Source: Cupriavidus respiraculi (GTDB lineage: Bacteria; Pseudomonadota; Gammaproteobacteria; Burkholderiales; Burkholderiaceae). From it: a stretch of DNA of 64,000 nt. Of this stretch, positions 1 through 64,000 are shown in pieces. The notes beneath the pieces were generated by a model. The model was given only the letters and a program-made list of their open reading frames with translations, did not search any database and had not been told where the DNA came from. The DNA is taken from contig NZ_CAJZAH010000001.1 in the NCBI RefSeq assembly GCF_914271545.1, positions 992,001 through 1,056,000 of the forward strand, in the 5' to 3' direction. Position numbers and translations under genes: made by a program. Within the stretch, counting starts at the first letter, position 1, and every line of letters begins with the position of its first letter.

Positions 1-95
1 AGACGTTGGCGGGCAGGACGCTGCCCGAGGGCGTGCGCGGCTTCCTGGCGTTCCTGAAGGAGCAGCTGGCGGCCGGCGATGAAAAAGCCAGGTGA
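1..95 (+). CDS. C-terminal end of a probable LysR-family regulator (partial)
   Basis: Only the last 30 codons are in the window; the start lies off the left edge. The visible tail (LPEGVRGFLAFLKEQL followed by a short polar end and TGA) resembles the amphipathic final helix of LysR effector domains, which often end in a VRxFLxFL pattern. It is convergent with the catabolic block that follows, so it could regulate that block or an unrelated gene to the left. The family call rests on a short C-terminal pattern and is tentative. Confidence 0.45.
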   Translation, partial: TLAGRTLPEGVRGFLAFLKEQLAAGDEKAR

Positions 96-140
96 GGGCT
101 TGAGCGCCGTTCTGCGCTGCGGTTGTGACCCCGCCGCTCG

Positions 141-884
141 CTAGCGCGCTCCGGCAGCCCGCCTGGCCGCCGCCTGCCGCTCCACATACGCGGCTACCCG
201 CTCGCGCAGTCCGGGCACCGCCGCGGAGCGCACCAGCGCGGCCAGGTCTGCCGCGTCATTCAGGTCGGCATTGCCATCGGTGGCGCGCACAAGCGCGGCG
301 GCCGGCTGGGCAGGACCCGGCGGCGGACAGGTGTGCGGGGCCGCTTCCACGCGCGCCGTGGCAAGTCCGGCCGCAAGCGCCTCCTGGTCGTCGATCAGCC
401 GGCCGTCCTTGATCCACGCGCGCGCGCGCCGCGCGCCGACATGCGCGGCCAGCCGGCGGCTGCCGAGCACCAGGCCGAATCCGCGCCATCCGGGGAACGC
501 GAAACTGGCACCGGCCACGGCGATGCGTTCCGCACACGCCGCGAACAGGTCGGCGCCAGCGCCCATGACGCGGCCCTGCGCGACGGCGACGGTGTGGAAC
601 GGTGCCCGGTTCACGCGCTGCAGCAGGAGCTCGATGCGGGTGAAGCGGGCCAGCAGACTGTCATCGGTCTCGTCAGCCAGTCCGGACAGGTCGAAGCCGG
701 TACAAAAATGGCGCCCCGCTCCCTCGATGACCAGGCATGCCGGCGGGCGCGACCCACAGGCATCGAGCGCCGCGTTCAGGGCGTCCACCAGTTCGCGCGA
801 CAGGGCATTGCCTTGCTGCGGGCGGTTCAGGACCACCCGGCAGACTTCGCCCTCGCGGCGGAGCAGCAATGGGGCGTCGCTCAT
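141..884 (-). CDS. Enoyl-CoA hydratase/isomerase family protein
   Basis: A 247-residue crotonase-fold protein that should act on a CoA thioester in the cytoplasm. The N-terminus (VCRVVLNRPQQGNALS) is the standard crotonase opening, followed by the HFCTGFDLSGL segment and the GRVMGAGADL segment that form the CoA oxyanion pocket. The ATG was chosen because it overlaps the stop of the upstream thiol dioxygenase gene by four bases (ATGA), which implies translational coupling. A longer reading frame upstream in the same phase lies inside that gene and is ignored. The residue where hydratases carry a catalytic Glu is not obvious here, so hydratase, isomerase or hydrolase activity is open. Last gene of the minus-strand block; substrate unknown. 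Confidence 0.85.
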   Translation of the reverse strand: MSDAPLLLRREGEVCRVVLNRPQQGNALSRELVDALNAALDACGSRPPACLVIEGAGRHFCTGFDLSGLADETDDSLLARFTRIELLLQRVNRAPFHTVAVAQGRVMGAGADLFAACAERIAVAGASFAFPGWRGFGLVLGSRRLAAHVGARRARAWIKDGRLIDDQEALAAGLATARVEAAPHTCPPPGPAQPAAALVRATDGNADLNDAADLAALVRSAAVPGLRERVAAYVERQAAARRAAGAR

Positions 885-1468
885 GCCGGCGCCTTGCCGG
901 CGTTGGCGTAGCCGGAGACGAATGTCTTCATCGCGCCGGTGGCGGGGTCGAAGACGTGCCGCGACTGCTTGCCGATGTCGGTGCCGTACACATGGATGCT
1001 GATCGACACGCGGTCGTCGTAGGCGTTGCGCACCACATGGATATCGCCGAGCGCCGGCGAGACGAACGCCACGTCGCCCGGCTCCAGCCGCTCCGGCTCG
1101 CCCACCGCCACCATGCCCGCCGGGCCCCGCGCATACGCCTGCCCCGTCTCGGCGCCGCGCAGCATGCCGATGGCCCCCCACGTGCAGTGGTCATGGATCG
1201 GCGTCTTCTGTCCCGGCCCCCAGACGAAGCTCACCACGCTGTAGCGGTCCTGCGGATCGGCATGCAGCAGGTATTGCCGGTAGTACTCGTGATGAGGCTC
1301 GGCGAAGCGGGGATCGAGCCAGTCGTCCCGTGCCACCAGCTGGCCCAGCGCCTGCCCGACGCGCTCGAGCAAGGCCGCTTCCGTCTGGCCGCCGTCCGCG
1401 ACGATGGCATCCATGCTCGCGACGAAGCGGGCCAGCGGCTGGCCGTCTGCGTAAGGTGAGCTATCCAT
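881..1468 (-). CDS. Cysteine dioxygenase-type thiol dioxygenase, possibly a 3-mercaptopropionate dioxygenase
   Basis: A 195-residue single-domain cupin. The metal-binding histidines are visible as IHDH (His92, His94) and GDIH (His144). The Ser-x-His-x-Tyr triad of thiol dioxygenases is present (Ser157, His159, Tyr161). Gln65 in the YRQYLLH segment matches the position that distinguishes Gln-type 3-mercaptopropionate dioxygenases from Arg-type cysteine dioxygenases, from memory of the family. The expected reaction is O2-dependent conversion of a thiol to a sulfinate in the cytoplasm. It lies between a family III CoA-transferase gene (6 bp away) and an enoyl-CoA hydratase gene (4-base overlap), which suits breakdown of 3-sulfinopropionate. 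The family is sure; the substrate is inferred. Confidence 0.85.
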   Translation of the reverse strand: MDSSPYADGQPLARFVASMDAIVADGGQTEAALLERVGQALGQLVARDDWLDPRFAEPHHEYYRQYLLHADPQDRYSVVSFVWGPGQKTPIHDHCTWGAIGMLRGAETGQAYARGPAGMVAVGEPERLEPGDVAFVSPALGDIHVVRNAYDDRVSISIHVYGTDIGKQSRHVFDPATGAMKTFVSGYANAGKAPA

Positions 1469-1473
1469 GGCGA

Positions 1474-2646
1474 TTACTCCTTGTCGGTGCGTGCGTTGGC
1501 GATGTCCCGGCGTACGGCTTCGGAATGCTCGCCCAATGCGGGCGGCGCGCTGCGCACCGGCACGCCCCGGCCGTCGATCCGGACCGGCGACGAGAACGTG
1601 CGCGTGCGGGTGCCGCCGGGAAGGTCGATCTCGCGTATCCAGCGCATGTGGCCGACCTGCGGATCGTCCAGTGCCTGCGCGTAGTCATTGATGCGCGAGT
1701 GCGGCACGCCGGCTTCGCGAAAGACATCGATCCAGTGGCCGACGTCCTTCCGGACGAAGACCTCTTCCAGCAGCACCTTCAGTTCCGCCTGGTGGCGCGC
1801 GCGCAGGGTCGGCGACAGAAAGCGCGGGTCCTCCGCGAGCGCTTCCATATGCACCGCGCGCAGGACGGCCCGCCACAGGCCGTCGTTGCCCGCGGCAATG
1901 GCGAAGTAGCCGTCGGCGGCGCAGTAGGCCTGGTATGGCGCATTGCGCGGATGGGCGGACCCCAGCTTGCCGGGGCTGCGGCCCGTGCCGAAGTACTCGC
2001 TGGTCTGCAAGGCGCCGATCGCCAGCGTGCAGCCGAACATCGGCACGTCCAGGTGCGCCCCGCGGCCGCGCGCCTTCGCCTGCAGCAGCGCGCTGACGAT
2101 CGAGAACGCGCCGTACAGTCCGGACGCGAAGTCGGACACCGGCACGCCGCACTTGACCGGGGCGTCGGAATCGCCGGTCACGCTCATCACGCCGGCGGCC
2201 GCCTGGATCGTCAGGTCGAACCCGCCTTCGGCCGCGCGCGGACCGGTCTGGCCATAGGCCGAGATCGAGCAATAGACCAGTTCCGGCCGCAGTGCCGACA
2301 AGGCGTTGTAGCCGAGCCCGAGGCGCTCCATCACGCCCGGTCGGTTGTTCTCCAGCACCACGTCGGCCTGGGCGCACAGCGCGAGCGCGACCTCCAGGTC
2401 CTCGGGGCGCTTCAAGTCGAGCACGACCGAGCGCTTGTTGCGGTTCAGCGAGGCGAAGTTCTCGCTGAACCCCGCGTTGATCGGCGGCCAGGAGCGCAAC
2501 GTATCGCCGCCCGGTGGCTCGATCTTGATGACATCGGCGCCCATGTCGCCCAGCAACATGGCGCAGAAGGGGCCGGCCGCGACGGAGCAGAACTCCAGCA
2601 CACGGACGCCGCGCAACGGCAGGTCTTCGGTCTGAACATCGGTCAT
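1474..2646 (-). CDS. Family III (CaiB/BaiF) CoA-transferase
   Basis: A 390-residue protein of normal length for CaiB/BaiF CoA-transferases, which move CoA from a donor such as succinyl-CoA to a carboxylic acid through an aspartyl-CoA anhydride. The N-terminal LRGVRVLEFC and MGADVIKIEPPGGD segments are the family's CoA-binding start. The segment around residue 144 (GGFDLTIQA) carries the expected catalytic Asp. The ATG is at the ORF start, and the stop is 6 bp from the thiol dioxygenase start, so the two are almost certainly co-transcribed. Family III members include the 3-sulfinopropionate CoA-transferase of Variovorax, so that substrate is a reasonable but unproven guess. Confidence 0.9.
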   Translation of the reverse strand: MTDVQTEDLPLRGVRVLEFCSVAAGPFCAMLLGDMGADVIKIEPPGGDTLRSWPPINAGFSENFASLNRNKRSVVLDLKRPEDLEVALALCAQADVVLENNRPGVMERLGLGYNALSALRPELVYCSISAYGQTGPRAAEGGFDLTIQAAAGVMSVTGDSDAPVKCGVPVSDFASGLYGAFSIVSALLQAKARGRGAHLDVPMFGCTLAIGALQTSEYFGTGRSPGKLGSAHPRNAPYQAYCAADGYFAIAAGNDGLWRAVLRAVHMEALAEDPRFLSPTLRARHQAELKVLLEEVFVRKDVGHWIDVFREAGVPHSRINDYAQALDDPQVGHMRWIREIDLPGGTRTRTFSSPVRIDGRGVPVRSAPPALGEHSEAVRRDIANARTDKE

Positions 2647-2832
2647 GGCGTGATCGGGTTCCTTTTCGCGGATGGCAGGACGCTGGCGCCAGTCTAGAGT
2701 CGTTCCCTATTCCGGTCGAGACCTCCGCGAACCGATGCGGGTTTTCCAAGGCAAGCGATGCCGGCATACAGTCCGATCTCGCGGCCTGGACATCCCGCCG
2801 GTGCCACCGGGCCGACGGTTGTAACCGCGCTG

Positions 2833-2862
2833 AAAAAAAACCGCACCGGCGAACCAGTGCGG
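2833..2862 (-). terminator. Rho-independent terminator downstream of the Bug receptor gene
   Basis: Read on the minus strand, the stem CCGCAC/GTGCGG (2857-2862 with 2841-2846, 10-nt loop) is followed directly by eight T residues (2840-2833). It lies about 30 bp past the stop of the solute receptor gene, and should separate that transcript from the CoA-transferase gene downstream. Confidence 0.75.
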
Positions 2863-2892
2863 CGGCGATGGCGTCAATTGCGCGAGCCGGCT

Positions 2893-3864
2893 CTACTCCT
2901 GCTGGATGCCCGCCTCCTTCACCACCTTGCCCCACTTGGCCAGGTCGGACTTGATCAGTGCCGCATAGTCCTGCGGCGTGCCGCCCTGCACCTCGATGCC
3001 CGCCGCCTCCAGCTTGGCGCGCACCTCGGGCAGCTTCAGCACCGCATTGATCTCCGAATTCAGCCGGGCGACGATGTCCTTGGGGGTGCCCGCGGGCGCG
3101 AGAAAACCGCCATTGGTGTTCGCGTCATAGCCCTTCAGGCCCTGTTCCTCCGCTGTCGGCACATTGGGCAGGGCCCTGGACCGACTGCGCGTGGACACCG
3201 CGAGCGCGCGGACGTTGCCCGCCTTGACCTGTTCCTGGATCGCGCTGACGGTGTCGATGTAGAGCACCGTACGGCCGGCCACCAGATCCGGATGGGCCGC
3301 CGACGAGCCCTTGTACGGCACCAGCAGCGTCGGCGCGCCACTGACCATGCGGAACATCTCGGCGGCCATCTCCTGCGCGCTGCCCCGGCCCGACGTGGCG
3401 ACCTTGGCCTCGCCCGGATTGGCCTTCATCCAGCTGACCAGTTCCGGGAGCGTCTTGGCGGGCAGCTTGGGATAGGCGGCGAACACCAGCGGAATCTCGT
3501 GCGTGTAGACGATGGGCTCGAAGCTCTTCTCAGGATCCCAGCCCAGGTTCTTGAAAAGAAACTTGTTGATGTTGTGGCTGCCGCCCACGATGCCGATGGT
3601 GTAACCGTCCGGCCTGGCGTTGGCCAGCACCGCGGTCCCCAGATTGTTCGACGCACCGGGACGGTTTTCGACGATGAAGGGCTGGCTCAGCTTGACCGCC
3701 AGCTTCTCGCCCACGACGCGGGCGATCAGGTCGATGCCGCCGCCGGCGGGAGCCGGGACGATGATGGTGACCGGGCGGGTCGGGTAGTTCTGTGCCGACG
3801 CCAGGCCGGGCGCCGCGATGGCCGCGGCGAGGGCAAGGGTCTTCATCAGCGTGGTGAGGTGCAT
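2893..3864 (-). CDS. Bug-family tripartite tricarboxylate transporter substrate-binding protein
   Basis: A 323-residue periplasmic solute receptor. It has a cleavable signal peptide (MHLTTLMKTLALAAA, cleavage after ASA) and the Bug features YPTRPVTIIVPAPAGGGIDL near the N-terminus and VPYKGSSAAHPDLVAG in mid-protein. The ATG at 3864 has a GGAGA Shine-Dalgarno; a TTG nine codons upstream is less likely. The family binds carboxylates such as citrate or aromatic acids. No TctA/TctB membrane gene is nearby, as is common for orphan Bug genes in Burkholderiales. Its place among CoA-dependent degradation genes suggests it captures the substrate of that pathway. Confidence 0.92.
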   Translation of the reverse strand: MHLTTLMKTLALAAAIAAPGLASAQNYPTRPVTIIVPAPAGGGIDLIARVVGEKLAVKLSQPFIVENRPGASNNLGTAVLANARPDGYTIGIVGGSHNINKFLFKNLGWDPEKSFEPIVYTHEIPLVFAAYPKLPAKTLPELVSWMKANPGEAKVATSGRGSAQEMAAEMFRMVSGAPTLLVPYKGSSAAHPDLVAGRTVLYIDTVSAIQEQVKAGNVRALAVSTRSRSRALPNVPTAEEQGLKGYDANTNGGFLAPAGTPKDIVARLNSEINAVLKLPEVRAKLEAAGIEVQGGTPQDYAALIKSDLAKWGKVVKEAGIQQE

Positions 3865-3948
3865 CGTTGTCTCCGTTCGTGTTCTGGTCAACTGGTGTCG
3901 ACTCTGGTGAAGCCCCCGCGCGCTGCCGCGGGGTGTAGTGCGGTCGCG

Positions 3949-4707
3949 TCAGCCGCGTCCGACGAAGGGCATCGCGCTGGCCATGACCGTCATGGTCAGC
4001 ACGTTGGCCTCCAGCGGCAGCGAGGCCATGTGGCGAACGGCGTTCGCCACATGGGTCGCATCCATCATCGGCTCCGGCGCGATAGTGCCGTTGGCCTGCA
4101 GCACGCCGCGCGTCATGCGCTCCGACAGCTCGGTCAGCGCGTTGCCGATGTCGATCTGGCTCGCTGCGATGTTGAAGGCGCGGCCATCCAGCGCCAGCGC
4201 CTTGGTCAGGCCCGTCACCGCATGCTTGCTGGCGGTGTACGGCGCCGTGAACGGGCGCGGCGTATGGGCCGAGATCGAGCCGTTGTTAATGATGCGCCCG
4301 CCCTGCGGCGACTGGCGGCGCATCAGCCCGAAGGCTGCGCGCGCGCAAAGATAGACGCCGGTGACGTTGGTATTGACCACGTTGAACCACGTCTCGAGCG
4401 GCAGCTCGTCCATCGGCACGGCCGGTGCGTTGACGCCCGCGTTGTTGAACAGCAGGTCGAGCCGACCGAACTCGCGTTCGACGGTGTCGAACAGCGACTG
4501 CACGCTGGCCGGATCGGTCACGTCGGCCGGCAGCGCCACCGCGCTCTGGCCGCGCCCGACCGCTTCGGCGGCCAGTGCCTGCAACGGCTCGGCCCGGCGC
4601 CCGGCCAGCACGACGGTCCAGCCATCGTCGAGCAGCGCGATGGCGGTCATCCGGCCGACGCCGCTGCCGGCGCCGGTGACGAGGGCGATCTTTCTGGAAG
4701 CGTTCAA
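3949..4707 (-). CDS. Short-chain dehydrogenase/reductase (SDR)
   Basis: A classical SDR of 252 residues. The Rossmann motif VTGAGSGVG is at the N-terminus, NNAG follows, and the catalytic Ser-Tyr-Lys set is visible as NNGSISAH and YTASKHA. The predicted reaction is NAD(P)-dependent alcohol/ketone interconversion; the substrate cannot be read. The TTG at 4707 is preferred because AGGAG stands seven bases upstream; a GTG at 4713 in the same frame lies too close to that site. It lies between the 2-hydroxyacid dehydrogenase and Bug receptor genes on the same strand and probably belongs to the same catabolic unit. Confidence 0.88.
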
Positions 4708-4811
4708 GGACACTCTCCTGGGTTGTCACGGGTTGAAAGGCCGGTACCGGTCGATGCGCCCCGCAGCGCCAATATGGTTTCGCTGGATCGCGCAGCCGGG
4801 TGGTCGGGGGA

Positions 4812-5765
4812 TCAGGTGGTCAGGCTCATGGGCGGGCGGCCGCCGGCCAGCGCCACCGCCACGCTCTCCACCACCATTTCCGCCATCGTGGTCCGGGTCT
4901 CCCAGGTCGCGCTGGCGCGGTGCGCCTGCAGCGTGGTGCGGTCAGACTCGCGCAAAGCAATCGGCACGCGCGGTTCGTCCACGAACACGTCTAGGCCCGC
5001 GCCAGCGATACGGCCGGCAGCCACCGCCTCGGCAAGATCTTTCTCATTGACGAGCCGGCCGCGCGCCACGTTGACGAGATAGCCGCGCGGCCCCAGTGCA
5101 TCGAGCACCGCCGCATCGACGATGCCTTCGGCCTTGTCGGCCGCCGCGCAGAGCACCAGCGCGTCGCTGTCGCACGCCAGTTCGCGCAGGTCCGCGACGA
5201 ACCGGTGCGGCACGTCGTCCATCCGCCGCAGGTCCGTGTAGCCGATGGGACAGCCGAACGCCGCCACGCGCGTGGCCACCGCGCGGCCGACGCGGCCCAT
5301 GCCGACGATGCCGACCCGCATGCCGCTGAAGCGGCGCGCCAGCGGAATGGCGCTCGGTTGCGGGTGCAGTTCCCACTGGCCTGCGCGCACAAAGCGGTCG
5401 CCGGCGCAGATGTTGCGGCAGGCCGCGATCAGCAGGCCGATGGCGAGGTCGGCCACGTCTTCGGTCAGCGCACCCAGCGTGGCGGTGACAGCAAGGCCGC
5501 GCCCGCGGCAGTAGGCCAGATCCACCGCATCGGTGCCCACGCCATTGATGGCCACCACCTTCAGCGCGGGTAGCTGCTCCAGCATGTCGCGCGAGATCCC
5601 GGTGTGCCCGCCGGTGATGACCGCCTCGATGGAAATGCCGTAGTCGCGCAGCCAGGCCGCCTTGTCGGCGATCTCGAAGTACTTGTGCACCTCGTAGCGC
5701 TCGGCGAGCCGATCGTTGATCGCGGGAATCAGGATGGGGCTCAGTTGCAGGATGCGCGGCTTCAT
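4812..5765 (-). CDS. D-isomer-specific 2-hydroxyacid dehydrogenase
   Basis: A 317-residue NAD-dependent dehydrogenase that should interconvert a 2-hydroxyacid and a 2-ketoacid. The nucleotide-binding motif VGIVGMGRVG is in mid-protein. The active-site Arg lies in NVARGRLV, the Glu in the DVFVDEP segment and the His in LQAHRAS. The His normally followed by SA/GG motifs is here followed by Arg-Ala-Ser, a small departure. It is the first gene of the minus-strand block and diverges from the HTH-citrate synthase gene across a 115-bp spacer with inverted repeats, so that regulator-like protein may control it. The ATG has only a weak ribosome-binding site. Confidence 0.88.
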   Translation of the reverse strand: MKPRILQLSPILIPAINDRLAERYEVHKYFEIADKAAWLRDYGISIEAVITGGHTGISRDMLEQLPALKVVAINGVGTDAVDLAYCRGRGLAVTATLGALTEDVADLAIGLLIAACRNICAGDRFVRAGQWELHPQPSAIPLARRFSGMRVGIVGMGRVGRAVATRVAAFGCPIGYTDLRRMDDVPHRFVADLRELACDSDALVLCAAADKAEGIVDAAVLDALGPRGYLVNVARGRLVNEKDLAEAVAAGRIAGAGLDVFVDEPRVPIALRESDRTTLQAHRASATWETRTTMAEMVVESVAVALAGGRPPMSLTT

Positions 5766-5821
5766 TTGCGTGTGGGATCGGCATCGGGCCGTTCGTCAGG
5801 AGTTGGCTGCATGGTATGCAA

Positions 5822-5868
5822 AGCTTGATTCAAATGGCAATATTGATCTATTAAATCAATATCAAGCT
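5822..5868. promoter_or_regulatory. Nested inverted repeats in the divergent promoter of the HTH-citrate synthase gene
   Basis: Two perfect 8-bp inverted repeats are nested in an AT-rich patch. The inner pair is ATATTGAT (5840-5847) with ATCAATAT (5855-5862), 7-bp spacer. The outer pair is AGCTTGAT (5822-5829) with ATCAAGCT (5861-5868). The shared half-site TTGAT/ATCAA occurs four times. The patch contrasts sharply with the GC-rich surroundings and lies between two divergent starts, as expected of an operator region. The binding protein is inferred. Confidence 0.6.
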
Positions 5869-5880
5869 CGGCGGACAGAC

Positions 5881-7032
5881 ATGGGAACCTGGATATCGAT
5901 GGACGAGGCATGCCAGCGCCTGGGCGTGCGCCCGCAGACGGTCTATGCCTATGTGAGCCGCGGCAAGCTGGAGGTCATGGCGGATCCGGCCGACACCCGC
6001 CGCAGCCTCTATCGGGCGGAAGATATCGCCGCCCTCGCCCGCCGCAAGCAGGCCGGTCGCAAGCACGAAACGCTGGCGGCCAATACGCTGTTCGGCGCGG
6101 AGCCGAGCATTCCCACCGCGCTATCCACCTTCGTGCGGCAGCGCCTGTACTACCGGGGCCAGGATGCGGTTACGCTGGCTGCCTCGGCGACGCTGGAAGA
6201 CGCGGCGCAACTGCTCTGGGATGCGCAGCGGGCCGTGGATTTTTCGTCGTCCACGCGCGTGACCAGCCCCGGGCGCGTGGCCGCGTTCACGACGCTGGCC
6301 ACGCTGGCCGCCACGGGCCACTCCACACATGGGCGCATGACCCACGTGCTGCATGGGGAAAGCCAGGGACTTGTCGGCCAACTGGCCAACGCGTTCGGCG
6401 CGCACCCAGGACAGCAGCCGCTGCACCTGCGCTTCGCGCGAGGCTGGAAGCAGCCCGCGCGCGTGGCGGACCTGCTGCGGACCGCCATGGTGCTGCTGGT
6501 GGACCATGAACTGACGAGTTCGGCCTTCGCCGCGCGCATCGCCGCATCGACCGGCGCGTCGCTGCCGGCGTGCCTGCTGTCCGGTCTGACCACGCTGTCC
6601 GGCCCATTGCATGGCGATGCCTCGGGACGGGTGAAGGCGCTGTTCGAGGAAGTGAAGCGGCAGGGCGAGGACCACGTGATCGCCCACCATCTGTCCACGG
6701 GTCTGCCGCTGGCGGGCTTCGGGCATCATCTCTACCCCGATGGCGACCCTCGCGCGGCGGCGTTGCTCGCGCTGTTCGAGCCCCCGGAGGTCATCGCCCG
6801 CTTCATCGCGAAGGCGAGCCGGCTGACCGGCTTGCAGCCCAATATCGACGTGGCACTGGCCGCCATGGTGACGCACTACGGACTGCCGGACGATGCCGCC
6901 TTCGCGATGTTCGCGAGCGCGCGCAGCATCGGACTGCTGGCGCACAGCCTCGAGCAACTGGGTGTGGGCCAGGTAATTCGCCCGCGCGGGCGCTATATCG
7001 GGGCCATGCCCGACAAGGCGGCTACCGCCTGA
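5881..7032 (+). CDS. Citrate synthase family protein with N-terminal helix-turn-helix domain
   Basis: A 383-residue fusion. Residues 1-60 form an excisionase/MerR-like helix-turn-helix (SMDEACQRLGVRPQTVYAYV). The rest is citrate-synthase-like: the histidine segments VDHELTSSAFAAR and SGPLHGD (near 242), the GFGHHLYPDGDPR loop, an NID segment at the position of the catalytic Asp, and FASARSIGLLAH. The catalytic residues seem kept, so it may still condense or cleave a citryl-type thioester. Alternatively it may be a metabolite-sensing regulator built on this fold. The ATG at 5881 begins right at the HTH; upstream in-frame codons run into the operator patch. It overlaps the convergent YetF-like gene by 11 bp at its 3' end. 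Confidence 0.85.
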   Translation: MGTWISMDEACQRLGVRPQTVYAYVSRGKLEVMADPADTRRSLYRAEDIAALARRKQAGRKHETLAANTLFGAEPSIPTALSTFVRQRLYYRGQDAVTLAASATLEDAAQLLWDAQRAVDFSSSTRVTSPGRVAAFTTLATLAATGHSTHGRMTHVLHGESQGLVGQLANAFGAHPGQQPLHLRFARGWKQPARVADLLRTAMVLLVDHELTSSAFAARIAASTGASLPACLLSGLTTLSGPLHGDASGRVKALFEEVKRQGEDHVIAHHLSTGLPLAGFGHHLYPDGDPRAAALLALFEPPEVIARFIAKASRLTGLQPNIDVALAAMVTHYGLPDDAAFAMFASARSIGLLAHSLEQLGVGQVIRPRGRYIGAMPDKAATA

Positions 7033-7504
7033 GGGCGGTGCTGATCGAGCCGTCGCTCTCGAGAATCAGGGTCTCCACATCGGCGACATCGCGCCCGCCG
7101 GCGGCGCGTACCGCGCCGAGCGCGTCCTCCGGCGTAATGCGTTCCCGCTTCATCGCCTCCTCGCAGAACTGGCCGTTGCGCGCCAGCAGCGTCGGCTCGC
7201 TTCGTACCCATTTCGCGATGCGGCGCGATCGCACGGACAGGTAGGCCACGACGAACTGCATCAATATCAGCAGGCCGAGTGCGGTCGCGCCTTCCGCGAG
7301 GGCCACCGACTCCTGGAGCAGGACGGCGGACAGCGTGGAGCCCAGCGCGACCGTCACGACGAGATCGAACGCATTCAGTTTGGCCAGCGTCCGCTTTCCG
7401 GATATGCGCAGGAAGACGATAAGCGTGACATAGGCAAGGATGCCCACGGCCACCGTCCGCACGATACCCTCCCAGTTCTGAAACAGCATCTCTTCCCAGT
7501 CCAT
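7022..7504 (-). CDS. DUF421/YetF-family membrane protein
   Basis: A 160-residue protein with about three N-terminal membrane segments (residues 15-85) followed by a soluble tail, matching the YetF/DUF421 layout. Recognisable pieces are [26 protein letters not shown] in the membrane part (only its start, [12 protein letters not shown], is diagnostic) and [11 protein letters not shown] with [16 protein letters not shown] in the tail. The function of the family is not settled. The start at 7504 matches the family's N-terminus; the longer frame upstream is not coding-like. Divergent from the antiporter gene at 7743. Confidence 0.85.
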
Positions 7505-7742
7505 GAGGCGCCTCCGTCGTTCCACCCGAGTCTGGCCACGGCGCGTCAACGCGTCTGTCGGACGACGACGGGTTCCCTGCGTCAGCCATTGCCAGCATCC
7601 GGGCCAATGGTGGCCATCGGCCGACATGTTGCAGCGCACGCGTACTACCATGCAGCATGGTTGGACAGACCCGTCGCAGAGGTGGCGACCGCCGCGTGCG
7701 ATGCGCCCGACCTGCCGCGACACGCTTCGCGCGAAGCACGCC

Positions 7743-8978
7743 ATGACACTTTTCCAAGCCATCGCCATCCTGCTCACCGCTGCTGCCATTGGCAGCTATC
7801 TGAACCATCGCTATCTCTCGCTGCCCTCGACGATCGGCCAGATGGCGCTTGCCGTCCTGCTGTCGCTGGTCGTGCTGGGGCTGAACCATATCGGCTGGTT
7901 CGATGCCGATGCGCTGGCTGATTTCGTGGCGGGCATCGACTTCTCGGACCTGGTCCTTCACGGCATGCTCTCCGTGCTGCTGTTCGCCGGCGCCATGCAC
8001 ATCTCGCTGGCCGAGTTGCAGTCCGTCAGATACCCGGTGTTCATTCTCGCAACGGCCGGCGTGGTCGCAGCAACATTCATCACCGGCACGCTGACATGGT
8101 TCGCCGCGGACATCGTCGGGATCGACCTTCCCTTTATCTATGCGCTGCTGTTCGGCGCGCTCATCTCGCCGACCGACCCCGTCGCTGCGCTCGGCATCCT
8201 GAAGGAAGTGGGCATATCCCGGGCGCTCTACGTCAAGATCGGCGGCGAGAGCCTGTTCAACGATGGGGTCGGCGTCGTGATATTCCTTGCGGTGCTCGGC
8301 ATCGCGTCCAATCCCGGCCCGATCGAATGGACGCACTTCGCCGAGGTTTTCCTGTGGGAGGCACTGGGCGGACTTTGCCTGGGCATGGCGCTGGGCTGGC
8401 TGACGTTCCGGCTGCTCAAATCGATCGACGAATACAAGACGGAAGTCATGCTGACCCTGGCGCTTGTCGCGGGCGGCTATGCACTCGCGGAATTTCTCCA
8501 TATGTCCGCGCCGATCTGCATGGTGGCGGCCGGGCTGATCGTTGGCAATCAGGGCCGCCGCAGCGGCATGTCGCAGCTCACCCGCGAGAACCTCGATCTG
8601 TTCTGGGAACTGCTCGACGAGATATTCAACGCGATCCTGTTCCTGCTGATCGGCCTGGAGCTCATGGTGATCACGGTCACGATGCCGGCGGTCGCACTTG
8701 GCGGGCTGGCGATACTTGCCGTGTTGCTCGGGCGCTTCATCAGCGTCGGCGTGCCGATCACCGTCCTGCGCCGCTTCCAGGATTCGGAGCTGGGGACGGT
8801 GCGGCTGATGACCTGGGGCGGGCTTCGCGGCGGGATCTCCATCGCGCTCGCGCTCTCGCTGCCCGCGGGGCCGGCCAAGGAAATCATCCTGCCGATCACC
8901 TATATCGTGGTCCTGTTCTCCGTTCTCGTTCAGGGCCTGACCTTCCGCCGCGTCATCCAGCTGGTGACGCGCAACTGA
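7743..8978 (+). CDS. CPA1-family Na+/H+ (cation/proton) antiporter
   Basis: A 411-residue inner-membrane protein with about twelve hydrophobic segments. The CPA1 signatures are present: [12 protein letters not shown] near residue 145, [12 protein letters not shown] near residue 168 (the ion-binding Asp motif), and [11 protein letters not shown] near residue 355. It should exchange Na+ or K+ for protons. It lacks the long C-terminal cytoplasmic tail of some bacterial CPA1 proteins and ends just after the last membrane segment. The next gene (DUF2254) starts 8 bp after the stop, so the two form an operon, possibly dealing with ion or membrane stress. Confidence 0.92.
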
Positions 8979-8986
8979 GACGGCCC

Positions 8987-10237
8987 ATGTCGCGCTTTAC
9001 CTGGCTTCTGACCGAACTGTCGACGCGCCTATGGATTCGCGCCAGCATCTATGCCGTGCTGGCGGTCATTACGGCGCTGATCTCCATCTATGTACGGCAC
9101 TACATCCCGGAGGACATACCGCAGAAGATCGGCGCGGATGCCGTCGACGGCATCCTCAACATACTGGCTTCCAGCATGCTGGCCGTGACCATCTTCTCGG
9201 TCAGTACGATGGTGGCCGCCTATGGCGCCGCCACGAACAACGCGACCCCGCGTGCCACGCGGCTCCTGGTCGAGGACAAGATCTCGCACAACGCACTCTC
9301 GACGTTCATCGGCGCGTTCATCTTCAGCATCGTTGGCATCGTGGCGCTGACGACCGGCGCCTACGGCAATACCGGCCGGCTGGTCCTGTTCGTGGTGACG
9401 ATCCTGATCCTCTGCGGCATCGTCGTCACGCTGCTGCGCTGGATCGAGTATCTGTCGCGGCTGGGCCGGGTCAACGAGACGATCCAGCGCGTGGAGGAAG
9501 CCGCCAGCGCCGCGCTCAGGGAACGACTGGCGAATCCCTATCTTGGCGGCACGCCGATGCTGCCCGGCGACAAGGCTCCGGCGGATACGGTGCCGTTGAC
9601 GACAGACGACATCGGCTATGTCCAGCACATCGACATGGGGCTGCTCTCGGACGTTGCCGGCAAGCGCGACCTGCAGGTCTATATCGCTGCGATGCCCGGA
9701 AAGCTGGTGCATCCGACCCAGCCACTCGCCTTCATCGGTGGCGCGTGCAGCGATGACGACAGGGCTCGCGCCGTCAAGGCATTCATCGTCGGGCCGGAGC
9801 GCTCGTTCCGGCAGGATCCACGCTACGGCATGGTGGTGCTGTCGGAGATCGCCTCGCGCGCCTTGTCGCCTGCCGTCAACGACCCGGGCACCGCCCTGCA
9901 CGTGGTGACCGTCGGCCTCCGGGTGACGATGGCCTGGCGCCGCAGGCACGAGCTTGCCAGCCAGGAGGCACCGCCTCATCCGCGCATCCATGTACCCGGC
10001 CTGGCGGTGGCGGACCTTCTCGAGGACTTCCTGGGCCCCATCGAGCGGGATGGCGCGGCCCATGTCGAAGTGGGACTGGTCATGCAGCGTGCGCTGGCGG
10101 CATTCGCCCAAAGCGGCGACGCCGACCTGCGCGAAGCCGCGCTGCGCCATGCCAGCAGCGCGCTGGCGCGGGCGCAAGGGGTACTGAACGAGACCGAAAT
10201 GGTCGCGCTGCGCGCCGTGGCGCCGGCCGGCCGATAG
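8987..10237 (+). CDS. DUF2254-family membrane protein
   Basis: A 416-residue protein with four predicted membrane segments in the first 150 residues and a large soluble C-terminal part. The segments LASSMLAVTIFSVSTMV and RATRLLVEDKISHNAL, and the later FGxDPRYGMVVLSEIASRALSPAVNDPGTA-type region (seen here as RYGMVVLSEIASRALSPA), mark the DUF2254 family. No enzymatic function is known. It follows the CPA1 antiporter gene after an 8-bp gap and is probably co-transcribed, which suggests a shared role at the membrane. Confidence 0.87.
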   Translation: MSRFTWLLTELSTRLWIRASIYAVLAVITALISIYVRHYIPEDIPQKIGADAVDGILNILASSMLAVTIFSVSTMVAAYGAATNNATPRATRLLVEDKISHNALSTFIGAFIFSIVGIVALTTGAYGNTGRLVLFVVTILILCGIVVTLLRWIEYLSRLGRVNETIQRVEEAASAALRERLANPYLGGTPMLPGDKAPADTVPLTTDDIGYVQHIDMGLLSDVAGKRDLQVYIAAMPGKLVHPTQPLAFIGGACSDDDRARAVKAFIVGPERSFRQDPRYGMVVLSEIASRALSPAVNDPGTALHVVTVGLRVTMAWRRRHELASQEAPPHPRIHVPGLAVADLLEDFLGPIERDGAAHVEVGLVMQRALAAFAQSGDADLREAALRHASSALARAQGVLNETEMVALRAVAPAGR

Positions 10238-10263
10238 CGGACCGGCCCACGGCGTCCTCTTGC

Positions 10264-10401
10264 TCAGCGCCCGGAATCGTCGTCCTTCCGCGCGCGCATC
10301 AGGCCAGGCATGCCCGTCCACACGCAACGATGCGCCGCGCCGCCCAGTTCCGAGGCCAGCGCCGACAGCGTCATGGCCGCCAGTACCAGCAGTCTTCGCA
10401 T
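10264..10401 (-). CDS. Small hypothetical secreted or membrane peptide (45 residues)
   Basis: The start MRRLLVLAAMTLSALAS looks like a signal peptide or single membrane anchor, followed by a short polar tail. A strong AAGGGGG ribosome-binding site stands 5 bases before the ATG. The frame begins 14 bp after the stop of the Tat-exported hydrolase gene, so it would be the second gene of that operon. The remainder matches nothing I recognise. The ribosome-binding site and placement support it, but its shortness keeps confidence low. Confidence 0.4.
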   Translation of the reverse strand: MRRLLVLAAMTLSALASELGGAAHRCVWTGMPGLMRARKDDDSGR

Positions 10402-10415
10402 GATCGCCCCCTTGG

Positions 10416-11468
10416 TCAGCGGGCGTCGACGTCGAGCACCGCCTGCGCGAACGCCGCCGGCGCTTCCTGCGGCAGGTTGTGGCCGATGCCGCCCGTCAGG
10501 TGCCGGTGCTCGTAACGGCCGGTGAACTTGCTGGCATAGGCGCTGGGCTTGGGGTGCGGCGCCCCGTTGGCATCGCCTTCCATCGTGATCGTCGGCACGC
10601 CGATGGTCGGCGCCGTCGCGAGCCGCTTTTCGATATCGTCGAAGCGTGGGTCGCCCGTAGCCAGGCCCTGCCGCCAGCGGTAGTTGTGGATGGTGATTTC
10701 CACATGGTCCGGGTTGTCGAACGCGGCCGCGCTGCGCTCGAACGTCGCGTCGTCGAAATCCCACTTCGGCGATGCCAGTTTCCAGATCAGCCGGTTGAAT
10801 TCCCTGGTGTACTTCTCGTAGCCGGCGCGGCCGCGATCCGTCGCGAAGTAGAACTGGTACCACCACTGCAGTTCGGCTTCGGGCGGCAGCGGCTGCTTGC
10901 CGGCCGCCTGGCTGCCGATCAGGTAGCCGCTGACCGCGACCAGTCCGCGGCAGCGGTCCGGCCACAGCGCGGCCATGATGTCCGCGGTGCGCGCGCCCCA
11001 GTCGAAGCCGGCAACCACCGCGTTCCGGATGCCGAGCGCATCCATCAGCGCGATCATGTCGGCGGCGATAGCCGAGGGCTGGCCGTTGCGCATGGTGGCG
11101 GCGGACAGGAACGTCGTCGAGCCATAGCCGCGCAGATAGGGGATGATGACCCGATAGCCCCGCGCGGCCAGCAGCGGCGCTACATCGACGAAGCTGTAGA
11201 TGTCGTAGGGCCAGCCGTGCAGCAGCAGCGCGACCGGCCCGTTGGCCGGGCCGGCTTCCGCGTAGCCGACCCGCAGTTCGCCCGCGTCGACATGCTTGAT
11301 CGGCGCGAACTTCGTATGGCTGCCCGGCGCGGCCGGTGGCACCGGCGCGGATTTGAACTGCGCGGTCTGCGCCCGCGCGGCCTGGGCCATGCCCAGATGC
11401 GCCGCGGCGAGCGTCAGTGCCGCCGTACCCAGAAAGCCCCGACGAGGCAGATCGATCTTGTTAGACAC
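10416..11468 (-). CDS. Tat-exported alpha/beta hydrolase, epoxide-hydrolase-like
   Basis: A 350-residue alpha/beta hydrolase. The N-terminus carries a twin-arginine signal (LPRRGFLGTAALTLAAAH, cleavage near ARAQ), so it should act folded in the periplasm. The fold markers are the oxyanion motif HGWPYD (near 85), the nucleophile elbow GFDWGA with Asp156 as nucleophile, and a C-terminal GGIGHNLP with the catalytic His. An Asp nucleophile after GF is typical of epoxide hydrolases and haloalkane dehalogenases rather than esterases. The substrate is unknown. A similar but distinct Tat-exported epoxide hydrolase is encoded at 32744-34069. Confidence 0.88.
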   Translation of the reverse strand: MSNKIDLPRRGFLGTAALTLAAAHLGMAQAARAQTAQFKSAPVPPAAPGSHTKFAPIKHVDAGELRVGYAEAGPANGPVALLLHGWPYDIYSFVDVAPLLAARGYRVIIPYLRGYGSTTFLSAATMRNGQPSAIAADMIALMDALGIRNAVVAGFDWGARTADIMAALWPDRCRGLVAVSGYLIGSQAAGKQPLPPEAELQWWYQFYFATDRGRAGYEKYTREFNRLIWKLASPKWDFDDATFERSAAAFDNPDHVEITIHNYRWRQGLATGDPRFDDIEKRLATAPTIGVPTITMEGDANGAPHPKPSAYASKFTGRYEHRHLTGGIGHNLPQEAPAAFAQAVLDVDAR

Positions 11469-11670
11469 TTCCCTCTCCTGTGCGTGTTGGAACTGGGCAC
11501 AGTCTAGGAAGCCGGTGCATGCGGGATGTGTCAGGGGGCGGGGGGTTTTGTATCGCCATGTATATGGCGCGAGCGGGCAAACAAGTCGATACGGTGGCCG
11601 GTGCGGGGAACGACTCCCGGGCGGGTCCTGGCCGTGCCGCCGCCCGGGGAAATGGGCTGTCGCCCTGCCG

Positions 11671-12168
11671 TCAGCCCTGCGGCACGCTCCGTCCGGCCCT
11701 TGCCGCCTCGATAGTGGCGATGTCGATCTTCGTCATGCCCATCATCGCTTCGAAAGCGCGTTTGGCTGCGGCGCGATCCGGGTCGGTGTAGGCCGCGGTA
11801 AGCGCGCGCGGCGTGATCTGCCAGGACACGCCCCAGCGGTCCTGACACCAGCCGCATGCATTCTCGCGGCCCCCGTTGCCGACGATCGCGTTCCACAGCC
11901 GGTCGGTTTCCGCCTGGTCATCGGTGGCGATCTGGAACGAGAACGCCTCGTTGTGCGTGACCTGCGGCCCGCCGTTCAGCCCCAGGCAAGGAATGCCGGC
12001 CACGGTGAACTCCACCGTCAGTACGTCGCCCTCCTTACCGGAGGGATAGTCGGCCGGCGCGCGGTGAACCGCGACGACCGCGCTGTCGGGAAAGGTCGCT
12101 GCATAGAAGTTCGCTGCATCCAGCGCGCCGCCGTCGTACCACAGACAGACCGTGTTCTTGCTGATCAT
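11671..12168 (-). CDS. VOC/PhnB-like protein
   Basis: A 165-residue protein of the PhnB-type branch of the vicinal oxygen chelate superfamily (annotated in Pfam as 3-demethylubiquinone-9 3-methyltransferase-like, a name that does not establish activity). Typical features are the opening ISKNTVCLWYDG, then ANFYAATFPDS, the central HNEAFSFQI segment, and the end CGWCQDRWGVSWQITP. The last 30 residues (AFEAMMGMTKIDI and onward) match the usual family ending. It stands alone, about 200 bp from the hydrolase gene. The physiological role is not known. Confidence 0.85.
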   Translation of the reverse strand: MISKNTVCLWYDGGALDAANFYAATFPDSAVVAVHRAPADYPSGKEGDVLTVEFTVAGIPCLGLNGGPQVTHNEAFSFQIATDDQAETDRLWNAIVGNGGRENACGWCQDRWGVSWQITPRALTAAYTDPDRAAAKRAFEAMMGMTKIDIATIEAARAGRSVPQG

Positions 12169-12467
12169 TTGTCACCTCCTGAAGCGTCGATAACAGGAAT
12201 CCCATACCGGCACGGGCCCCGGGCGTCCACATTGCCCCCCATTTATTGCGGTCGGAACGGCCGCCGTCGCCGGGCTCCGCCAATGTACTACCCGATGCGC
12301 GGTTCGTGTCCGCCATCGCACCGGACCCGCGCCCGGCGGCGGCATGGTTCCCCGGCGGAAGCCGCGGCGGGTAGAATCCCCGGCGCGACACGCCTCGCCG
12401 AAGGCGATCCGCGGCAGCAACACGGATGGCCGGATCACACAACAACACGGACGACAAAGACAACACC

Positions 12468-14003
12468 ATGCGCCACCGCAGCCCGCGCCCCGCCGCGCCC
12501 TTTCCCGCCACCCGCCGCACCGTGGTCGCCCTGCTGGCCACGCTATGCGCCGGCGTCGCCGCCGCCCAGCCCGCCGCCAAGCGCGACGAGTTCTTCTGGC
12601 TCAGCGAGATCAACAAGGCCACCGCCGTGATCAATGCCGAGCAGGGCCTGCTGGACAAGGCCACGGTACCGCGCGTGGCCGCCGGCATCGGCAAGGTCAT
12701 CCAGGACGGCAACCAGCCTGGCGGCAAGCGGCCTTCCACCGTCATCACGTACGAGCCGCTGCTGATCCAGGCTGCCGGCGTGGAAGTCACGATGCTGCAT
12801 GCCGGCCGCTCCAGCCAGGACATGCATGCGACCTACCGCGCGGCCATCATGCGCGACAACCTGCTCGCGCTTGCCGACCAGCTCAACAAGACTTCGCGCA
12901 CGCTCGTCGCGCTGGCCGGCAAGCACGCCGCCACCATGGTGCCCAACTACACCAACGGCGTCGCCGCGCAGGCCAACAGCTACGGCCACTACCTGCTGGG
13001 CCACGCCGCCGCGCTGGAGCGCCACGCGCAGCGCATCCGCGAGACCTACGCCCGCGTCGACCGCTCGCCGATGGGCACCACCGTTCTGAACGGCACGAGC
13101 TGGCCGCTCGATCGCCAGCGCATGGCGGCCTACCTCGGCTTCGGCGCGCTGGTCGACAACGCCTACGATGCCGCGCAGATCTCGTCCGCGGAATATCCGG
13201 TGGAAGTGGGCGCCATCGTCACCAGCATCGCGCTGCAGGCCGGCAACTTCGTGGAAGACGTGATGACGCAGTACGCCCAGCCGCGTCCCTGGATCCTGCT
13301 GGCCGAAGGCGGTGGCAATACCTACGTGTCGAGCGCCATGCCGCAGAAGCGCAATCCGGGCCTGCTGAACAATGCCCGCCGCAATGCCTCCACCGCCATC
13401 ACGCTCGCCATGGGCCCCGTGATCCAGGCCCACAACATTCCGCCGGGCATGCCGGACGCCAAGGAGGTCAAGCCGAACAGCGAGATGGTGGCGAGCGGCG
13501 TCACCGTCCTGAAGGACTGGGACCGCATCCTCGCCGCGCTGGTCGTCAGCCCCGAGCGCGCACTGGAAGAACTGAACAGCGACTGGACGGCCTCGCAGGA
13601 GCTTGCCGACGTGCTGATGCGCAAGTACAAGGTGCCGTTCCGCGTGGGCCACCACTTCGCGTCGGAGATCGTCGACTACGCCAAGGCCAACAACATCCGT
13701 CCGAGCGACTTCCCTTATGCCGAGGCACGCCGCATCTACCTGGAGGCGGGCAAGGAGTACAACACGGGCGAATTGCCGATGAGCGAAGCCGAGTTCCGCG
13801 CCACGCTGAACCCGCTGACCATCGTGAAGAACCGCGCCACCGTCGGCGGCCCGCAGCCCGCGGAGATGGACCGCATGCTCAAGGCCGCCCAGCAGCGGCT
13901 TGCCGCGCAGGAACAATGGGCCAAGACCAGCCGGGGCAATATCGACGCGGCGCTGGCCCGGCTGGATGCGGACTTCGCGCGGTTGTCGGGTGGAGGGAGG
14001 TAG
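12468..14003 (+). CDS. Exported fumarate-lyase-superfamily protein, argininosuccinate-lyase-like
   Basis: A 511-residue protein with the superfamily signature SSAMPQKRNPG near residue 288, the segment around the catalytic Ser. The upstream NGTSWPLDRQ and HAGRSSQDMHATY segments also fit the argininosuccinate lyase branch. Unusually the N-terminus is a signal peptide: basic residues, ATRRTVVALLATLCAG and AAAQ just before the mature protein. Arg-Arg at residues 16-17 leaves a Tat route possible. The ATG at 12468 is preferred because it places the signal peptide correctly; an in-frame ATG at 12426 is an alternative, and neither has a clear ribosome-binding site. A periplasmic lyase would not be an arginine-biosynthesis enzyme. 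The substrate is unknown. Confidence 0.8.
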   Translation: MRHRSPRPAAPFPATRRTVVALLATLCAGVAAAQPAAKRDEFFWLSEINKATAVINAEQGLLDKATVPRVAAGIGKVIQDGNQPGGKRPSTVITYEPLLIQAAGVEVTMLHAGRSSQDMHATYRAAIMRDNLLALADQLNKTSRTLVALAGKHAATMVPNYTNGVAAQANSYGHYLLGHAAALERHAQRIRETYARVDRSPMGTTVLNGTSWPLDRQRMAAYLGFGALVDNAYDAAQISSAEYPVEVGAIVTSIALQAGNFVEDVMTQYAQPRPWILLAEGGGNTYVSSAMPQKRNPGLLNNARRNASTAITLAMGPVIQAHNIPPGMPDAKEVKPNSEMVASGVTVLKDWDRILAALVVSPERALEELNSDWTASQELADVLMRKYKVPFRVGHHFASEIVDYAKANNIRPSDFPYAEARRIYLEAGKEYNTGELPMSEAEFRATLNPLTIVKNRATVGGPQPAEMDRMLKAAQQRLAAQEQWAKTSRGNIDAALARLDADFARLSGGGR

Positions 14004-14056
14004 GAAGCGCGATGTTGGGACGTAGCCCGGCACATGGGGTGTGCAGCCGTCCCTCG

Positions 14057-14085
14057 CCCGCCGGCCGCTGGCAGCGGCCGGCGGG
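14057..14085. terminator. Strong hairpin between convergent genes
   Basis: A perfect 12-bp GC stem (14057-14068 with 14074-14085, 5-nt loop) lies between the converging lyase and CsgG-like genes, followed by a second small hairpin of GCGCGC repeats. There is no T tract, so intrinsic termination is uncertain; the position suits a bidirectional stop or mRNA 3'-end stabiliser. Confidence 0.5.
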
Positions 14086-14108
14086 ATGCGCGCGAAGCGC
14101 GCGGAGAA

Positions 14109-14936
14109 TTACGAGCCGACCTTGAGGCGGCCGCCGCGCCCCAGTCCGCCCTTCACTTCCTGGGCCTTGTAGTTGCGCAGCGAGACGACCATGTTGTTGT
14201 AGGCGTCCATGAATGCCGCCACGGTGGCCTTGCCTTCCGGTGTGCGGGAGAAACCGCCGAGCCCGCCCGCCGCACCGCCGCCAAACGCGCCGAGGGCAGC
14301 GCCGAAGTTGGTTGCCGTGGAATTGCCTTCGGAGATGGACAGCTGCACGCCCGAGCGAATATCGAACATGGTCAGGGTCACGACCGAAGCCTTGCTTTGC
14401 ATCGCACCGCCCACGAGGGCACCGACACCGCCAAACAGGCTACCGACACCGGCGGCAAGCTGCCCCGTGGAGTCGTTGTCGATAATGATCGCGGGCTCCA
14501 TGTAGTAATCCGCCGCGACGCGTTGGCCCTTCTGCTGCTTCGAGCCTGCGCGGAATTCGCCGGAGTTGCGCTGCTTGTCCGTGATGGCCGACAGCTTGCT
14601 TTCGGTGCGGTTGTTGCCCACCGACGTGATCACGAAGCAGTTCGACTGCTGCACGGCGAGGCGGATCAGCGGCTCGATGGTCGTGATCTTGGTAGCCGCG
14701 CCGAAGCTTGCATACCATTCCTTGCCACGACCATCGTCCACGGCCAGTGTGCCCAGGGGCGCGTCGCAGCGCTCCAGCGAGGCGTTCGCATTGACGCTGG
14801 CTGCTCCACCGGCCGCACCGGTCGCCGCCGTGGGCGCCGTGCCGCTGCTGACGACGCCGCCTCCCGGGGTGACACAGCCAGCCAGAGCCAGGGACGTGGC
14901 CACTACGGCCACGCGCAAAGAAGTCGTCTTGGACAT
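14109..14936 (-). CDS. CsgG/HfaB-like lipoprotein
   Basis: A 275-residue lipoprotein: the signal peptide ends in the lipobox LALAGC. The body contains the CsgG-type region LIRLAVQQSNCFVITS, ADYYMEPAIIIDND and VTLTMFDIRSGVQLSISEG, with a glycine-rich stretch (GAALGAFGGGAAGGLGG) that could insert in membrane. CsgG proteins form outer-membrane secretion channels for curli; HfaB anchors holdfasts. No curli subunit or other csg gene is nearby, so the partner is unknown. A Sel1-repeat lipoprotein gene lies directly upstream on the same strand (65 bp) and may be co-expressed. Confidence 0.72.
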   Translation of the reverse strand: MSKTTSLRVAVVATSLALAGCVTPGGGVVSSGTAPTAATGAAGGAASVNANASLERCDAPLGTLAVDDGRGKEWYASFGAATKITTIEPLIRLAVQQSNCFVITSVGNNRTESKLSAITDKQRNSGEFRAGSKQQKGQRVAADYYMEPAIIIDNDSTGQLAAGVGSLFGGVGALVGGAMQSKASVVTLTMFDIRSGVQLSISEGNSTATNFGAALGAFGGGAAGGLGGFSRTPEGKATVAAFMDAYNNMVVSLRNYKAQEVKGGLGRGGRLKVGS

Positions 14937-15000
14937 GAAATCGCTTCCTGTTGACGCAGGTTGTTGACGCAGTTGAGGGAGAGAGATGGGGTGGGAAGGC

Positions 15001-15606
15001 TTAGCGTGGCTGCCAGCCGGATACGTCCCACACCCAGTAGTACGGAAAGCTGGTGTACCAGACGACCCAGGACTTCCGGTACGTCTCGCGTACCTGATAC
15101 AAGCTCCGTTCGTCCTGCTTGGCCTCGCGGGCTTGCGCAAGCAGTTCCTTGGCTTCCTTGTTGCCCTTGGCCGCGGCGCGCGCCAGCCAGGCCTCCGCCT
15201 CCGCGGGGTCCGGACCCATTTCCTCGAAGCCCATCAGATAGACGCGACCGAGCGCCAGCTGGGCCTGCACGTGGCCGTTTTCGCCCGCCTTGCGCAGCCA
15301 CTGCAGGGCCTGGTGGCTGTCGAGTTCGACACCGTCACCGCGCAACAGGCGCAGGCCGAGGTCATACGCCGCGTCCGGATTGCGCTCGGCCACCTCGGCG
15401 AGCGCCTGCATGCGCCGCTCGGCGTCGGTCGGCGCGCTGGGAGCCATACTCGGCGACGTAACGATTCGTCGGTCCTGATCGGCGCAGACGCTGCCGTTGC
15501 ACACGCGGACGGTCGGCGACCGGGACAACTGACTCTCCGGCGACTGCGCCGCGCATCCGGCCAAGCCGACTACGGACACGCATGCCAAGTGAACGAAAAG
15601 ACGCAT
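15001..15606 (-). CDS. Sel1-like repeat lipoprotein
   Basis: A 201-residue protein with a lipoprotein signal (VSVVGLAGC). Residues 75-155 contain two to three Sel1-type helical repeats: PDAAYDLGLRLLRGDGVELD, then HQALQWLRKAGENGHVQAQLALGRVYL, then AEAWLARAAAKGNKEAKELL (each quoted in part). The C-terminus is aromatic (WVVWYTSFPYYWVWD), unusual for the family and possibly surface- or partner-binding. Upstream of the CsgG-like gene on the same strand. Sel1 repeats mediate protein contacts; no specific function can be given. Confidence 0.8.
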   Translation of the reverse strand: MRLFVHLACVSVVGLAGCAAQSPESQLSRSPTVRVCNGSVCADQDRRIVTSPSMAPSAPTDAERRMQALAEVAERNPDAAYDLGLRLLRGDGVELDSHQALQWLRKAGENGHVQAQLALGRVYLMGFEEMGPDPAEAEAWLARAAAKGNKEAKELLAQAREAKQDERSLYQVRETYRKSWVVWYTSFPYYWVWDVSGWQPR

Positions 15607-15803
15607 GAAAAATCAGCCCGAAGGCCGCGGAGGCGGTTCGCAGGAACCGGAATGTAAGTAAACGTTTAGAGTGTAACAGTTGGCATGTAATCCCGGAAAC
15701 ACATGTTTTGCCTGAGCGAGGCGCTGTTGTGGCGTGGGCGCTACTCATTTCAGCCCAAGGTGGGGACGCAGGTTCGCGCTGATGACCGGCCGAGCCCGCC
15801 GGT

Positions 15804-17546
15804 TCAGGCGGCGCGCCGCGCCAGCACCTCGTCGCGCGGACCGGCATCGACGACGCTGCCGGCCTCCACCACCACGATGGTGTCGAACCGGGCCAGCAGG
15901 CTCGGCCGGTGTACCGAGGCCACGATGCAGGCGGTGGGAAAGGCGGCGCTCATGCGGTCGAACACCCGGCCCTCGGCCTGGGGATCGAGCGCGCTGGTCG
16001 GTTCGTCGAGCAGCAGCAGCGAACTGCCGCGCGCCGCCAGTGCGCCCCGGGCCAGCGCCAGCCGCTGCCGCTGGCCGCCCGACAGATTGCCGCCGCGCTC
16101 GTTGATGGGGCTGGCCAGGCCCTCCGGCAGGCGCTGCAGCACCTCGTCGAACACACCGGCATGCATGGCCGCGTGCAGCGCGGCCGCATCGGCCGGCTCG
16201 CCGAAGGTGAGGTTTTCCTGCACGCTGGCCTCGAACACCTCGGCTTCCTGCGGAATCAGGGTGGCCAGCGTTCGCAGCGCCGGCCAGTCGATCGCCACGC
16301 CGTCGCGCCGCAGTTCGCCCTGCTGGGGGTGATAGAGACCGGCGAGCGCGCGCAGCAGCGTGCTTTTGCCACCGCCGCTCGGGCCGATCAGCGCCACGCG
16401 TGCGCCGCGCCGCAGCAGCAGATCGACGCCATGCAGCCCGCCGCGCGCATCGTCCGCATAGCGCCATCCCACTGCGCGCAGTTCCAGCGTCTGCCATGGC
16501 GCGTCCGGCACCACCGGCGGCACCGCCCCATCGGGATCGCCGGGCGCATCCCAGATCGGCTCGGCGCTGCCGTAGTCGGTGTGCATGCGGGCAAAGCTCT
16601 GGAAGTTGGACGCCATTGCGCCGACCACCGAGGCGGCCTGCTGCGCGTACTGGTAGATCATGAAGACGGTGCCAAGCAGCACCGCCTGCCCCGGCTCGCG
16701 GGTCTGGAGCACGTAGACCACCACGAGAATCCAAGTCAGCCCCATGCCGAGCAGATCCACGGCGAACCACTTTCCCTCGTTGAACATGACCGCGCGGCGC
16801 AGAGGCGCCATCACCGCGTCCATGCGCCGGCCGAGCAGCTTGCGCGACGCGGCCTGCAGGCGCAGCCCGATCACCGTGCCGGCGTTGCCGACGAAGTCCA
16901 GCAACGCGGCCGCATAGCGGCGCTCCGCGTCGTTCTCGGCGCGGGCCAGCTGCATCAGGATGCGGTCGAAGCGCAGGATGATCAGCGCGATGATCACGTA
17001 GCCCGTCACCGCGATCGCCCCGCTGGTACGCGACAGCAGGGCCAGCGCGACGATCGGACCCACGAAGTTGAACGCGCTCTGCAGATAGCCGAACTGGTTC
17101 TGCGCGAACTCCGACAACGCACGGCTGGACTGCAGCACGCGGTGTTGCAGCTCACCCGAATGCCGGCCATCCCGCCAGGCCAGCGGCGCCGACGCGATGC
17201 GCGCATAGAGCTGATCGGCCAGCCGCTCGCGCACGCGCACGCCCACGTTGCGCTCCAGCACCCGGCCCGGACCGTGCAGCAGCCACGACAGCAGATAGAT
17301 GCCGATGAGATAGACGATCCAGCGGCCCGCCGTGGCGATGCTGCCCTGCTGCAGCGCGTTGATCGCCTGCGCGGCCAGCCATGGCATGGTCAGCCGCAGC
17401 AACTGCGCGCCGGACAACAGCGCGGCGGCGCCGACCATCTGCGATCGCACGCCAACGGCATGGCGCCACAGCGCGCGATACAGATCGCGGGCGGCACTGC
17501 CGAGGCCGATGGCTCTGGAAGGGGATGTGGGATCGGACTTCGCCAT
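15804..17546 (-). CDS. ABC transporter, fused membrane and ATPase domains
   Basis: A 580-residue half-transporter of the exporter type. The N-terminal 320 residues contain about six membrane segments; the ATPase domain carries Walker A GPSGGGKST, the Q-loop region IPQEAEVF, signature LSGGQRQRL, Walker B LLLLDEPTSALD and a switch His in VASVHRPSLL. The start at 17546 has AAAGGAG ten bases upstream, better than the longer frame. It stands alone, so it probably works as a homodimer. The substrate (lipid, peptide or drug) cannot be told. Confidence 0.9.
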   Translation of the reverse strand: MAKSDPTSPSRAIGLGSAARDLYRALWRHAVGVRSQMVGAAALLSGAQLLRLTMPWLAAQAINALQQGSIATAGRWIVYLIGIYLLSWLLHGPGRVLERNVGVRVRERLADQLYARIASAPLAWRDGRHSGELQHRVLQSSRALSEFAQNQFGYLQSAFNFVGPIVALALLSRTSGAIAVTGYVIIALIILRFDRILMQLARAENDAERRYAAALLDFVGNAGTVIGLRLQAASRKLLGRRMDAVMAPLRRAVMFNEGKWFAVDLLGMGLTWILVVVYVLQTREPGQAVLLGTVFMIYQYAQQAASVVGAMASNFQSFARMHTDYGSAEPIWDAPGDPDGAVPPVVPDAPWQTLELRAVGWRYADDARGGLHGVDLLLRRGARVALIGPSGGGKSTLLRALAGLYHPQQGELRRDGVAIDWPALRTLATLIPQEAEVFEASVQENLTFGEPADAAALHAAMHAGVFDEVLQRLPEGLASPINERGGNLSGGQRQRLALARGALAARGSSLLLLDEPTSALDPQAEGRVFDRMSAAFPTACIVASVHRPSLLARFDTIVVVEAGSVVDAGPRDEVLARRAA

Positions 17547-17606
17547 GCGGTCATGACTCCTTTGCCGTGTGTCGCACCACCGGGCCGATGGAAGCCCTGG
17601 GGGCAA

Positions 17607-17941
17607 AGGGAACTATTGTGCCGGAGCGACGGATGACACGGATTCCCACATCCCAACCGGGATGTCGCGCCGACGGATGGACTATCCCTTCGCACCGACG
17701 GCTTCGCGCGACCGTGTCGCCGTGCTGGATCCCATCGCCTTTCCGCCGCGCATTGTTGTCCTCCGGACAACACACTGAAGGCCGCCGCGACCCTACTGCG
17801 CTTCGCTGCCCTTGCCTAGAATCCGTTGCAACGATGGTTGCACGAGGCGTGCGACGGTCGAGCAAGACGTCCGCACGACGAAGCGGACATCGGCTGCCGC
17901 GCGCCGCGGCTTGTCCCCAAACCCACACAGGACTACTGGAA
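17607..17941. other. Intergenic region between ABC transporter and metallo-hydrolase genes
   Basis: About 335 bp of divergent spacer. No convincing gene, terminator or strong repeat was seen. It must hold promoters for both flanking genes, but no consensus boxes stand out in the GC-rich sequence. Confidence 0.5.
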
Positions 17942-18874
17942 ATGAGCGAAACAATCCGCAACGTGCAGCCGGTTACCGCCACGCTCGGCAAGGAAGGTTC
18001 CGGCGAACTCGTGTCTTCCCGCTACGCCGTTCGCATCGGCGACGTCGATGTCGTACTGATCAGCGACGGCATCCTGCCGCTGCCGACCTCCGTCATGTCC
18101 ACCAACGCCAGCGAGGCGGACCGCAACGAATGGTTCGATGGCCGCTTCCTGCAACGGGACATGTTCGACTGGGCGCTCAATATCGCGCTCGTGCGCAGTG
18201 GCGATCGTCTGATCCTCGTCGACTCGGGCGTGGGCGACGGCTTCGAATACTTCACGCGCGCCGGCCGCACGGTGATGCGCCTCGAAACCGCGGGCATCGA
18301 TCTCAGCGCGATCACCGATATCGTGATCACGCACATGCATATGGATCATGTCGGCGGGCTGAACGTCGATGGCGTCAAAGCGAAGCTGCGGCCGGACGTG
18401 CGCATTCACGTAGCCGCCGCGGAAGTGGAGTTCTGGAAGGACCCGGATTTCAGCAAGACGGTGATGCCCGAAGCGGTGCCTCCCTCGCTGCGCAAGGCCG
18501 CCGCAAAGTTCGTGCAGCTCTACAGCGAGAACATCGTGCAGTTCGGCCAGACCGTGGAGATCGCCGCCGGCGTATCGGCACGCGTGACCGGCGGGCACAC
18601 GCCCGGGCACTGCGTCGTCGATGTTGCTTCGAAGGGCGAGAAGCTGACGTTCGTCGGCGATGCGATTTTCGAAGTCGGCTTCGAAAAGCCGGACTGGCAG
18701 AACGGCTTCGAACACGAGCCCGAGGTCGCGACGGCAGTGCGAATTGCCCTGCTCAACGAAGCCGCTGAAACCGGCGCCCTGCTGGCCGCCGCGCACGTCG
18801 CCTTTCCCTCCGTCGGTCACGTTGCCAGGAACGGAGACACGTTCCGCTTCGTGCCGGTGCAGTGGGACTACTGA
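17942..18874 (+). CDS. MBL-fold metallo-hydrolase
   Basis: A 310-residue metallo-beta-lactamase-fold enzyme. The metal motif THMHMDHVGG gives His131, His133, Asp135 and His136; further ligands are in TGGHTPGHC and FVGDAIF. The sequence resembles the lactonase/quorum-quenching-like and general hydrolase branches, but no branch-specific mark was recognised. No signal peptide is evident. The ATG was chosen because the longer frame upstream is not coding-like. It stands alone with divergent and convergent neighbours. Confidence 0.88.
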   Translation: MSETIRNVQPVTATLGKEGSGELVSSRYAVRIGDVDVVLISDGILPLPTSVMSTNASEADRNEWFDGRFLQRDMFDWALNIALVRSGDRLILVDSGVGDGFEYFTRAGRTVMRLETAGIDLSAITDIVITHMHMDHVGGLNVDGVKAKLRPDVRIHVAAAEVEFWKDPDFSKTVMPEAVPPSLRKAAAKFVQLYSENIVQFGQTVEIAAGVSARVTGGHTPGHCVVDVASKGEKLTFVGDAIFEVGFEKPDWQNGFEHEPEVATAVRIALLNEAAETGALLAAAHVAFPSVGHVARNGDTFRFVPVQWDY

Positions 18875-19006
18875 TCGCCCATTGATCGATCATTGATCGC
18901 AGATCGATCGTGGCGGTCACCGTCGTGTTGAACGCCGCGTGTTCCACCAGGACTCGCGGCGCTCGTTCTTCCGCGGCGACACGGCGCCCGGCGTAAGGGC
19001 AAGACC

Positions 19007-19903
19007 CTACGTAGGGACCGCTCCCGAAACATGCGGCGCGTGTTCGAAGTACTTGATCAGCAGTTCGGTCAGCACCCGTATCTTTCTCGCGGGATTCTGA
19101 CCCGCCGGGCGCACCACGTATGCACCCGCGGGAGGTATCGGATAGCGCTGCATGACAGGAACCAGCGCACCGGAATCCAGGTGTTCCTGGATGAGGCCAT
19201 TGGGCAGGTAAGCGATCCCGAGTCCTGCTACGGCGGCGGCGACCAACGCACTGCCGTTGTCGGCCTTGAAGCGCCCCTGCGGGCGAACCGAGATGACTTT
19301 GCCGTCATCCATCAGTTGCCAGGCCTCCGTGCCCTGCATCAGCGCCTGATGGGCCAGAAGTTCTTGCGGCGTTTCCGGCGAGCCGTGCGCTTCGATATAG
19401 CCGGGACTTGCGACGACCGTCCCGTGGACAGGTCCCACGCATCGCGCCACCAGGTTGGAGTCCCGCAGATGGCCCAGCCGTATGGCGCAGTCGAAGCCCT
19501 CTGCAATGAGGTCGACGAAATGGTCGCTATAGCAGGCCTGGATCTGTAGTCGGGGGTGGCGTCGCGCCATTTCGGCGAGCACGGGCGCGATGTGCGTCGG
19601 CCCGAATGAAAGCGGCGCGGCGATCCGCAACCGTCCCCGAAGCTCCCCCTCCGGAAGAATCGTTTCCCTCGCCACGTCGATTTCGGCGCAGACACGCGCC
19701 GCATGGTCCCGAAACGTGGCCCCGGCTTCCGTCAACGCGGCGCCCCGCGTCGAACGCGCAAGCAGCTGAACGCCAAGTTCCGCTTCGAGCCGCATCAGCC
19801 GGCGGCTGACGATCGACTTCGACACCCCCAGGCGCAGCGCGGCAGGCGAGACGCCCCCGGCATCAGCCACTTCCACGAATGTCCGGAGCTCTTCGATATC
19901 CAT
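19007..19903 (-). CDS. LysR-family transcriptional regulator
   Basis: A 298-residue LysR protein. The winged HTH occupies residues 1-60 (MDIEELRTFVEVADAGGVSP start; SKSIVSRRLMRLEAELG recognition helix), followed by the effector-binding fold. GAGGAA stands six bases before the ATG at 19903; in-frame upstream codons are ignored. It diverges from the isochorismatase-like gene at 20056 across about 150 bp, the usual LysR layout, so it is the likely regulator of that gene. Cognate ligand unknown. Confidence 0.92.
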   Translation of the reverse strand: MDIEELRTFVEVADAGGVSPAALRLGVSKSIVSRRLMRLEAELGVQLLARSTRGAALTEAGATFRDHAARVCAEIDVARETILPEGELRGRLRIAAPLSFGPTHIAPVLAEMARRHPRLQIQACYSDHFVDLIAEGFDCAIRLGHLRDSNLVARCVGPVHGTVVASPGYIEAHGSPETPQELLAHQALMQGTEAWQLMDDGKVISVRPQGRFKADNGSALVAAAVAGLGIAYLPNGLIQEHLDSGALVPVMQRYPIPPAGAYVVRPAGQNPARKIRVLTELLIKYFEHAPHVSGAVPT

Positions 19904-20055
19904 CTGGCGTTCCTCGATGCGCGACACAGCTAGCCGCCGAATGGTACTACCGTGCCGCGGAAGGGAACAACAGAATACGGCTTCCAGGCAACGTCGCCGC
20001 CGGCGCATGTTTCCGGGAAACCAACCCCGCTCACAACGGCAATGAGGATCCATCC

Positions 20056-20709
20056 ATGACTTTTCGCAACGGCCTTGATTCGCTTCTTCGTCCGGAAGAC
20101 TCGGTACTCGTCCTGATCGACCACCAGCCTTACCAGCTCGCGAACGTGAACAGCCACGAACCGCAGATGGTCATCAACAATACGGCGGGCCTCGCCAAGG
20201 CCGCCAAGGCCTTCGGCGTGCCGACCATTCTGACCACGGTGATCGCTGCCCGCGGCGGCGCACTGTTTCCCCAGATCGCCGAGGTGTTCCCCGGCCAGGA
20301 GATCATCGACCGTACGTTCATCAACACCTGGGAAGACCGGAAGGTCGTGGACCTCGTCAAGGCGACGGGCCGCAAGCAGCTGATCATCGCGGGCCTGTGG
20401 ACCGAGGTGTGCGTGGCGATGCCGACGATCCAGGCCCTCGGCGAAGGCTGGGACGTAACGGTGGTGACGGATGCGTGCGGCGGTGTTTCCGTCGAGGCCC
20501 ACCAGGTGGCCATCCAGCGCATGATTGGGGCCGGGGCGAACATGATGACCTGGCTGGCGGTCGCCGCGGAATGGCAGCGTGACTGGGCCCGGGCGGAGCA
20601 GGCCGCCAAGATCACGGAAGTGATCACGCAGCATGCCGGCGGCAGCGGCATCGCGTACCTGTGGGAGCAGCAGCTGCTGAACACGCCGGTGCCCCGCAAC
20701 GCCGCGTGA
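20056..20709 (+). CDS. Isochorismatase-family hydrolase, YcaC-like
   Basis: A 217-residue cysteine-hydrolase-fold protein. The Asp lies in VLIDHQPYQLAN, the Cys in GLWTEVCVAM, and the VTDACGGVSVEAH segment is typical of the YcaC branch. The C-terminal extension [12 protein letters not shown] also matches YcaC-like proteins. True substrates of this branch are mostly unknown. GAGGAT precedes the ATG. Divergent from a LysR gene. A second copy with similar motifs (about half the residues shared by eye) lies at 53920-54606, suggesting an old duplication. Confidence 0.87.
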   Translation: MTFRNGLDSLLRPEDSVLVLIDHQPYQLANVNSHEPQMVINNTAGLAKAAKAFGVPTILTTVIAARGGALFPQIAEVFPGQEIIDRTFINTWEDRKVVDLVKATGRKQLIIAGLWTEVCVAMPTIQALGEGWDVTVVTDACGGVSVEAHQVAIQRMIGAGANMMTWLAVAAEWQRDWARAEQAAKITEVITQHAGGSGIAYLWEQQLLNTPVPRNAA

Positions 20710-20876
20710 TGTGAGGGGATGACGAGGCTTGAGCGAGCACGGCAAGGTCGCCGGGCCCGTCTCGAGCCGCGTCGTCCTCCCCGGATCGAGGGGTCTCGCG
20801 CGATTCCCCGCAACAGGAATGGCGCGGGCGAACGGCAGGAGCGATGCCTTCGCCCCCACGGTCGAAGTCCGAAAAT

Positions 20877-20894
20877 TAAATCGCTTGCTATTTA
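20877..20894. promoter_or_regulatory. Imperfect 18-bp palindrome, first of two related sites
   Basis: TAAATCGC-TT-GCTATTTA reads as an inverted repeat with one mismatched pair. It shares length and outer arms (TAAAT ... GCTATTTA) with the perfect palindrome at 21013-21030. The centres of the two are 136 bp apart, about 13 helical turns. Probable operator for a TetR- or MarR-type repressor not present next door. Confidence 0.55.
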
Positions 20895-21012
20895 ATTTCT
20901 CGCGATATATATTCCACTTCACCGACAGCGAACACGTCAGGACCGAGGAATCAAGCCTTCTTGATGCCCTTGCCCTGCTTATCTCTGTCAACGACGACCG
21001 TAGTGCGGCAAA

Positions 21013-21030
21013 TAAATAGCGCGCTATTTA
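21013..21030. promoter_or_regulatory. Perfect 18-bp palindrome, second of two related sites
   Basis: TAAATAGCGCGCTATTTA is a perfect palindrome in an AT-rich patch 57 bp before the start codon of the exported esterase. It matches the site at 20877-20894 at 15 of 18 positions. Position near the likely promoter suggests repression by steric block, perhaps with looping between the two sites. Confidence 0.65.
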
Positions 21031-21086
21031 ATAGTACGTAATTCAATCCAGGCGATGCTGCCTCAACGAACAAAGGAGTGTTGAAC

Positions 21087-22115
21087 ATGAAATCGATCCG
21101 CAAATCCATCGTCGCCACCGCCATCGGCCTTGCCGCCGCCAGCGGCGCTGTCGCCCACGCCGCCGGCAGTGCCGGTGTGGAACATCACACCCAGGCCTTT
21201 CTCGAAGCGCTCGAAGCCGGCGGCGGCAAGCCCATCGAGCAACTGAGCCCCAAGGACGCCCGCGCGGTCCTGTCCGGCGCCCAGTCCGGCGTCAAGCTCA
21301 CCCTGCCCCCGGCCGACGTGCGGCAGAAGACCATTCAAGTCGACGGGCGCGACATTTCGCTGACCATCGTGCGTCCCGCGGGCGCCAAGGGCACCCTGCC
21401 CGCGTTCATGTTCGTTCACGGCGGGGGCTGGGTATTGGGCGACTTCCCCACGCACGAGCGCCTGGTGCGCGATCTGGTCACCCATTCCGGCGCCGTCGCC
21501 GTGTTCGTCAACTACACGCCGTCCCCGGAAGCGCAGTATCCCGTCGCCATCAACGAGATCTACGCCGCCACCAAATGGGTCGCCGAAAACGGCAAGCAGA
21601 TCGGCGTCGATGGCTCGCGCCTCGCCATCGCCGGCAACAGCGTCGGCGGCAATATGGCCGCCGCGGTCAGCCTGATGGCCAAGGACAAGGGCGCGCCCAA
21701 ACTGCGGTATCAGGTATTGCTGTGGCCGGTCACCGACGCGAACTTCGAGACCGGGTCATACAACGAATTCGAGCAAGGCCACTTCCTCACCCGCAACATG
21801 ATGAAGTGGTTCTGGGACAACTACACCACCGATCCCAAGCAGCGCGCGGAAATCTACGCGTCGCCGCTGCGCGCGAACGTCACGCAGCTCAAGGGGCTGC
21901 CTCCCGCGCTGATCCAGGTCGCCGAGAAGGACGTGCTGCGCGACGAAGGCGAGGCGTATGGGCGCAAGCTGGACGCGGCCGGGGTGCCCGTTACGGTGGT
22001 GCGCTACAACGGGCTGATCCACGACTATGGCCTGCTCAATGCCGTGAGCACGGTTCCGGCGGTACAGGCAGCGATGCGCCAGGCCGGCAATGAACTGAAA
22101 GTCCATTTGAAGTAA
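21087..22115 (+). CDS. Exported alpha/beta hydrolase (HSL/esterase family)
   Basis: A 342-residue esterase-like protein with a Sec signal peptide (MKSIRKSIVATAIGLAAA, cleavage after AHA). The hormone-sensitive-lipase motif HGGGWVLG, the nucleophile elbow GNSVGG, and a C-terminal LIHDYGL holding the catalytic His are visible. It should hydrolyse an ester in the periplasm or outside. AAAGGAG stands eight bases before the ATG at 21087, which decides the start against a GTG nine bases upstream. Its promoter region contains two matching palindromes, implying tight regulation. Confidence 0.9.
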   Translation: MKSIRKSIVATAIGLAAASGAVAHAAGSAGVEHHTQAFLEALEAGGGKPIEQLSPKDARAVLSGAQSGVKLTLPPADVRQKTIQVDGRDISLTIVRPAGAKGTLPAFMFVHGGGWVLGDFPTHERLVRDLVTHSGAVAVFVNYTPSPEAQYPVAINEIYAATKWVAENGKQIGVDGSRLAIAGNSVGGNMAAAVSLMAKDKGAPKLRYQVLLWPVTDANFETGSYNEFEQGHFLTRNMMKWFWDNYTTDPKQRAEIYASPLRANVTQLKGLPPALIQVAEKDVLRDEGEAYGRKLDAAGVPVTVVRYNGLIHDYGLLNAVSTVPAVQAAMRQAGNELKVHLK

Positions 22116-22123
22116 GTGATGGC

Positions 22124-22153
22124 GGCCGGCGGCGGGAATCCCGACCGCCGGCC
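22124..22153. terminator. Long hairpin between converging esterase and argC genes
   Basis: A 13-bp GC stem with one bulged A (GGCCGGCGG-CGGG / CCCG-A-CCGCCGGCC) and a 3-nt loop begins 9 bp after the esterase stop. No T run follows on either strand, so it may be a bidirectional pause or stabilising structure rather than a classic terminator. Confidence 0.5.
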
Positions 22154-22185
22154 GGGACGCTCCCAACGGATCGCCCGAGCGCGGA

Positions 22186-23118
22186 TCACGATTGCAGCGC
22201 GAGCATCAGATCCAGATTCTGAACCGCCGCGCCGGATGCGCCCTTGCCAAGATTGTCGAACACCGCGGACAGCAGTACGTGTCCGTGCTCCTCGTTCGGA
22301 AACACGCCCAGGTGCATGTCGTTCGTACCGTTCAGCGCTTGCGGATCGAGGTGCGTCAACGCACGCGCCTCATCCGGCGGCACGACGCGCACGTGCGCCG
22401 CGTCCGCGTAGTGGCGGGCAAGGCAGGCGTGCAGCGCGGCACCGTCCACGCCGGGCGCGAGCAGCCGCAAGTCGAGCGGCACCGTCAGCACGATGCCCTG
22501 ACGGAACGCGCCATACGCCGGGACGAACATGGGCCGCTGCGCCAGTCCGGCATGCGCCTGGATCTCCGGGGCGTGTTTGTGCGCCAGCGCCAGACCATAG
22601 ACCTGGAACGAAGGCGCGTTGACGGCATCCTTCCCCTCGTACTCCTCCACGCCGGCACGGCCGCGTCCCGAGTAGCCGGACACCGCATGAATCCCGATGG
22701 GATAGCTGTCCGGTATGAGCCCCGCCTGCAACAGGGGACGCAGCAAGCCAATCGCCCCCGTCGGATAACAGCCGGGATTGGTTACGCGTCGGGCGCTGGC
22801 GATGCGTTCGGGTTGTCCAGGGGCCATTTCCGGAAAGCCGTATGTCCAGCCGGGCTGCGTGCGATGGGCAGAACTTGCGTCGATGACTCTCACGTCCGGA
22901 TTCACGATGGCACCCACTGCCTCGCGTGCCGCGGCGTCAGGCAAACAGAGAATGGCGATATCGCAGGCGTTGATGGCTTCCGCGCGACGGCGTGCGTCCT
23001 TGCGCTCCGCGGCGGCAAGCGTGAACAGCGTGATGTCGGTCCGATTGCGCAGCCGTTCCCGGATCTGCAGTCCGGTGGTGCCTTGGTCGCCATCGATGAA
23101 GACGGTGGGATTGCTCAT
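22186..23118 (-). CDS. argC: N-acetyl-gamma-glutamyl-phosphate reductase
   Basis: A 310-residue NADPH-dependent reductase of arginine synthesis, acting on N-acetylglutamyl phosphate. The N-terminal dinucleotide fold starts [15 protein letters not shown]; the catalytic Cys117 is in TNPGCYPTG; the SGYSGRGR and [16 protein letters not shown] segments follow. The length is that of the short class (about 310), not the 340-residue class usual in the main arg operon. No other arg gene is nearby, so it may be a second copy. The ATG at 23118 was preferred over upstream codons. Divergent from a LysR gene. Confidence 0.9.
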
Positions 23119-23192
23119 GCGAGGAAGCCTCCGAGGTGGGTGGAATGTACAGAAGGAACGCCCATGATCCCCTGGCGGATAGAATAGGAAAA

Positions 23193-23207
23193 GTTGAATT
23201 TCACAAC
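23193..23207. promoter_or_regulatory. LysR-type box between argC and its divergent LysR gene
   Basis: GTTGAATTTCACAAC contains the T-N11-A arrangement with inverted GTTG/CAAC ends, the form expected of a LysR recognition site, and lies in the 124-bp divergent spacer. Assigned by pattern and position only. Confidence 0.4.
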
Positions 23208-23242
23208 GCTCACATTCACCTTTTCTGAACCTGGACGTCACC

Positions 23243-24127
23243 ATGCGAGAGATCAGTCTGGACCGTTTGCGCACGCTGGTCGCGATTGCGGAGCGCGGCT
23301 CATTCGCCGACGCGGCGCGCGCGCTGAATCTGGCGCCGCCGACGGTCAGCCTCCATATCGCGGACCTCGAAGACCGCATCGGAGCGCCGCTGCTGCTGCG
23401 CAAGCGCGGGCAGGTAAGGCCGTCGGCGATCGGAGAGGTGCTGGTGGAGCGCGCGCGCCGGCTGCTGGCCGATGCGGAGCAAGCGCTGGACGATATCCAG
23501 CGCCAGGTGCAGGGGCTGGAAGGACGGGCGCGGGTCGGCGCGTCGACCGGCGTGATCGCTCACCTGCTGCCGCAAGCGCTCGAGGTGCTGCGCCGGCAGC
23601 ATCCCGCCATCGACATTCAGGTCGCGATCCTCACCTCGCAAGAGACGCTGTCCCGGCTGGCGGATGGAAGGCTGGACGTCGGTCTCGTCGCACTGCCTCA
23701 GCCCCCGGTGGCCGGACTGGTGATCAAGCCTTGGCGCCGCGACCCCGTGATGGCCTTCATGCCTGCCCATTGGCGGTGTCCGGCCCGCGTCACGCCTGAC
23801 TGGCTCGCCGCCCAACCGCTCATCCTCAACGATGCCACCACGCGTCTGTCGCGGCTGACCGCGGAGTGGTTCGCGACGGCCGGCCACCATCCCACGCCGC
23901 GCATCGAACTGAACTACAACGACGCGATCAAGAGTCTGGTGGCGGCCGGCTACGGCGCAGCACTGTTGCCACATGAAGCCACCACCCCACTACCGGACAA
24001 GCGCATCGTCATGCGTCCGTTGCGGCCGGCGCTATGGCGGCGGCTCGGCATTGCGCATCGTGCGGGGCACGTGGAACGTTCCACGCAACACGTACTGGAT
24101 GTGTTGTGGGGTCTCCGATTGGTGTAG
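23243..24127 (+). CDS. LysR-family transcriptional regulator
   Basis: A 294-residue LysR protein. The HTH is in residues 3-60 ([37 protein letters not shown]), followed by the two-lobed effector domain. It diverges from argC with a T-N11-A motif between them, so argC is its probable target. This may tie the short ArgC to an inducible pathway instead of arginine repression. Confidence 0.92.
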
Positions 24128-24323
24128 GTACGCATGCCTGGGCTACGAAGCCGAGCCCGCGCGAATCGGTTATCGCCCCATTCCCACTGTCGGCGCAGTG
24201 ATGCAATTTTGCATCTGTGAAGCTGAAGATTGCCGCGCCCATTCATCGGTTCCCCGCCCTATACTGCGCGCCAATGGCCGGGCGACCGTCGTCCGGCGCT
24301 GCGCAATCGATCAGGGACAAACC

Positions 24324-25307
24324 ATGAAAGCCATCACGTTCGCTGCATTCGGCGATGCCGACGTTCTGCAACTCACCGACGTTCCGGAGCCTGAGGTCCG
24401 GCCCCATGACCTGCTGGTGCGCAATCGTGCGGCCGGCCTGAATCGCGCGGATCTGACGCACAGGCGTGGCGGGTACGGGCGAGCCAACTTCGGCGACTCG
24501 GACATCATGGGTCTGGAGATTGCCGGCGAGGTGGTAGCGATCGGCGCCGAAGTGCAAGGTTTCGCCATTGGCGACCGCGTCATGGGCATCGTGGGTGGAG
24601 GCGGATACGCGGAGCTGGCACGCATCGACCATCGCATGGCCATGCGCGTTCCCGATGAACTGGACGACGTACATGCCGGCGCGGTGCCGGAAGTATTCGT
24701 TACCGCCTGGGAGGCACTGGGCCATCTCGGTCGGCTCGCATCCGGCGACACAGTGCTTGTCCATGCCGCGGCTGGCGGCGTCGGCTCGGCGGCGGTGCAA
24801 CTGGCGCACGCGACAGGCGCCAGGGTGCTGGCGACGGCGGACGGCAGCAAGCGCGAAGCCGTACTCGGCTTCGGCGCCGATATCGCCATCGACTACAAGG
24901 CCGAAGACTTCGAGGCGGTGGTAAATGACATCACCGAGGGGCGCGGCGTCGACGTGATCGTCGATTTCGTCGGAGCGCCCTACCTGGCACGCAATATCCG
25001 CTCCCTGAACTTCGGCGGCCGGCTAGTACAAGTCGGCATCCTCGGCGGAATCGACGGCGCCGAGCTTCCGCTGGACCGCGTGCTGTACCGCCATCTGCAA
25101 ATCATGGGAACGGTCATGAAATCGCGCCCCCCGGCCGTCAAACATGCCATGACCCGCCGGTTCGCCGATACGTGGCTTCCACGATTGGCGGATCGCACGC
25201 TGAAGCCGGTCATCGACAGCACGTTTCCGTTGGAGAAGGCAGCGGATGCGCACCGCCGCATGGAATCCAACCGGAATGTCGGGAAGATCGTGCTGACCAT
25301 GGCGTAG
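24324..25307 (+). CDS. NADPH:quinone oxidoreductase (zeta-crystallin/MDR family)
   Basis: A 327-residue zinc-free medium-chain dehydrogenase. The N-terminus MKAITFAAFGDADVLQL, the GLNRADLTHRRG segment and the nucleotide motif VLVHAAAGGVGSAAVQLA (residues 145-160) identify the quinone-oxidoreductase branch, which resembles the human PIG3/TP53I3 type. It should reduce quinones or enones with NADPH in the cytoplasm. The start at 24324 is the family N-terminus; the longer frame overlaps the previous gene. Probably monocistronic. Confidence 0.9.
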   Translation: MKAITFAAFGDADVLQLTDVPEPEVRPHDLLVRNRAAGLNRADLTHRRGGYGRANFGDSDIMGLEIAGEVVAIGAEVQGFAIGDRVMGIVGGGGYAELARIDHRMAMRVPDELDDVHAGAVPEVFVTAWEALGHLGRLASGDTVLVHAAAGGVGSAAVQLAHATGARVLATADGSKREAVLGFGADIAIDYKAEDFEAVVNDITEGRGVDVIVDFVGAPYLARNIRSLNFGGRLVQVGILGGIDGAELPLDRVLYRHLQIMGTVMKSRPPAVKHAMTRRFADTWLPRLADRTLKPVIDSTFPLEKAADAHRRMESNRNVGKIVLTMA

Positions 25308-25527
25308 GCCGGGACGGCGGGCGCCAGCCCCGTTCGGTCTTCTGCGCCTTCACCGCCGATGCCGCCTATGCCTGGCGCGAGGACACGACCGTGCCTGCGC
25401 TGGAGCCGGGCAAGTGGGCCGGGTTTCGGGTCCATCCCTATCCGCGCCGGCGCCAAGGGTACGCGCGGCCAACACTACTGCTGGACTTGGCGCAGGCCAT
25501 CACGCTCCTCGGATGCCGGCGCCCCGC

Positions 25528-26022
25528 CTAGGCCCCCGACAGCATCATGCCGATCGCTCGCTTATCCTCGCTTGAGAAGTCCAGCTCCGTCATGGTCTCA
25601 TGCAACGTCGACATGGCGTTGCGAAGGGCCGACGTAATGCCCGATACGGCCTCGCGCAGCGCGGCGGTCTTCAGCTCCCGCTGACGCGGCGTCATCGTCT
25701 GGTCCGCAGCCACCTCCGACAGCTCGGCGGCCTTCTTGCGCAGTTCGGCCTGTAGCTCGCGAATCTTGAGCATCAGGTCCTTGATTTCGTCCGGATACTT
25801 GCTCTTCTTGATCGCGCTGGTGACAGCGTCCGAGTCGCCGTCCGCCGACTTCGACAGGGTGCGCCCGCCGAAAGACAGCGTAATCCGGTTCGATGACGAC
25901 TGTACGGGTGCGGTCGGGCGCGCCATCTGTTCTTTTCCGGCCGGCGGCACCGGCGATGCGCCCGCGGTCGGCATGATGTGCGGCATCGCGGAATTCGACA
26001 TGTCGGCGGCAATCGTTTGCAT
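25528..26022 (-). CDS. Hypothetical protein with a coiled-coil region
   Basis: A 164-residue protein not matched to a family. The first 60 residues are low-complexity, rich in Pro, Ser and Ala. Residues 75-115 form a charged heptad-like stretch (EIKDLMLKIRELQAELRKKA) that should be a coiled coil, and the end (FSSEDKRAIGMMLSG) is also helical. AGGAAC stands six bases before the ATG at 26022. Divergent from a LysR gene, which may regulate it. No function is proposed. Confidence 0.7.
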   Translation of the reverse strand: MQTIAADMSNSAMPHIMPTAGASPVPPAGKEQMARPTAPVQSSSNRITLSFGGRTLSKSADGDSDAVTSAIKKSKYPDEIKDLMLKIRELQAELRKKAAELSEVAADQTMTPRQRELKTAALREAVSGITSALRNAMSTLHETMTELDFSSEDKRAIGMMLSGA

Positions 26023-26236
26023 GGTGTCGTTCCTGTTCTTGTCGCATGACCGTTGCGGCGGTCTCGCGGGGATCCATGCTAACCAAAGTCGTATGCACGC
26101 ACCTGCGAAACTTTCTGATAGGGGTATCTGCGGCGTTGATGGCGGCTTCGATGCGTCGACTGATATTGCGATAGAGCGATACACTGCGCGCCGCCGCGCC
26201 TTCGATGCGGCACACTTTCCAGACGTAGTGAAGCCC

Positions 26237-27169
26237 ATGGATGCCGCTGACCTGAAGTACTTCGAGACCGTCGCCCGACTTGGCAGCATGAACAAGGCGG
26301 CCACCGAACTCCACACCGTGCAATCGAACGTTACCGGCCGCATTCGGGCGCTGGAGGGCGAAATCGGTGTTCCGCTTTTTGTGCGCCATCCCCGGGGCGT
26401 CACCCTGACGCCCGCAGGGCAGCGCATGCTGCCGTACGCCGGACGCATCGGCAATCTGCTCGCCGAAGCGCGCCGCGCCGCATTGGACGAGGGTGAGCCG
26501 AGCGGCCCGCTGGTGCTCGGCACGCTGGAAACCACGGCGGCGCTGCGGCTTTCGCCGGCATTGAGCCGCTTCGCGCTTCGTTATCCGACTGTCGACCTGT
26601 CACTGATCACTGGAACCACTTCCAGTTTGACGACCCGCGTGCTTGACGGGCAATTGGACGCCGCCTTTGTCGCCGGTCCGGTCACCCATGCTGAGCTGCA
26701 CGGCGAACCGATCTTTCGTGAGGAACTGGTGCTGGTGACGCCCGACAACATCCGGTCGATCGACGCCATCGGCGCCACGGCGAACCTGAAGACAATCGTG
26801 TTTCGCGTGGGGTGTTCGTACCGGCAGCGACTGGAAACGGTACTGTCCGGGATGGGCCTGGTGCTGGCCCGGACGTTGGAGTTTGGATCGCTGGATACCA
26901 TCCTCGCCTGCGTTGCCGGAGGGGTGGGTGTCACGCTTCTGCCGCGCGGCGTCGTGGAGTCGTCCGGGCAGCGGCACGCGGTTCGTATCCATGCATTGCC
27001 GCCCGACATGGCGGGCGTTGACACGCTGCTGATCCGCCGCTACGACGCGTACCCGTCGAGCGCGATGCTGGCGTTTATCCGCGCATTGGGGGAATCGGCT
27101 TTGGCTTCCGCCGATGCGCCGTCGCGTGATCATAGCGCGCCATCGGCTGTGCCCGGGACGCGCGGGTGA
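26237..27169 (+). CDS. LysR-family transcriptional regulator
   Basis: A 310-residue LysR protein beginning MDAADLKYFETVARLGSMNKA, with recognition helix HTVQSNVTGRIRALEGEIG, and an effector domain of standard form. The C-terminal 25 residues are Ala/Ser/Pro-rich and variable. The sequence resembles the CysB-independent LrhA/PtxR-like group, without a firm subfamily. The ATG at 26237 is the family N-terminus. Divergent from the coiled-coil hypothetical gene across about 215 bp. Confidence 0.9.
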   Translation: MDAADLKYFETVARLGSMNKAATELHTVQSNVTGRIRALEGEIGVPLFVRHPRGVTLTPAGQRMLPYAGRIGNLLAEARRAALDEGEPSGPLVLGTLETTAALRLSPALSRFALRYPTVDLSLITGTTSSLTTRVLDGQLDAAFVAGPVTHAELHGEPIFREELVLVTPDNIRSIDAIGATANLKTIVFRVGCSYRQRLETVLSGMGLVLARTLEFGSLDTILACVAGGVGVTLLPRGVVESSGQRHAVRIHALPPDMAGVDTLLIRRYDAYPSSAMLAFIRALGESALASADAPSRDHSAPSAVPGTRG

Positions 27170-27319
27170 GACCGACCTCGCGGAACGTCCGGTCGACGGC
27201 CCGGGCCAGCGCCTGTACGCCGTCCCGAGCAGACGACTCAGGCGCGCCCGGGCGTGTTCGCGAATCGCCGAAACACGGTGACGAGGCCGCCATCAACAGA
27301 CATAGCTTTTGAGGTCAGC

Positions 27320-27832
27320 ATGAATGTCCGTATCGAGCCCGCCACCGCAGAACATTTTCCGGCATTGCAGGCCATCGAGCTGGCTGCTTTCGATACCCTG
27401 CGCGCGGCGGGCGCCGTTTCGGGGGAGGCGAGCGCGAGCAGCGACGAGGAATTGCAGCGGTATCTCGACGCGGGCTTCCTCCTTGCCGCCTATGACGCTG
27501 GCGGTGAGCCGGTCGGCTTCGGTGGGGGCTATGTAGCAGAGCAATGGCTCCACATTGGCGAGGTCGACGTGCATCCTGACTGGCAGCGACGCGGCATTGG
27601 AAGACGCCTGATGGAGGCCTTGCTCGACATCGGCCGTGCGCGATCGCTGAAGGGCGCAACACTGACAACAGACCGCCACGCCCCGTTCAACGCGCCGTTC
27701 TATGCCACGTTGGGATTCGATCCCGTGGAGCCGGACGCCTGCCCCGCACGCCTGAAGACGATTCTTTCGGCGGAAGAACAAAAAGGTCTCGAGCCGCTGC
27801 GGCGCGTCGCCATGATGTGTGTTTTCGGGTAA
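27320..27832 (+). CDS. GNAT-family N-acetyltransferase
   Basis: A 170-residue acetyltransferase. The acetyl-CoA loop is visible as VHPDWQRRGIGRRLMEALL (motif A Q/RxxGxG/A) and the later HAPFNAPFYATLGF is the motif B region. It should transfer an acetyl group from acetyl-CoA to an amine. GAGG stands just before the ATG at 27320. The substrate cannot be read from the sequence. Confidence 0.88.
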   Translation: MNVRIEPATAEHFPALQAIELAAFDTLRAAGAVSGEASASSDEELQRYLDAGFLLAAYDAGGEPVGFGGGYVAEQWLHIGEVDVHPDWQRRGIGRRLMEALLDIGRARSLKGATLTTDRHAPFNAPFYATLGFDPVEPDACPARLKTILSAEEQKGLEPLRRVAMMCVFG

Positions 27833-28075
27833 GCGGATATGCCTGACGAAGGAGCCCGACCGGCGCGCTCGGCACTGCGGTGCCTCGAACGCGTGGTGCC
27901 CCTCCCTGCCACCGGTTACGTATGTCCGCGATGTGGCCAGAGACAAATCCCACCCCACATTCCCCTGCCACGGGCGAGGATGGCGATGGCCCCCGCAGCA
28001 TCGGTTTGCGATCACCAGATCCCGGAGTGCTCCGAGCGGCCATGGAACGTCAATTCCTGTGTCGGTGAAGCGGGA

Positions 28076-28522
28076 TCACGACTTGGCGGCCACAGGAAGC
28101 CGAAACGGCGCACCCAGTCGGTTGAACGCATTCATTGCCGCAATCGCGATCGTGAGATCGACGAGGTCTTTGGGGCTGAACTCAGCCGAGGCGGCGGCAT
28201 ACGCCTCATCCGAGGCATGCGTTTCGCTGACGCGGGTCACCTCCTCTGCCCAGGCCAGCGCGGCGCGTTCCTGATCGGAGAACAGCTGGTGCACCTCGTG
28301 CCAAACCGGTACCAACGTGATCTTGTCGATCGACATGGTTTTCCTGAGGTCCCGGCTGTGCATGTCGATGCAGTGGGCACAACCGTTGATCTGCGAAACG
28401 CGAAGGAACACGAGGTGGACGAGTTCCTCGGGCAGGTTGGTCTTCTTCGTGACGTAGTGGTGGATGCCAAACAGTGCCTTCGCGCCGTCAGGTGCGATCT
28501 CTTGCCAGTTCAAGCGGGTCAT
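28076..28522 (-). CDS. AhpD-like carboxymuconolactone decarboxylase family protein
   Basis: A 148-residue helical protein with the peroxidase-type CxxC pair (Cys48, Cys51, with His55 three residues after, in NGCAHCIDMH). This is the AhpD/alkylhydroperoxidase arrangement, so thiol-based peroxide or hydroperoxide reduction is likely. AAAGGA stands before the ATG at 28522; a longer frame is ignored. Divergent from a MocR regulator gene, the common genomic partner of such AhpD-like genes, and probably its target. Confidence 0.9.
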   Translation of the reverse strand: MTRLNWQEIAPDGAKALFGIHHYVTKKTNLPEELVHLVFLRVSQINGCAHCIDMHSRDLRKTMSIDKITLVPVWHEVHQLFSDQERAALAWAEEVTRVSETHASDEAYAAASAEFSPKDLVDLTIAIAAMNAFNRLGAPFRLPVAAKS

Positions 28523-28664
28523 CTCAGTCCTTTCCAGTCGTTGATGTGAGTAGCGACGCGGTCCGCGCACCCCGGGCAGCCTATCGACTGCGGCCGCGAT
28601 CCATGTCATAACGCCACGTTACTCCGCCGGGGATTGGAGAAACAGGCCCAAAAACTGCCAAAAC

Positions 28665-28687
28665 GACTGACCCAAGATGACTGACCC
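28665..28687 (+). promoter_or_regulatory. Direct repeats overlapping the MocR start codon
   Basis: GACTGACCC occurs twice (28665-28673 and 28679-28687), 14 bp apart start to start, spanning the MocR ATG at 28677. MocR proteins usually bind direct repeats, and an operator over the gene's own start would give autorepression. Part of the second repeat is coding, so chance is possible. Confidence 0.35.
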
Positions 28688-30095
28688 GAATACGCCCGCC
28701 GCGCTTTCCATCCAGGTGGACCCTGCCACCGCCGTGCCTATCGGCGACCAGATCCATGCGAGCCTGCGACAGGCAATCGTCGAAGGCCGGCTGTTACCCG
28801 GGCAGCGGTTGCCTTCCGGCCGGGACCTGGCCGCGCAGCTCGGCGTCGCGCGCGGCACCATCCGCGTGGCCTACGATCGGCTGATCGCCGAGAACCTGGT
28901 GTTCGGCGCTGGGTCTGCGGGCACACGCGTATGCGCGCGGCTGCCCCCCAGCCAGGCGGACGACGAGGCGCCGCTCGATGGGCCTTTGGCGGGTTTCACC
29001 CGCCCATATTCCAGCGCCCCGCTCCCGTTCCAGATGGGCGTACCCGCCCACGACGCGTTTCCCGCCAAGCTCTGGGCGCGCATGCGGGCGCGTGCCGCAC
29101 GCGCAGATGCCAACGCTTACACCGCCTACGCCGACCCGCGCGGCGAATCTGCGCTGCGGGCCCAGATCGCGAGCCACCTGGCCGTCAGCCGGCAGATGCA
29201 CTGTCACCCCGATCAGATCATCGTCACCAGCGGATACCGGCAGGGCCTGATGCTGGCGCTGATGGCACTGCGGGCGCACGGGCGCAAGGTGTGGCTCGAA
29301 GAGCCGGGTTATCCGCTGGGAAGGCGCGCGCTGGAATTGATGGGCGCCGCGATCGAACCCGTGCCGGTCGATGCCGAGGGGCTCCGCGTGGAAGATGGCA
29401 TCGCCAGCGCGCCAGACGCCGTGCTGGCGCTGGTCACCCCGGGCCAGCACGCACCGCTGGGCGTGACTCTGTCGCCGGCACGAAGGCACGCCCTGCTCGA
29501 CTGGGCGGCAACCACGGGCGCCTGGATCATCGAAGACGACTATCTCGGGGAACTGCAGCTCGACGGCCGGGCGGCGCCGGCCCTTGCCGCTGGCGAAGGT
29601 TCCAAGCGCGTGATCCACATCGGCGCGTTCAGCAAGACGATCAGCCCGGCGCTGGGCCTCGGCTTTGTCGTCGCCCCGCGCTCCGTGGCGGAGCGTCTGG
29701 TGGAAGTCTGCGCCGTGTTGGCCCCGGCGCCTAACCGGACCACCCAACTGGCGATCACGGAGTTTCTGGCCGATGGGCACTACCTGCGGCACCTGCGGCA
29801 GATGAAGGCGCTATATGCCGACCGCCGCAGCCTCGCGTTAGCGCGTTTGAACGAGGTCCTGCCGGGCACCATGACGGCGGGCCTCGGAGTGATCGCACCG
29901 CTCCCGCCGACCGTCGACGACTGCACCGTTGTCGGCATTGCCCGCGCACGCGGCCTCGCGCCTTCCGCTCTCTCCGCGTGGTACCTTCGCCGCCGTCACG
30001 CGCAACGCGGCTTGCTGCTGAGCGCGACGAACCTGCGCCTCGACAACGTCGAGGCCGCCTGCGCGACGCTCGGGAGAATCGTTGCATCCCGTTGA
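28677..30095 (+). CDS. MocR-family (GntR HTH plus aminotransferase fold) regulator
   Basis: A 472-residue two-domain regulator. Residues 12-85 are a GntR winged HTH (DQIHASLRQAIVEGRLLPGQ; SGRDLAAQLGVARGTIRVAY). The rest is a class I aminotransferase fold with the PLP lysine, Lys320, in IGAFSKTISPALG. It should bind PLP as effector or cofactor. No Shine-Dalgarno is seen, and direct repeats overlap the start. Divergent from the AhpD-like gene, which is the probable target. Confidence 0.92.
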   Translation: MTDPNTPAALSIQVDPATAVPIGDQIHASLRQAIVEGRLLPGQRLPSGRDLAAQLGVARGTIRVAYDRLIAENLVFGAGSAGTRVCARLPPSQADDEAPLDGPLAGFTRPYSSAPLPFQMGVPAHDAFPAKLWARMRARAARADANAYTAYADPRGESALRAQIASHLAVSRQMHCHPDQIIVTSGYRQGLMLALMALRAHGRKVWLEEPGYPLGRRALELMGAAIEPVPVDAEGLRVEDGIASAPDAVLALVTPGQHAPLGVTLSPARRHALLDWAATTGAWIIEDDYLGELQLDGRAAPALAAGEGSKRVIHIGAFSKTISPALGLGFVVAPRSVAERLVEVCAVLAPAPNRTTQLAITEFLADGHYLRHLRQMKALYADRRSLALARLNEVLPGTMTAGLGVIAPLPPTVDDCTVVGIARARGLAPSALSAWYLRRRHAQRGLLLSATNLRLDNVEAACATLGRIVASR

Positions 30096-30115
30096 GTCGC
30101 AGCCCACAGCCCCCT

Positions 30116-31180
30116 TCACCGCCTGAACCACAACAACGACAGCCCGCAGGCGGCAATCAGCAGCGGCACCGCTACCGCCACCAGCAGGGCACTGATCTCG
30201 ACCTCCTTGGTCTCCAGCGCAAACTTCGCGCTGAGCTGTCGGTACACCTGCGCAAGGTGCGCCGCCGAGCCGGCCTGGAAGTATTCGCCGTCGGTCAGCG
30301 CCGCGATCTCGCGCAGCGTGGGTTCGTCCAGCCGCACGGCGTCGAAGAGCCCGGGCGCTGCCGCGCCGTCGGCCGGGGGCTGGCCGAAGCCCACGGTGTA
30401 GACGCGCACGCCGCGCTGGGCGGCCATGCGGGCGGCGTCCAGCGGGTCCGGGCCGGTGGTGCGGCGGCCGTCGCTGAGCAGGATCACGGCGCCGTGCGGG
30501 TAGGAGCCGGGTTGTGCCGGTGGCAGTTCCTGGTCCCGTTTGCGGACGGCTTCCGCGGCCGCGGCTTCGGACAGCGATCTGCCGCTCGGTCCGGGGGCCA
30601 GCTTTTCGCCGCTGAAGAGGATGGCTTCGAGGTCGATGCCATCGTTGGGCATCAAGACGGCCAGTGCCTGGATCAGGCCGCTGCCGGTGGCGGTGCCGTG
30701 CTGGAGCTGGAACCGTTCGATGGCGTCCAGCATGTCGCGCCGGCTGTCGGTGGGGGTCTGCACCACGGTGGTCGTGGCGGCAAAGGAGACGATGCCAAGG
30801 CGCACACGGACGGGCAGCCCGACGATCAGGTCCCGCGCGGCCTGCTGCGCGGCGGCCATGCGGGTGGGTGCGACGTCGGTCGCGGCCATGCTGAGGGACG
30901 TGTCCATCGCGAGCACCAGTGTGACGGTCTCGGAGGGCAGCGTGACGGTGGCGGTGGGACGGGCGCAGGCCAGCAGCGCCGCGCCCAGCGACAGCAACAG
31001 AAGCAGCGGCGGGATGTGGCGCCGCAGCCGTCGGTAGCGGCCCTGCGCGGCCCGCGGCAGCGCAAGGCTGGAGTACGACAGCGCGAATTTCTTGCGCCGC
31101 CCGATCGCGTAGACGTAGAAGGCTGCCAGCAGGGGAAGCAGAAGCAGCAGCCAGAGCATTTGTGGCCACAAGAACTGCAT
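30116..31180 (-). CDS. VWA-domain membrane protein (BatA-like)
   Basis: A 354-residue protein: two N-terminal membrane segments (residues 1-25 and 58-75), a von Willebrand A domain (about 90-310) with an intact metal site DTSLS and LLSDG, and a C-terminal membrane segment (LLVAVAVPLLIAACGLSLLW). This is the layout of BatA-type proteins from aerotolerance loci, but the usual MoxR ATPase and DUF58 partners are absent here. AAGGAG precedes the ATG at 31180. It appears to be a solitary gene. Confidence 0.85.
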   Translation of the reverse strand: MQFLWPQMLWLLLLLPLLAAFYVYAIGRRKKFALSYSSLALPRAAQGRYRRLRRHIPPLLLLLSLGAALLACARPTATVTLPSETVTLVLAMDTSLSMAATDVAPTRMAAAQQAARDLIVGLPVRVRLGIVSFAATTTVVQTPTDSRRDMLDAIERFQLQHGTATGSGLIQALAVLMPNDGIDLEAILFSGEKLAPGPSGRSLSEAAAAEAVRKRDQELPPAQPGSYPHGAVILLSDGRRTTGPDPLDAARMAAQRGVRVYTVGFGQPPADGAAAPGLFDAVRLDEPTLREIAALTDGEYFQAGSAAHLAQVYRQLSAKFALETKEVEISALLVAVAVPLLIAACGLSLLWFRR

Positions 31181-31386
31181 GCCCCGCTCCTTGGCGCGTG
31201 TTAACCCGATGGTACTGCGTTTTCCATTGGCCCCGAGAATCCTCGCGCTCGCCGCCTTCACCGGGGCGATCGGCCGCCAACGCTAGAATGTCGGATCGAC
31301 GCCACCACCCGCAGACGGACCAACCGCCAACGCCCCGGGCAGGCACGCGCCCGCCCCCTTCGGTCCGTCCCCACACAGTTGAGGCT

Positions 31387-32703
31387 ATGACGAGCACTTC
31401 CATCACCCTGGAAAAGGGAATCCAGACCGCCGGCGTGGGCAAGTTCCAGTACCGCCTGTTCGTGATTTTCGGGCTGGTGTGGATGGCCGATGCCATGCAG
31501 GTGCTCTCCATCGGCTTCAGCGCGCCCTCCATCGCGAGGACCTTCGACGTGCCGATCCCGCAGGCCCTGCAGACCGGGACGGCCTTCTTCGTCGGCATGC
31601 TGATCGGCGCCTTTGTCTTCGGCCGCCTGGCGGACCGCATCGGCCGGCGGCCGGTGCTGATGACGGCCGTCCTGGTCGATGCCGCCTGCGGCGTGGCCTC
31701 GGCGTTCGCGCCGGACCTGTGGTGGCTGATGGCGCTGCGCTTCCTGACCGGCATCGGCGTCGGCGGCACGCTGCCCGTGGACTACACCATGATGGCGGAG
31801 TTCCTGCCGAGCGACCGGCGGGGGCGCTGGCTGGTCCTGCTGGAATCGTTCTGGGCAGTGGGCACCATCCTGCTGGCCCTGCTTGCGCTGGTGGCAGCCT
31901 CCTATGGCGACGATGCCTGGCGGGTCATCTTCTTTGTCACGGGCATTCCGGCCTTGATCGGCGTGGTGCTGCGGCTCTATATCCCCGAGTCGCCGTTGTT
32001 CCTGCACCGCAATGGCCGTTCGGAAGAGGCGCGCCGGGTGCTCGCGCGGGTGGCGAAGGTCAATGGCAGCAGCGCGGACATTCCGCCGTTGCTGAGCGAC
32101 ACGAGCGAGCGCAAGTCGGTGTTCGCGCTGTTCTCCGCGCGCCTTCGCCGACGCACGATCGGCCTGCTGGCGGCCTGGGCGCTGATTTCCATCGCCTACT
32201 ACGGCGTGTTCGTCTATTTGCCGATCCGCCTGAGCGGCCAAGGCTTCGCGTTCATGCGGGGCGAGGTGTTTCTGGTGATCCTCGCGCTGGTACAGCTACC
32301 GGGCTTCGGGCTGGCCGCGTATGGCGTGGAGCGCTGGGGCCGCAAACCCACGCTGATCGGGTTCCTGCTGCTGAGCGCCGTCGGCTGCATGCTGTACAGC
32401 CTGGGCACGGCACAGGCCTTGGTCGTCGGTTCGACGCTGCTGATGAGCTTCGCGCTGCTGGGCACATGGGGCGCGCTGTATGCCTTCACGCCCGAGGTAT
32501 ATCCCACCGACCTGCGGGCGACCGGGATGGGCACCGCCGGCGCCATCGCGCGCTTTGGCGGCCTGTTCGCGCCGGCGATCATCGCACCGGTGATGAGCAC
32601 GCATTTCACCTTCGCGCTGGCGATGATCTCCAGCATGCTGGTCGGCGGCGCCCTCGCCATCGCCGCCGTGAACGTGGAATCGCGGAATCGGGCGCTGGAC
32701 TAG
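31387..32703 (+). CDS. MFS transporter, sugar/organic-acid carrier type
   Basis: A 438-residue carrier with twelve predicted membrane segments. The motif RLADRIGRRPVL lies between segments 2 and 3 and GVERWGRKPTL in the second half. The MADAMQVLSIGFSAPSI start and the EFLPSDRRGRWLVLLESFWAVG loop recall niacin/aromatic-acid importers (NiaP or AAHS groups). The proton-coupled substrate is probably a small carboxylate, not proved. The ATG at 31387 follows GAGG. Divergent from the VWA gene. Confidence 0.88.
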   Translation: MTSTSITLEKGIQTAGVGKFQYRLFVIFGLVWMADAMQVLSIGFSAPSIARTFDVPIPQALQTGTAFFVGMLIGAFVFGRLADRIGRRPVLMTAVLVDAACGVASAFAPDLWWLMALRFLTGIGVGGTLPVDYTMMAEFLPSDRRGRWLVLLESFWAVGTILLALLALVAASYGDDAWRVIFFVTGIPALIGVVLRLYIPESPLFLHRNGRSEEARRVLARVAKVNGSSADIPPLLSDTSERKSVFALFSARLRRRTIGLLAAWALISIAYYGVFVYLPIRLSGQGFAFMRGEVFLVILALVQLPGFGLAAYGVERWGRKPTLIGFLLLSAVGCMLYSLGTAQALVVGSTLLMSFALLGTWGALYAFTPEVYPTDLRATGMGTAGAIARFGGLFAPAIIAPVMSTHFTFALAMISSMLVGGALAIAAVNVESRNRALD

Positions 32704-32743
32704 CGCCCGATTCCGGTCGGTCCCGACGGGGCGCCCGCCGTCC

Positions 32744-34069
32744 TCAGCGCAGCGCGCGAAACGCCGCGCGCACCTCCGCGCCGAACAGTTCCGGCTCTTC
32801 CCACGCCGCAAAGTGGCCGCCCTTGTCCACGCGGTGGTAGTAGATCAGATTGCGATAGGCGCGCTCCACCCAGTGCCGCGGCGGTCGATAGACCTCCCCG
32901 GGAAAGATCGTCACGGCCGCCGGCACCGCGATGCCTCCGCTTGCGGGACCGGCTGTGCGGTTGCCGGCGTTCAGCGGATGGCTGTCCCAGTAGATGCGTC
33001 CGCTGGACGGGCCGGTGTTGGTCAGCCAGTACAGCGTGATGTTGTCCAGGATATCGTCGCGGCCCAGCGCGCGTTCCGGATCGCCGCGGGTGAATACCCA
33101 GTCCGCCAGCTTGTCGTAGATCCAGGCGGCAAGTCCCACCGGCGAGTCCGCGAGGCCATAGGCGATGGTCTGCGGCCGCGTGCCCATCAGCGCCGCATAG
33201 CCGAAGCCCTTGTCGAGAAAGTCCCTCGCTTGGTCGAACACGGCGCGCTCCTCCGGCGTGAGCGTCGCCGGCGCGGGATCGCCACTGCGCAGCGCCCGGC
33301 CGACCTCCGGCGGAATCGTGGTGGCGCGTTCGATGCGGTTGACGTGAATGCCCAGCAAACCCGGCGGCGCCTGCCGGCCCATCGCGTCTGCCACGATGGC
33401 GCCCCAGTCGCCGCCCTGCGCGACATAGCGGCTGTAGCCGAGCCGCGTCATCAGGATGTCCCAGGCGCGGCCGATGCGCTCGGGGTTCCAGCCGGCATGG
33501 CGCGGCGCCTCCGAGAAGCCGAACCCCGGCAGCGAGGGCAGCACGAGGTGAAACGCGTCGTCGGCACTGCCCCCGTGCGCGGTGGGATCGGTCAGCGGCC
33601 CCACGCTCTTGAGCAGTTCCAGCACGGAGCCGGGCCAGCCGTGCGTCATGATCAGCGGCAGGGCCTGCGGATGGGGCGAGCGGATGTGCAGGAAGTGGAT
33701 GTCGAGCCCGTCGATGCGCGTGACGAACTGCGGCAGCGCGTTGAGCCTCGCCTCGGCCTTGCGCCAGTCGTAGTCGCGTTCCCAGTAGCGCATCAAGGGC
33801 CGCAGCCGATGGCGCTGCACGCCCTGCGTGCGGTCGTCCACCGTTTCCGCGTCGGGCCAGCGCGTCGCAGCCAGGCGCCGGCGCAGGTCGAGCAGTGCCG
33901 CCTGCGGAATGTCCACGCGGAACGAACGGATCGCGTCCGACGCGAACGGCGGCGCGACCTCGGCGGCGGCCGTCACGGGACGAAGCGCGGTAAGCGCGGC
34001 CGCTGCCGCGCCACGCAGCAGCAGGGCGCGGCGCGACGGCATGGCGGGTGCGGTCGAACCGGTCGTCAT
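32744..34069 (-). CDS. Tat-exported epoxide hydrolase family protein
   Basis: A 441-residue protein. A twin-arginine signal (SRRALLLRGAAAAALTAL) is followed by the epoxide-hydrolase N-terminal domain (SFRVDIPQAALLDLRRRLAA) and the alpha/beta-hydrolase core: oxyanion THGWPGS, nucleophile QGGDWGA with Asp, and the C-terminal His in VDKGGHFAAWEEPE. The expected product is a diol formed from an epoxide in the periplasm. It overlaps the cupin gene stop by four bases (ATGA), so they are co-transcribed and coupled. A distant relative is encoded at 10416-11468. Confidence 0.9.
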   Translation of the reverse strand: MTTGSTAPAMPSRRALLLRGAAAAALTALRPVTAAAEVAPPFASDAIRSFRVDIPQAALLDLRRRLAATRWPDAETVDDRTQGVQRHRLRPLMRYWERDYDWRKAEARLNALPQFVTRIDGLDIHFLHIRSPHPQALPLIMTHGWPGSVLELLKSVGPLTDPTAHGGSADDAFHLVLPSLPGFGFSEAPRHAGWNPERIGRAWDILMTRLGYSRYVAQGGDWGAIVADAMGRQAPPGLLGIHVNRIERATTIPPEVGRALRSGDPAPATLTPEERAVFDQARDFLDKGFGYAALMGTRPQTIAYGLADSPVGLAAWIYDKLADWVFTRGDPERALGRDDILDNITLYWLTNTGPSSGRIYWDSHPLNAGNRTAGPASGGIAVPAAVTIFPGEVYRPPRHWVERAYRNLIYYHRVDKGGHFAAWEEPELFGAEVRAAFRALR

Positions 34070-34497
34070 TGCGCGTGCCCGTGGGCCGGCGTCGCGGACT
34101 TGCCCGGCGCGACCAGCGGGGCTCCCTTCGTCACGATATAGGTCGCCAGCTCCGATGCCTTGCCGCTGCCCACGTTGCGCGCCGAGTGGCCCGTGCCGGC
34201 CGGGATGAAAAGGGCCTCGCCGGCCTTCAGCGTGACCGGCGCCCTGTCCTCCAGCACGTATTCGAGCGAGCCTTCGAGGACATAGGCGATTTCCTCGCCG
34301 GGATGCGAATGCGTGGGCGCGAACGCCGCGGGGGCGAAGTCGACACGCACCTGGACGACCTCGCGTCCGGGTGCGCCGATGTCCTGCTGCAGCAGATCGG
34401 TACGGTGGATGCCGGCAGCCTGTGCATGCGCGGCATGGGCTGCCAAAGCACCACCGGCGATGAGCAGCGCCGCTGCCAGGGATCGAGCCTTTGTCAT
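34066..34497 (-). CDS. Exported small cupin protein
   Basis: A 143-residue single-domain cupin with a signal peptide (MTKARSLAAALLIAGGALAA, cleavage after HAHA). The metal set His63, His65, Glu69 lies in PTHSHPGEEIAYVLEGSLEY (quoted in part) with a further His in GTGHSARN. AAGGAG precedes the ATG at 34497. It is the first gene of a two-gene operon with an epoxide hydrolase. Cupins of this size can be metal-binding, isomerase or dioxygenase proteins; the reaction here is unknown. Confidence 0.87.
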   Translation of the reverse strand: MTKARSLAAALLIAGGALAAHAAHAQAAGIHRTDLLQQDIGAPGREVVQVRVDFAPAAFAPTHSHPGEEIAYVLEGSLEYVLEDRAPVTLKAGEALFIPAGTGHSARNVGSGKASELATYIVTKGAPLVAPGKSATPAHGHAQ

Positions 34498-34658
34498 GGG
34501 TATCTCCTTTTCGGTAAGGCCCACGTGCCGGGGCCAGTACCGGCATTGCACCCGAGGCGCGTATCCGCGATATATCGATGGTCTCGGCTTCCCGTATCGC
34601 CCTGTGTGCGCGCCCGCGGCTGACACATTGCGATACGAAGCCGCGCGGCCTGGATGCG

Positions 34659-35606
34659 CTAGCGCGCGCGGCTGGCCCGGCCGGATTGGCGCACGGCCTG
34701 CGGCGCCTGCCCCAGCGTGCGCAGGAACGCGCGGCGCAGGCGTTCCCTGTCGCCCAGGCCCACTTCACGGGCGATGATGTCCATCGTATGGCGCCCCTGC
34801 TCCAGCATCAGCCGCGCGGCCTCCACGCGCAGGTGCTCGATGGCCTTGGCGGGCGACTGGCCGGTCTCCGCGCGGAACGCCCGGCTGAACTGGCGCGGAC
34901 TGAGGCTGGCGACGCCGGCCAGCTCCTCGACCGACAGGCTGCCGCGCAGATTGGCGCTGGCGTAGTCGATGGCCTTCTGGATGCGGTCCGACTTGGGCCC
35001 CAGTTCCAGCAGCGCGGAGAACTGCGACTGCCCGCCGGCGCGCCGGTGATAGACCACGAGCTTGCGCGCCACGGTGCGCGAAACCTCGTCGCCGTGGTCG
35101 TTCTCGACCATGGCGAGCGCAAGGTCGATGGTTGCCGTCATGCCCGCCGATGTCCAGACCGGCCCGTCGACGATAAAGATCTGGTCGTCCTCCACCGCCA
35201 CCTGCGGAAAGCGGCGCTGCAGTTCCGGGGCGAAGCGCCAGTGGGTCGTGGCGCGGCGCCCGTCCAGCACGCCGGCCTCCGCCAGCACGAATGCCCCCGT
35301 GCAAGGGGCGGCGACGCGCCGGGACACCGACACCGCGCGCCTGACGAAATCGAGCACGCCGGCAGAGACCGCGAAGACCGTTTCGACGCCGGATCCGAAC
35401 ATCACGGTATCGAAGACGGCGTCGCCGAAGGGCTCCGTCTCCACCCGGAAACCGGCAGACGAAGCGACCAGCCCGCCGGTTTCTGACAGCAGCGTCACCT
35501 CATAGGCGGCCTCCCCCAGCGCGATATTGGCCGTCTCGAACACCGTGATGGCGGCGAAACCCATCAGGTTGAAGTCGGGGAACACGACGAATCCGACCTT
35601 GTGCAT
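34659..35606 (-). CDS. GlxA-family regulator (DJ-1/PfpI domain plus AraC HTH)
   Basis: A 315-residue transcription factor. Residues 1-180 are a DJ-1/PfpI-like amidase fold without a clear nucleophile Cys (the CTGAFVLAEAG segment carries a Cys at the usual place, so activity is not excluded); residues 215-310 are an AraC HTH (VEELAGVASLSPRQFSRAF; IAREVGLGDRERLRRAF). GlxA proteins usually control nearby efflux or catabolic genes. Divergent from the MFS exporter at 35717, whose 110-bp spacer holds an inverted repeat; the cupin/epoxide hydrolase operon lies downstream. Confidence 0.88.
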   Translation of the reverse strand: MHKVGFVVFPDFNLMGFAAITVFETANIALGEAAYEVTLLSETGGLVASSAGFRVETEPFGDAVFDTVMFGSGVETVFAVSAGVLDFVRRAVSVSRRVAAPCTGAFVLAEAGVLDGRRATTHWRFAPELQRRFPQVAVEDDQIFIVDGPVWTSAGMTATIDLALAMVENDHGDEVSRTVARKLVVYHRRAGGQSQFSALLELGPKSDRIQKAIDYASANLRGSLSVEELAGVASLSPRQFSRAFRAETGQSPAKAIEHLRVEAARLMLEQGRHTMDIIAREVGLGDRERLRRAFLRTLGQAPQAVRQSGRASRAR

Positions 35607-35614
35607 ACGTCACC

Positions 35615-35657
35615 TGTCTCATGTCCTAAATCACCATTATTTATGACATTTGAGACA
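35615..35657. promoter_or_regulatory. Inverted repeat in the GlxA-regulator/MFS divergent promoter
   Basis: TGTCTCATGTC (35615-35625) is matched by GACAT plus TT plus GAGACA (35645-35657), an inverted repeat with a 2-base bulge around an AT-rich centre. It lies between two divergent starts in an otherwise GC-rich stretch. Likely the binding site of the AraC-type regulator, and so a shared operator. Confidence 0.5.
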
Positions 35658-35716
35658 AAACCAAGCCACCCTATGCTGGCACTGTCTTCTTCACCAGCCT
35701 TCTGCAAAGGTCAACC

Positions 35717-36886
35717 ATGGATCGTCGCTTACTCATGCTTGCCATCGGCATGTTCGCCATCGGCACGGACAACTTCGTCGTCGCGGGCATTCTTCCCGGC
35801 GTGGCCGCATCCCTGCACACCACGCCAAGCCTTGCCGGCCAGATGGTCACCGTCTACGCCCTGTCCTACGCGCTGATGGCGCCGGTGATGGCGGCGCTGA
35901 CGGGCGGCTGGCCCCGCAAGCCGCTGCTGGTGTCCGCGCTCGCGGTCTTCGTCGTCGGCAATATCGTCACCGCGCTGGCCACCGACCTGAACACCGTGCT
36001 GCTCAGCCGCGCGGTGGCGGGCCTGGGAGCCGCGATGTTCACGCCCACCGCGCTGGGCGTGGCCGCCCTGCTGGCCGATCCGGCCAGGCGGGGCCGCGCG
36101 CTCGCCACCGTCACCGCGGGGCTGGCCGCCGCCACGGCGCTCGGTGCCCCGCTCGGAACCTGGATCGGCGGCTTCGGCGGCTGGCGCACCACGCTGTGGT
36201 TCGTCGCCGCCGTCGGCCTGGTCTCGATGCTTGGCATCTGGGCGCTGCTGCACGCGGTGCCGCAACCGGCGCGGATCACACTGCGGCAGCGGTTGGCGCC
36301 GGTGCGCGACCTGCGCATCGCGCTGACGCTGCTGACTTCGCTGTTCGCGTTCGGCGGCTTCCTGATGGTCTATACCTACGCCGGGCTGGTGCTGTCGCGC
36401 GTAACCGGCGGCGACGAAAGCGTGCTTGCCGGCATGCTGCTGGTGTGGGGCGTGGCCGCGACGGTCGGCAACATGCTGGCCGGCCGTCTGGTGGACCGCT
36501 TCGACAGCCGGCGGGTCATCCAGGTCGCGCTCGGCGTGGCGATCGTCAACTTCGGCGCGCTGCCGTGGACCGCCGCCCATCCCGCCACGGCCGTGGTCGC
36601 GCTGACGATCTGGGGCTTGATCGGATGGGGGCTTCTCGTGCCGCAGCAGCACCGGCTGGTGTCCATCGCACCGGAGGTGGCGCCGCTGCTTCTGGCCCTG
36701 AACAACACCGCTGTCTACGGCGGCCTCGCCTGCTCGGGCGCGCTCGGCGGCCTGGTCCTGCTGTTCCTCGGGCCACAGTACCTGAGCCTTGCCGGCGCCG
36801 GCCTGATCGCCGTCGCCCTGGCGCTCACCACGCTGATCCCGGCCACCGCCGCACAGGCACGCTGGGCGGGCGCTGCCCGCGCATGA
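35717..36886 (+). CDS. MFS transporter, drug-efflux (AraJ-like) type
   Basis: A 389-residue transporter with about twelve membrane segments. The opening LLMLAIGMFAIGTDNFVVAGILPG and the loop RAVAGLGAAMFTPTA are characteristic of AraJ/chloramphenicol-resistance-like exporters (each given in part). It should export a small compound with protons. Directly divergent from the GlxA-type regulator, with an inverted repeat between them. A strong bidirectional terminator follows. Confidence 0.9.
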   Translation: MDRRLLMLAIGMFAIGTDNFVVAGILPGVAASLHTTPSLAGQMVTVYALSYALMAPVMAALTGGWPRKPLLVSALAVFVVGNIVTALATDLNTVLLSRAVAGLGAAMFTPTALGVAALLADPARRGRALATVTAGLAAATALGAPLGTWIGGFGGWRTTLWFVAAVGLVSMLGIWALLHAVPQPARITLRQRLAPVRDLRIALTLLTSLFAFGGFLMVYTYAGLVLSRVTGGDESVLAGMLLVWGVAATVGNMLAGRLVDRFDSRRVIQVALGVAIVNFGALPWTAAHPATAVVALTIWGLIGWGLLVPQQHRLVSIAPEVAPLLLALNNTAVYGGLACSGALGGLVLLFLGPQYLSLAGAGLIAVALALTTLIPATAAQARWAGAARA

Positions 36887-36917
36887 CGCGCCGGCACACC
36901 GCGCGCTGCCCCAACGC

Positions 36918-36949
36918 AAAAGCCCCGGCAATCGCTTGCCGGGGCTTTT
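36918..36949. terminator. Bidirectional Rho-independent terminator
   Basis: A perfect 14-bp stem (36918-36931 with 36936-36949) with a 4-nt TCGC loop and four A/T on both ends, between the converging MFS exporter and tannase-like genes. It should stop transcription in both directions. Confidence 0.88.
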
Positions 36950-36977
36950 CCATTGCCGCGTTGCCTGCGGCGCGGCC

Positions 36978-38705
36978 CTACTGCGTCGCGCAGGTAAAGC
37001 TCGCCGCCACGTTGATGTCCCCCGTGCCGTTGTACTTCGGCCAGGACGGGTATTCGCACAGCGGCCGCGTGCGGCCGGGCACGCCGATGGTGTCCGCCAC
37101 CGTCTGCGCCGGTGGCGCCGTGCCCCGCTCGACCCAGTTCTCCAGTGCTGTCAGCGAATCCCACGACGCGTTGAACGTGGTGCTCACCGCATGGCCATAG
37201 CCCGGGATCTCGTAATAGCGCATGAAGCTGGCGACGCGGCCGGCGCCCATGGTGGCCTGCACCCGCTCGTAGTACTGCGCCGTGGCGCGGGTACTGACCA
37301 GCGCATCGTGCGAGCCGTGCGCCATCAGGATCTTGCCCCCCTTGTTGGCGAAGGCGGACAGGTCCGCGCGGTTCACGTCCTGGATCGCGGTGAGCTGGCT
37401 GATGCGCGCCTCCCACGGTCCCGGGTTCTGCGGATCCAGGGTCAGCGAGTCGAAATTGGGATCGCGCGTGACGAAGAAGCGCACCCACTGGTCCCAGAAC
37501 ACGCTGAAGTACGGCGCGGTGGCGGGCATCGGGCTGGCCGGCTGCACCAGGTTCCATGCCAGCGAGATCACCGTGGCCTGCGCCGCCTGCGTACCCGCCA
37601 TGCCAAGGTCGGTGCCCCAGACGTTGAAGCCGGGATACTGCGTCTCGCCGCTGCCCAGCGTGTAGTTGAACGTGATGGGCGTGTTGTAGACGTTCAGCGC
37701 CGCGATCTGCGGATCGGAGAGACAGTTGTCGCCCGTGTCGGCGCCGTTCGCGCAGCGCAGCGGCGCGCCGTTGAACTGCGCCGTGGCCGGATTGAAGGTG
37801 GCGTTGCACGCCGGGACGTTGCTGACCACGTTGTCCCGTGCGCCGTCCAGCGTGTCGCAGGCCGCCAGTGAGGCGTCGTACAGCGTCCTGCGCTTGGCCT
37901 GGTTGAGGAAGGCGCCCGGCGCGGCCAGCGCGCGGGTGATGCGGCCAAACTGCAGGTCCAGGCTGGCGGCGTTCCACGCGGGATACAGCACGATGGCGCC
38001 GTCCCAGTCCTGCGGCCAGCGCTGCACCACCGCCAGCGCCTCGCGCCCGCCGGTGGAGCCGCCGGCGAAGTACGCCTTGGTGGGGCCCTTGACGCCATAG
38101 CGGGTCTTGATCAGGTGGAGCGCGGTATCGCGGGTTTTCTTCAGCGCGTCGCCGGAGAAATTGCGCAGCGCCTCGTCGTTGACGCCGAAGGAGCCGTCGC
38201 GGCTGCCGAGCGGGCCGGCCTGGTGGCCGGAATCGCTGGAGAACGTGGCATAGCCGCGGCCGAGCGGCGTGGCCTGGCTCGTCGGGCCGGCCGGCACGTT
38301 GCCCTGCGGCGATGGGATGGAGCCGTTGTAGCCGCCGCCGCCGAACATCATGACCTTGCTGTTCCAGCTCGCGGGCAGGTTGACCTCGAACTTGATCGGT
38401 GGCGCGGCGGGGTCGACCGGACGGATATCGCCGGTGACCTTGCAGTACTCCCCGGTGGCTTGCGCGCCAGTGCCGCCGGCGGGCACCGTGGTGGCGGAGG
38501 TGACCACCGCGCCGTTGGTCGGCAGGCCGATCTCGGCGGCCGCGACGGTGATGCCGCCCAGTTCCGCGCAGCTGCGCGGCTTGCTGAACGGGTCGTCGTC
38601 ATCGTCACCGCCGCAGGCCACCAGCATCATCGTCGCGCCGGCCACCATGGTCAGCAGCATCGCACGGCGCCGCATCGGCGAACCGCAGATTGTTTTCGCT
38701 AGCAC
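36978..38705 (-). CDS. Tannase/feruloyl esterase family lipoprotein
   Basis: A 575-residue protein with a lipoprotein signal (MLLTMVAGATMMLVAC). The mature N-terminus is an Asp-rich linker. The nucleophile elbow GGSTGG, the segment SHDALVS with the catalytic Asp, and GYGHAV with the His mark the tannase/feruloyl esterase family, which cleaves esters of aromatic acids such as ferulate or gallate. A GTG start at 38705 has GGAGAG five bases upstream; an in-frame ATG at 38675 would give 565 residues and still keep the lipobox, so the start is open. It would act at the cell surface or in the periplasm. Confidence 0.87.
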   Translation of the reverse strand: MLAKTICGSPMRRRAMLLTMVAGATMMLVACGGDDDDDPFSKPRSCAELGGITVAAAEIGLPTNGAVVTSATTVPAGGTGAQATGEYCKVTGDIRPVDPAAPPIKFEVNLPASWNSKVMMFGGGGYNGSIPSPQGNVPAGPTSQATPLGRGYATFSSDSGHQAGPLGSRDGSFGVNDEALRNFSGDALKKTRDTALHLIKTRYGVKGPTKAYFAGGSTGGREALAVVQRWPQDWDGAIVLYPAWNAASLDLQFGRITRALAAPGAFLNQAKRRTLYDASLAACDTLDGARDNVVSNVPACNATFNPATAQFNGAPLRCANGADTGDNCLSDPQIAALNVYNTPITFNYTLGSGETQYPGFNVWGTDLGMAGTQAAQATVISLAWNLVQPASPMPATAPYFSVFWDQWVRFFVTRDPNFDSLTLDPQNPGPWEARISQLTAIQDVNRADLSAFANKGGKILMAHGSHDALVSTRATAQYYERVQATMGAGRVASFMRYYEIPGYGHAVSTTFNASWDSLTALENWVERGTAPPAQTVADTIGVPGRTRPLCEYPSWPKYNGTGDINVAASFTCATQ

Positions 38706-38908
38706 GTGTTCTCTCCAGTCTCCGTTGGTGTCGTCGCCGGGATCCACAGACAGCAAGAGCAAAAACCGGCGCAGGCCGTGCTGCCGCTCTGGCGGGCAGC
38801 GAAGGCCACCATATGCCCGCCTGGCGAGACGGTCAATCGGGATTGGGACGGGGGTGCGCCTCCCTTCGCCGGACGCGCGACCGTGGCATGGGTCAGCGAT
38901 CGCTTTCG

Positions 38909-39766
38909 TTACCCCGCCGGGGCGGCCGCCTGCCGGGGCTTGATGACCAACGCCTGCTGCGCGACGCCGATGCGGCCGAGTTCGTCGTGCAGCGTCGAGA
39001 CGGTGAGCCCGATGCCGCTGGGCTGCACCACCGTCGTGGAGTCGACGCCGACCCACTCGCCGCGGGGCGGCCGGTGCAGCGACACCGTCAGGTCCGCGTT
39101 TGCGAACACGAAGCGGTCAAGCGGCACGGCCCAACTGATGCCATTGCCGAAGTCGGCCGCCGCGGCGGCGCGCGCGGCGCCGGACGCGGTCCAGCCGCGC
39201 ACCAGCGGGACCCGCATCCGGAACCATACGGCCGCCCGCCCCGGGGCGGTTGCCGAGCCCGCGGCCACGCGGCTCTCCATCGCGGTGTAGTGGAAGGACG
39301 TCTGCATCGCCATGCCGGGAATGCGCAGCGGCTCGTCGCAAGCATCGGGCGGTGGCAGTTCGGGCGCCATCGGGGTGGGCGACAGATCGAGTTCGCGCTC
39401 GCGGATGAACATGGCAACGCCGCGCACCACCGGCATGCCCTCGTGGAACAAGCAAACCTCGACGCGCCGCACCGATCCGCCCGGCTGCACCGCGGCGCTG
39501 GCGATCAGCGGCGCGATCGGCACCGGCCGCAGGAATTCCAGCGTGAGCCTCGCCATCGCCCAGCCCGGCTCGTCGCCGAGCTGCCGTTCGGCGATGGCCG
39601 TCAACAGCGCGGCCGGCGCGCCGCCGTGCTGCGCGCCCGGATGCCAGGGGCCGCGCGCCAGTGCCGATGGCAGGATGTCGTCGCCGCTGCAGCGGAAGAC
39701 GCTGTCGGCGTCAGCGTCGTTATCGTTATCGTTGCGGGATTCGTTGTCGTTCGGGGACACAGGCAT
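38909..39766 (-). CDS. Acyl-CoA thioesterase family protein (double hot-dog)
   Basis: A 285-residue protein of the TesB-like thioesterase fold. The N-terminal GAQHGGAPAALLTAI and LRPVPIAPL segments and the C-terminal RGEWVGVDSTTVVQPSGIG are typical; Asp in the last segment is in the expected place. Residues 5-30 form an Asp/Asn-rich linker not found in TesB. The ATG at 39766 has GGAGA very close by, and the true start could be a few codons away. It would release free acids from CoA thioesters in the cytoplasm. Divergent from the Bug receptor gene. Confidence 0.78.
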   Translation of the reverse strand: MPVSPNDNESRNDNDNDADADSVFRCSGDDILPSALARGPWHPGAQHGGAPAALLTAIAERQLGDEPGWAMARLTLEFLRPVPIAPLIASAAVQPGGSVRRVEVCLFHEGMPVVRGVAMFIRERELDLSPTPMAPELPPPDACDEPLRIPGMAMQTSFHYTAMESRVAAGSATAPGRAAVWFRMRVPLVRGWTASGAARAAAAADFGNGISWAVPLDRFVFANADLTVSLHRPPRGEWVGVDSTTVVQPSGIGLTVSTLHDELGRIGVAQQALVIKPRQAAAPAG

Positions 39767-39885
39767 TCTCCGTGAGGTATTTCCGGGGGACGTGGGGCTC
39801 GCCAGTCCGGCCCGCCGCATGGTGCACCGCGAAATGCAGGGTGGAAGTTCCGGCCCGGGGTACTGTACACCTGCCGGGCGGATAG

Positions 39886-39898
39886 TTGATTTGATCAA
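39886..39898. promoter_or_regulatory. Inverted repeat upstream of the Bug receptor/sulfatase operon
   Basis: TTGAT-TTG-ATCAA lies in the divergent thioesterase/Bug spacer, 61 bp before the Bug start. The form suits a MarR operator, and a MarR gene ends the same locus at 42659. The same TTGAT/ATCAA half-sites occur at 5822-5868. Confidence 0.45.
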
Positions 39899-39958
39899 TT
39901 ACCCCGGCTGCTCGTACATTGCCAGCGATCCTCAGCAGAAGGATTTCCAGGAGACCCC

Positions 39959-40945
39959 ATGTTTTCGCCATCCCTCGCCCGCGCCGGCGCCCGAGCCGTG
40001 CTCGCCACCGCGTTGGCCATCGCCGTTTCCCACACTACCCCCGCCCTTGCCCAGAAGCTGGAAGGCCCGCTGAAGCTCGTGGTCGGCTACGCGCCGGGCG
40101 GCGCCTCCGACCGCGCCGCGCGCATCGTGGGTCAGGCGCTGCAGGACAAGTACGGCGTCACCGTCATCGTCGAGAACAAGGCCGGCGCGGGCGGACGCCT
40201 CGCCGCGCAGCAGTTGAAGAGCGCGCCCGCGACGGAAAACGCGCTGATGCTGGGCAATCCCGCTGTCATGGTGGTGGCCCCGCTGGTCTTCAAGGACACC
40301 GCCTACGATCCCGAAGCCGACTTCACGCCGGTCTCGCTGGTCACCACCTACGACTTCGCGGTGGTTGCGGGCACGCGCGTGCCCGTGCGCGAGATGACCC
40401 ATCTGGTCGCATGGCTGAAGGCCAATCCGGAGAAGGCGTTCTTCGGCGTGCCCGCCACCGGCAGCCTGCCGCATTTCTTCGCGCTGATGCTGGGCGACCG
40501 CGCGTCGCTGAAATCCGATGTGGTGGGCTACAAGGGCTCCGCCCCGCTCGCCACCGACCTGCTGGGTGGCCAGGTGCCGGTCGGCATCGATACGCTGGAC
40601 ACCGTGCTGCCGTTGCACCAGGGCGGCAAGGTAAAGATCCTCGCGGTCTCGGGCAACACGCGCTCGCCCTTCGCCAAGGACATCCCTACGCTGAAGGAAG
40701 CGGGCATCGATCTGGCCGCCGACGGCTGGAACGCGTTCTTCGCGCCCAGGGCAATGCCTGCCGCCAAGGTCAAGGCCCTGGCCGCCGCGATCCAGTCGGT
40801 GATGGCGGACCCGGCCGTGAAGCAGCGCTTCCTGTCGGCCAACATGCAGCCGGTCTCCACCTCGCAGGACGAGACCGTGCGCGTGCTCAAGGCCTACAAG
40901 GCGCAGTGGCAGCCGGTGGTCAAGCGCAGCGGCTTCCAGCAGTAG
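39959..40945 (+). CDS. Bug-family tripartite tricarboxylate transporter substrate-binding protein
   Basis: A 328-residue periplasmic solute receptor with a signal peptide (ARAVLATALAIAVSHTTPALA, in part). The KLVVGYAPGGASDRAARIVGQ opening and VGYKGSAPLATDLLGGQ segment are Bug hallmarks. AGGAG precedes the ATG. It lies 38 bp upstream of the sulfatase gene on the same strand, so the captured ligand may be a substrate or product of that enzyme. No membrane components of the transporter are present here. Confidence 0.92.
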   Translation: MFSPSLARAGARAVLATALAIAVSHTTPALAQKLEGPLKLVVGYAPGGASDRAARIVGQALQDKYGVTVIVENKAGAGGRLAAQQLKSAPATENALMLGNPAVMVVAPLVFKDTAYDPEADFTPVSLVTTYDFAVVAGTRVPVREMTHLVAWLKANPEKAFFGVPATGSLPHFFALMLGDRASLKSDVVGYKGSAPLATDLLGGQVPVGIDTLDTVLPLHQGGKVKILAVSGNTRSPFAKDIPTLKEAGIDLAADGWNAFFAPRAMPAAKVKALAAAIQSVMADPAVKQRFLSANMQPVSTSQDETVRVLKAYKAQWQPVVKRSGFQQ

Positions 40946-40983
40946 CGCCGCCGCACGGCAACACCTTACGGAGCAAGCAAGCC

Positions 40984-42648
40984 ATGGCGCGCAACATCCT
41001 TTTCATCATGTGCGACCAGTTGCGCTGGGACTATCTGTCCTGCACCGGTCATCCCACCATCCGCACGCCGAATATCGACGCCCTCGCCGCGCGCGGAGTG
41101 CGCTTTTCCCGCGCCTATGCGCAGTCCACCATCTGCGGTTCGTCGCGCATGAGCTTCTACACCGGCCGCTACGTGGACTCGCACGGCGCCGCGTGGAACA
41201 ACTTTCCGCTCAAGGTCGGCGAGATGACCTTGGGCGACTATCTGCGCCCGCTCGGCCGGCGCACGGTGCTGGTCGGCAAGACGCACATGGCGGCGGACAC
41301 CGAAGGCATGGCACGGCTGGGCATCGATCCCGACTCGACCATCGGCACCCGCGTGGCCGAATGCGGGTTCGATCCGTACGAGCGCGACGACGGGCTGCAC
41401 GGCAGCGGCCCCGCAGGCCGCTACGACCCGAGGCCGGTGCGCTACAACGAGTACCTGCGCCAGCTCGGCTACGCCGGCGACGACGGCTGGGACGACTGGG
41501 CCAACGCGGGCGAGGACGAGCACGGCAACCTGCTCTCCGGCTGGCTGCTGCGCAATTCGACCCGCCCCGCGCGCGTGGCCGAGGAGCATTCGGAAACGCC
41601 GTACATGACGCGGCGGGCCATGGAGTTCATCGACGACGCGGGCGACCTGCCGTGGTGCCTGCACCTGTCGTATATCAAGCCGCACTGGCCCTGCATCGCC
41701 CCCGCGCCGTACCACGCCATGTATGGCGCCGCCGACGTGCCACCGCCGGTGCGCAGCGAAGCGGAAAAGGCCGACGCGCATCCGATCTACCAGGCCTTCC
41801 TGCAATCGCGCGTGAGCAAGTCGTTCTCCCGCGACGAAGTGCGCGAGGCGGTGATTCCCGCCTACATGGGCCTGATCACGCAGATCGACGACCAGATCGG
41901 CGTACTGATGGCGCACCTGGAGAAGAAGGGGCTGACCGGCGAGACGATGATCGTGTTCACGTCCGACCATGGCGACTATCTGGGCGACCACTGGATGGGC
42001 GAGAAGGATCTGTTCCACGAGCCGTCGGTCCGGGTGCCGCTGATCGTCGTGGACCCGACCCCCGAGGCGGACGCCGCGCGCGGCTCGGTTTGCGATGCGC
42101 TGGTCGAGGCCATCGATCTGGTGCCGACCTTCGTGCAGGCGTGCGGGGGCACCGCGCAGCCGCACCGGCTCGAAGGGCTCGCCCTGCAGCCGTGGTTGCA
42201 CGGCCAGCGGCCCGAGGCGTGGCGCGAGTACGCGATCAGCGAGTACGACTATTCGTCAACCGGCGCGGCCGTCTCGCTGGGCGTGCGGCCGCTGGACGCG
42301 CGGCTGTTCATGGTGGCCGACCGCCGCTGGAAGTACATCCACGCGCCGGGCTTCCGGCCGATGTTGTTCGATCTGGAAAGCGACCCGGAGGAGCTGCGCG
42401 ACCTCGGCGCGGACCCGGCGCATCGCGAGCAATGCGAGCGCATGTATCAGGCGCTGGCCCGATGGGGCCTGCGCCAGTCGCAGCGCACCGCCATCAGCGA
42501 CGAACGCATCGCCGCCATGCGCGGCGCCTCCGTCCGTAAGGGCATCCTGCTGGGGTTCTGGGACGAAAGCGAGCTGCCGGACGAACTCGTTCACGAGAAA
42601 TGGCGCGGCGCGCGCGCGGCGCTGGCCCGGCGGGGGCCGACAGGCTGA
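40984..42648 (+). CDS. Sulfatase-superfamily hydrolase (phosphonate monoester hydrolase-like) with a CGSSR active-site motif
   Basis: A 554-residue alkaline-phosphatase-superfamily hydrolase. The metal residues Asp11 and Gln12 stand in MCDQLRWD, and the second metal site in SDHGDYLGDH. The formylglycine position reads STICGSSRMSF: Cys51 is kept, but the usual Pro/Ala two residues on is Ser, giving CxSxR. The overall sequence resembles phosphonate monoester hydrolases/arylsulfatases. No signal peptide, so it is cytoplasmic. Preceded by a Bug receptor gene (38-bp gap). It may hydrolyse a sulfate, sulfonate or phosphonate ester. Confidence 0.87.
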   Translation: MARNILFIMCDQLRWDYLSCTGHPTIRTPNIDALAARGVRFSRAYAQSTICGSSRMSFYTGRYVDSHGAAWNNFPLKVGEMTLGDYLRPLGRRTVLVGKTHMAADTEGMARLGIDPDSTIGTRVAECGFDPYERDDGLHGSGPAGRYDPRPVRYNEYLRQLGYAGDDGWDDWANAGEDEHGNLLSGWLLRNSTRPARVAEEHSETPYMTRRAMEFIDDAGDLPWCLHLSYIKPHWPCIAPAPYHAMYGAADVPPPVRSEAEKADAHPIYQAFLQSRVSKSFSRDEVREAVIPAYMGLITQIDDQIGVLMAHLEKKGLTGETMIVFTSDHGDYLGDHWMGEKDLFHEPSVRVPLIVVDPTPEADAARGSVCDALVEAIDLVPTFVQACGGTAQPHRLEGLALQPWLHGQRPEAWREYAISEYDYSSTGAAVSLGVRPLDARLFMVADRRWKYIHAPGFRPMLFDLESDPEELRDLGADPAHREQCERMYQALARWGLRQSQRTAISDERIAAMRGASVRKGILLGFWDESELPDELVHEKWRGARAALARRGPTG

Positions 42649-42658
42649 CGTCGCCTGC

Positions 42659-43243
42659 TTATTCGCCGTCGCGCTCGCCGTCGCCCGGCCCCGGCCACTG
42701 CGGCCGGGCGGCGCTGCCGCGCCATCGGCTCGCGCTGATTTCCGTGGCGAACTCGTGGTTGACCCGCTGGGCCTGCTGCGTCAGGTCGTCCAGCAACTCG
42801 TCCAGCAGCGCCAGCCGCTCGGGCGACAGGCCGGCGACCAGCCGGGCATTGATGGCCGCGATATCGGCGAACAGCGCCCGCTGCAACGTCGTGCCGAGCG
42901 TAGTCAGCTCGACGGTGGCGCGGCGCTGATCGCCCGCCACGCCACGGCGCCGGATCAGGCCCTTGCCCGACATCAGCGTAATGGCGCGCGACACTCGCGC
43001 GCGGTCCAGATGGCATTTGCCGGCCAGTTCCGACGGCGACTGCGGGCCGTGGGCCGCGAGCAGCCCGAGCATGTGCCATTCGCGGCGCGAGACGCCGTAC
43101 TTGCCTTCGCACAGGCGGATCACCGCCGCGCCGCTGGCGGCCATCAGCCGCGCCAGGCGGTAGTTCAGAAGATCGGTGATATCGGCGGGCTGCGCCAGGC
43201 TGCCCTCGCGGGGAGCATTCGCCGCGTTCGGATTGGTGGTCAC
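42659..43243 (-). CDS. MarR-family transcriptional regulator
   Basis: A 194-residue MarR protein. The winged HTH (WHMLGLLAAHGPQSPSELAGKCHLDRARVSRAITLM, in part; wing RRRGVAGDQRRATV) is clear, with helical dimer ends. The GTG at 43243 gives a 40-residue lead before the domain; no Shine-Dalgarno is seen, so the start is not certain. Convergent with the sulfatase gene, 10 bp away, and the likely regulator of the Bug-sulfatase operon via the TTGAT-N3-ATCAA site. Confidence 0.88.
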   Translation of the reverse strand: MTTNPNAANAPREGSLAQPADITDLLNYRLARLMAASGAAVIRLCEGKYGVSRREWHMLGLLAAHGPQSPSELAGKCHLDRARVSRAITLMSGKGLIRRRGVAGDQRRATVELTTLGTTLQRALFADIAAINARLVAGLSPERLALLDELLDDLTQQAQRVNHEFATEISASRWRGSAARPQWPGPGDGERDGE

Positions 43244-43811
43244 GAAAGATGCCGGTGGAACCTGAAAACCGGCATCTTACTGCGGGGCCGCGGCATGGCT
43301 CCGCGCGCGCGGGCCAACACCGCCCCGCCCCTCCCAAGATCGCTGACGGCATGCGACCCGTTCAGGCGCAAGTGGCGCAACTGCTGCGGTGAGGGCCGCC
43401 TGCGCTCCAGGAACGAAGCCGCGCAGTGCGCCATGGGCGCGCGCGGCTTGACCGGGTCGCCGCGATCTGGCATATAGGTCCATCGGCGCCGCCCGGTATC
43501 GAACGCCGCGCCGACTCAGGATTCCCCACCACTCCTCTCCAGCCGATGACCACGCATCCGTCCCACGCAACGCTTCGCGCGCATGCCCCGCATGCCGGCG
43601 AGGCGCGCGTGCACGGCGGACTCGCCCGCGTCTACGGTATCGGCCGGACCCCTGCCCCCGCGCGCACGCCGCGCGTCACCGCCGTGCTTTCCCTCGCCGT
43701 GCGAGGGGTCGCGGACTGAACAGTCCCAAGCCAACCTTCCTCGCACGGCCGCTCCCCCAAGCGGGCGATCCTTCGCCCATCGTTTCCACACGCGACTTTG
43801 GGAGAGTCACC
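43244..43811. other. 568-bp gene-poor region holding a structured leader
   Basis: No convincing gene spans this stretch. Its last 120 bases (43691-43811) form a structured RNA leader listed separately. A 57-codon frame (43546-43719) ends inside the first hairpin and lacks a ribosome-binding site; it could be a leader peptide, but the support is weak. The rest shows nothing notable. Confidence 0.5.
43691..43778 (+). ncRNA. Putative structured mRNA leader with alternative hairpins
   Basis: Hairpin A is CCCTCG/CGAGGG (43691-43696 with 43702-43707). It is incompatible with pairing B, an 11-bp perfect stem of GCCGTGCGAGG (43696-43706) with CCTCGCACGGC (43739-43749). A third hairpin, GGGCGA-TCCT-TCGCCC (43763-43778), follows. 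The first downstream gene starts at 43812, 33 bp later. Exclusive pairings upstream of a gene suggest an attenuator or riboswitch, but no known class is recognised. Confidence 0.5.
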
Positions 43812-43886
43812 ATGCCAGCGATCTATCGCATGACGCTCTGCACGATAGCGGTCATCGCGCTGCTGTACCTGGTCCTGCGCGGCTAA
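43812..43886 (+). CDS. Small membrane protein of 24 residues
   Basis: The frame encodes MPAIYRMTLCTIAV followed by IALLYLVLRG, a single hydrophobic segment with a positive N-terminal flank, enough to span a membrane. GGGAGAG stands five bases before the ATG. It follows the structured leader directly and precedes the GNAT-like gene by 83 bp. No homolog is recognised. The ribosome-binding site and clean membrane-segment composition support it as real. Confidence 0.55.
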   Translation: MPAIYRMTLCTIAVIALLYLVLRG

Positions 43887-43969
43887 CGCGCGGCTCGCAC
43901 CCGGACAGGGGCCGGCGCGCCCCTGCCTTGCGCTCCCACGTCGTCGCGACTGCCTCCGGGAGGTCTCGC

Positions 43970-44662
43970 TTGTCCTTCGCCATTCCTTCGTTCGCCAACC
44001 CACTCGCCTTTGCCCTGCCCTCGCCGCGTCCGCTCGCGCTGCGCATCGACGTGGAACTCGATCAGGTCGAATTCGACCGCGAATTCCAGACCTTGTACGA
44101 CCGCATGCAACGGCGTGGAGACTGCCTGTACGACATGCCGGCGCTCGAACTCGACATGCCAGGCCTGGTGCTGCGCGTGCGCGAGGCGGACGGCGAGTTC
44201 TATGTCTACGTGGAGGACCGCTTGCGGCAACGGCTCGCCGGCTACACGGTCTTCAACCGGCTGATCGAACTGAATCGCCGCGCCGACCGCTATTTCCGTG
44301 CTCCGCATTCGCGCTTCGCGGCGCCCTACCGCCGCCGTGGGCTGGCCACCGCCATCTACCGCTGCGCGCTCGACGCGGGCCTGTGCCTGCTGAGCGGCGC
44401 GCGGCAATCGCCGGCAGCGCATGCGCTGTGGGCATCGCTGTCGGGACAATACCCACGCGGCTACGCCGACCTGGGTGGGTGCGGCGACAAGACGCCGGCC
44501 TACCTGGGAGAGACAGTGCAAGAGGACGTGCTGCAACGCCTCTCCACCCGCATGCTGTTGCTCGGCCGGGGATGGACGATCGACGCGCTGGTCGCTGCGG
44601 CGGCGATGCGTTGCCACGGCCGCGGCGGGCCCACCGCGGGCACGGCCGCGGCGTCGCGCTGA
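43970..44662 (+). CDS. GNAT-like protein with a TTG start
   Basis: A 230-residue protein; GGGAGG stands 6 bases before a TTG at 43970, and no in-frame ATG fits better. Residues 95-160 have a GNAT-like pattern (AAPYRRRGLATAIYRCAL, with the acetyl-CoA RxxGLA loop). The N-terminal 90 residues are not assigned. I infer an N-acetyltransferase of unknown target. It lies downstream of the 24-residue membrane peptide and may belong to the same transcript. Convergent with the efflux operon. Confidence 0.6.
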   Translation: MSFAIPSFANPLAFALPSPRPLALRIDVELDQVEFDREFQTLYDRMQRRGDCLYDMPALELDMPGLVLRVREADGEFYVYVEDRLRQRLAGYTVFNRLIELNRRADRYFRAPHSRFAAPYRRRGLATAIYRCALDAGLCLLSGARQSPAAHALWASLSGQYPRGYADLGGCGDKTPAYLGETVQEDVLQRLSTRMLLLGRGWTIDALVAAAAMRCHGRGGPTAGTAAASR

Positions 44663-44707
44663 TGCGCACGGGGCTCTCGTGCCGAAGTCCGCCGCGGCAA
44701 GAGGGCG

Positions 44708-45742
44708 TCAGCCCCTGACATCGACCTCCGGCTGCACCGACATCCCCACCCTCAGGCGCTGGGCGTTGGCCTGGCCCGGATCGAGCGCGATCCGTACCGG
44801 CAGGCGCTGGACGATCTTGGTGAAGTTGCCGGTGGCGTTATGCGGGGCGATGGTCGAGTAGCTGACCCCGCTCGCGGGGCCGACGCTGTGCACGCGACCG
44901 GTGAATACCTCGCCCGGCAGCGCATCGACGGTGAGGCGTACCGGTTGCCCCGGCCGCATGCGCGCGAGCTGCGTCTCGCGGAAATTCGCCTCGACGTAGA
45001 TGTCGGCCAGCGGCACCACCGTCATCAGCGGGTCGCCGACCTTGGCCAGATTGCCCACGCGGATGTTCTTGTGGCCGATGGTGCCGGCGATAGGCGCCGC
45101 GATGCGGGTGTGGGACAGGTTCAGCTCGGCCTGTCCCAGTGCCGCCTCGGCCTGCGCCACGGCCGCGGTTGCACGCTGCGTCTCGGCACGCAGGATGGCG
45201 AGCCGTTCCGTTTCGGCTTCGAGCACGGCGCTGTCCTTGCTGTGCTGGGCGTCCTGCACGCGCAGGCGCGCCTGGGCCTGCTGGCGCGACTGTTCCGTGC
45301 CCGAGCCGTCGGCGGCGAGGCTGGTGTAGCGCTCGAAGTCGGCACGGGCCAACTGCCGGTTTGCCGCATCGGCCGCGAGCGTCGAGCGCGCCTGGCGGAT
45401 GACCGATTCCTGCACTGCGGTCTGCGCCTTCAGCGCCTCGGCGGTGGCCCGCGCGCTGTCCAGCATGGCCTTGGCGCTGCGCACGGCGATGAGGTAGTCG
45501 CGATCGTCCAGGCGCGCGAGCGGCTGTCCGGCCTGCACGCTCTGGTTGTCAGCGACCAGGACTTCGGTGACCAGGCCCGCGACGCGCGGCGCGACCACGG
45601 TGATATCGGCGCGGATATAGGCGTCGTCGGTCGACTGCGTGCCCGAAGAGGCTTCGGGCCGGTTGGCGAGCAGGGCCAGCAGTGCCGCCGTCGCGACGAC
45701 GGCGCCCCCGACCAGCAGTTTGGATGTCTTGGTGAGTGTCAT
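44708..45742 (-). CDS. HlyD/EmrA-type membrane fusion (periplasmic adaptor) protein
   Basis: A 344-residue adaptor with an N-terminal membrane anchor (LLVGGAVVATAALLALLA), a lipoyl half-domain (TDDAYIRADITVVAPRVAGLV), a long coiled-coil hairpin (residues 85-190), and the closing GTIGHKNIRVGNLAKVGDP and FTGRVHSVGPASG segments (each in part). It should bridge inner-membrane MFS pump and outer-membrane channel. Last gene of the OMF-MFS-HlyD operon read on the minus strand. Confidence 0.92.
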   Translation of the reverse strand: MTLTKTSKLLVGGAVVATAALLALLANRPEASSGTQSTDDAYIRADITVVAPRVAGLVTEVLVADNQSVQAGQPLARLDDRDYLIAVRSAKAMLDSARATAEALKAQTAVQESVIRQARSTLAADAANRQLARADFERYTSLAADGSGTEQSRQQAQARLRVQDAQHSKDSAVLEAETERLAILRAETQRATAAVAQAEAALGQAELNLSHTRIAAPIAGTIGHKNIRVGNLAKVGDPLMTVVPLADIYVEANFRETQLARMRPGQPVRLTVDALPGEVFTGRVHSVGPASGVSYSTIAPHNATGNFTKIVQRLPVRIALDPGQANAQRLRVGMSVQPEVDVRG

Positions 45743-45780
45743 GATGCGGGTGATACCGGGCTGAGTGACTTGACTTGGTG

Positions 45781-47328
45781 TCAGGATGCCGCCGCCTTGC
45801 GCGGCGACGGGATGTATTGCAGGGCGAAGGCAAGCGGGATCAGCGCCACTGCCAGCACCGCGAGCAGCAGGTAGGCATCGGCGACCGACAGCACGGCGGA
45901 CTGGCCCGCGATGGTCGCCGCGAGATCCGGCGGCGCGGGCGCCTGTGCCATTGCCGCATGGTCCAGCAGCATTTCCTTGTGAAAGCGCGAGCGCAGTTCG
46001 ACCACGCGCAGGATCAACGCCGATCCGACCAGCGAGCCGAGCGCGCGCAACAGGTTGACGATGCCCGCCACGAACGGGCCTTCCATCGGCCCAACCACGC
46101 TGGTGGCCAGGAACAGCATCGCCACCACCGCCATGGGCTGCCCGACCGCCTGCAGGCCCTGCGCCAGCGCGAACTCTGCCCACATCCACTGCGAGGTGAG
46201 GTGCGCGCCCAGCACGCAGGCCGCGGCTACGCACGCCAGGCCGACGGCCAGTACGGCCCGCGCGTCGACCCAGCGGCGATACAGCAGCAGCGACACGGCG
46301 GGCGCGATGACCAGCTGCGGCAGGCCGATCATCAGGCCGACCGGTGCGCTCTGCAGCGGGCGGTAGCCCCAGGCTTGCCCCAGATGCGTGGCCGGCAGCA
46401 GCGATCCGGAGAGAAACACCACCAGCAGGCAGACGAAGATCGAGAAACCCAGCCCGAGATTCCTGCGCAACAGCAGTTGCAGTTTGAGGAACGGCGATGG
46501 GTGGCGCCATTCCGTCCAGAGGTAGAACGCCACCAGCAGGCCCCCGGCCAGCAGGCTCGCGCGGATCAGCGGCGAAGCGAGCCACTCCAGCCGGTTGCCC
46601 TGGTCCAGCGCCACCGTCAGCAGCGCGAGGCCGACGACGCCGAAGGCCATGCCGAACCAGTTCGCCTGCGCGAAGCGCTCGGGACGCACCGGATCCCGCG
46701 GCAGACCCCATGCCACCAGCATGGCGGCCGCGACATTGGCGGGGACGATCTGCCAGTAGACCATGCGCAGGGCCGGCCACTGGTCGGTCCACAGACCGGC
46801 CAGCCAGGTGGAGACATTGGGCGCGAACGTGGCCGTCATGGCGTACAGCGCCAGCGCATAGAGGCGGATCGACGGCGGCAGGAAGCGCAGCGCGGCCATC
46901 ATCAGCAGCGGGATCATGGTGCCGCTGGCCATGCCCTGCACGAAGCGCATCCCCAGCAGCAGATCGATGTCCCTGAGGAACGGCAGCAGGCTCGCGATGC
47001 CGGAGGCGGCGAGCAGCATCAGCAGGTGAAAGCGGCGCAGGCCCAGCGTCACGGCAAACCAGCCGGCCAGCGGCATGGCGATGACCTCGCCGGCTGCATA
47101 GGCGGTGGCGAGCCACGAGCCATCGTCGAGTCCGAAGCCGTTGGCGCCGCGGATGTCCGGCAGCGTCAGCGTGCCGACGCGGCTGTTGATGCCGGCGGTC
47201 ATCGCCGCGACGAAGACGCCGAGCAGGCCGAGCGCCAGGCGCGGGCCGAAGGCCGCCACCGGGGGCGCGGCCGACGGTGGCGCGGCCGCACCAGGCGGCA
47301 TGGCGACGGTCGCCGGCATCCCGTTCAT
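45781..47328 (-). CDS. DHA2-type MFS drug exporter (EmrB-like)
   Basis: A 515-residue exporter with about 14 membrane segments, as in EmrB. The segments GVFVAAMTAGINSRVGTLTLPDIRG near the N-terminus and YAAGEVIAMPLAGWFAVTLGLRR are typical (each in part). The ATG at 47328 overlaps the preceding gene's stop (ATGA), so the start is firm. It exports drugs or small toxic compounds with protons. A second, longer in-frame start is ignored. Confidence 0.92.
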   Translation of the reverse strand: MNGMPATVAMPPGAAAPPSAAPPVAAFGPRLALGLLGVFVAAMTAGINSRVGTLTLPDIRGANGFGLDDGSWLATAYAAGEVIAMPLAGWFAVTLGLRRFHLLMLLAASGIASLLPFLRDIDLLLGMRFVQGMASGTMIPLLMMAALRFLPPSIRLYALALYAMTATFAPNVSTWLAGLWTDQWPALRMVYWQIVPANVAAAMLVAWGLPRDPVRPERFAQANWFGMAFGVVGLALLTVALDQGNRLEWLASPLIRASLLAGGLLVAFYLWTEWRHPSPFLKLQLLLRRNLGLGFSIFVCLLVVFLSGSLLPATHLGQAWGYRPLQSAPVGLMIGLPQLVIAPAVSLLLYRRWVDARAVLAVGLACVAAACVLGAHLTSQWMWAEFALAQGLQAVGQPMAVVAMLFLATSVVGPMEGPFVAGIVNLLRALGSLVGSALILRVVELRSRFHKEMLLDHAAMAQAPAPPDLAATIAGQSAVLSVADAYLLLAVLAVALIPLAFALQYIPSPRKAAAS

Positions 47329-48809
47329 TGCGCGCTCCCGGCGAACGGCGCGCGGGAGGCCGCGTGCGACGCGGGTGGCGGCGCCCATCCGCCGCCCAGC
47401 GCCTTGTAAAGGTGTACGACGGCCACCACGCTGCCGGTGGCCGCGTCGCTGAGTTCCAGTTCGCTTGCCAGCACGCCGCGCTGCGCCGTGAGCACGGTCA
47501 CGTAGTCCGCCACCCCGGCGCGATACGACGCTTCGGCGGCCTGCAAGGCCTCACGATTCTGGGCGAAGGCCTCTTCCAGCGCGGTCCGGCGTTGCTGCTG
47601 GGCGACCAGCGCATTCAACGCGTTGTCGACCTCGTGCCAGGCCTGCAGCACGGTCTGCCGGTAGGCGATGGCGGCCTCGCGCTGCCTGGACTCGGTCAAC
47701 TCCAGCGTGCGGACAAGGCGCCCTCCCTCGAAGATCGGCAGATGGATGCGCGGGCCGACGAAGAACTGCGTGGACGACCACAGCCCCAGGTCCTGGGCGT
47801 CGAACGCCTGCACGCCGAACCCGCCGGCCAGCGAGATGCGCGGATAGAAGTCAGCCTTGGCGGCGCCGATGGCGGCGGTCGCCGCGTGCAGCCGCGCCTG
47901 CGCGGCCTGGATATCGGGCCGGCGCTGCGCCAGTTCCGATGGCACGCCGACCGGCAGGCGCGGTGCGGCGCCGGGCAGCGGGCGCGCCTCGGCCAGTTGG
48001 GCGTCGAGCGCGCGCGGCGGCTGTCCGACCAGCAGGGCCAGCGCGTTCAGCAGCACGCCGTGCTGATCGCGCAGCTGCGGCAGCAGCGCGTCGACGGCGG
48101 CGAGCTGGGCGCGGGCCGATGCGAGATCGAAGCGTGTCGCCACGCCGTTGCGCTGCCGGCTCTGCGCCAGTTCCACCAGATGCGTGGCGATGGCGTGGTT
48201 CTGCCCGGCGATGGCGAGCCGCTTCTGCACGCCACGCAGCGCCAGATACTGGCGTGCAATCTCGGCGGACAGCGAAACCTGCGCGCCGCGCTGCTCCTGC
48301 ATGGTGGCTTCGAGGGAGGCCAGCGCGCCTTCGCGCTGGCGCCGCACCCTGCCCCACACATCGAGTTCCCAGCTCGCATCGAAGCCCGCCTGCCACAGCT
48401 CGTGGGCGGCCGTGCTCGCGCCCAGCCGGGCCATCGGGCCGTTCTCGCTGATGGCCTGGCGATCCATACCGGCCTTCAGGCCGACGCGTGGAAACAGCGC
48501 CGCCATCACGATGCCGCTGCGCGCGCGGCTCTGCTCCACGCGCTCCGCGGCCGCCTGCAGGCTCAGGTTGCCGTCCCAGGCGCGCGCGATCAGCGCATCG
48601 AGCACCGGGTCGTCGAGCAGGCGCCACCAGTCGCGTGGCACTGGATCGTCCGCCAGCGCCTGCACCGGCTGGCCGTCGCGGGGCTGCATGGTGGCGGCGG
48701 CCGAGGCGGCCTGCGGCGGTTCGAAGTCCGGGCCCACGGCGCATCCGGCGAGCAGCGCGGCCGCTCCCAGGAATCCGTGCCATCGGCCAAAATGCGTGAC
48801 GAAAGACAT
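47325..48809 (-). CDS. Outer-membrane efflux lipoprotein (NodT/OprM family)
   Basis: A 494-residue TolC-like channel lipoprotein. The signal peptide ends in the lipobox ALLAGC, then AVGPDFEPPQ, as in NodT proteins. Two repeated helical halves (one around IARQYLALRGVQKRLAIAGQ, the other around WHEVDNALNALVAQQQRR) form the channel. First gene of the three-gene operon; its start lies 98 bp from the divergent TetR gene, and two matching operator-like sites stand in that spacer. Confidence 0.92.
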   Translation of the reverse strand: MSFVTHFGRWHGFLGAAALLAGCAVGPDFEPPQAASAAATMQPRDGQPVQALADDPVPRDWWRLLDDPVLDALIARAWDGNLSLQAAAERVEQSRARSGIVMAALFPRVGLKAGMDRQAISENGPMARLGASTAAHELWQAGFDASWELDVWGRVRRQREGALASLEATMQEQRGAQVSLSAEIARQYLALRGVQKRLAIAGQNHAIATHLVELAQSRQRNGVATRFDLASARAQLAAVDALLPQLRDQHGVLLNALALLVGQPPRALDAQLAEARPLPGAAPRLPVGVPSELAQRRPDIQAAQARLHAATAAIGAAKADFYPRISLAGGFGVQAFDAQDLGLWSSTQFFVGPRIHLPIFEGGRLVRTLELTESRQREAAIAYRQTVLQAWHEVDNALNALVAQQQRRTALEEAFAQNREALQAAEASYRAGVADYVTVLTAQRGVLASELELSDAATGSVVAVVHLYKALGGGWAPPPASHAASRAPFAGSAQ

Positions 48810-48837
48810 GCTCGATCCAGTAATCCGAAAAATAAAC

Positions 48838-48853
48838 TAAACCTATCGGTACA
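48838..48853. promoter_or_regulatory. Operator-like site 1 in the efflux/TetR divergent promoter
   Basis: TAAACCTATCGGTACA, sharing 14 of 16 bases with the site at 48891-48906 as a direct repeat, 53 bp apart (about five helical turns). Its ACC....GGT core is pseudo-palindromic, as in TetR operators. It lies near the start of the efflux operon. Confidence 0.6.
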
Positions 48854-48890
48854 GGATGCTATGCTACGTGGCGAGACACGTCAACTTTTT

Positions 48891-48906
48891 TAAACCGCTC
48901 GGTACA
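48891..48906. promoter_or_regulatory. Operator-like site 2, abutting the TetR start codon
   Basis: TAAACCGCTCGGTACA, with a perfect ACCG/CGGT core, ends two bases before the TetR ATG at 48908. It would replace the usual Shine-Dalgarno position and suggests autoregulation. Confidence 0.6.
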
Positions 48907-48907
48907 C

Positions 48908-49561
48908 ATGAAAAAGCGCGATACGACATCTGTGGAAAACGCTCCCGAAGCCGCCCCCGGTCCCACCGGCAAGGCGCTGACCGTGCTGGACGCGGCCCGC
49001 GACGTCTTCCTGACACACGGCTTCGCCGGCGCGACCACGGACATGATCCAGCAGGCCGCCGGGGTGTCCAAGGCCACGGTCTATGCCCACTACGGCACCA
49101 AGGAGAACCTGTTCGCCGCGGTGATCGACCGCCAGTGCTCCGAGCACATGAATGCGCTGCGCGGGCTCGGCACGTTGCCCGGCGGCATCGAGGCGGTGCT
49201 GCGCGCACTGGCGCACGCCTACCTCGAGTTCGGTCTGGCGCCCGCGGGGCTGGCGCTGTTCCGCGTGTCCGCGGCCGAGGCACCGCGCTTCCCGCAGCTG
49301 GCCCGTACGTTCTATGAGAAGGGCCCGAAGGTGTACTGCGGCATCGTTGCCGAGCACCTGGAACGCGCGGTGCAGGCCGGCGAACTGGAACTGGGCGATA
49401 CCACGCTGCAGGAGGCCGCGGCCCTGTTCTTCAGCCTGGTGCGCGGCCAGGCGCAGCTGGAGTCCCTGCTGCACGCCGAGCGCAAGCCCACGGCGGCGCA
49501 GAAGAAGCGGTGGGTCGAACTGGCGCTGCGGACGTTTTTCGGGGCGTTCGGTACGCGCTAG
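48908..49561 (+). CDS. TetR-family repressor of the efflux operon
   Basis: A 217-residue TetR protein. The HTH is in residues 25-65 (GFAGATTDMIQQAAGVSKAT, then VYAHYGTKENLFAAVI). The C-terminal ligand domain is of the AcrR/BepR sort. It diverges from the OMF-MFS-HlyD operon, with two matching sites in the 98-bp spacer, one touching its own start codon. It should repress the pump until an efflux substrate binds. Confidence 0.9.
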   Translation: MKKRDTTSVENAPEAAPGPTGKALTVLDAARDVFLTHGFAGATTDMIQQAAGVSKATVYAHYGTKENLFAAVIDRQCSEHMNALRGLGTLPGGIEAVLRALAHAYLEFGLAPAGLALFRVSAAEAPRFPQLARTFYEKGPKVYCGIVAEHLERAVQAGELELGDTTLQEAAALFFSLVRGQAQLESLLHAERKPTAAQKKRWVELALRTFFGAFGTR

Positions 49562-49562
49562 A

Positions 49563-49578
49563 CGGCACGAGCGTGCCG
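49563..49578. terminator. Short hairpin between converging TetR and LysR genes
   Basis: A 7-bp stem CGGCACG/CGTGCCG with a 2-base loop, right after the TetR stop. No T tract; a weak terminator candidate. Confidence 0.3.
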
Positions 49579-49586
49579 CCCGTCCG

Positions 49587-50591
49587 CTATGCCCGCGCGG
49601 ATACCACCGCCTGCACGGTGCGCGACGACAGCGCCTTTGGCACGGCGACCCGCATCTCGTCGACGAAGCTGCGCAGCTTGGCCGGGTAGTAGCTGGCGTA
49701 GGGATAGATCAGATACATCGGCAGCGGCTGCGCGTGCCATTGCGGCAGCAGGTGGACCAGCTCGCCGCGGGCGATGTCTTCGGTAAACAGCCAGCTCGAG
49801 CCGACGGACACACCGAGCCCGAGCAGCGTCGCGCTGCGTAGCGCATACAGGCTGTCGGTGCTGATGCGCGGCTGGAAGACGACGCGGCGGCGCTCGTCCG
49901 TGCCATCGCGCGTCAGCGAGATATCGGTGCGGTAAAAGGTCCGCATCGACAGCCACGGCAGCCGCTCCAGGTCCTCCGGCTCCCGGGGCTGCGGCATCCC
50001 GTGCAGCAGTTTCGGCGACGCCACGACAACGCGGGGTACGTCGCCGAGACGGATCGCCACCGTGCCGGGGTCCTGCACCTCGCCGACATGGATGGCGCAA
50101 TCGATCGCGCCGCCCACGAAGTCCGGCATATGGTCCTCCAGCAGCCATTCGACCGACACCTTGTCATGGCGGCGCACGTAGTCGGCCAGCGGCCCGATCA
50201 GCAGCTGCTGCCCGAACGCGTGCGGCACCCACACGCGCAGCGTGCCTTCCGGCTCGTGCCGCACGCCGCGCAGGTCCTCCTCGAAGTTGGCCCAGTCGGC
50301 CACCAGCGTCTTGGCCCGCTCGAAACAGCGCTGGCCATCCTCCGTCAGCTTCATGCCGTGGGTGGATCGCTGCAGCAGCCGCACCTTCAGCAGCGCTTCC
50401 AGCGCCTTGAGCCGGCGGCTTACGGTGGGCTGCGTCGTGCCGAGCTGCGCGGCAGCCTGGGACAGGTTGCCGGCCTGCACGATGCGCACAAAGGTCTGCA
50501 CCAGTTCGATGCGATCGCTGCCAGCGGCGCGCAGCGTGGTTTCCACGCTGCCGCCCTCGTCGCCCGTCGGGGCCTGTTCCGCCTGCCGCAT
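49587..50591 (-). CDS. LysR-family transcriptional regulator
   Basis: A 334-residue LysR protein. The HTH (RIELVQTFVRIVQAGNLSQA; TTQPTVSRRLKALEAL) begins near residue 28, after a 27-residue leader. AGGAGAGG stands before the ATG at 50591; an ATG at 50612 in frame has a poorer site, so either is possible. The effector domain is standard. Divergent from the MFS gene at 50713, its likely target, across 121 bp. Confidence 0.9.
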   Translation of the reverse strand: MRQAEQAPTGDEGGSVETTLRAAGSDRIELVQTFVRIVQAGNLSQAAAQLGTTQPTVSRRLKALEALLKVRLLQRSTHGMKLTEDGQRCFERAKTLVADWANFEEDLRGVRHEPEGTLRVWVPHAFGQQLLIGPLADYVRRHDKVSVEWLLEDHMPDFVGGAIDCAIHVGEVQDPGTVAIRLGDVPRVVVASPKLLHGMPQPREPEDLERLPWLSMRTFYRTDISLTRDGTDERRRVVFQPRISTDSLYALRSATLLGLGVSVGSSWLFTEDIARGELVHLLPQWHAQPLPMYLIYPYASYYPAKLRSFVDEMRVAVPKALSSRTVQAVVSARA

Positions 50592-50712
50592 GTCCTGCCT
50601 CTCCTGCTTCATACCGTTCCCGTATAGCTGTTGTACGCCGCGCGCCTCTACCGGGCGGGCCCGTGCTGCACCACACTGCGAGCCAACACAACTTCCCTCC
50701 AAGGTATCGATC

Positions 50713-51945
50713 ATGTCGTCGCTACAATCCGCGCCCGCCACAGCCGCCACCGTGCGGGCCGCCCAGGCGCCCGCCGCTTCCCTGCCCGGCCGGCTCGTGC
50801 TGCTGCTGTCGGCGGGCGCGGGGCTGTCCGTCGCCTCCCTGTACTACAGCCAGCCGATGCTCGGCATCATGGCGCCCGATCTGGGCGCCTCCAACGCGGC
50901 GGTGGGCTTCGTGCCCACGCTGACGCAGCTCGGTTACGCGCTGGGCATCCTGCTGCTGGCGCCGCTGGGCGACCGCTTCGACCGCCGCCGCATTATCCTC
51001 GCCAAGTCCGTGGCGCTGGGCCTTGCCCTGCTGCTCGCGAGCTTTTCCTCCGGCATCGGCGTGCTGCTCGCGGCCAGCCTGGCGATCGGGCTGGCCGCGA
51101 CCATGGCGCAGGACATCGTGCCGGCCGCCGCCACGCTGGCGCCCGAAGCCGAGCGCGGCAAGGTCGTGGGCACGGTGATGACCGGCCTGCTGCTCGGCAT
51201 TCTGCTCTCGCGCGTGGTCAGCGGCTTCGTCGCCGAACAGTATGGCTGGCGCGCGATGTTCGTGGTCGCGGCGGCCAGCATCGCCGCCATCGGCCTCATC
51301 GCACGGCGTGGCCTGCCCCGCTTCGTGCCGACCAGCAATCTCTCGTATGGCGCCCTGCTCGGTTCGCTGCTGACCCTGGTGCGCCAGCACCCCGCGCTGC
51401 GCCGCGCGGCGCTGGCCCAGGGGCTGCTGGCGGTCGGGTTCAGCGCGTTCTGGTCCACCCTCGCCGTGATGCTGCATGGCGCCCCCTTCCATCTGGGCAG
51501 CGCGGCGGCGGGCATGTTCGGCCTTGCCGGTGCAGCGGGCGCGCTGGGCGCCCCGATCGCCGGCCGCATCGCCGACCGCCGCGGGCCCGAACTGGTGACG
51601 CGCCTTGGCGCGGCCCTGACCGCCGTCTCGTTCGCTTCCATGCTGTTCCTGCCCATGCTGTCGGGCCCCGCGCAGCTGTGGGTCATCGCGGCCAGCGCCG
51701 TGGGCTTCGACCTTGGCGTGCAGGTCACGCTCGTCGCCCACCAGACCATCGTCTACGGCATCGATCCCGGCGCCCGCAGCCGCCTGAACGCGGTGCTGTT
51801 CGTCAGCATGTTCACCGGCATGGCGGCCGGCGCGGCAATGGGCGCGCTGCTGCTGGCCCGCTTCGGCTGGACCGGCATCGCCGCGATGGCCACGCTCTCC
51901 GCCCTGGGCGCGCTCGCCGTGCGCCTGCTGCCGTCGCGCCGCTGA
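50713..51945 (+). CDS. MFS transporter, drug-efflux type
   Basis: A 410-residue MFS exporter with about twelve membrane segments. The pattern SVASLYYSQPMLGIMAPDLG and the loop LLAPLGDRFDRRRII are typical of the YdhP/AraJ-like branch (each in part). The ATG at 50713 follows AAGG. Divergent from a LysR gene. A strong terminator at 52107-52131 lies 160 bp on. The substrate is unknown. Confidence 0.9.
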   Translation: MSSLQSAPATAATVRAAQAPAASLPGRLVLLLSAGAGLSVASLYYSQPMLGIMAPDLGASNAAVGFVPTLTQLGYALGILLLAPLGDRFDRRRIILAKSVALGLALLLASFSSGIGVLLAASLAIGLAATMAQDIVPAAATLAPEAERGKVVGTVMTGLLLGILLSRVVSGFVAEQYGWRAMFVVAAASIAAIGLIARRGLPRFVPTSNLSYGALLGSLLTLVRQHPALRRAALAQGLLAVGFSAFWSTLAVMLHGAPFHLGSAAAGMFGLAGAAGALGAPIAGRIADRRGPELVTRLGAALTAVSFASMLFLPMLSGPAQLWVIAASAVGFDLGVQVTLVAHQTIVYGIDPGARSRLNAVLFVSMFTGMAAGAAMGALLLARFGWTGIAAMATLSALGALAVRLLPSRR

Positions 51946-52106
51946 TGCGCCGGTGCGTGCGGACGGAACTGTGCGGGTGGGCGGCCGCGCTGTCCACCCA
52001 TACCAAAAGACAGTTCCCGCCGCCTCCCTTTGTTCCTATGCTGCGCGGCCAGGGTCCATGAGCCGACGTGGCGCTCGTGGACCTGCCGCAGGACGGCAGC
52101 ACATGG

Positions 52107-52131
52107 AAGGCCGCCCGCTGGCGGCCTTTTT
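52107..52131 (+). terminator. Rho-independent terminator before the catalase gene
   Basis: Stem AAGGCCGCC (52107-52115) pairs with GGCGGCCTT (52120-52128), CGCT loop, followed by a T run to 52131. It may end the MFS transcript, or sit in the catalase leader 50 bp before its start. Confidence 0.8.
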
Positions 52132-52179
52132 CATGCCCGCCGACAACCCACCGCAAACGAACAACAACGAGAGGTCACG

Positions 52180-53628
52180 ATGAGCAGCAACGACAGCAAG
52201 GACATCCTCACCACCGCCGCCGGCGCCCCGGTCGCCGACAACCAGAATTCGCTGACCGCCGGCCCGCGCGGACCCATGCTGCTGCAGGACGTGTGGTTCC
52301 TGGAAAAGCTCGCCCACTTCGACCGCGAGGTCATCCCCGAGCGGCGGGTACACGCCAAGGGCTCGGGCGCCTTCGGCACCTTCACGGTGACCGACGACAT
52401 CACCCGCTATACCAAGGCCTCGATCTTCGCCCAGGTCGGCAAGCAGACCCCGCTGTTCCTGCGCTTCTCCACCGTCGCCGGCGAGCGCGGCGCGGCCGAC
52501 GCCGAACGCGACGTGCGCGGCTTCTCGGTCAAGTTCTACACCGACGAGGGCAACTGGGACGTGGTGGGCAACAACACCCCGGTGTTCTTCGTGCGCGACC
52601 CGCTCAAGTTCCCCGACTTCATCCACACCCAGAAGCGCAACCCGCGCACCAACCTGCGCGACCCCATCGCCGTGTGGGACTTCTGGTCGCGCCATCCCGA
52701 ATCGCTGCACCAGGTCACCATCCTGATGAGCGACCGCGGCGTGCCGCAGAACTACCGCCAGATGCACGGCTTCGGCTCGCACACCTACTCGTTCATCAAC
52801 GAGGCGGGCGAGCGCTTCTGGGTCAAGTTCCACTTCAAGTCGATGCAGGGCATCGCCAACTGGACCAACGAGGAAGCGGCCGCGGTGGTGGCCAACGACC
52901 GCGAGAGCGCCCAGCGCGACCTGTACGAGAACATCGAGCGCGGCAATTTCGCGCGCTGGAAGCTGCGCGTGCAGATCATGCCCGAGGCCGACGCGGCCAC
53001 CTACCGCATCAACCCGTTCGACCTGACCAAGGTCTGGCCGCACAAGGACTACCCGCTGATCGACGTGGGCGTGCTGGAGTTGAACCGCAATCCGGACAAC
53101 TACTTCGCCGAGGTCGAGCAGGCCGCGCTGAACCCGTCCAACGTGGTGCCGGGCATCGGCTTCTCGCCGGACCGGATGCTGCAGGGCCGGCTGTTCTCGT
53201 ACGGCGACGCGCAGCGCTACCGGCTGGGCGTGAACCACCACCAGATTCCGGTCAACGCGCCGAAGTGCCCGTTCCACAACAGTTTTCACCGCGACGGCGC
53301 GATGCGGGTCGACGGCAACCAGGGCAGCAAGCTGAACTACGAGCCCAACCGGCTGGGCGCCTATGGCGCCAGCGCGCGGGCGAGCGAGCCGCCGCTGGCC
53401 GTCGGCGACCAGGCCGACCGCTTCGACCATCGCGAGGACGGGGACTACTACAGCCAGCCCGGCGCGCTGTTCCGCCTGTTCGACGAAGGCCAGCGCCAGC
53501 GTCTGTTCGGCAATATCGCCGCGGCGATGCAGGGCGTGCCGATGGAGATCGTCAGCGTGCAGCTCGAGCACTTCCGCAAGGCCGATCCGGCCTATGGCGA
53601 AGGCGTCGCGCGAGCGCTGGGCCTGTAA
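52180..53628 (+). CDS. katA: Monofunctional haem catalase (clade 3)
   Basis: A 482-residue catalase, typical small-subunit length. The catalytic His58 is in [16 protein letters not shown] and the Asn in [14 protein letters not shown]; the proximal haem Tyr is in [15 protein letters not shown]. It destroys H2O2 in the cytoplasm. GAGAGGT precedes the ATG. Isolated from the next operon by about 290 bp; a terminator hairpin lies just upstream. Peroxide control through OxyR is likely from family knowledge, but no site was recognised. Confidence 0.95.
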
Positions 53629-53919
53629 GCGCGGGGGTCACCTCGCGACGGTGGCGTGGCGGGACGCACTTATACGAAGAGGTGATGGCGCCGGTGTGTC
53701 CCGGGCACTACGCTTCGACCGACCCGTGGACGCCACCCGCGGGACGCGCGCCAAAGCCGCGAACCGGCCCCGCCGCTAAGTTGAAGTTTTTTGAACGTGT
53801 ATGTGAGAGATGAGCGGTTTTAGGGATCACATTTCTCCGTATAGTTCATCCCAACGCAGCGAAACAAACCAACCGCGACGTTGCAATAAATTCACCGAAC
53901 TAACCTAAAGGAAGAAATC
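53629..53919. other. Intergenic region upstream of the Tat-hydrolase operon
   Basis: 291 bp. The last 140 bp are AT-rich with a TATAGT (53840-53845) that could be a -10 box, flanked by GGGAT/ATCCC (53823-53827, 53848-53852). AAAGGAAG precedes the next start. No small gene is convincing. Confidence 0.5.
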
Positions 53920-54606
53920 ATGTCGAACGCCAAGCTGGAAGTCCTGACCCCGCAAAACAGCCAACTGATCATCATCGACCACCAGCCGCAGATGGCCTTC
54001 GGCGTGCAGTCGATGGACCGCCAGACCATGAAGAACAACGTGGTCGGCCTGGCCAAGGCGGCCAAGATCTTCGATATCCCCACCACCATCACCACCGTCG
54101 AATCGGACTCGTTCTCGGGCTACACCTACCCCGAACTGCTGGACGTGTTCCCCGGCAAGCAGACGCTGGAGCGCACCTCGATGAACTCGTGGGACGACCA
54201 GAAGGTGCGCGACGCGCTCAAGGCCAATGGCCGCAAGAAGGTGGTCGTCGCCGGCCTGTGGACCGAAGTCTGCAATACGACGTTCGCGCTGTGCGCCATG
54301 CTCGAAGGCGACTACGAGATCTACATGGTGGCCGACGCCTCGGGCGGCACCACCAAGGAAGCGCACGACTACGCCATGCAGCGCATGGTGCAGGCCGGCG
54401 TGGTACCGGTGACCTGGCAGCAGGTGCTGCTCGAATGGCAGCGCGACTGGGCCCGCCGCGATTCGTATGACGCGGTGATGAAGCTGGTCAAGGAGCACTC
54501 CGGCGCCTACGGCATGGGCGTGGACTACGCCTACACGATGGTGCACAAGGCCGAGCAGCGCACCGCCACCCCGCACGAGTCGATCGCCCCGGTCGCCGCT
54601 CGCTGA
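53920..54606 (+). CDS. Isochorismatase-family hydrolase, YcaC-like
   Basis: A 228-residue cysteine hydrolase. [13 protein letters not shown] carries the Asp and [10 protein letters not shown] the Cys; [13 protein letters not shown] and [11 protein letters not shown] follow. It is related to the protein at 20056-20709. AAAGGAAG precedes the ATG. It is the first gene of a likely seven-gene unit, 91 bp before the Tat hydrolase gene. Substrate unknown. Confidence 0.9.
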
Positions 54607-54697
54607 TCACCGCCAGAACTCTCGCGATCTCCCGGCAAGCGGCGCGCCGCACCACGGCGCGCCGCCCCGAATCCTCTTTCCCGACAGGTCCACAGAC

Positions 54698-55699
54698 ATG
54701 AACAACAACAAGGTCGAACAGACCACCGAAGCCCTGAATCCCGCCCGCCGCAAGCTGATGATGGCAGGCGCCACCACCTTCGGCGCCGCAGCCGTGGCCA
54801 CCTTCGGCGCGGCCCAGCAGGCCGACGCCGCCCCCGCGAAGTCCACCACACCTCAAGCACGACAAGGAGCGAAAGCGATGCAGACGATCACCACCAAGGA
54901 CGGCACCGAAATCTTCTACAAGGACTGGGGCTCGGGCCGCCCGGTCGTGTTCTCGCATGGCTGGCCGCTGAACTCGGACGCGTGGGATGCGCAGATGCTG
55001 TTCCTCGCGCAGCGCGGGTTCCGCGTGATCGCGCACGACCGCCGCGGCCACGGCCGCTCGGGCCAGCCGGCGCAGGGCAACGACATGAACACGTACGCCG
55101 ACGATCTGGCGGCGGTGATCGAGGCACTGGACCTGAAGGGCGCGACGCTGGTCGGCCACTCCACCGGCGGCGGCGAAGTCGCCCGCTATATCGGCCGCCA
55201 CGGCACCAAGCGTGTCGCCAAGGCCGTGCTGATCGGCGCGGTGCCGCCCACGATGGCCAAGAGCGCCGCCTACCCGAACGGCCTGCCGCTGGAGGTGTTC
55301 GACGGCATCCGCAAGGGCGTGGCCGACAACCGCTCGCAGTTCTACCAGGAACTGGCCGTGCCCTTCTTCGGCTTCAACCGCCCGGGCGCCAAGGTCGCGC
55401 AGGGCACCATCGACGCCTTCTGGGCGCAGGGCATGACCGGCGGCATCCTCGGCCAGTACGCCTGCATCAAGGAATTCTCGGAAGTGGACTACACCGAAGA
55501 CCTGAAGAAGATCGACGTGCCCACGCTGATCCTGCATGGCGAGGACGACCAGATCGTGCCGATCGGCAACTCCGCCCAGCTGTCCGCCAAGATCGTTCCC
55601 AACGCCAAGCTGAAGGTGTACCCCGGCGCCTCGCACGGCATGTGCGTGGTCAACGCCGACCAGGTCAACGCCGATCTGCTGGCTTTCCTGCAGGGCTGA
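54698..55699 (+). CDS. Alpha/beta hydrolase, non-haem chloroperoxidase-like, with a Tat-type leader
   Basis: A 333-residue protein: residues 1-60 form a twin-arginine-type leader ([20 protein letters not shown], then an Ala/Pro-rich linker), and residues 61-333 a complete chloroperoxidase-type hydrolase with HGWPLNSD, nucleophile Ser155 in GHSTGG, Asp in GEDDQIV and His in ASHGMC. The domain begins at an internal Met61 (54878) with its own AAGGAG eight bases upstream, so both exported and cytoplasmic forms are possible. It lies second in the operon. Confidence 0.9.
54878..54880 (+). promoter_or_regulatory. Candidate internal start codon with Shine-Dalgarno
   Basis: AAGGAG at 54864-54869, eight bases before an in-frame ATG where the ordinary chloroperoxidase domain begins. 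Either a second start producing a form without the leader, or a relic of an ancestral start before a leader was added. Confidence 0.5.
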
Positions 55700-55703
55700 C
55701 GCC

Positions 55704-57710
55704 ATGGCTGCCGATCAGGACAACCCCAAACGCGACGGCGTGCCGCTGAGCCGCCGCCAATTCATCGCAACCGCCGCGGCACTTGGCGCCGCGGCGGCCG
55801 GACGGAGCTTCGCCATGACCCCTTCCTCCACCCCTGAACTCGTGCTCGTCAACGGCAAGTTCACCACCCTCGACCGCTCGCGCCCGCAAGCCGAGGCCGT
55901 CGCGATCCGCGATGGCCGCTTCATGGCCGTGGGGTCGAAGGAGGAGATCATGCCGCTTGCCGGACCCGCCACCAAGGTGGTGGACCTGCAGGGGCGCCGT
56001 GCGATACCGGGCCTGATCGACAGCCACATGCACATCATTCGCGGTGGCCTGAACTACAACATGGAGCTGCGCTGGGACGGCGTGCGCTCGCTCGCCGATG
56101 CGATGCGCATGCTGCGCGAGCAGGTTGCGCGCACGCCGGCGCCGCAATGGGTGCGCGTGGTCGGTGGCTTCACCGAGCATCAGTTCGTGGAAAAGCGCCT
56201 GCCCACCATCGAGGAACTAAACGCCGCCGCGCCCGATACCCCGGTCTTCATCCTGCACCTGTACGACCGCGCGCTGCTGAACGCGGCCGCGCTGCGCACC
56301 GTCGGCTATGACAAGAACACGCCCAACCCGCCGGGCGGCGAGATCGTGCGCGACAAGGCGGGCAATCCCACCGGCCTGCTGCTGGCGCAGCCCAATGCGG
56401 TGATCCTGTACTCCACGCTGGCCAAGGGCCCGAAGCTGCCGCCCGAGTACCAGAAGAATTCCACGCGCCATTTCATGCGCGAGGTGAACCGCCTGGGCGT
56501 CACCGGCGTGATCGACGCGGGCGGTGGCTACCAGAACTATCCGGACGACTACCAGATCATCGAGGAACTGCACCGCGATGGCCAGCTGACCGTCCGTCTT
56601 GCCTACAACCTGTTCACGCAGAAGCCGAAGGAAGAGCTGGCCGATTTCAGCAGCTGGGCCGGCAAGGTCAAGCCCGGCCAGGGCGACGATCTGTATCGCC
56701 ACAACGGCGCCGGCGAGATGCTGGTCTACAGCGCGGCCGACTTCGAGGACTTCCGCGTGGCGCGTCCCGAGATGCCGCCCAACATGGAGGCCGACCTCGA
56801 ACCGGTGATCCGCCTGCTCGCCGAGAAGCGCTGGCCGTGGCGCCTGCATGCGACCTACGACGAGACCATCGGCCGCGCGCTGGACGTCTACGAGAAGGTA
56901 GCCAAGGACGTGCCGTTCAACGGCCTGCACTGGTTCTTCGACCACGCGGAAACGATCTCCGACCGCAATATCGACCGTATTGCCGCGCTCGGCGGCGGCA
57001 TCGCCGTGCAGCACCGCATGGCCTTCCAGGGCGAGTACTTCGTCGAACGCTACGGCGCGAAGGCGGCCGAGGCAACGCCGCCGGTCAAGCGCATGCTCGA
57101 GCGCGGGGTGAAGGTCGGCGCCGGCACGGACGCGACCCGCGTGGCCTCGTACAACCCGTGGGTCTCGCTGTCGTGGCTGACCACCGGCAAGACGGTCGGC
57201 GGCATGGCGCTGTACCCGCAGGCCAACCTGCTGGACCGCGAAACGGCCCTGCGCCTGTGGACCGAAGCCAATACCTGGTTCTCCACCGAGGAAGGCAAGA
57301 AAGGCCAGATCAAGGCCGGCCAGCTCGCCGACCTGGCCGTGCTGTCGGCCGACTACTTCGCCGTGCCCGGCGACGAAATCCAGGACATCACCTCGGTGAT
57401 GACGCTGCTGGGCGGCAAGGTGGTCTACGGCGACGGCGAGTTCGACAAACTCGCCCCGCCGCTGCCGCCCGCGATGCCCGACTGGGCACCGACGCGGCGC
57501 TACGGCGGCTACCAGCCGCGCAAGCCCGACGCGAAGCAGGCCATGCTGCAGAAACAGGCCATGGCCGCCGCCTGCGGCTGCGCCAGCTCGTGCGGCGTGC
57601 ACGGCCACGCGCATGCCGGCGCCTGGGGCGCCAACGTGCCGACGTCCGGCAACCGCGCCGACAACAACGCATTCTGGGGCGCGCTGGGCTGCTCCTGCTG
57701 GGCCATCTGA
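55704..57710 (+). CDS. Tat-exported amidohydrolase (YtcJ-like) with Cys/His-rich tail
   Basis: A 668-residue amidohydrolase. The Tat signal is SRRQFIATAAALGAAAAG. The metal motif IDSHMH lies at residue 105; later metal residues lie in HATYDE, FDHAET and GAGTDATR. It is of the amidohydrolase 3/YtcJ type, which cleaves amide or N-acyl bonds. The last 60 residues are extra: a stretch with six Cys and several His (CGCASSCGVHGHAHAG and GCSCW) at the end, probably metal-binding or disulphide-linked. It is 4 bp after the hydrolase stop, and its stop overlaps the next start by one base. Confidence 0.88.
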   Translation: MAADQDNPKRDGVPLSRRQFIATAAALGAAAAGRSFAMTPSSTPELVLVNGKFTTLDRSRPQAEAVAIRDGRFMAVGSKEEIMPLAGPATKVVDLQGRRAIPGLIDSHMHIIRGGLNYNMELRWDGVRSLADAMRMLREQVARTPAPQWVRVVGGFTEHQFVEKRLPTIEELNAAAPDTPVFILHLYDRALLNAAALRTVGYDKNTPNPPGGEIVRDKAGNPTGLLLAQPNAVILYSTLAKGPKLPPEYQKNSTRHFMREVNRLGVTGVIDAGGGYQNYPDDYQIIEELHRDGQLTVRLAYNLFTQKPKEELADFSSWAGKVKPGQGDDLYRHNGAGEMLVYSAADFEDFRVARPEMPPNMEADLEPVIRLLAEKRWPWRLHATYDETIGRALDVYEKVAKDVPFNGLHWFFDHAETISDRNIDRIAALGGGIAVQHRMAFQGEYFVERYGAKAAEATPPVKRMLERGVKVGAGTDATRVASYNPWVSLSWLTTGKTVGGMALYPQANLLDRETALRLWTEANTWFSTEEGKKGQIKAGQLADLAVLSADYFAVPGDEIQDITSVMTLLGGKVVYGDGEFDKLAPPLPPAMPDWAPTRRYGGYQPRKPDAKQAMLQKQAMAAACGCASSCGVHGHAHAGAWGANVPTSGNRADNNAFWGALGCSCWAI

Positions 57711-58141
57711 TGGCGGCCCCGATCAATGCGCGCCGCGCTGCCCTGCTGGGCAGCCCCACGCTGCAATGGGTCGCGCTGCTGTTGCTGTGCGCGGCCTATC
57801 TGCAAGGTGGCATCAACAAGGCGGCCAATCTCCAGGGCGCAGTCGCCGAGATGCAGCACTTCGGCCTGTCGCCCGCGCTGCCCTTCGCCATCGCGGTGAT
57901 CGTGCTGGAACTGGGCGCCTCCGCCATGATCCTGGCCAATATCCAGCGCTGGCTCGGCGCGCTGGCGCTGGCACTGTTCACGCTGGCCGCCACCTTCATG
58001 GCCAACCGCTTCTGGGAAGTCGCCGGCCCGGAGCGCTTCATGGCGGAGAACGCCTTCTTCGAACACCTCGGCCTGGCGGGCGGCTTCCTGCTGGTGGCCT
58101 GGCATGACTGGAACACACGCCGCGGAGACCGTACGCCATGA
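57710..58141 (+). CDS. DoxX-family membrane protein
   Basis: A 143-residue protein with four hydrophobic segments and the DoxX-like opening LLLLCAAYLQGGINKAANL. It begins with TGATG at the amidohydrolase stop and its own stop overlaps the next gene (ATGA), so translation is coupled both ways. DoxX proteins are quinone- or redox-linked membrane proteins of unsettled function. Membership in this operon suggests a role with the exported hydrolases. Confidence 0.82.
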   Translation: MAAPINARRAALLGSPTLQWVALLLLCAAYLQGGINKAANLQGAVAEMQHFGLSPALPFAIAVIVLELGASAMILANIQRWLGALALALFTLAATFMANRFWEVAGPERFMAENAFFEHLGLAGGFLLVAWHDWNTRRGDRTP

Positions 58142-59751
58142 CGCAGCAAACCGCCCCATCCCCCGCGGCGCCCGCCAGCCAGGGCAGCTTCGCGCCGCTG
58201 GCGCAGGGCACCTTCGCAGTGCTGTGGGCCGCCACCGTGCTCGGCAACGTCGGCAGCTTCATGCGCGACGTGGCCAGCGCGTGGCTGGCCACGGACCTGT
58301 CCGGTTCGCCCGCCGCCGTTGCGGCCATCCAGGCCGCCGCCACGCTGCCGATCTTCCTGCTGGCGCTGCCGGCCGGCGTGCTGTCGGACATTCTCGACCG
58401 CCGCCGGCTGCTGATCGGCATCCAGATCGGACTGGCGCTGGTCAGCGGCACGCTGATGGTGCTGGCGCACACGGGCACGCTGACCATCGAGCGGCTCGCC
58501 GCGCTGGCCTTCTTCGGCGGCATCGGCGCGGCGCTGATGGGCCCGGCGTGGCAGTCCATCGTGCCGGAGCTGGTGCCGCGCACGCAGCTCAAGAGCGCGG
58601 TGGCGCTCAACGCGCTGGGCGTCAATATCGCGCGCGCCATCGGGCCGGCCATCGGCGGCCTGCTGCTCGCCAGCGTGGGCGCCGCGGCCACTTACGGGAT
58701 GGACCTGCTCAGCTATGTGCTGGTGATCGCGGCCCTGGTCTGGTGGCGCCGCGCGCCCAGCGGTGTGGACCCGCTGCGGGAACATTTCTTCAGCGCCTTC
58801 CGGGCGGGCCTGCGCTTTACGCGCGCCAACCGCCGGCTGCATGTCGTGCTGGCCCGCGCTGCCGTGCATTTCGCCTTCGCCAGCAGCGTGTGGGCACTGC
58901 TGCCGCTGGTGGCGCGGCAACTGCTGCAGGGCGGCCCCGGCCTGTATGGCGTGCTGCTTGGCGCGGTCGGCGCCGGCGCCATCGGCGGCGCGCTGATCCT
59001 GCCCAGGCTGCAGCGCCGGCTCGATGCGGACGGCCTGGTGCTGGCCGCCGCGCTCGCATCGGCGGTGGTGATGGGCAGTCTCGCGCTGGCGCCGCCGACA
59101 TGGCTGGCGTTGCCGCTGCTGCTGGTGCTCGGGGCGGCGTGGATCATCGCGCTGACCACCCTCGGCGGCACCGCGCAGGCCATCCTGCCGAACTGGGTGC
59201 GCGGCCGCGCCCTGGCCGTCTACCAGATGGTGTTCAACGGTGCGATGACCGCGGGCAGCCTTGCGTGGGGCTTTGTCGCCCAGGCGCTGGGCCTGTCCAG
59301 TGGCCTGCTCGTCGCCGCCGCCGGGCTCGCGCTGTTCGCACTGATCATGCACCGCGTGAAACTGCCCGCCGGCGAGGACGATCTCGCGCCGGCCAATCAC
59401 TGGCCCGAGCCCGAGGTGGCCGCAGAGGTCGAGCACGATCGCGGCCCGGTGATGATCCAGGTCGTCTACCGCATCGCTCCGGAGGACCGCACCGAGTTCC
59501 TGCGGGCCATCCATCGCCTGTCGCAGGAGCGGCTGCGCGATGGTGCGTTCAACTGGGGCGTGATGGAGGACGCGGGCGATCCGTCGCTGATGACCGAGTG
59601 GTTCCTGGTGGAATCGTGGGCCGAGCACCTGCGCCAGCACCGCCGCGTGGCCCATGCCGATGCCGACCTGCAGCGCGATCTCGCCCGCTTCCATCGCGGC
59701 CCCGGCGCGCCCGAGGTCAGGCACCTGATCGCCGCGGCGCCGCCGCGCTGA
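58138..59751 (+). CDS. MFS_3-type transporter with C-terminal ABM-like domain
   Basis: A 537-residue carrier of the enterobactin-exporter-like MFS_3 family. Residues 20-405 hold about twelve membrane segments (ATVLGNVGSFMRDVASAWLA; SDILDRRRLLIG). After a linker, residues 435-530 form a soluble domain (MIQVVYRIAPEDRTEFLRAI; EWFLVESWAEHLRQHRRV) that looks like an antibiotic-biosynthesis-monooxygenase fold. The start overlaps the DoxX stop by four bases. The substrate is unknown but probably linked to the operon's pathway. Confidence 0.9.
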   Translation: MTQQTAPSPAAPASQGSFAPLAQGTFAVLWAATVLGNVGSFMRDVASAWLATDLSGSPAAVAAIQAAATLPIFLLALPAGVLSDILDRRRLLIGIQIGLALVSGTLMVLAHTGTLTIERLAALAFFGGIGAALMGPAWQSIVPELVPRTQLKSAVALNALGVNIARAIGPAIGGLLLASVGAAATYGMDLLSYVLVIAALVWWRRAPSGVDPLREHFFSAFRAGLRFTRANRRLHVVLARAAVHFAFASSVWALLPLVARQLLQGGPGLYGVLLGAVGAGAIGGALILPRLQRRLDADGLVLAAALASAVVMGSLALAPPTWLALPLLLVLGAAWIIALTTLGGTAQAILPNWVRGRALAVYQMVFNGAMTAGSLAWGFVAQALGLSSGLLVAAAGLALFALIMHRVKLPAGEDDLAPANHWPEPEVAAEVEHDRGPVMIQVVYRIAPEDRTEFLRAIHRLSQERLRDGAFNWGVMEDAGDPSLMTEWFLVESWAEHLRQHRRVAHADADLQRDLARFHRGPGAPEVRHLIAAAPPR

Positions 59752-59781
59752 CCTTCCCATCACCGAACGTTGGAGCACGCA

Positions 59782-60120
59782 GTGAAACTCTATCTTGTCT
59801 CCCTTGGCGCCGGCATCCTGGTCGGTGTGCTGTACGCCCTGATGCAGGTGCGCTCGCCCGCTCCGCCGGTGGTGGCCCTGGTCGGCCTGCTTGGCATGCT
59901 GATCGGCGGCCAGATCGTGCCGCCGGTGCAGCGCCTGCTGGCCGGCGAACCGGTCACCATGGCGTGGTTCGGGCGCGAATGCGTGCCGCAGATTACCGGC
60001 CTGCCGCCGGCGGCCGGCAGCGCGGCCGACGGGGCCGCGGCGGCCACCGCCCCCGCCGACGCCCGCCCGGGCCGCAGCGCCACCGCACCCGGCACCGACG
60101 ACATCGGCTGCAAGGGCTGA
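59782..60120 (+). CDS. XapX-domain small membrane protein
   Basis: A 112-residue protein. Residues 1-45 match the XapX domain (KLYLVSLGAGILVGVLYALM; LVGLLGMLIGGQ), two short membrane segments; the rest is an Ala/Pro-rich tail. GTG at 59782 with TTGGAG upstream is the likely start. Function unknown. It follows the MFS_3 gene after 30 bp. Confidence 0.82.
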   Translation: MKLYLVSLGAGILVGVLYALMQVRSPAPPVVALVGLLGMLIGGQIVPPVQRLLAGEPVTMAWFGRECVPQITGLPPAAGSAADGAAAATAPADARPGRSATAPGTDDIGCKG

Positions 60121-60179
60121 CCCTTCTCTTCCGGCGGTGGCACCCGCCGCCGGAAGCCCCGCTTCACCCAAGGAATCCC

Positions 60180-61274
60180 ATGGCATCAAACCTGTCGGCG
60201 TGCATGCTGACGGCGTGCGCGCTGGGCGCGTCCGGCGCGCACGCGCAATCCTCCGTGACGGTCTATGGCCGCATCAACACGGCGCTGGAGTATGCGCACG
60301 CGAGCACGGCCACCGACGGCACGCGTGTTGGCGGCGTCGGCCGCCTGACCAACAACCGCTCGGTATTCGGCCTGCGCGGCGAAGAAACGCTGGACGGCTC
60401 GCTGAAAGCCATCTGGCAGATCGAAAGCACGATGGCGATGGATACGGGCGCCGGCGAGATCGCCGCGCGCAACACGCGCATCGGCCTCACTGGCAGTGCC
60501 GGCACGCTCTTCATGGGCAACTGGCACACGCCGTACACCGAATCGACGCTGGCCTACGATCCGTACTATCCGACCACCGCGGGCTATATGGCCCTGATGG
60601 GCAACGGCTCGGCATCGTCCAGCAACAACATCGAGGACACCAGTTCCTTCGACCGGCGCCAGAAGAACCTGCTCGTGTACAAGACACCGGCGTGGGGCGG
60701 GCTGTCCGGCGGCATCGCGTGGGGAGTCAACGAAGAGAAGACCACGGTGCCGCGCGACCCGGCGCTGTACTCGTTCGCCGTCGGCTACGACCGGGCGGGC
60801 CTGAACCTGACGGCGGCCTACGAGGTCCACCAGCACTACCAGACCGCGGGCCGCAACGACGACGCCATCAAGATCGGCGCCGCCTATCAGTTCGGCGATA
60901 CCCGCGTGGCGCTGGTGTACGAACGCCTGCACTATCGCACCGCCACCGGCGATCTGACCCGCAACGGCTACTACGCCTCACTGGTGCAGAAGCTCGGGCC
61001 CGGCTCGGTGCGGCTGGGCTTCGGCGTGGCAGGCAACGGCCATGGCGATGCGCAGGAAACCATCGGCTTCTTCCGGGCCGGTCCCGACACCGGCGCGACG
61101 CAGATCACCGTCGGCTACGACTACCCGCTGTCGAAACGCACCGCTGTGTACGCCTACTACAGCCGCATCGACAACAAGCGGCATGGCGCCTACGACTTTG
61201 CGATCAACCAGCTCGGCGTCAGCGAAGGCAGCGATCCGCAGACGGTGGCGCTCGGCGTCAGGCATAGCTTCTGA
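60180..61274 (+). CDS. Gram-negative porin (Burkholderia type)
   Basis: A 364-residue trimeric-type porin with a short signal peptide (LTACALGASGAHA) and the family mature start QSSVTVYGRINTALEY. The RNTRIGLTGSAGTLFMGNW loop is the general porin eyelet region, and the protein ends GVRHSF with the terminal Phe needed for outer-membrane insertion. AAGGAAT precedes the ATG. Last gene of the block; it should admit the substrate of the pathway. Confidence 0.92.
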   Translation: MASNLSACMLTACALGASGAHAQSSVTVYGRINTALEYAHASTATDGTRVGGVGRLTNNRSVFGLRGEETLDGSLKAIWQIESTMAMDTGAGEIAARNTRIGLTGSAGTLFMGNWHTPYTESTLAYDPYYPTTAGYMALMGNGSASSSNNIEDTSSFDRRQKNLLVYKTPAWGGLSGGIAWGVNEEKTTVPRDPALYSFAVGYDRAGLNLTAAYEVHQHYQTAGRNDDAIKIGAAYQFGDTRVALVYERLHYRTATGDLTRNGYYASLVQKLGPGSVRLGFGVAGNGHGDAQETIGFFRAGPDTGATQITVGYDYPLSKRTAVYAYYSRIDNKRHGAYDFAINQLGVSEGSDPQTVALGVRHSF

Positions 61275-61408
61275 GGCGCCCGTCAGGCTGTCTGCCTGCT
61301 TGGCCTGCCGTCCGCGGGAAAGAGCCGGGTTGTGGTGAGCGCCTGCGGCGCCATCGGCCTTTCCATGGGCAATCCCCGCCGTGACACCCTTGCTACGATG
61401 CGCGGATC

Positions 61409-61424
61409 GATGCATATTCGCATC
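61409..61424. promoter_or_regulatory. Inverted repeat upstream of the vapBC-like pair
   Basis: GATGC-ATATTC-GCATC, 23 bp before the antitoxin ATG. Such toxin-antitoxin operons are often autoregulated, so this is a plausible operator; support is by position only. Confidence 0.35.
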
Positions 61425-61446
61425 AATATTGAAGCGGAGAAGCCCC

Positions 61447-61653
61447 ATGCGCACTACTGTCACGATCGACGATTCCCTCTATGAGAAGGCGCTGGAAATG
61501 GCTGATCCCGGCATGGACAAGGCGGACCTGTTTCGAGAAGCGATCAAGACATTCGTGCGGGTGCAGGCGGCCAAGCGCCTCGCAGCGCTGGGCGGCAAGG
61601 CGCCCGCCATGGCCAGCGTGGCGCGGCGTCCGGGGAAGCCGGCCGACCAATGA
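61447..61653 (+). CDS. VapB-type antitoxin (ribbon-helix-helix)
   Basis: A 68-residue protein; [20 protein letters not shown] is the ribbon-helix-helix start that binds DNA, and the C-terminal tail should cover the toxin. GGAGAAG stands before the ATG. Its stop overlaps the toxin's ATG (ATGA), the standard layout. It likely represses its own operon with the toxin. Confidence 0.85.
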
Positions 61654-62030
61654 GAGTCCTGATCGACACGTCGATATGGGTGGAGCACTTCAAGCAACGC
61701 AATGAAGGGCTCGTCGCCCTGCTGGAAATGGACCTTGTCCTCACGCATCCAATGGTGGTGGCGGAGATCGCTTGCGGTACGCCTCCGGCGCCGCGCAAGC
61801 GAACGCTGCATGATCTCGGGCTCCTGCAGGAATGCCACAGCGCGAGCACGCCGGAGTTGATGGCGTTCATCGAGCGGGAAAAACTGTACGGCCTTGGCTC
61901 TGGCCTGATCGACCTCGCACTGCTCGCTTCCACGCTGATCACTCCGGATGCCCGGCTCTGGACCCTGGACCGACGCCTGATGAATCTGGCAAAGCGGTTC
62001 TCCGTGGCATACGGCCGGAAAACGCACTGA
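61650..62030 (+). CDS. VapC-type toxin (PIN-domain ribonuclease)
   Basis: A 126-residue PIN protein. The acidic metal residues Asp6 (LIDTSIW), Glu39 (VVAEIA), Asp88 (LIDLAL) and Asp107 (WTLDRR) are all in place. Such toxins cleave tRNA or rRNA and are held by the antitoxin. The gene begins inside the antitoxin stop. An intact module, not degraded. Confidence 0.87.
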
Positions 62031-62211
62031 TGCTCGCCAGGCAACGGCGTTCCCGGTTCACTTTTATCACATCAATTAATTTGAATAAGTAATCCGACAA
62101 ACGCGCTGCATCCGCCTCTTTCCCTGCCCTATAGTTCAGTCATCGGCGCGACACACAGCAAGCGACGAACCGACGAATAACTTCAACAACTTAGCGATAG
62201 AGAGAGAAATC

Positions 62212-62820
62212 ATGACCAACAGCGCCCTCACCAAGTTCCTGCCCGCCCTGACCCTTGCCCTGCTCGCCGCCGGCGGCGTGCAGGCAGCGCCCACCAGCGG
62301 CTCGGCAGATTCCTACGGCTATCAGTTCCGCAGCGCCCCCGGCCCCGTGCGCGACGTCTATACCGACGGCGCCCGCATCGGCAATGTGGATGTGTTCACC
62401 GAAGGCGCCCGTACGGTGGCCAGCCTCCGCGACGCCTTCACGGACGGCGCCCGCAGCCGCGATGCCTTCACCGACGGCGCCCGCAGCGGGGACGTCGATG
62501 TGTTCACCGAAGGCGCGCGCATCGTCGCCGGCCTGGACCGCACCGGCGTGTCGTCGGTCCCGGGCCGCACCCGCGACGCCTACACGGATGGCGCGCGTGG
62601 CCGCGATGCCTTCACCGACGGTGCCCGCAGCGGCGATGTCGATGTCTTCACCGAGGGCGCGCGCATCGTCGCCGGCCTGGACCGCACCGGCGTGTCCTCC
62701 GCCCCGGGCCGCACCCGCGACGTCTACACGGATGGCGCGCGTGGCCGCAACGCCTACACCGATGGCGCCCGCAGCGGGGACGTCGATGTGTTCACGGAAG
62801 GCGCGCGCGTGACGGTGTAA
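62212..62820 (+). CDS. Secreted protein of tandem TDGAR repeats
   Basis: A 202-residue protein not matched to a named family. A signal peptide (LPALTLALLAAGGVQA) is followed by repeats: the motif [FY]T[DE]GAR occurs eleven times. Units of 48 residues run from residue 83: two full copies and a final half, each with three motifs; the ending is VFTEGARVTV. The mature protein is rich in Asp, Gly and Arg, with no Cys. AGAGAGAAA stands before the ATG. The repeated acidic/basic turns could bind metal, polysaccharide or nucleic acid; no role is claimed. Confidence 0.85.
   Translation: MTNSALTKFLPALTLALLAAGGVQAAPTSGSADSYGYQFRSAPGPVRDVYTDGARIGNVDVFTEGARTVASLRDAFTDGARSRDAFTDGARSGDVDVFTEGARIVAGLDRTGVSSVPGRTRDAYTDGARGRDAFTDGARSGDVDVFTEGARIVAGLDRTGVSSAPGRTRDVYTDGARGRNAYTDGARSGDVDVFTEGARVTV
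62458..62817 (+). repeat. 144-bp tandem coding repeats
   Basis: Units begin at 62458, 62602 and 62746 (the last is a 72-bp half). The two full units differ at roughly ten bases, several of them synonymous, so duplication is fairly recent. Copy number is a candidate for variation between strains. Confidence 0.9.
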
Positions 62821-62980
62821 GTCCATCGGACTCCGCACGGCCCGGCCCCCTAATACCTTGGTAGTAAGGGGGCCGACGCGCCCCCCGGATAGTGCAAGAA
62901 TGCGCCCGCGAAGGCTTCGCGCCCTCGCGGCCAACGGCCGGCGTCCAGCCGCCGTGGCGAACCCTGGCAAGGAGCGCATC

Positions 62981-63667
62981 TTGAACACTTCCGCCCGTCC
63001 CGCCCCGGACCCCGCCTCGAGCCCCATCGTCTATGTAGTGGATGACGACCCCGCGATGACCACCGCCCTGTGCGGACTGCTGCGGTCCGTGGACATCGGC
63101 GCCGAGCCCTTCCACACCTCGCAGGACTTCCTGGCCTACCCCCGCCCCGACGCGCCGAGCTGCCTGGTGCTGGACGTGCGGCTGCGCGGCGGAAGCGGGC
63201 TGGCCTTGCAGGACCAGCTCAACGCGATGCACGATCCGCTCCCCGTCGTCTTTATCACCGGCCATGGCGATATCCCCATGACGGTGCGCGTGATGAAGGC
63301 CGGCGCCGTGGACTTCCTGACCAAACCCTTCACCGATCACGATTTTCTCGATGCGGTCGGCGCATCGCTGGAGCGCGATCGCGAACGCCGCGCGCAGCGG
63401 CGGTCGGCGGACGACCTCGCCGCCCGCTATCTCGCGCTGAGCGCCCGCGAGCGCGAAGTCATGCAGCATGCGGCCTCGGGGCTGATGAACAAGCAGATCG
63501 CCGACAGGCTCGGCATCAGCGAGGTCACGGTCAAGATCCATCGCGGCAATGCCATGCGCAAGATGCAGGCACGCACCTTCGCCGACCTGGTGATCATGGC
63601 GCACGAGGTGGCCGGCACGGTGCCCCCGCAGCCGCAACCGACGGGCGATGAGCGGCGAGCCGCGTGA
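62981..63667 (+). CDS. FixJ/NarL-type response regulator with TTG start
   Basis: A 228-residue regulator. The receiver has Asp21-Asp22-Asp23, phospho-acceptor Asp65 (LVLDVRL), Thr93 (FITGHGD) and Lys115 (LTKPF). The LuxR-type HTH (LSAREREVMQHAASGLMNKQ; GISEVTVKIHRGNAM) is at residues 160-215. AAGGAG stands six bases before the TTG at 62981, in place of any good ATG. The next gene overlaps the end and is probably the partner kinase. Confidence 0.88.
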   Translation: MNTSARPAPDPASSPIVYVVDDDPAMTTALCGLLRSVDIGAEPFHTSQDFLAYPRPDAPSCLVLDVRLRGGSGLALQDQLNAMHDPLPVVFITGHGDIPMTVRVMKAGAVDFLTKPFTDHDFLDAVGASLERDRERRAQRRSADDLAARYLALSAREREVMQHAASGLMNKQIADRLGISEVTVKIHRGNAMRKMQARTFADLVIMAHEVAGTVPPQPQPTGDERRAA

Positions 63668-64000
63668 CGGGCGCGGCGGGCACGGCGGCATGCCGGCCAT
63701 GATGCCGCCGCCATGGGCCTGGCAGTTCAGCGCCGCCGCCGGCACGGCGGCGGCCATCTTCTACGTGGACACGCGACCGGGCATCGACTACGCCATCGCC
63801 GTGCTGTACGTGGTGGTCGTCATGCTGGTGCAGCCGCTGCTGCATGCGCGCGGCATCCTGCATGTGGCGCTGCTCTGCATGGCGTTGACGGTGCTGGCCC
63901 TGCCCGTCTCGGCGCGCGGCGAACCCCACGCCAACTCGATCGCGCGCTGTACCGTGAGCCTGGCCGCCATCGCCATTGCCGGTCTGCTGGCTTACCGCAA
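63648..64000 (+). CDS. N-terminus of a membrane protein, probably the partner sensor kinase (partial)
   Basis: The frame starts with ATG at 63648 (overlapping the regulator stop by 20 bp) or 63690, and runs off the right end. About 118 codons are visible, with three to four hydrophobic segments (YAIAVLYVVVVMLVQPLL; HVALLCMALTVLALPV; SLAAIAIAGLLAY). Layout after a FixJ-like regulator suggests a membrane histidine kinase, but the catalytic part is not in the window. Confidence 0.6.
   Translation, partial: MSGEPRDGRGGHGGMPAMMPPPWAWQFSAAAGTAAAIFYVDTRPGIDYAIAVLYVVVVMLVQPLLHARGILHVALLCMALTVLALPVSARGEPHANSIARCTVSLAAIAIAGLLAYR

Follow-up and report, generated by a model that had tools for sequence, protein, structure and literature searches.

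This locus raises the question of what protein is encoded at positions 62212..62820 (+) of the window, by which we mean the whole stretch of 64,000 nucleotides from Cupriavidus respiraculi that was analysed, and what such a protein may do in the cell. The coding sequence starts with ATG, encodes a long CopQ-like tandem-repeat protein of 202 aa and is preceded by a purine-rich ribosome-binding region (62199..62209, +) picked out by eye. Approximately the first 25 residues form a putative signal peptide (62212..62286, +), recognised by eye from its typical n, h and c regions and from the alignment with relatives, with cleavage probably after VQA. An N-terminal YGYQFR element (62314..62331, +) follows, which according to our alignments is common to many long paralogs. 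Residues 50-199 (62359..62808, +) carry eleven hexamers of the form [FY]T[DE]GAR, six of them inside an exact RDxxTDG motif; among 2000 shuffled versions of the mature sequence, the mean was 0.0005 hexamers and the maximum 1. Tandem Repeats Finder reports an array with a period of 144 bp (48 residues), 2.7 copies and 89% matches (62427..62808, +).

The open reading frame on the forward strand, the export signal, the eleven hexamers and the tandem 144-bp units had been described in a sequence-only reading of this DNA, and they are confirmed here, the export signal as a putative one judged by eye. That reading went too far in calling the mature protein almost entirely the motif, as the hexamers make up 66 of its 178 residues and the remainder is conserved spacer, e.g. 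IVAGLDRTGVSSxPGR. It had also placed all eleven hexamers in 48-residue units, which holds for hexamers 3 to 11 in the 2.7 copies and fails for hexamers 1 and 2, which precede the array. Adjacent 144-bp units are 88-91% identical, with 13 base differences over 144 positions between copies 1 and 2, 11 over 94 between copies 2 and 3 and again 11 over 94 between copies 1 and 3. The differing codons divide into silent and changing ones as 10 and 4 (of 48), 7 and 6 (of 35) and 5 and 9 (of 35) for the same three pairs. These figures fit a tandem duplication of the 48-residue unit under uneven constraint on the protein, the latter because changing codons exceed silent ones (9 vs 5) between copies 1 and 3. 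The closest named orthologs are shorter and carry fewer repeats (C. gilardii J11, 124 aa; Cupriavidus sp. AU9028, 138 aa), which makes the window copy the longer one.

No named family had been recognised for the protein before, and this was a mistake: it is CopQ-like, matches CzcJ and CopQ and carries their RDxxTDG motifs. CopQ, CzcJ, MmrQ, MmmQ, MmsQ and PrsQ2 are members of the CopQ-like family of Cupriavidus and Ralstonia. According to Janssen et al. 2010 (PMC2864759), CzcJ, MmrQ and CopQ combine a signal sequence with 3-4 RDXXTDG repeats, which are set apart by spacers of a defined length. The same paper names mmmQ, mmtQ, mmsQ and mmsQ1 as further metal-induced members, reports that named members are induced by many metals and that some sit in metal-resistance clusters, and confines CopQ-like genes to Cupriavidus and Ralstonia (PMC2864759). 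A 2020 transcriptome paper counts 21 copQ homologs in CH34 and terms the family poorly characterised (PMC7563307); with our profile, 20 CopQ-like genes were found in the CH34 genome. One of these, at pMOL30 85606-85848 (-), agrees with the printed transcription start of czcJ, which is given as 85892, 47 bp upstream (PMC9045368).

For comparisons within the family we used a set of 151 proteins, chosen by motif from loci similar to the window protein after six false matches among 157 had been dropped. Being so chosen, the set is not a random sample; its orthologs lack independence, and long members take up too large a share of it. It includes 76 proteins from six whole genomes, in which 116 genes were found (the genes of G002 and G022 are only partly included), and 17 of the 20 CH34 genes. 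With phmmer, the window protein matches all 151 proteins of this motif-selected set at E <= 1e-3, and none of the 151 in a shuffled set; all 17 CH34 members in the set (of 20 CH34 genes in total) are thus among its matches. The best CH34 matches are the chromid pair at CHR2 1570.8 and 2348.8 kb (4e-33 to 5e-33). Among the named members the E-values are 2.9e-14 for CzcJ, placed by its printed transcription start, and 1.5e-10 for MmrQ, 2.3e-8 for CopQ and 4.5e-7 for MmmQ, which we placed tentatively by their neighbouring genes and position. The RDXXTDG motif is present in the window protein in the six exact copies given above and eleven times in the wider TDGAR/TEGAR form. In the alignments, the spacers VAGLDRxGVSxxPxR and a short GAR-x-G are common to the window protein and the long members.

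An independent tblastn search with the window protein alone found a gene beside czcE in C. metallidurans BS1 (2e-6). This match adjoins czcE, czcR, a sensor kinase, a cation-diffusion transporter and czcA, which is the place of czcJ. Another plasmid match adjoins CueR, a metal P-type ATPase, a copper resistance protein and an RND pump. All nine plasmid records with a match belong to Cupriavidus; in seven of the nine no feature is annotated under the match in the PLSDB tables, which are incomplete.

Searches of Pfam, NCBIfam and PDB sequences with the window protein returned chance-level matches only, and 36 CopQ-like members scanned or aligned against Pfam and NCBIfam gave no convincing match. 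A TraO match in 5 of the 36 members (best E 2.4e-4) is thought to be spurious, and isolated members reach E 0.005-0.009 with DUF7550, TadZ_N, a glutaredoxin-family domain and FliH. A literature search for FTDGAR-like motifs yielded, among the matches listed, only seemingly unrelated papers. Judged by its sequence, we assign the window gene to the long CopQ-like (MmsQ-type) proteins, a known kind of gene that is here expanded.

The source genome gave 16 match rows with the single window protein and 17 family genes with the profile, and 16-24 CopQ-like genes were found per genome in the six genomes examined. Across 60 relatives, matches occur in 36 of 36 Cupriavidus genomes, the source genome included, and in none of the 24 genomes that represent other families of its order. 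Within its own family, 56 of 299 genomes have a match, 40 from Cupriavidus and 16 from a second genus, i.e. two of 25 genera. An order-wide profile search of 300 genomes at E 1e-8 found matches in two, both Cupriavidus, corresponding to one of 134 genera. A second profile matched eight of eight genomes of the second genus, all of them pre-selected as already matching. The 49 named loci found all come from Cupriavidus, Ralstonia or 'Burkholderiaceae bacterium 16'. Taking the second genus to be Ralstonia, our matches agree with the printed restriction to Cupriavidus and Ralstonia, and among the genera searched the CopQ-like genes appear to be confined to these two.

Acidic residues number 27 and basic ones 23 in the mature window protein, from which His, Cys, Met, Lys and Trp are all missing; 58 of the 151 family members contain no His, Cys or Met either. 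Since these ligands are absent, tight binding of soft metals (Cu, Ag) is not expected of the window protein. Using the 76 family genes from whole genomes, we compared members close to metal genes with the others. Metal-linked meant within 15 kb (19 rows, of which 15 were used; for two no sequence had been fetched, and two are not represented by a protein in the set). Genes 15-20 kb away were classed as unlinked. A His follows DGA in 11 of 46 repeats in the metal-linked members vs 7 of 303 in the others, and the metal-linked members are richer in His, Met and Cys overall (Mann-Whitney p 0.009). We treat this His enrichment as a lead only, because four related CopQ-type genes supply 10 of the 11 His. 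In the CopQ-type genes L096, L126, L038 and L039, which lie near metal genes, His and in some cases Met replace the usual Arg after DGA or DGG. Such changes suggest that the copper-linked relatives may tune the same scaffold to soft metals.

No confident model of the window protein was obtained with AlphaFold2 from two alignments (12 and 36 rows; pLDDT 44.7 and 53.5, pTM 0.13 and 0.15). On the charge-hydropathy plot it falls slightly on the folded side (-0.06), and 74 of the 151 family members fall on the disordered side; disorder of the window protein is plausible.

In the six genomes, 17 of 116 family genes lie within 20 kb of heavy-metal RND pumps vs 5.2 expected, 6 within 5 kb vs 1.6 expected, and 16 within 20 kb of CzcR/CopR-type regulators vs 2.6 expected, where the expectation assumes uniform placement over ~40.7 Mb and related genes are not independent. 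Near other RND pumps there is no enrichment, with 9 family genes vs 7.2 expected. The heavy-metal list holds 40 pumps above the cut-off and two just below it (650.7 and 627.2 bits), and the list of other RND pumps holds 59 after split or fragmentary rows were merged or omitted. Of the 116 family genes, 99 have no heavy-metal RND gene within 20 kb. The window gene also lies far from metal genes: on its own contig the nearest heavy-metal RND gene above the cut-off is ~92 kb away and the nearest CzcR/CopR-type regulator ~58 kb away.

Downstream of the window gene is a response regulator gene with Response_reg and GerE domains (FixJ/LuxR-type; 62858..63667, +, true start uncertain), so the regulator that the sequence-only reading had noted beside the repeat gene is real. 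A histidine-kinase-like ORF comes next, beyond the window (by eye). The region from near the window end onward (L028:10649-18786) shows, by eye, an ORF resembling a kinase, an ORF for a second FixJ-like regulator on the opposite strand and a 1743-aa ORF joining Ser/Thr-kinase-like and histidine-kinase-like parts. Upstream are a VapB-type antitoxin gene (61435..61653, +, start approximate; Pfam VapB_antitoxin above cut-off) and a gene for a PIN-domain VapC-type protein (61650..62030, +; Pfam PIN at 23.0 bits, just below the cut-off of 23.6), neither of which is part of the CopQ-like system. None of the VapB, VapC and response regulator proteins has a match within 8 kb of the orthologs in C. gilardii J11 (L046) and AU9028 (L047) at E <= 1e-10. 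A GGDEF-type gene lies upstream at both ortholog loci, whole in L047 and broken off in L046 (by eye), and L047 additionally has a histidine-kinase-like stretch 4.5 kb upstream that is 34-45% identical to two kinases near the window.

The promoters of the window gene and of the two orthologs share the inverted repeat ATCAA-N5/6-TTGAA and CCCTATAGTT. In the window the former is ATCAA-N5-TTGAA(T) at 62071..62086 (+), in the same place as in the two closest orthologs and possibly an activator site; the latter, at 62127..62136 (+), is a -10-like element conserved in three species and presumably part of the promoter. By eye, there is no good -35 element in the three promoters, which suggests an activator. 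The window-gene promoter differs in type from that of the operator-bearing paralogs described below and may need an activator. Two other modes of control were considered and dropped: the best match to the AgrR box in 300 upstream bases has four mismatches, with none of two or fewer nearby, and the best upstream match to the TATCTAC palindrome has five.

This palindrome characterises many of the long paralogs. The pattern TATCTAY(N1-6)RTAGATA occurs with 0 or 1 mismatch upstream of 43 of 150 family genes, the next best having at least three mismatches, and a simpler pattern finds it at 44 of 151. A mature part of at least 110 residues is found in 40 of the 44 palindrome-bearing genes vs 15 of the 107 other family genes, the YGY element (YGYQFR type) in 39 of 44 vs 15 of 107, and the VAGLD spacer in 42 of 44 vs 24 of 107. 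In 42 of the 44 genes the distance from TTGNNT to the TA of the right arm is exactly 17 bp, and this TA starts a -10-like hexamer; the two exceptions are L010, which is cut by a contig end, and L163. From this spacing of 17 bp it follows that the spacer of the promoter is taken up by the palindrome. In 27 of the 44 genes the palindrome recurs 92-150 bp farther downstream. When overlapping matches are merged, the six whole genomes have 27 separate sites, each no more than 336 bp from a family gene; 18 of the 116 genes have such sites. The pattern is present in 58 of 60 Cupriavidus genomes, with 230 forward-strand matches vs 3 when the pattern is reversed; in this count a single site may be matched twice, linkage to family genes was measured in the six genomes only, and a few sites with an odd spacer (e.g. 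G020:C51:378793 and G233:C2:543872) may not belong.

Directly downstream of the palindrome-bearing long CopQ-like genes is a TetR-family gene (TetR_N + TetR_C_13), for which L052:7688-9409 is an example, and in some species the palindrome also occurs immediately ahead of the start of this TetR gene. TetR orthologs (16 matches, E < 1e-50) were found in eight of eight Cupriavidus genomes tested; of six genomes of the second genus, one gave a weak match (1.4e-16) and five gave none. A repeat gene is directly upstream in 73 of 74 TetR rows, which represent 44 distinct sequences and include overlapping loci and redundant rows. The exception is AU9028 (G015), where L196:1486-2055 holds a TetR ortholog with a palindrome-like site and no repeat gene upstream, possibly the remnant of a lost module. 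One Cys, one His and one Met are invariant in all 44 TetR sequences, and the Cys could plausibly sense thiol-reactive metals or electrophiles. Judged by position alone, the TetR protein would bind the palindrome. We tentatively propose a model, which we regard as possible and somewhat more apt to be wrong than right, in which TetR shuts the long CopQ-like genes through the palindrome in the promoter spacer until a metal or electrophile attacks the Cys and releases it, with the window gene outside this regulon.

The source genome carries the module at C6:141027-142750 and at C1:83300-84935 and lacks it at the window gene. The two TetR orthologs are at C6:141027 and C1:84372, and the six palindrome sites are at three other family genes. 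The window gene has neither a promoter palindrome (five mismatches at best) nor a downstream TetR gene, the FixJ-type regulator being there instead. Two near-identical CopQ-like genes of this genome, C6:141865-142533 and C6:144439-145107, are ~1.9 kb apart with two palindromes each, and a single TetR ortholog was detected for the pair, after the first gene. Two leaders were folded in all: the operator-class leader L052:7718-7960 folds as RNA better than shuffles (z -3.4), in a long hairpin enclosing a second palindrome-like stretch, and the window-gene leader folds no better than shuffles (z +1.65). In the open-access papers searched, no TetR regulator is tied to CopQ-like genes. What is new here is the apparent TetR-palindrome module of the long paralogs; the CopQ-like kind of gene was already known.

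For the window protein itself, the reading that we favour, and to which we give about an even chance, is a periplasmic protectant against metal stress that works by weak cation binding at many sites or as a filler. The protein would be exported to the periplasm and would have no stable fold, and it would be produced under metal or envelope stress, where it would protect the cell; the mechanism would most likely be that of a many-site, low-affinity cation binder or a protective filler of the periplasm, not that of an enzyme or an adhesin. In favour of this reading are the family membership and its restriction to two genera, the published metal induction and silver phenotypes, the excess of family genes close to heavy-metal RND pumps and the low-confidence structure models. 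Speaking against it are the distance of the window gene from metal genes, the missing soft-metal ligands, the charge-hydropathy value on the folded side, the uneven constraint on the repeat units, the 99 family genes remote from heavy-metal RND genes and the failure of a 2024 proteome study to detect CzcJ or CopQ. The earlier suggestion of metal binding probably pointed in the right direction, since the named members are metal-induced and some lie within metal-resistance clusters. There is some chance, which we hold to be smaller yet considerable, that the protection is independent of metals, for example by a chaperone-like or osmoprotective filler of the periplasm, and that metals are only one trigger of the family. 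The near-balanced charge, the lack of typical metal ligands and of a confident fold, and the many paralogs away from metal genes are consistent with this; however, the published phenotypes of the relatives concern metals (PMC7380067).

On one strand, the repeat gene is followed by the response regulator gene and then by the kinase-like ORF. This order could also mean that the window protein is sensed by the adjacent FixJ-type regulator and kinase, or is an output regulated by them, and modulates a signal in the envelope. Precedents are known, as periplasmic CzcE is involved in czc regulation (PMC9045368) and the two-component system AgrRS controls prsQ2 (PMC7380067). We nevertheless consider this improbable: the response regulator has no match (E <= 1e-10) within 8 kb of the two orthologs or anywhere among the 49 named loci, and by eye a G+C-rich inverted repeat separates the window gene from the regulator gene. 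The earlier proposal of control by the adjacent two-component system is unsupported, the regulator not being found beside the two closest named orthologs. Nothing was found in support of the earlier adhesive suggestion either, and we consider it very unlikely that the protein is secreted to serve as an adhesive or structural repeat protein at the cell surface or in the matrix. Tandem repeats with aromatic and charged residues and a chance-level NCBIfam match to a serine-rich adhesin (E 0.16) would speak for it, but no surface anchor is visible by eye, no adhesin match goes beyond chance, and published descriptions of the studied relatives place them in the periplasm and link them to metals (PMC7380067, PMC2864759). 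The near-identical units, each with a terminal Arg, might alternatively be cut after the Arg of GAR into many short active peptides, and there is a weak NCBIfam match to a target of peptide modification (E 0.29). Yet the family so matched is named for its Cys, which the window protein lacks, no peptide-modifying or export enzyme was seen by eye among the ORFs listed around the gene, and the repeat Arg (72% of repeats) is replaced by Lys, Leu, Asn or His in the others, so that we see only a very slight chance for such a precursor.

Among the known systems, CopQ, CzcJ and MmrQ on pMOL30 of CH34 share with the window protein the repeated RDXXTDG and probably the signal sequence. They differ from it in size (78-92 aa, with 3-4 motifs) and in location, within the cop, czc and ncc/nre clusters, and CopQ has a His after DGA or DGG in three of three scorable repeats. 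CzcJ and CopQ were undetected in the C. metallidurans proteome of a 2024 study. PrsQ1 and PrsQ2 of C. metallidurans NA4, which are likened to the window protein by their description, are named CopQ-like and predicted to be small and periplasmic (PMC7380067). Silver resistance of the mutant NA4S needs both, the deletions being credited to Mijnendonckx 2019, and prsQ2 is activated by AgrR binding ATKACANNNNTGTMAT (PMC7380067).

Naming the window gene as CopQ-like leaves one false 'unknown' fewer, and the palindrome with its TetR gene offers a handle on the switching of long genes that are unlinked to any metal-resistance locus. The closest comparison is with the two near-identical genes of the CH34 chromid pair, which we take to be MmsQ and MmsQ1 and which PMC2864759 describes as unlinked to a metal-resistance locus. 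Both chromid genes have the promoter palindrome and the copy at 1570.8 kb has the downstream TetR gene, whereas the window gene has neither, and the pair is smaller, with 165 aa and 8 loose motif matches as against 202 aa and 11. Like the window protein, the chromid pair has a putative signal peptide, a YGYxxR start, TDGAR/TDGAK repeats and VAGLDRTGVSxxPxR spacers.
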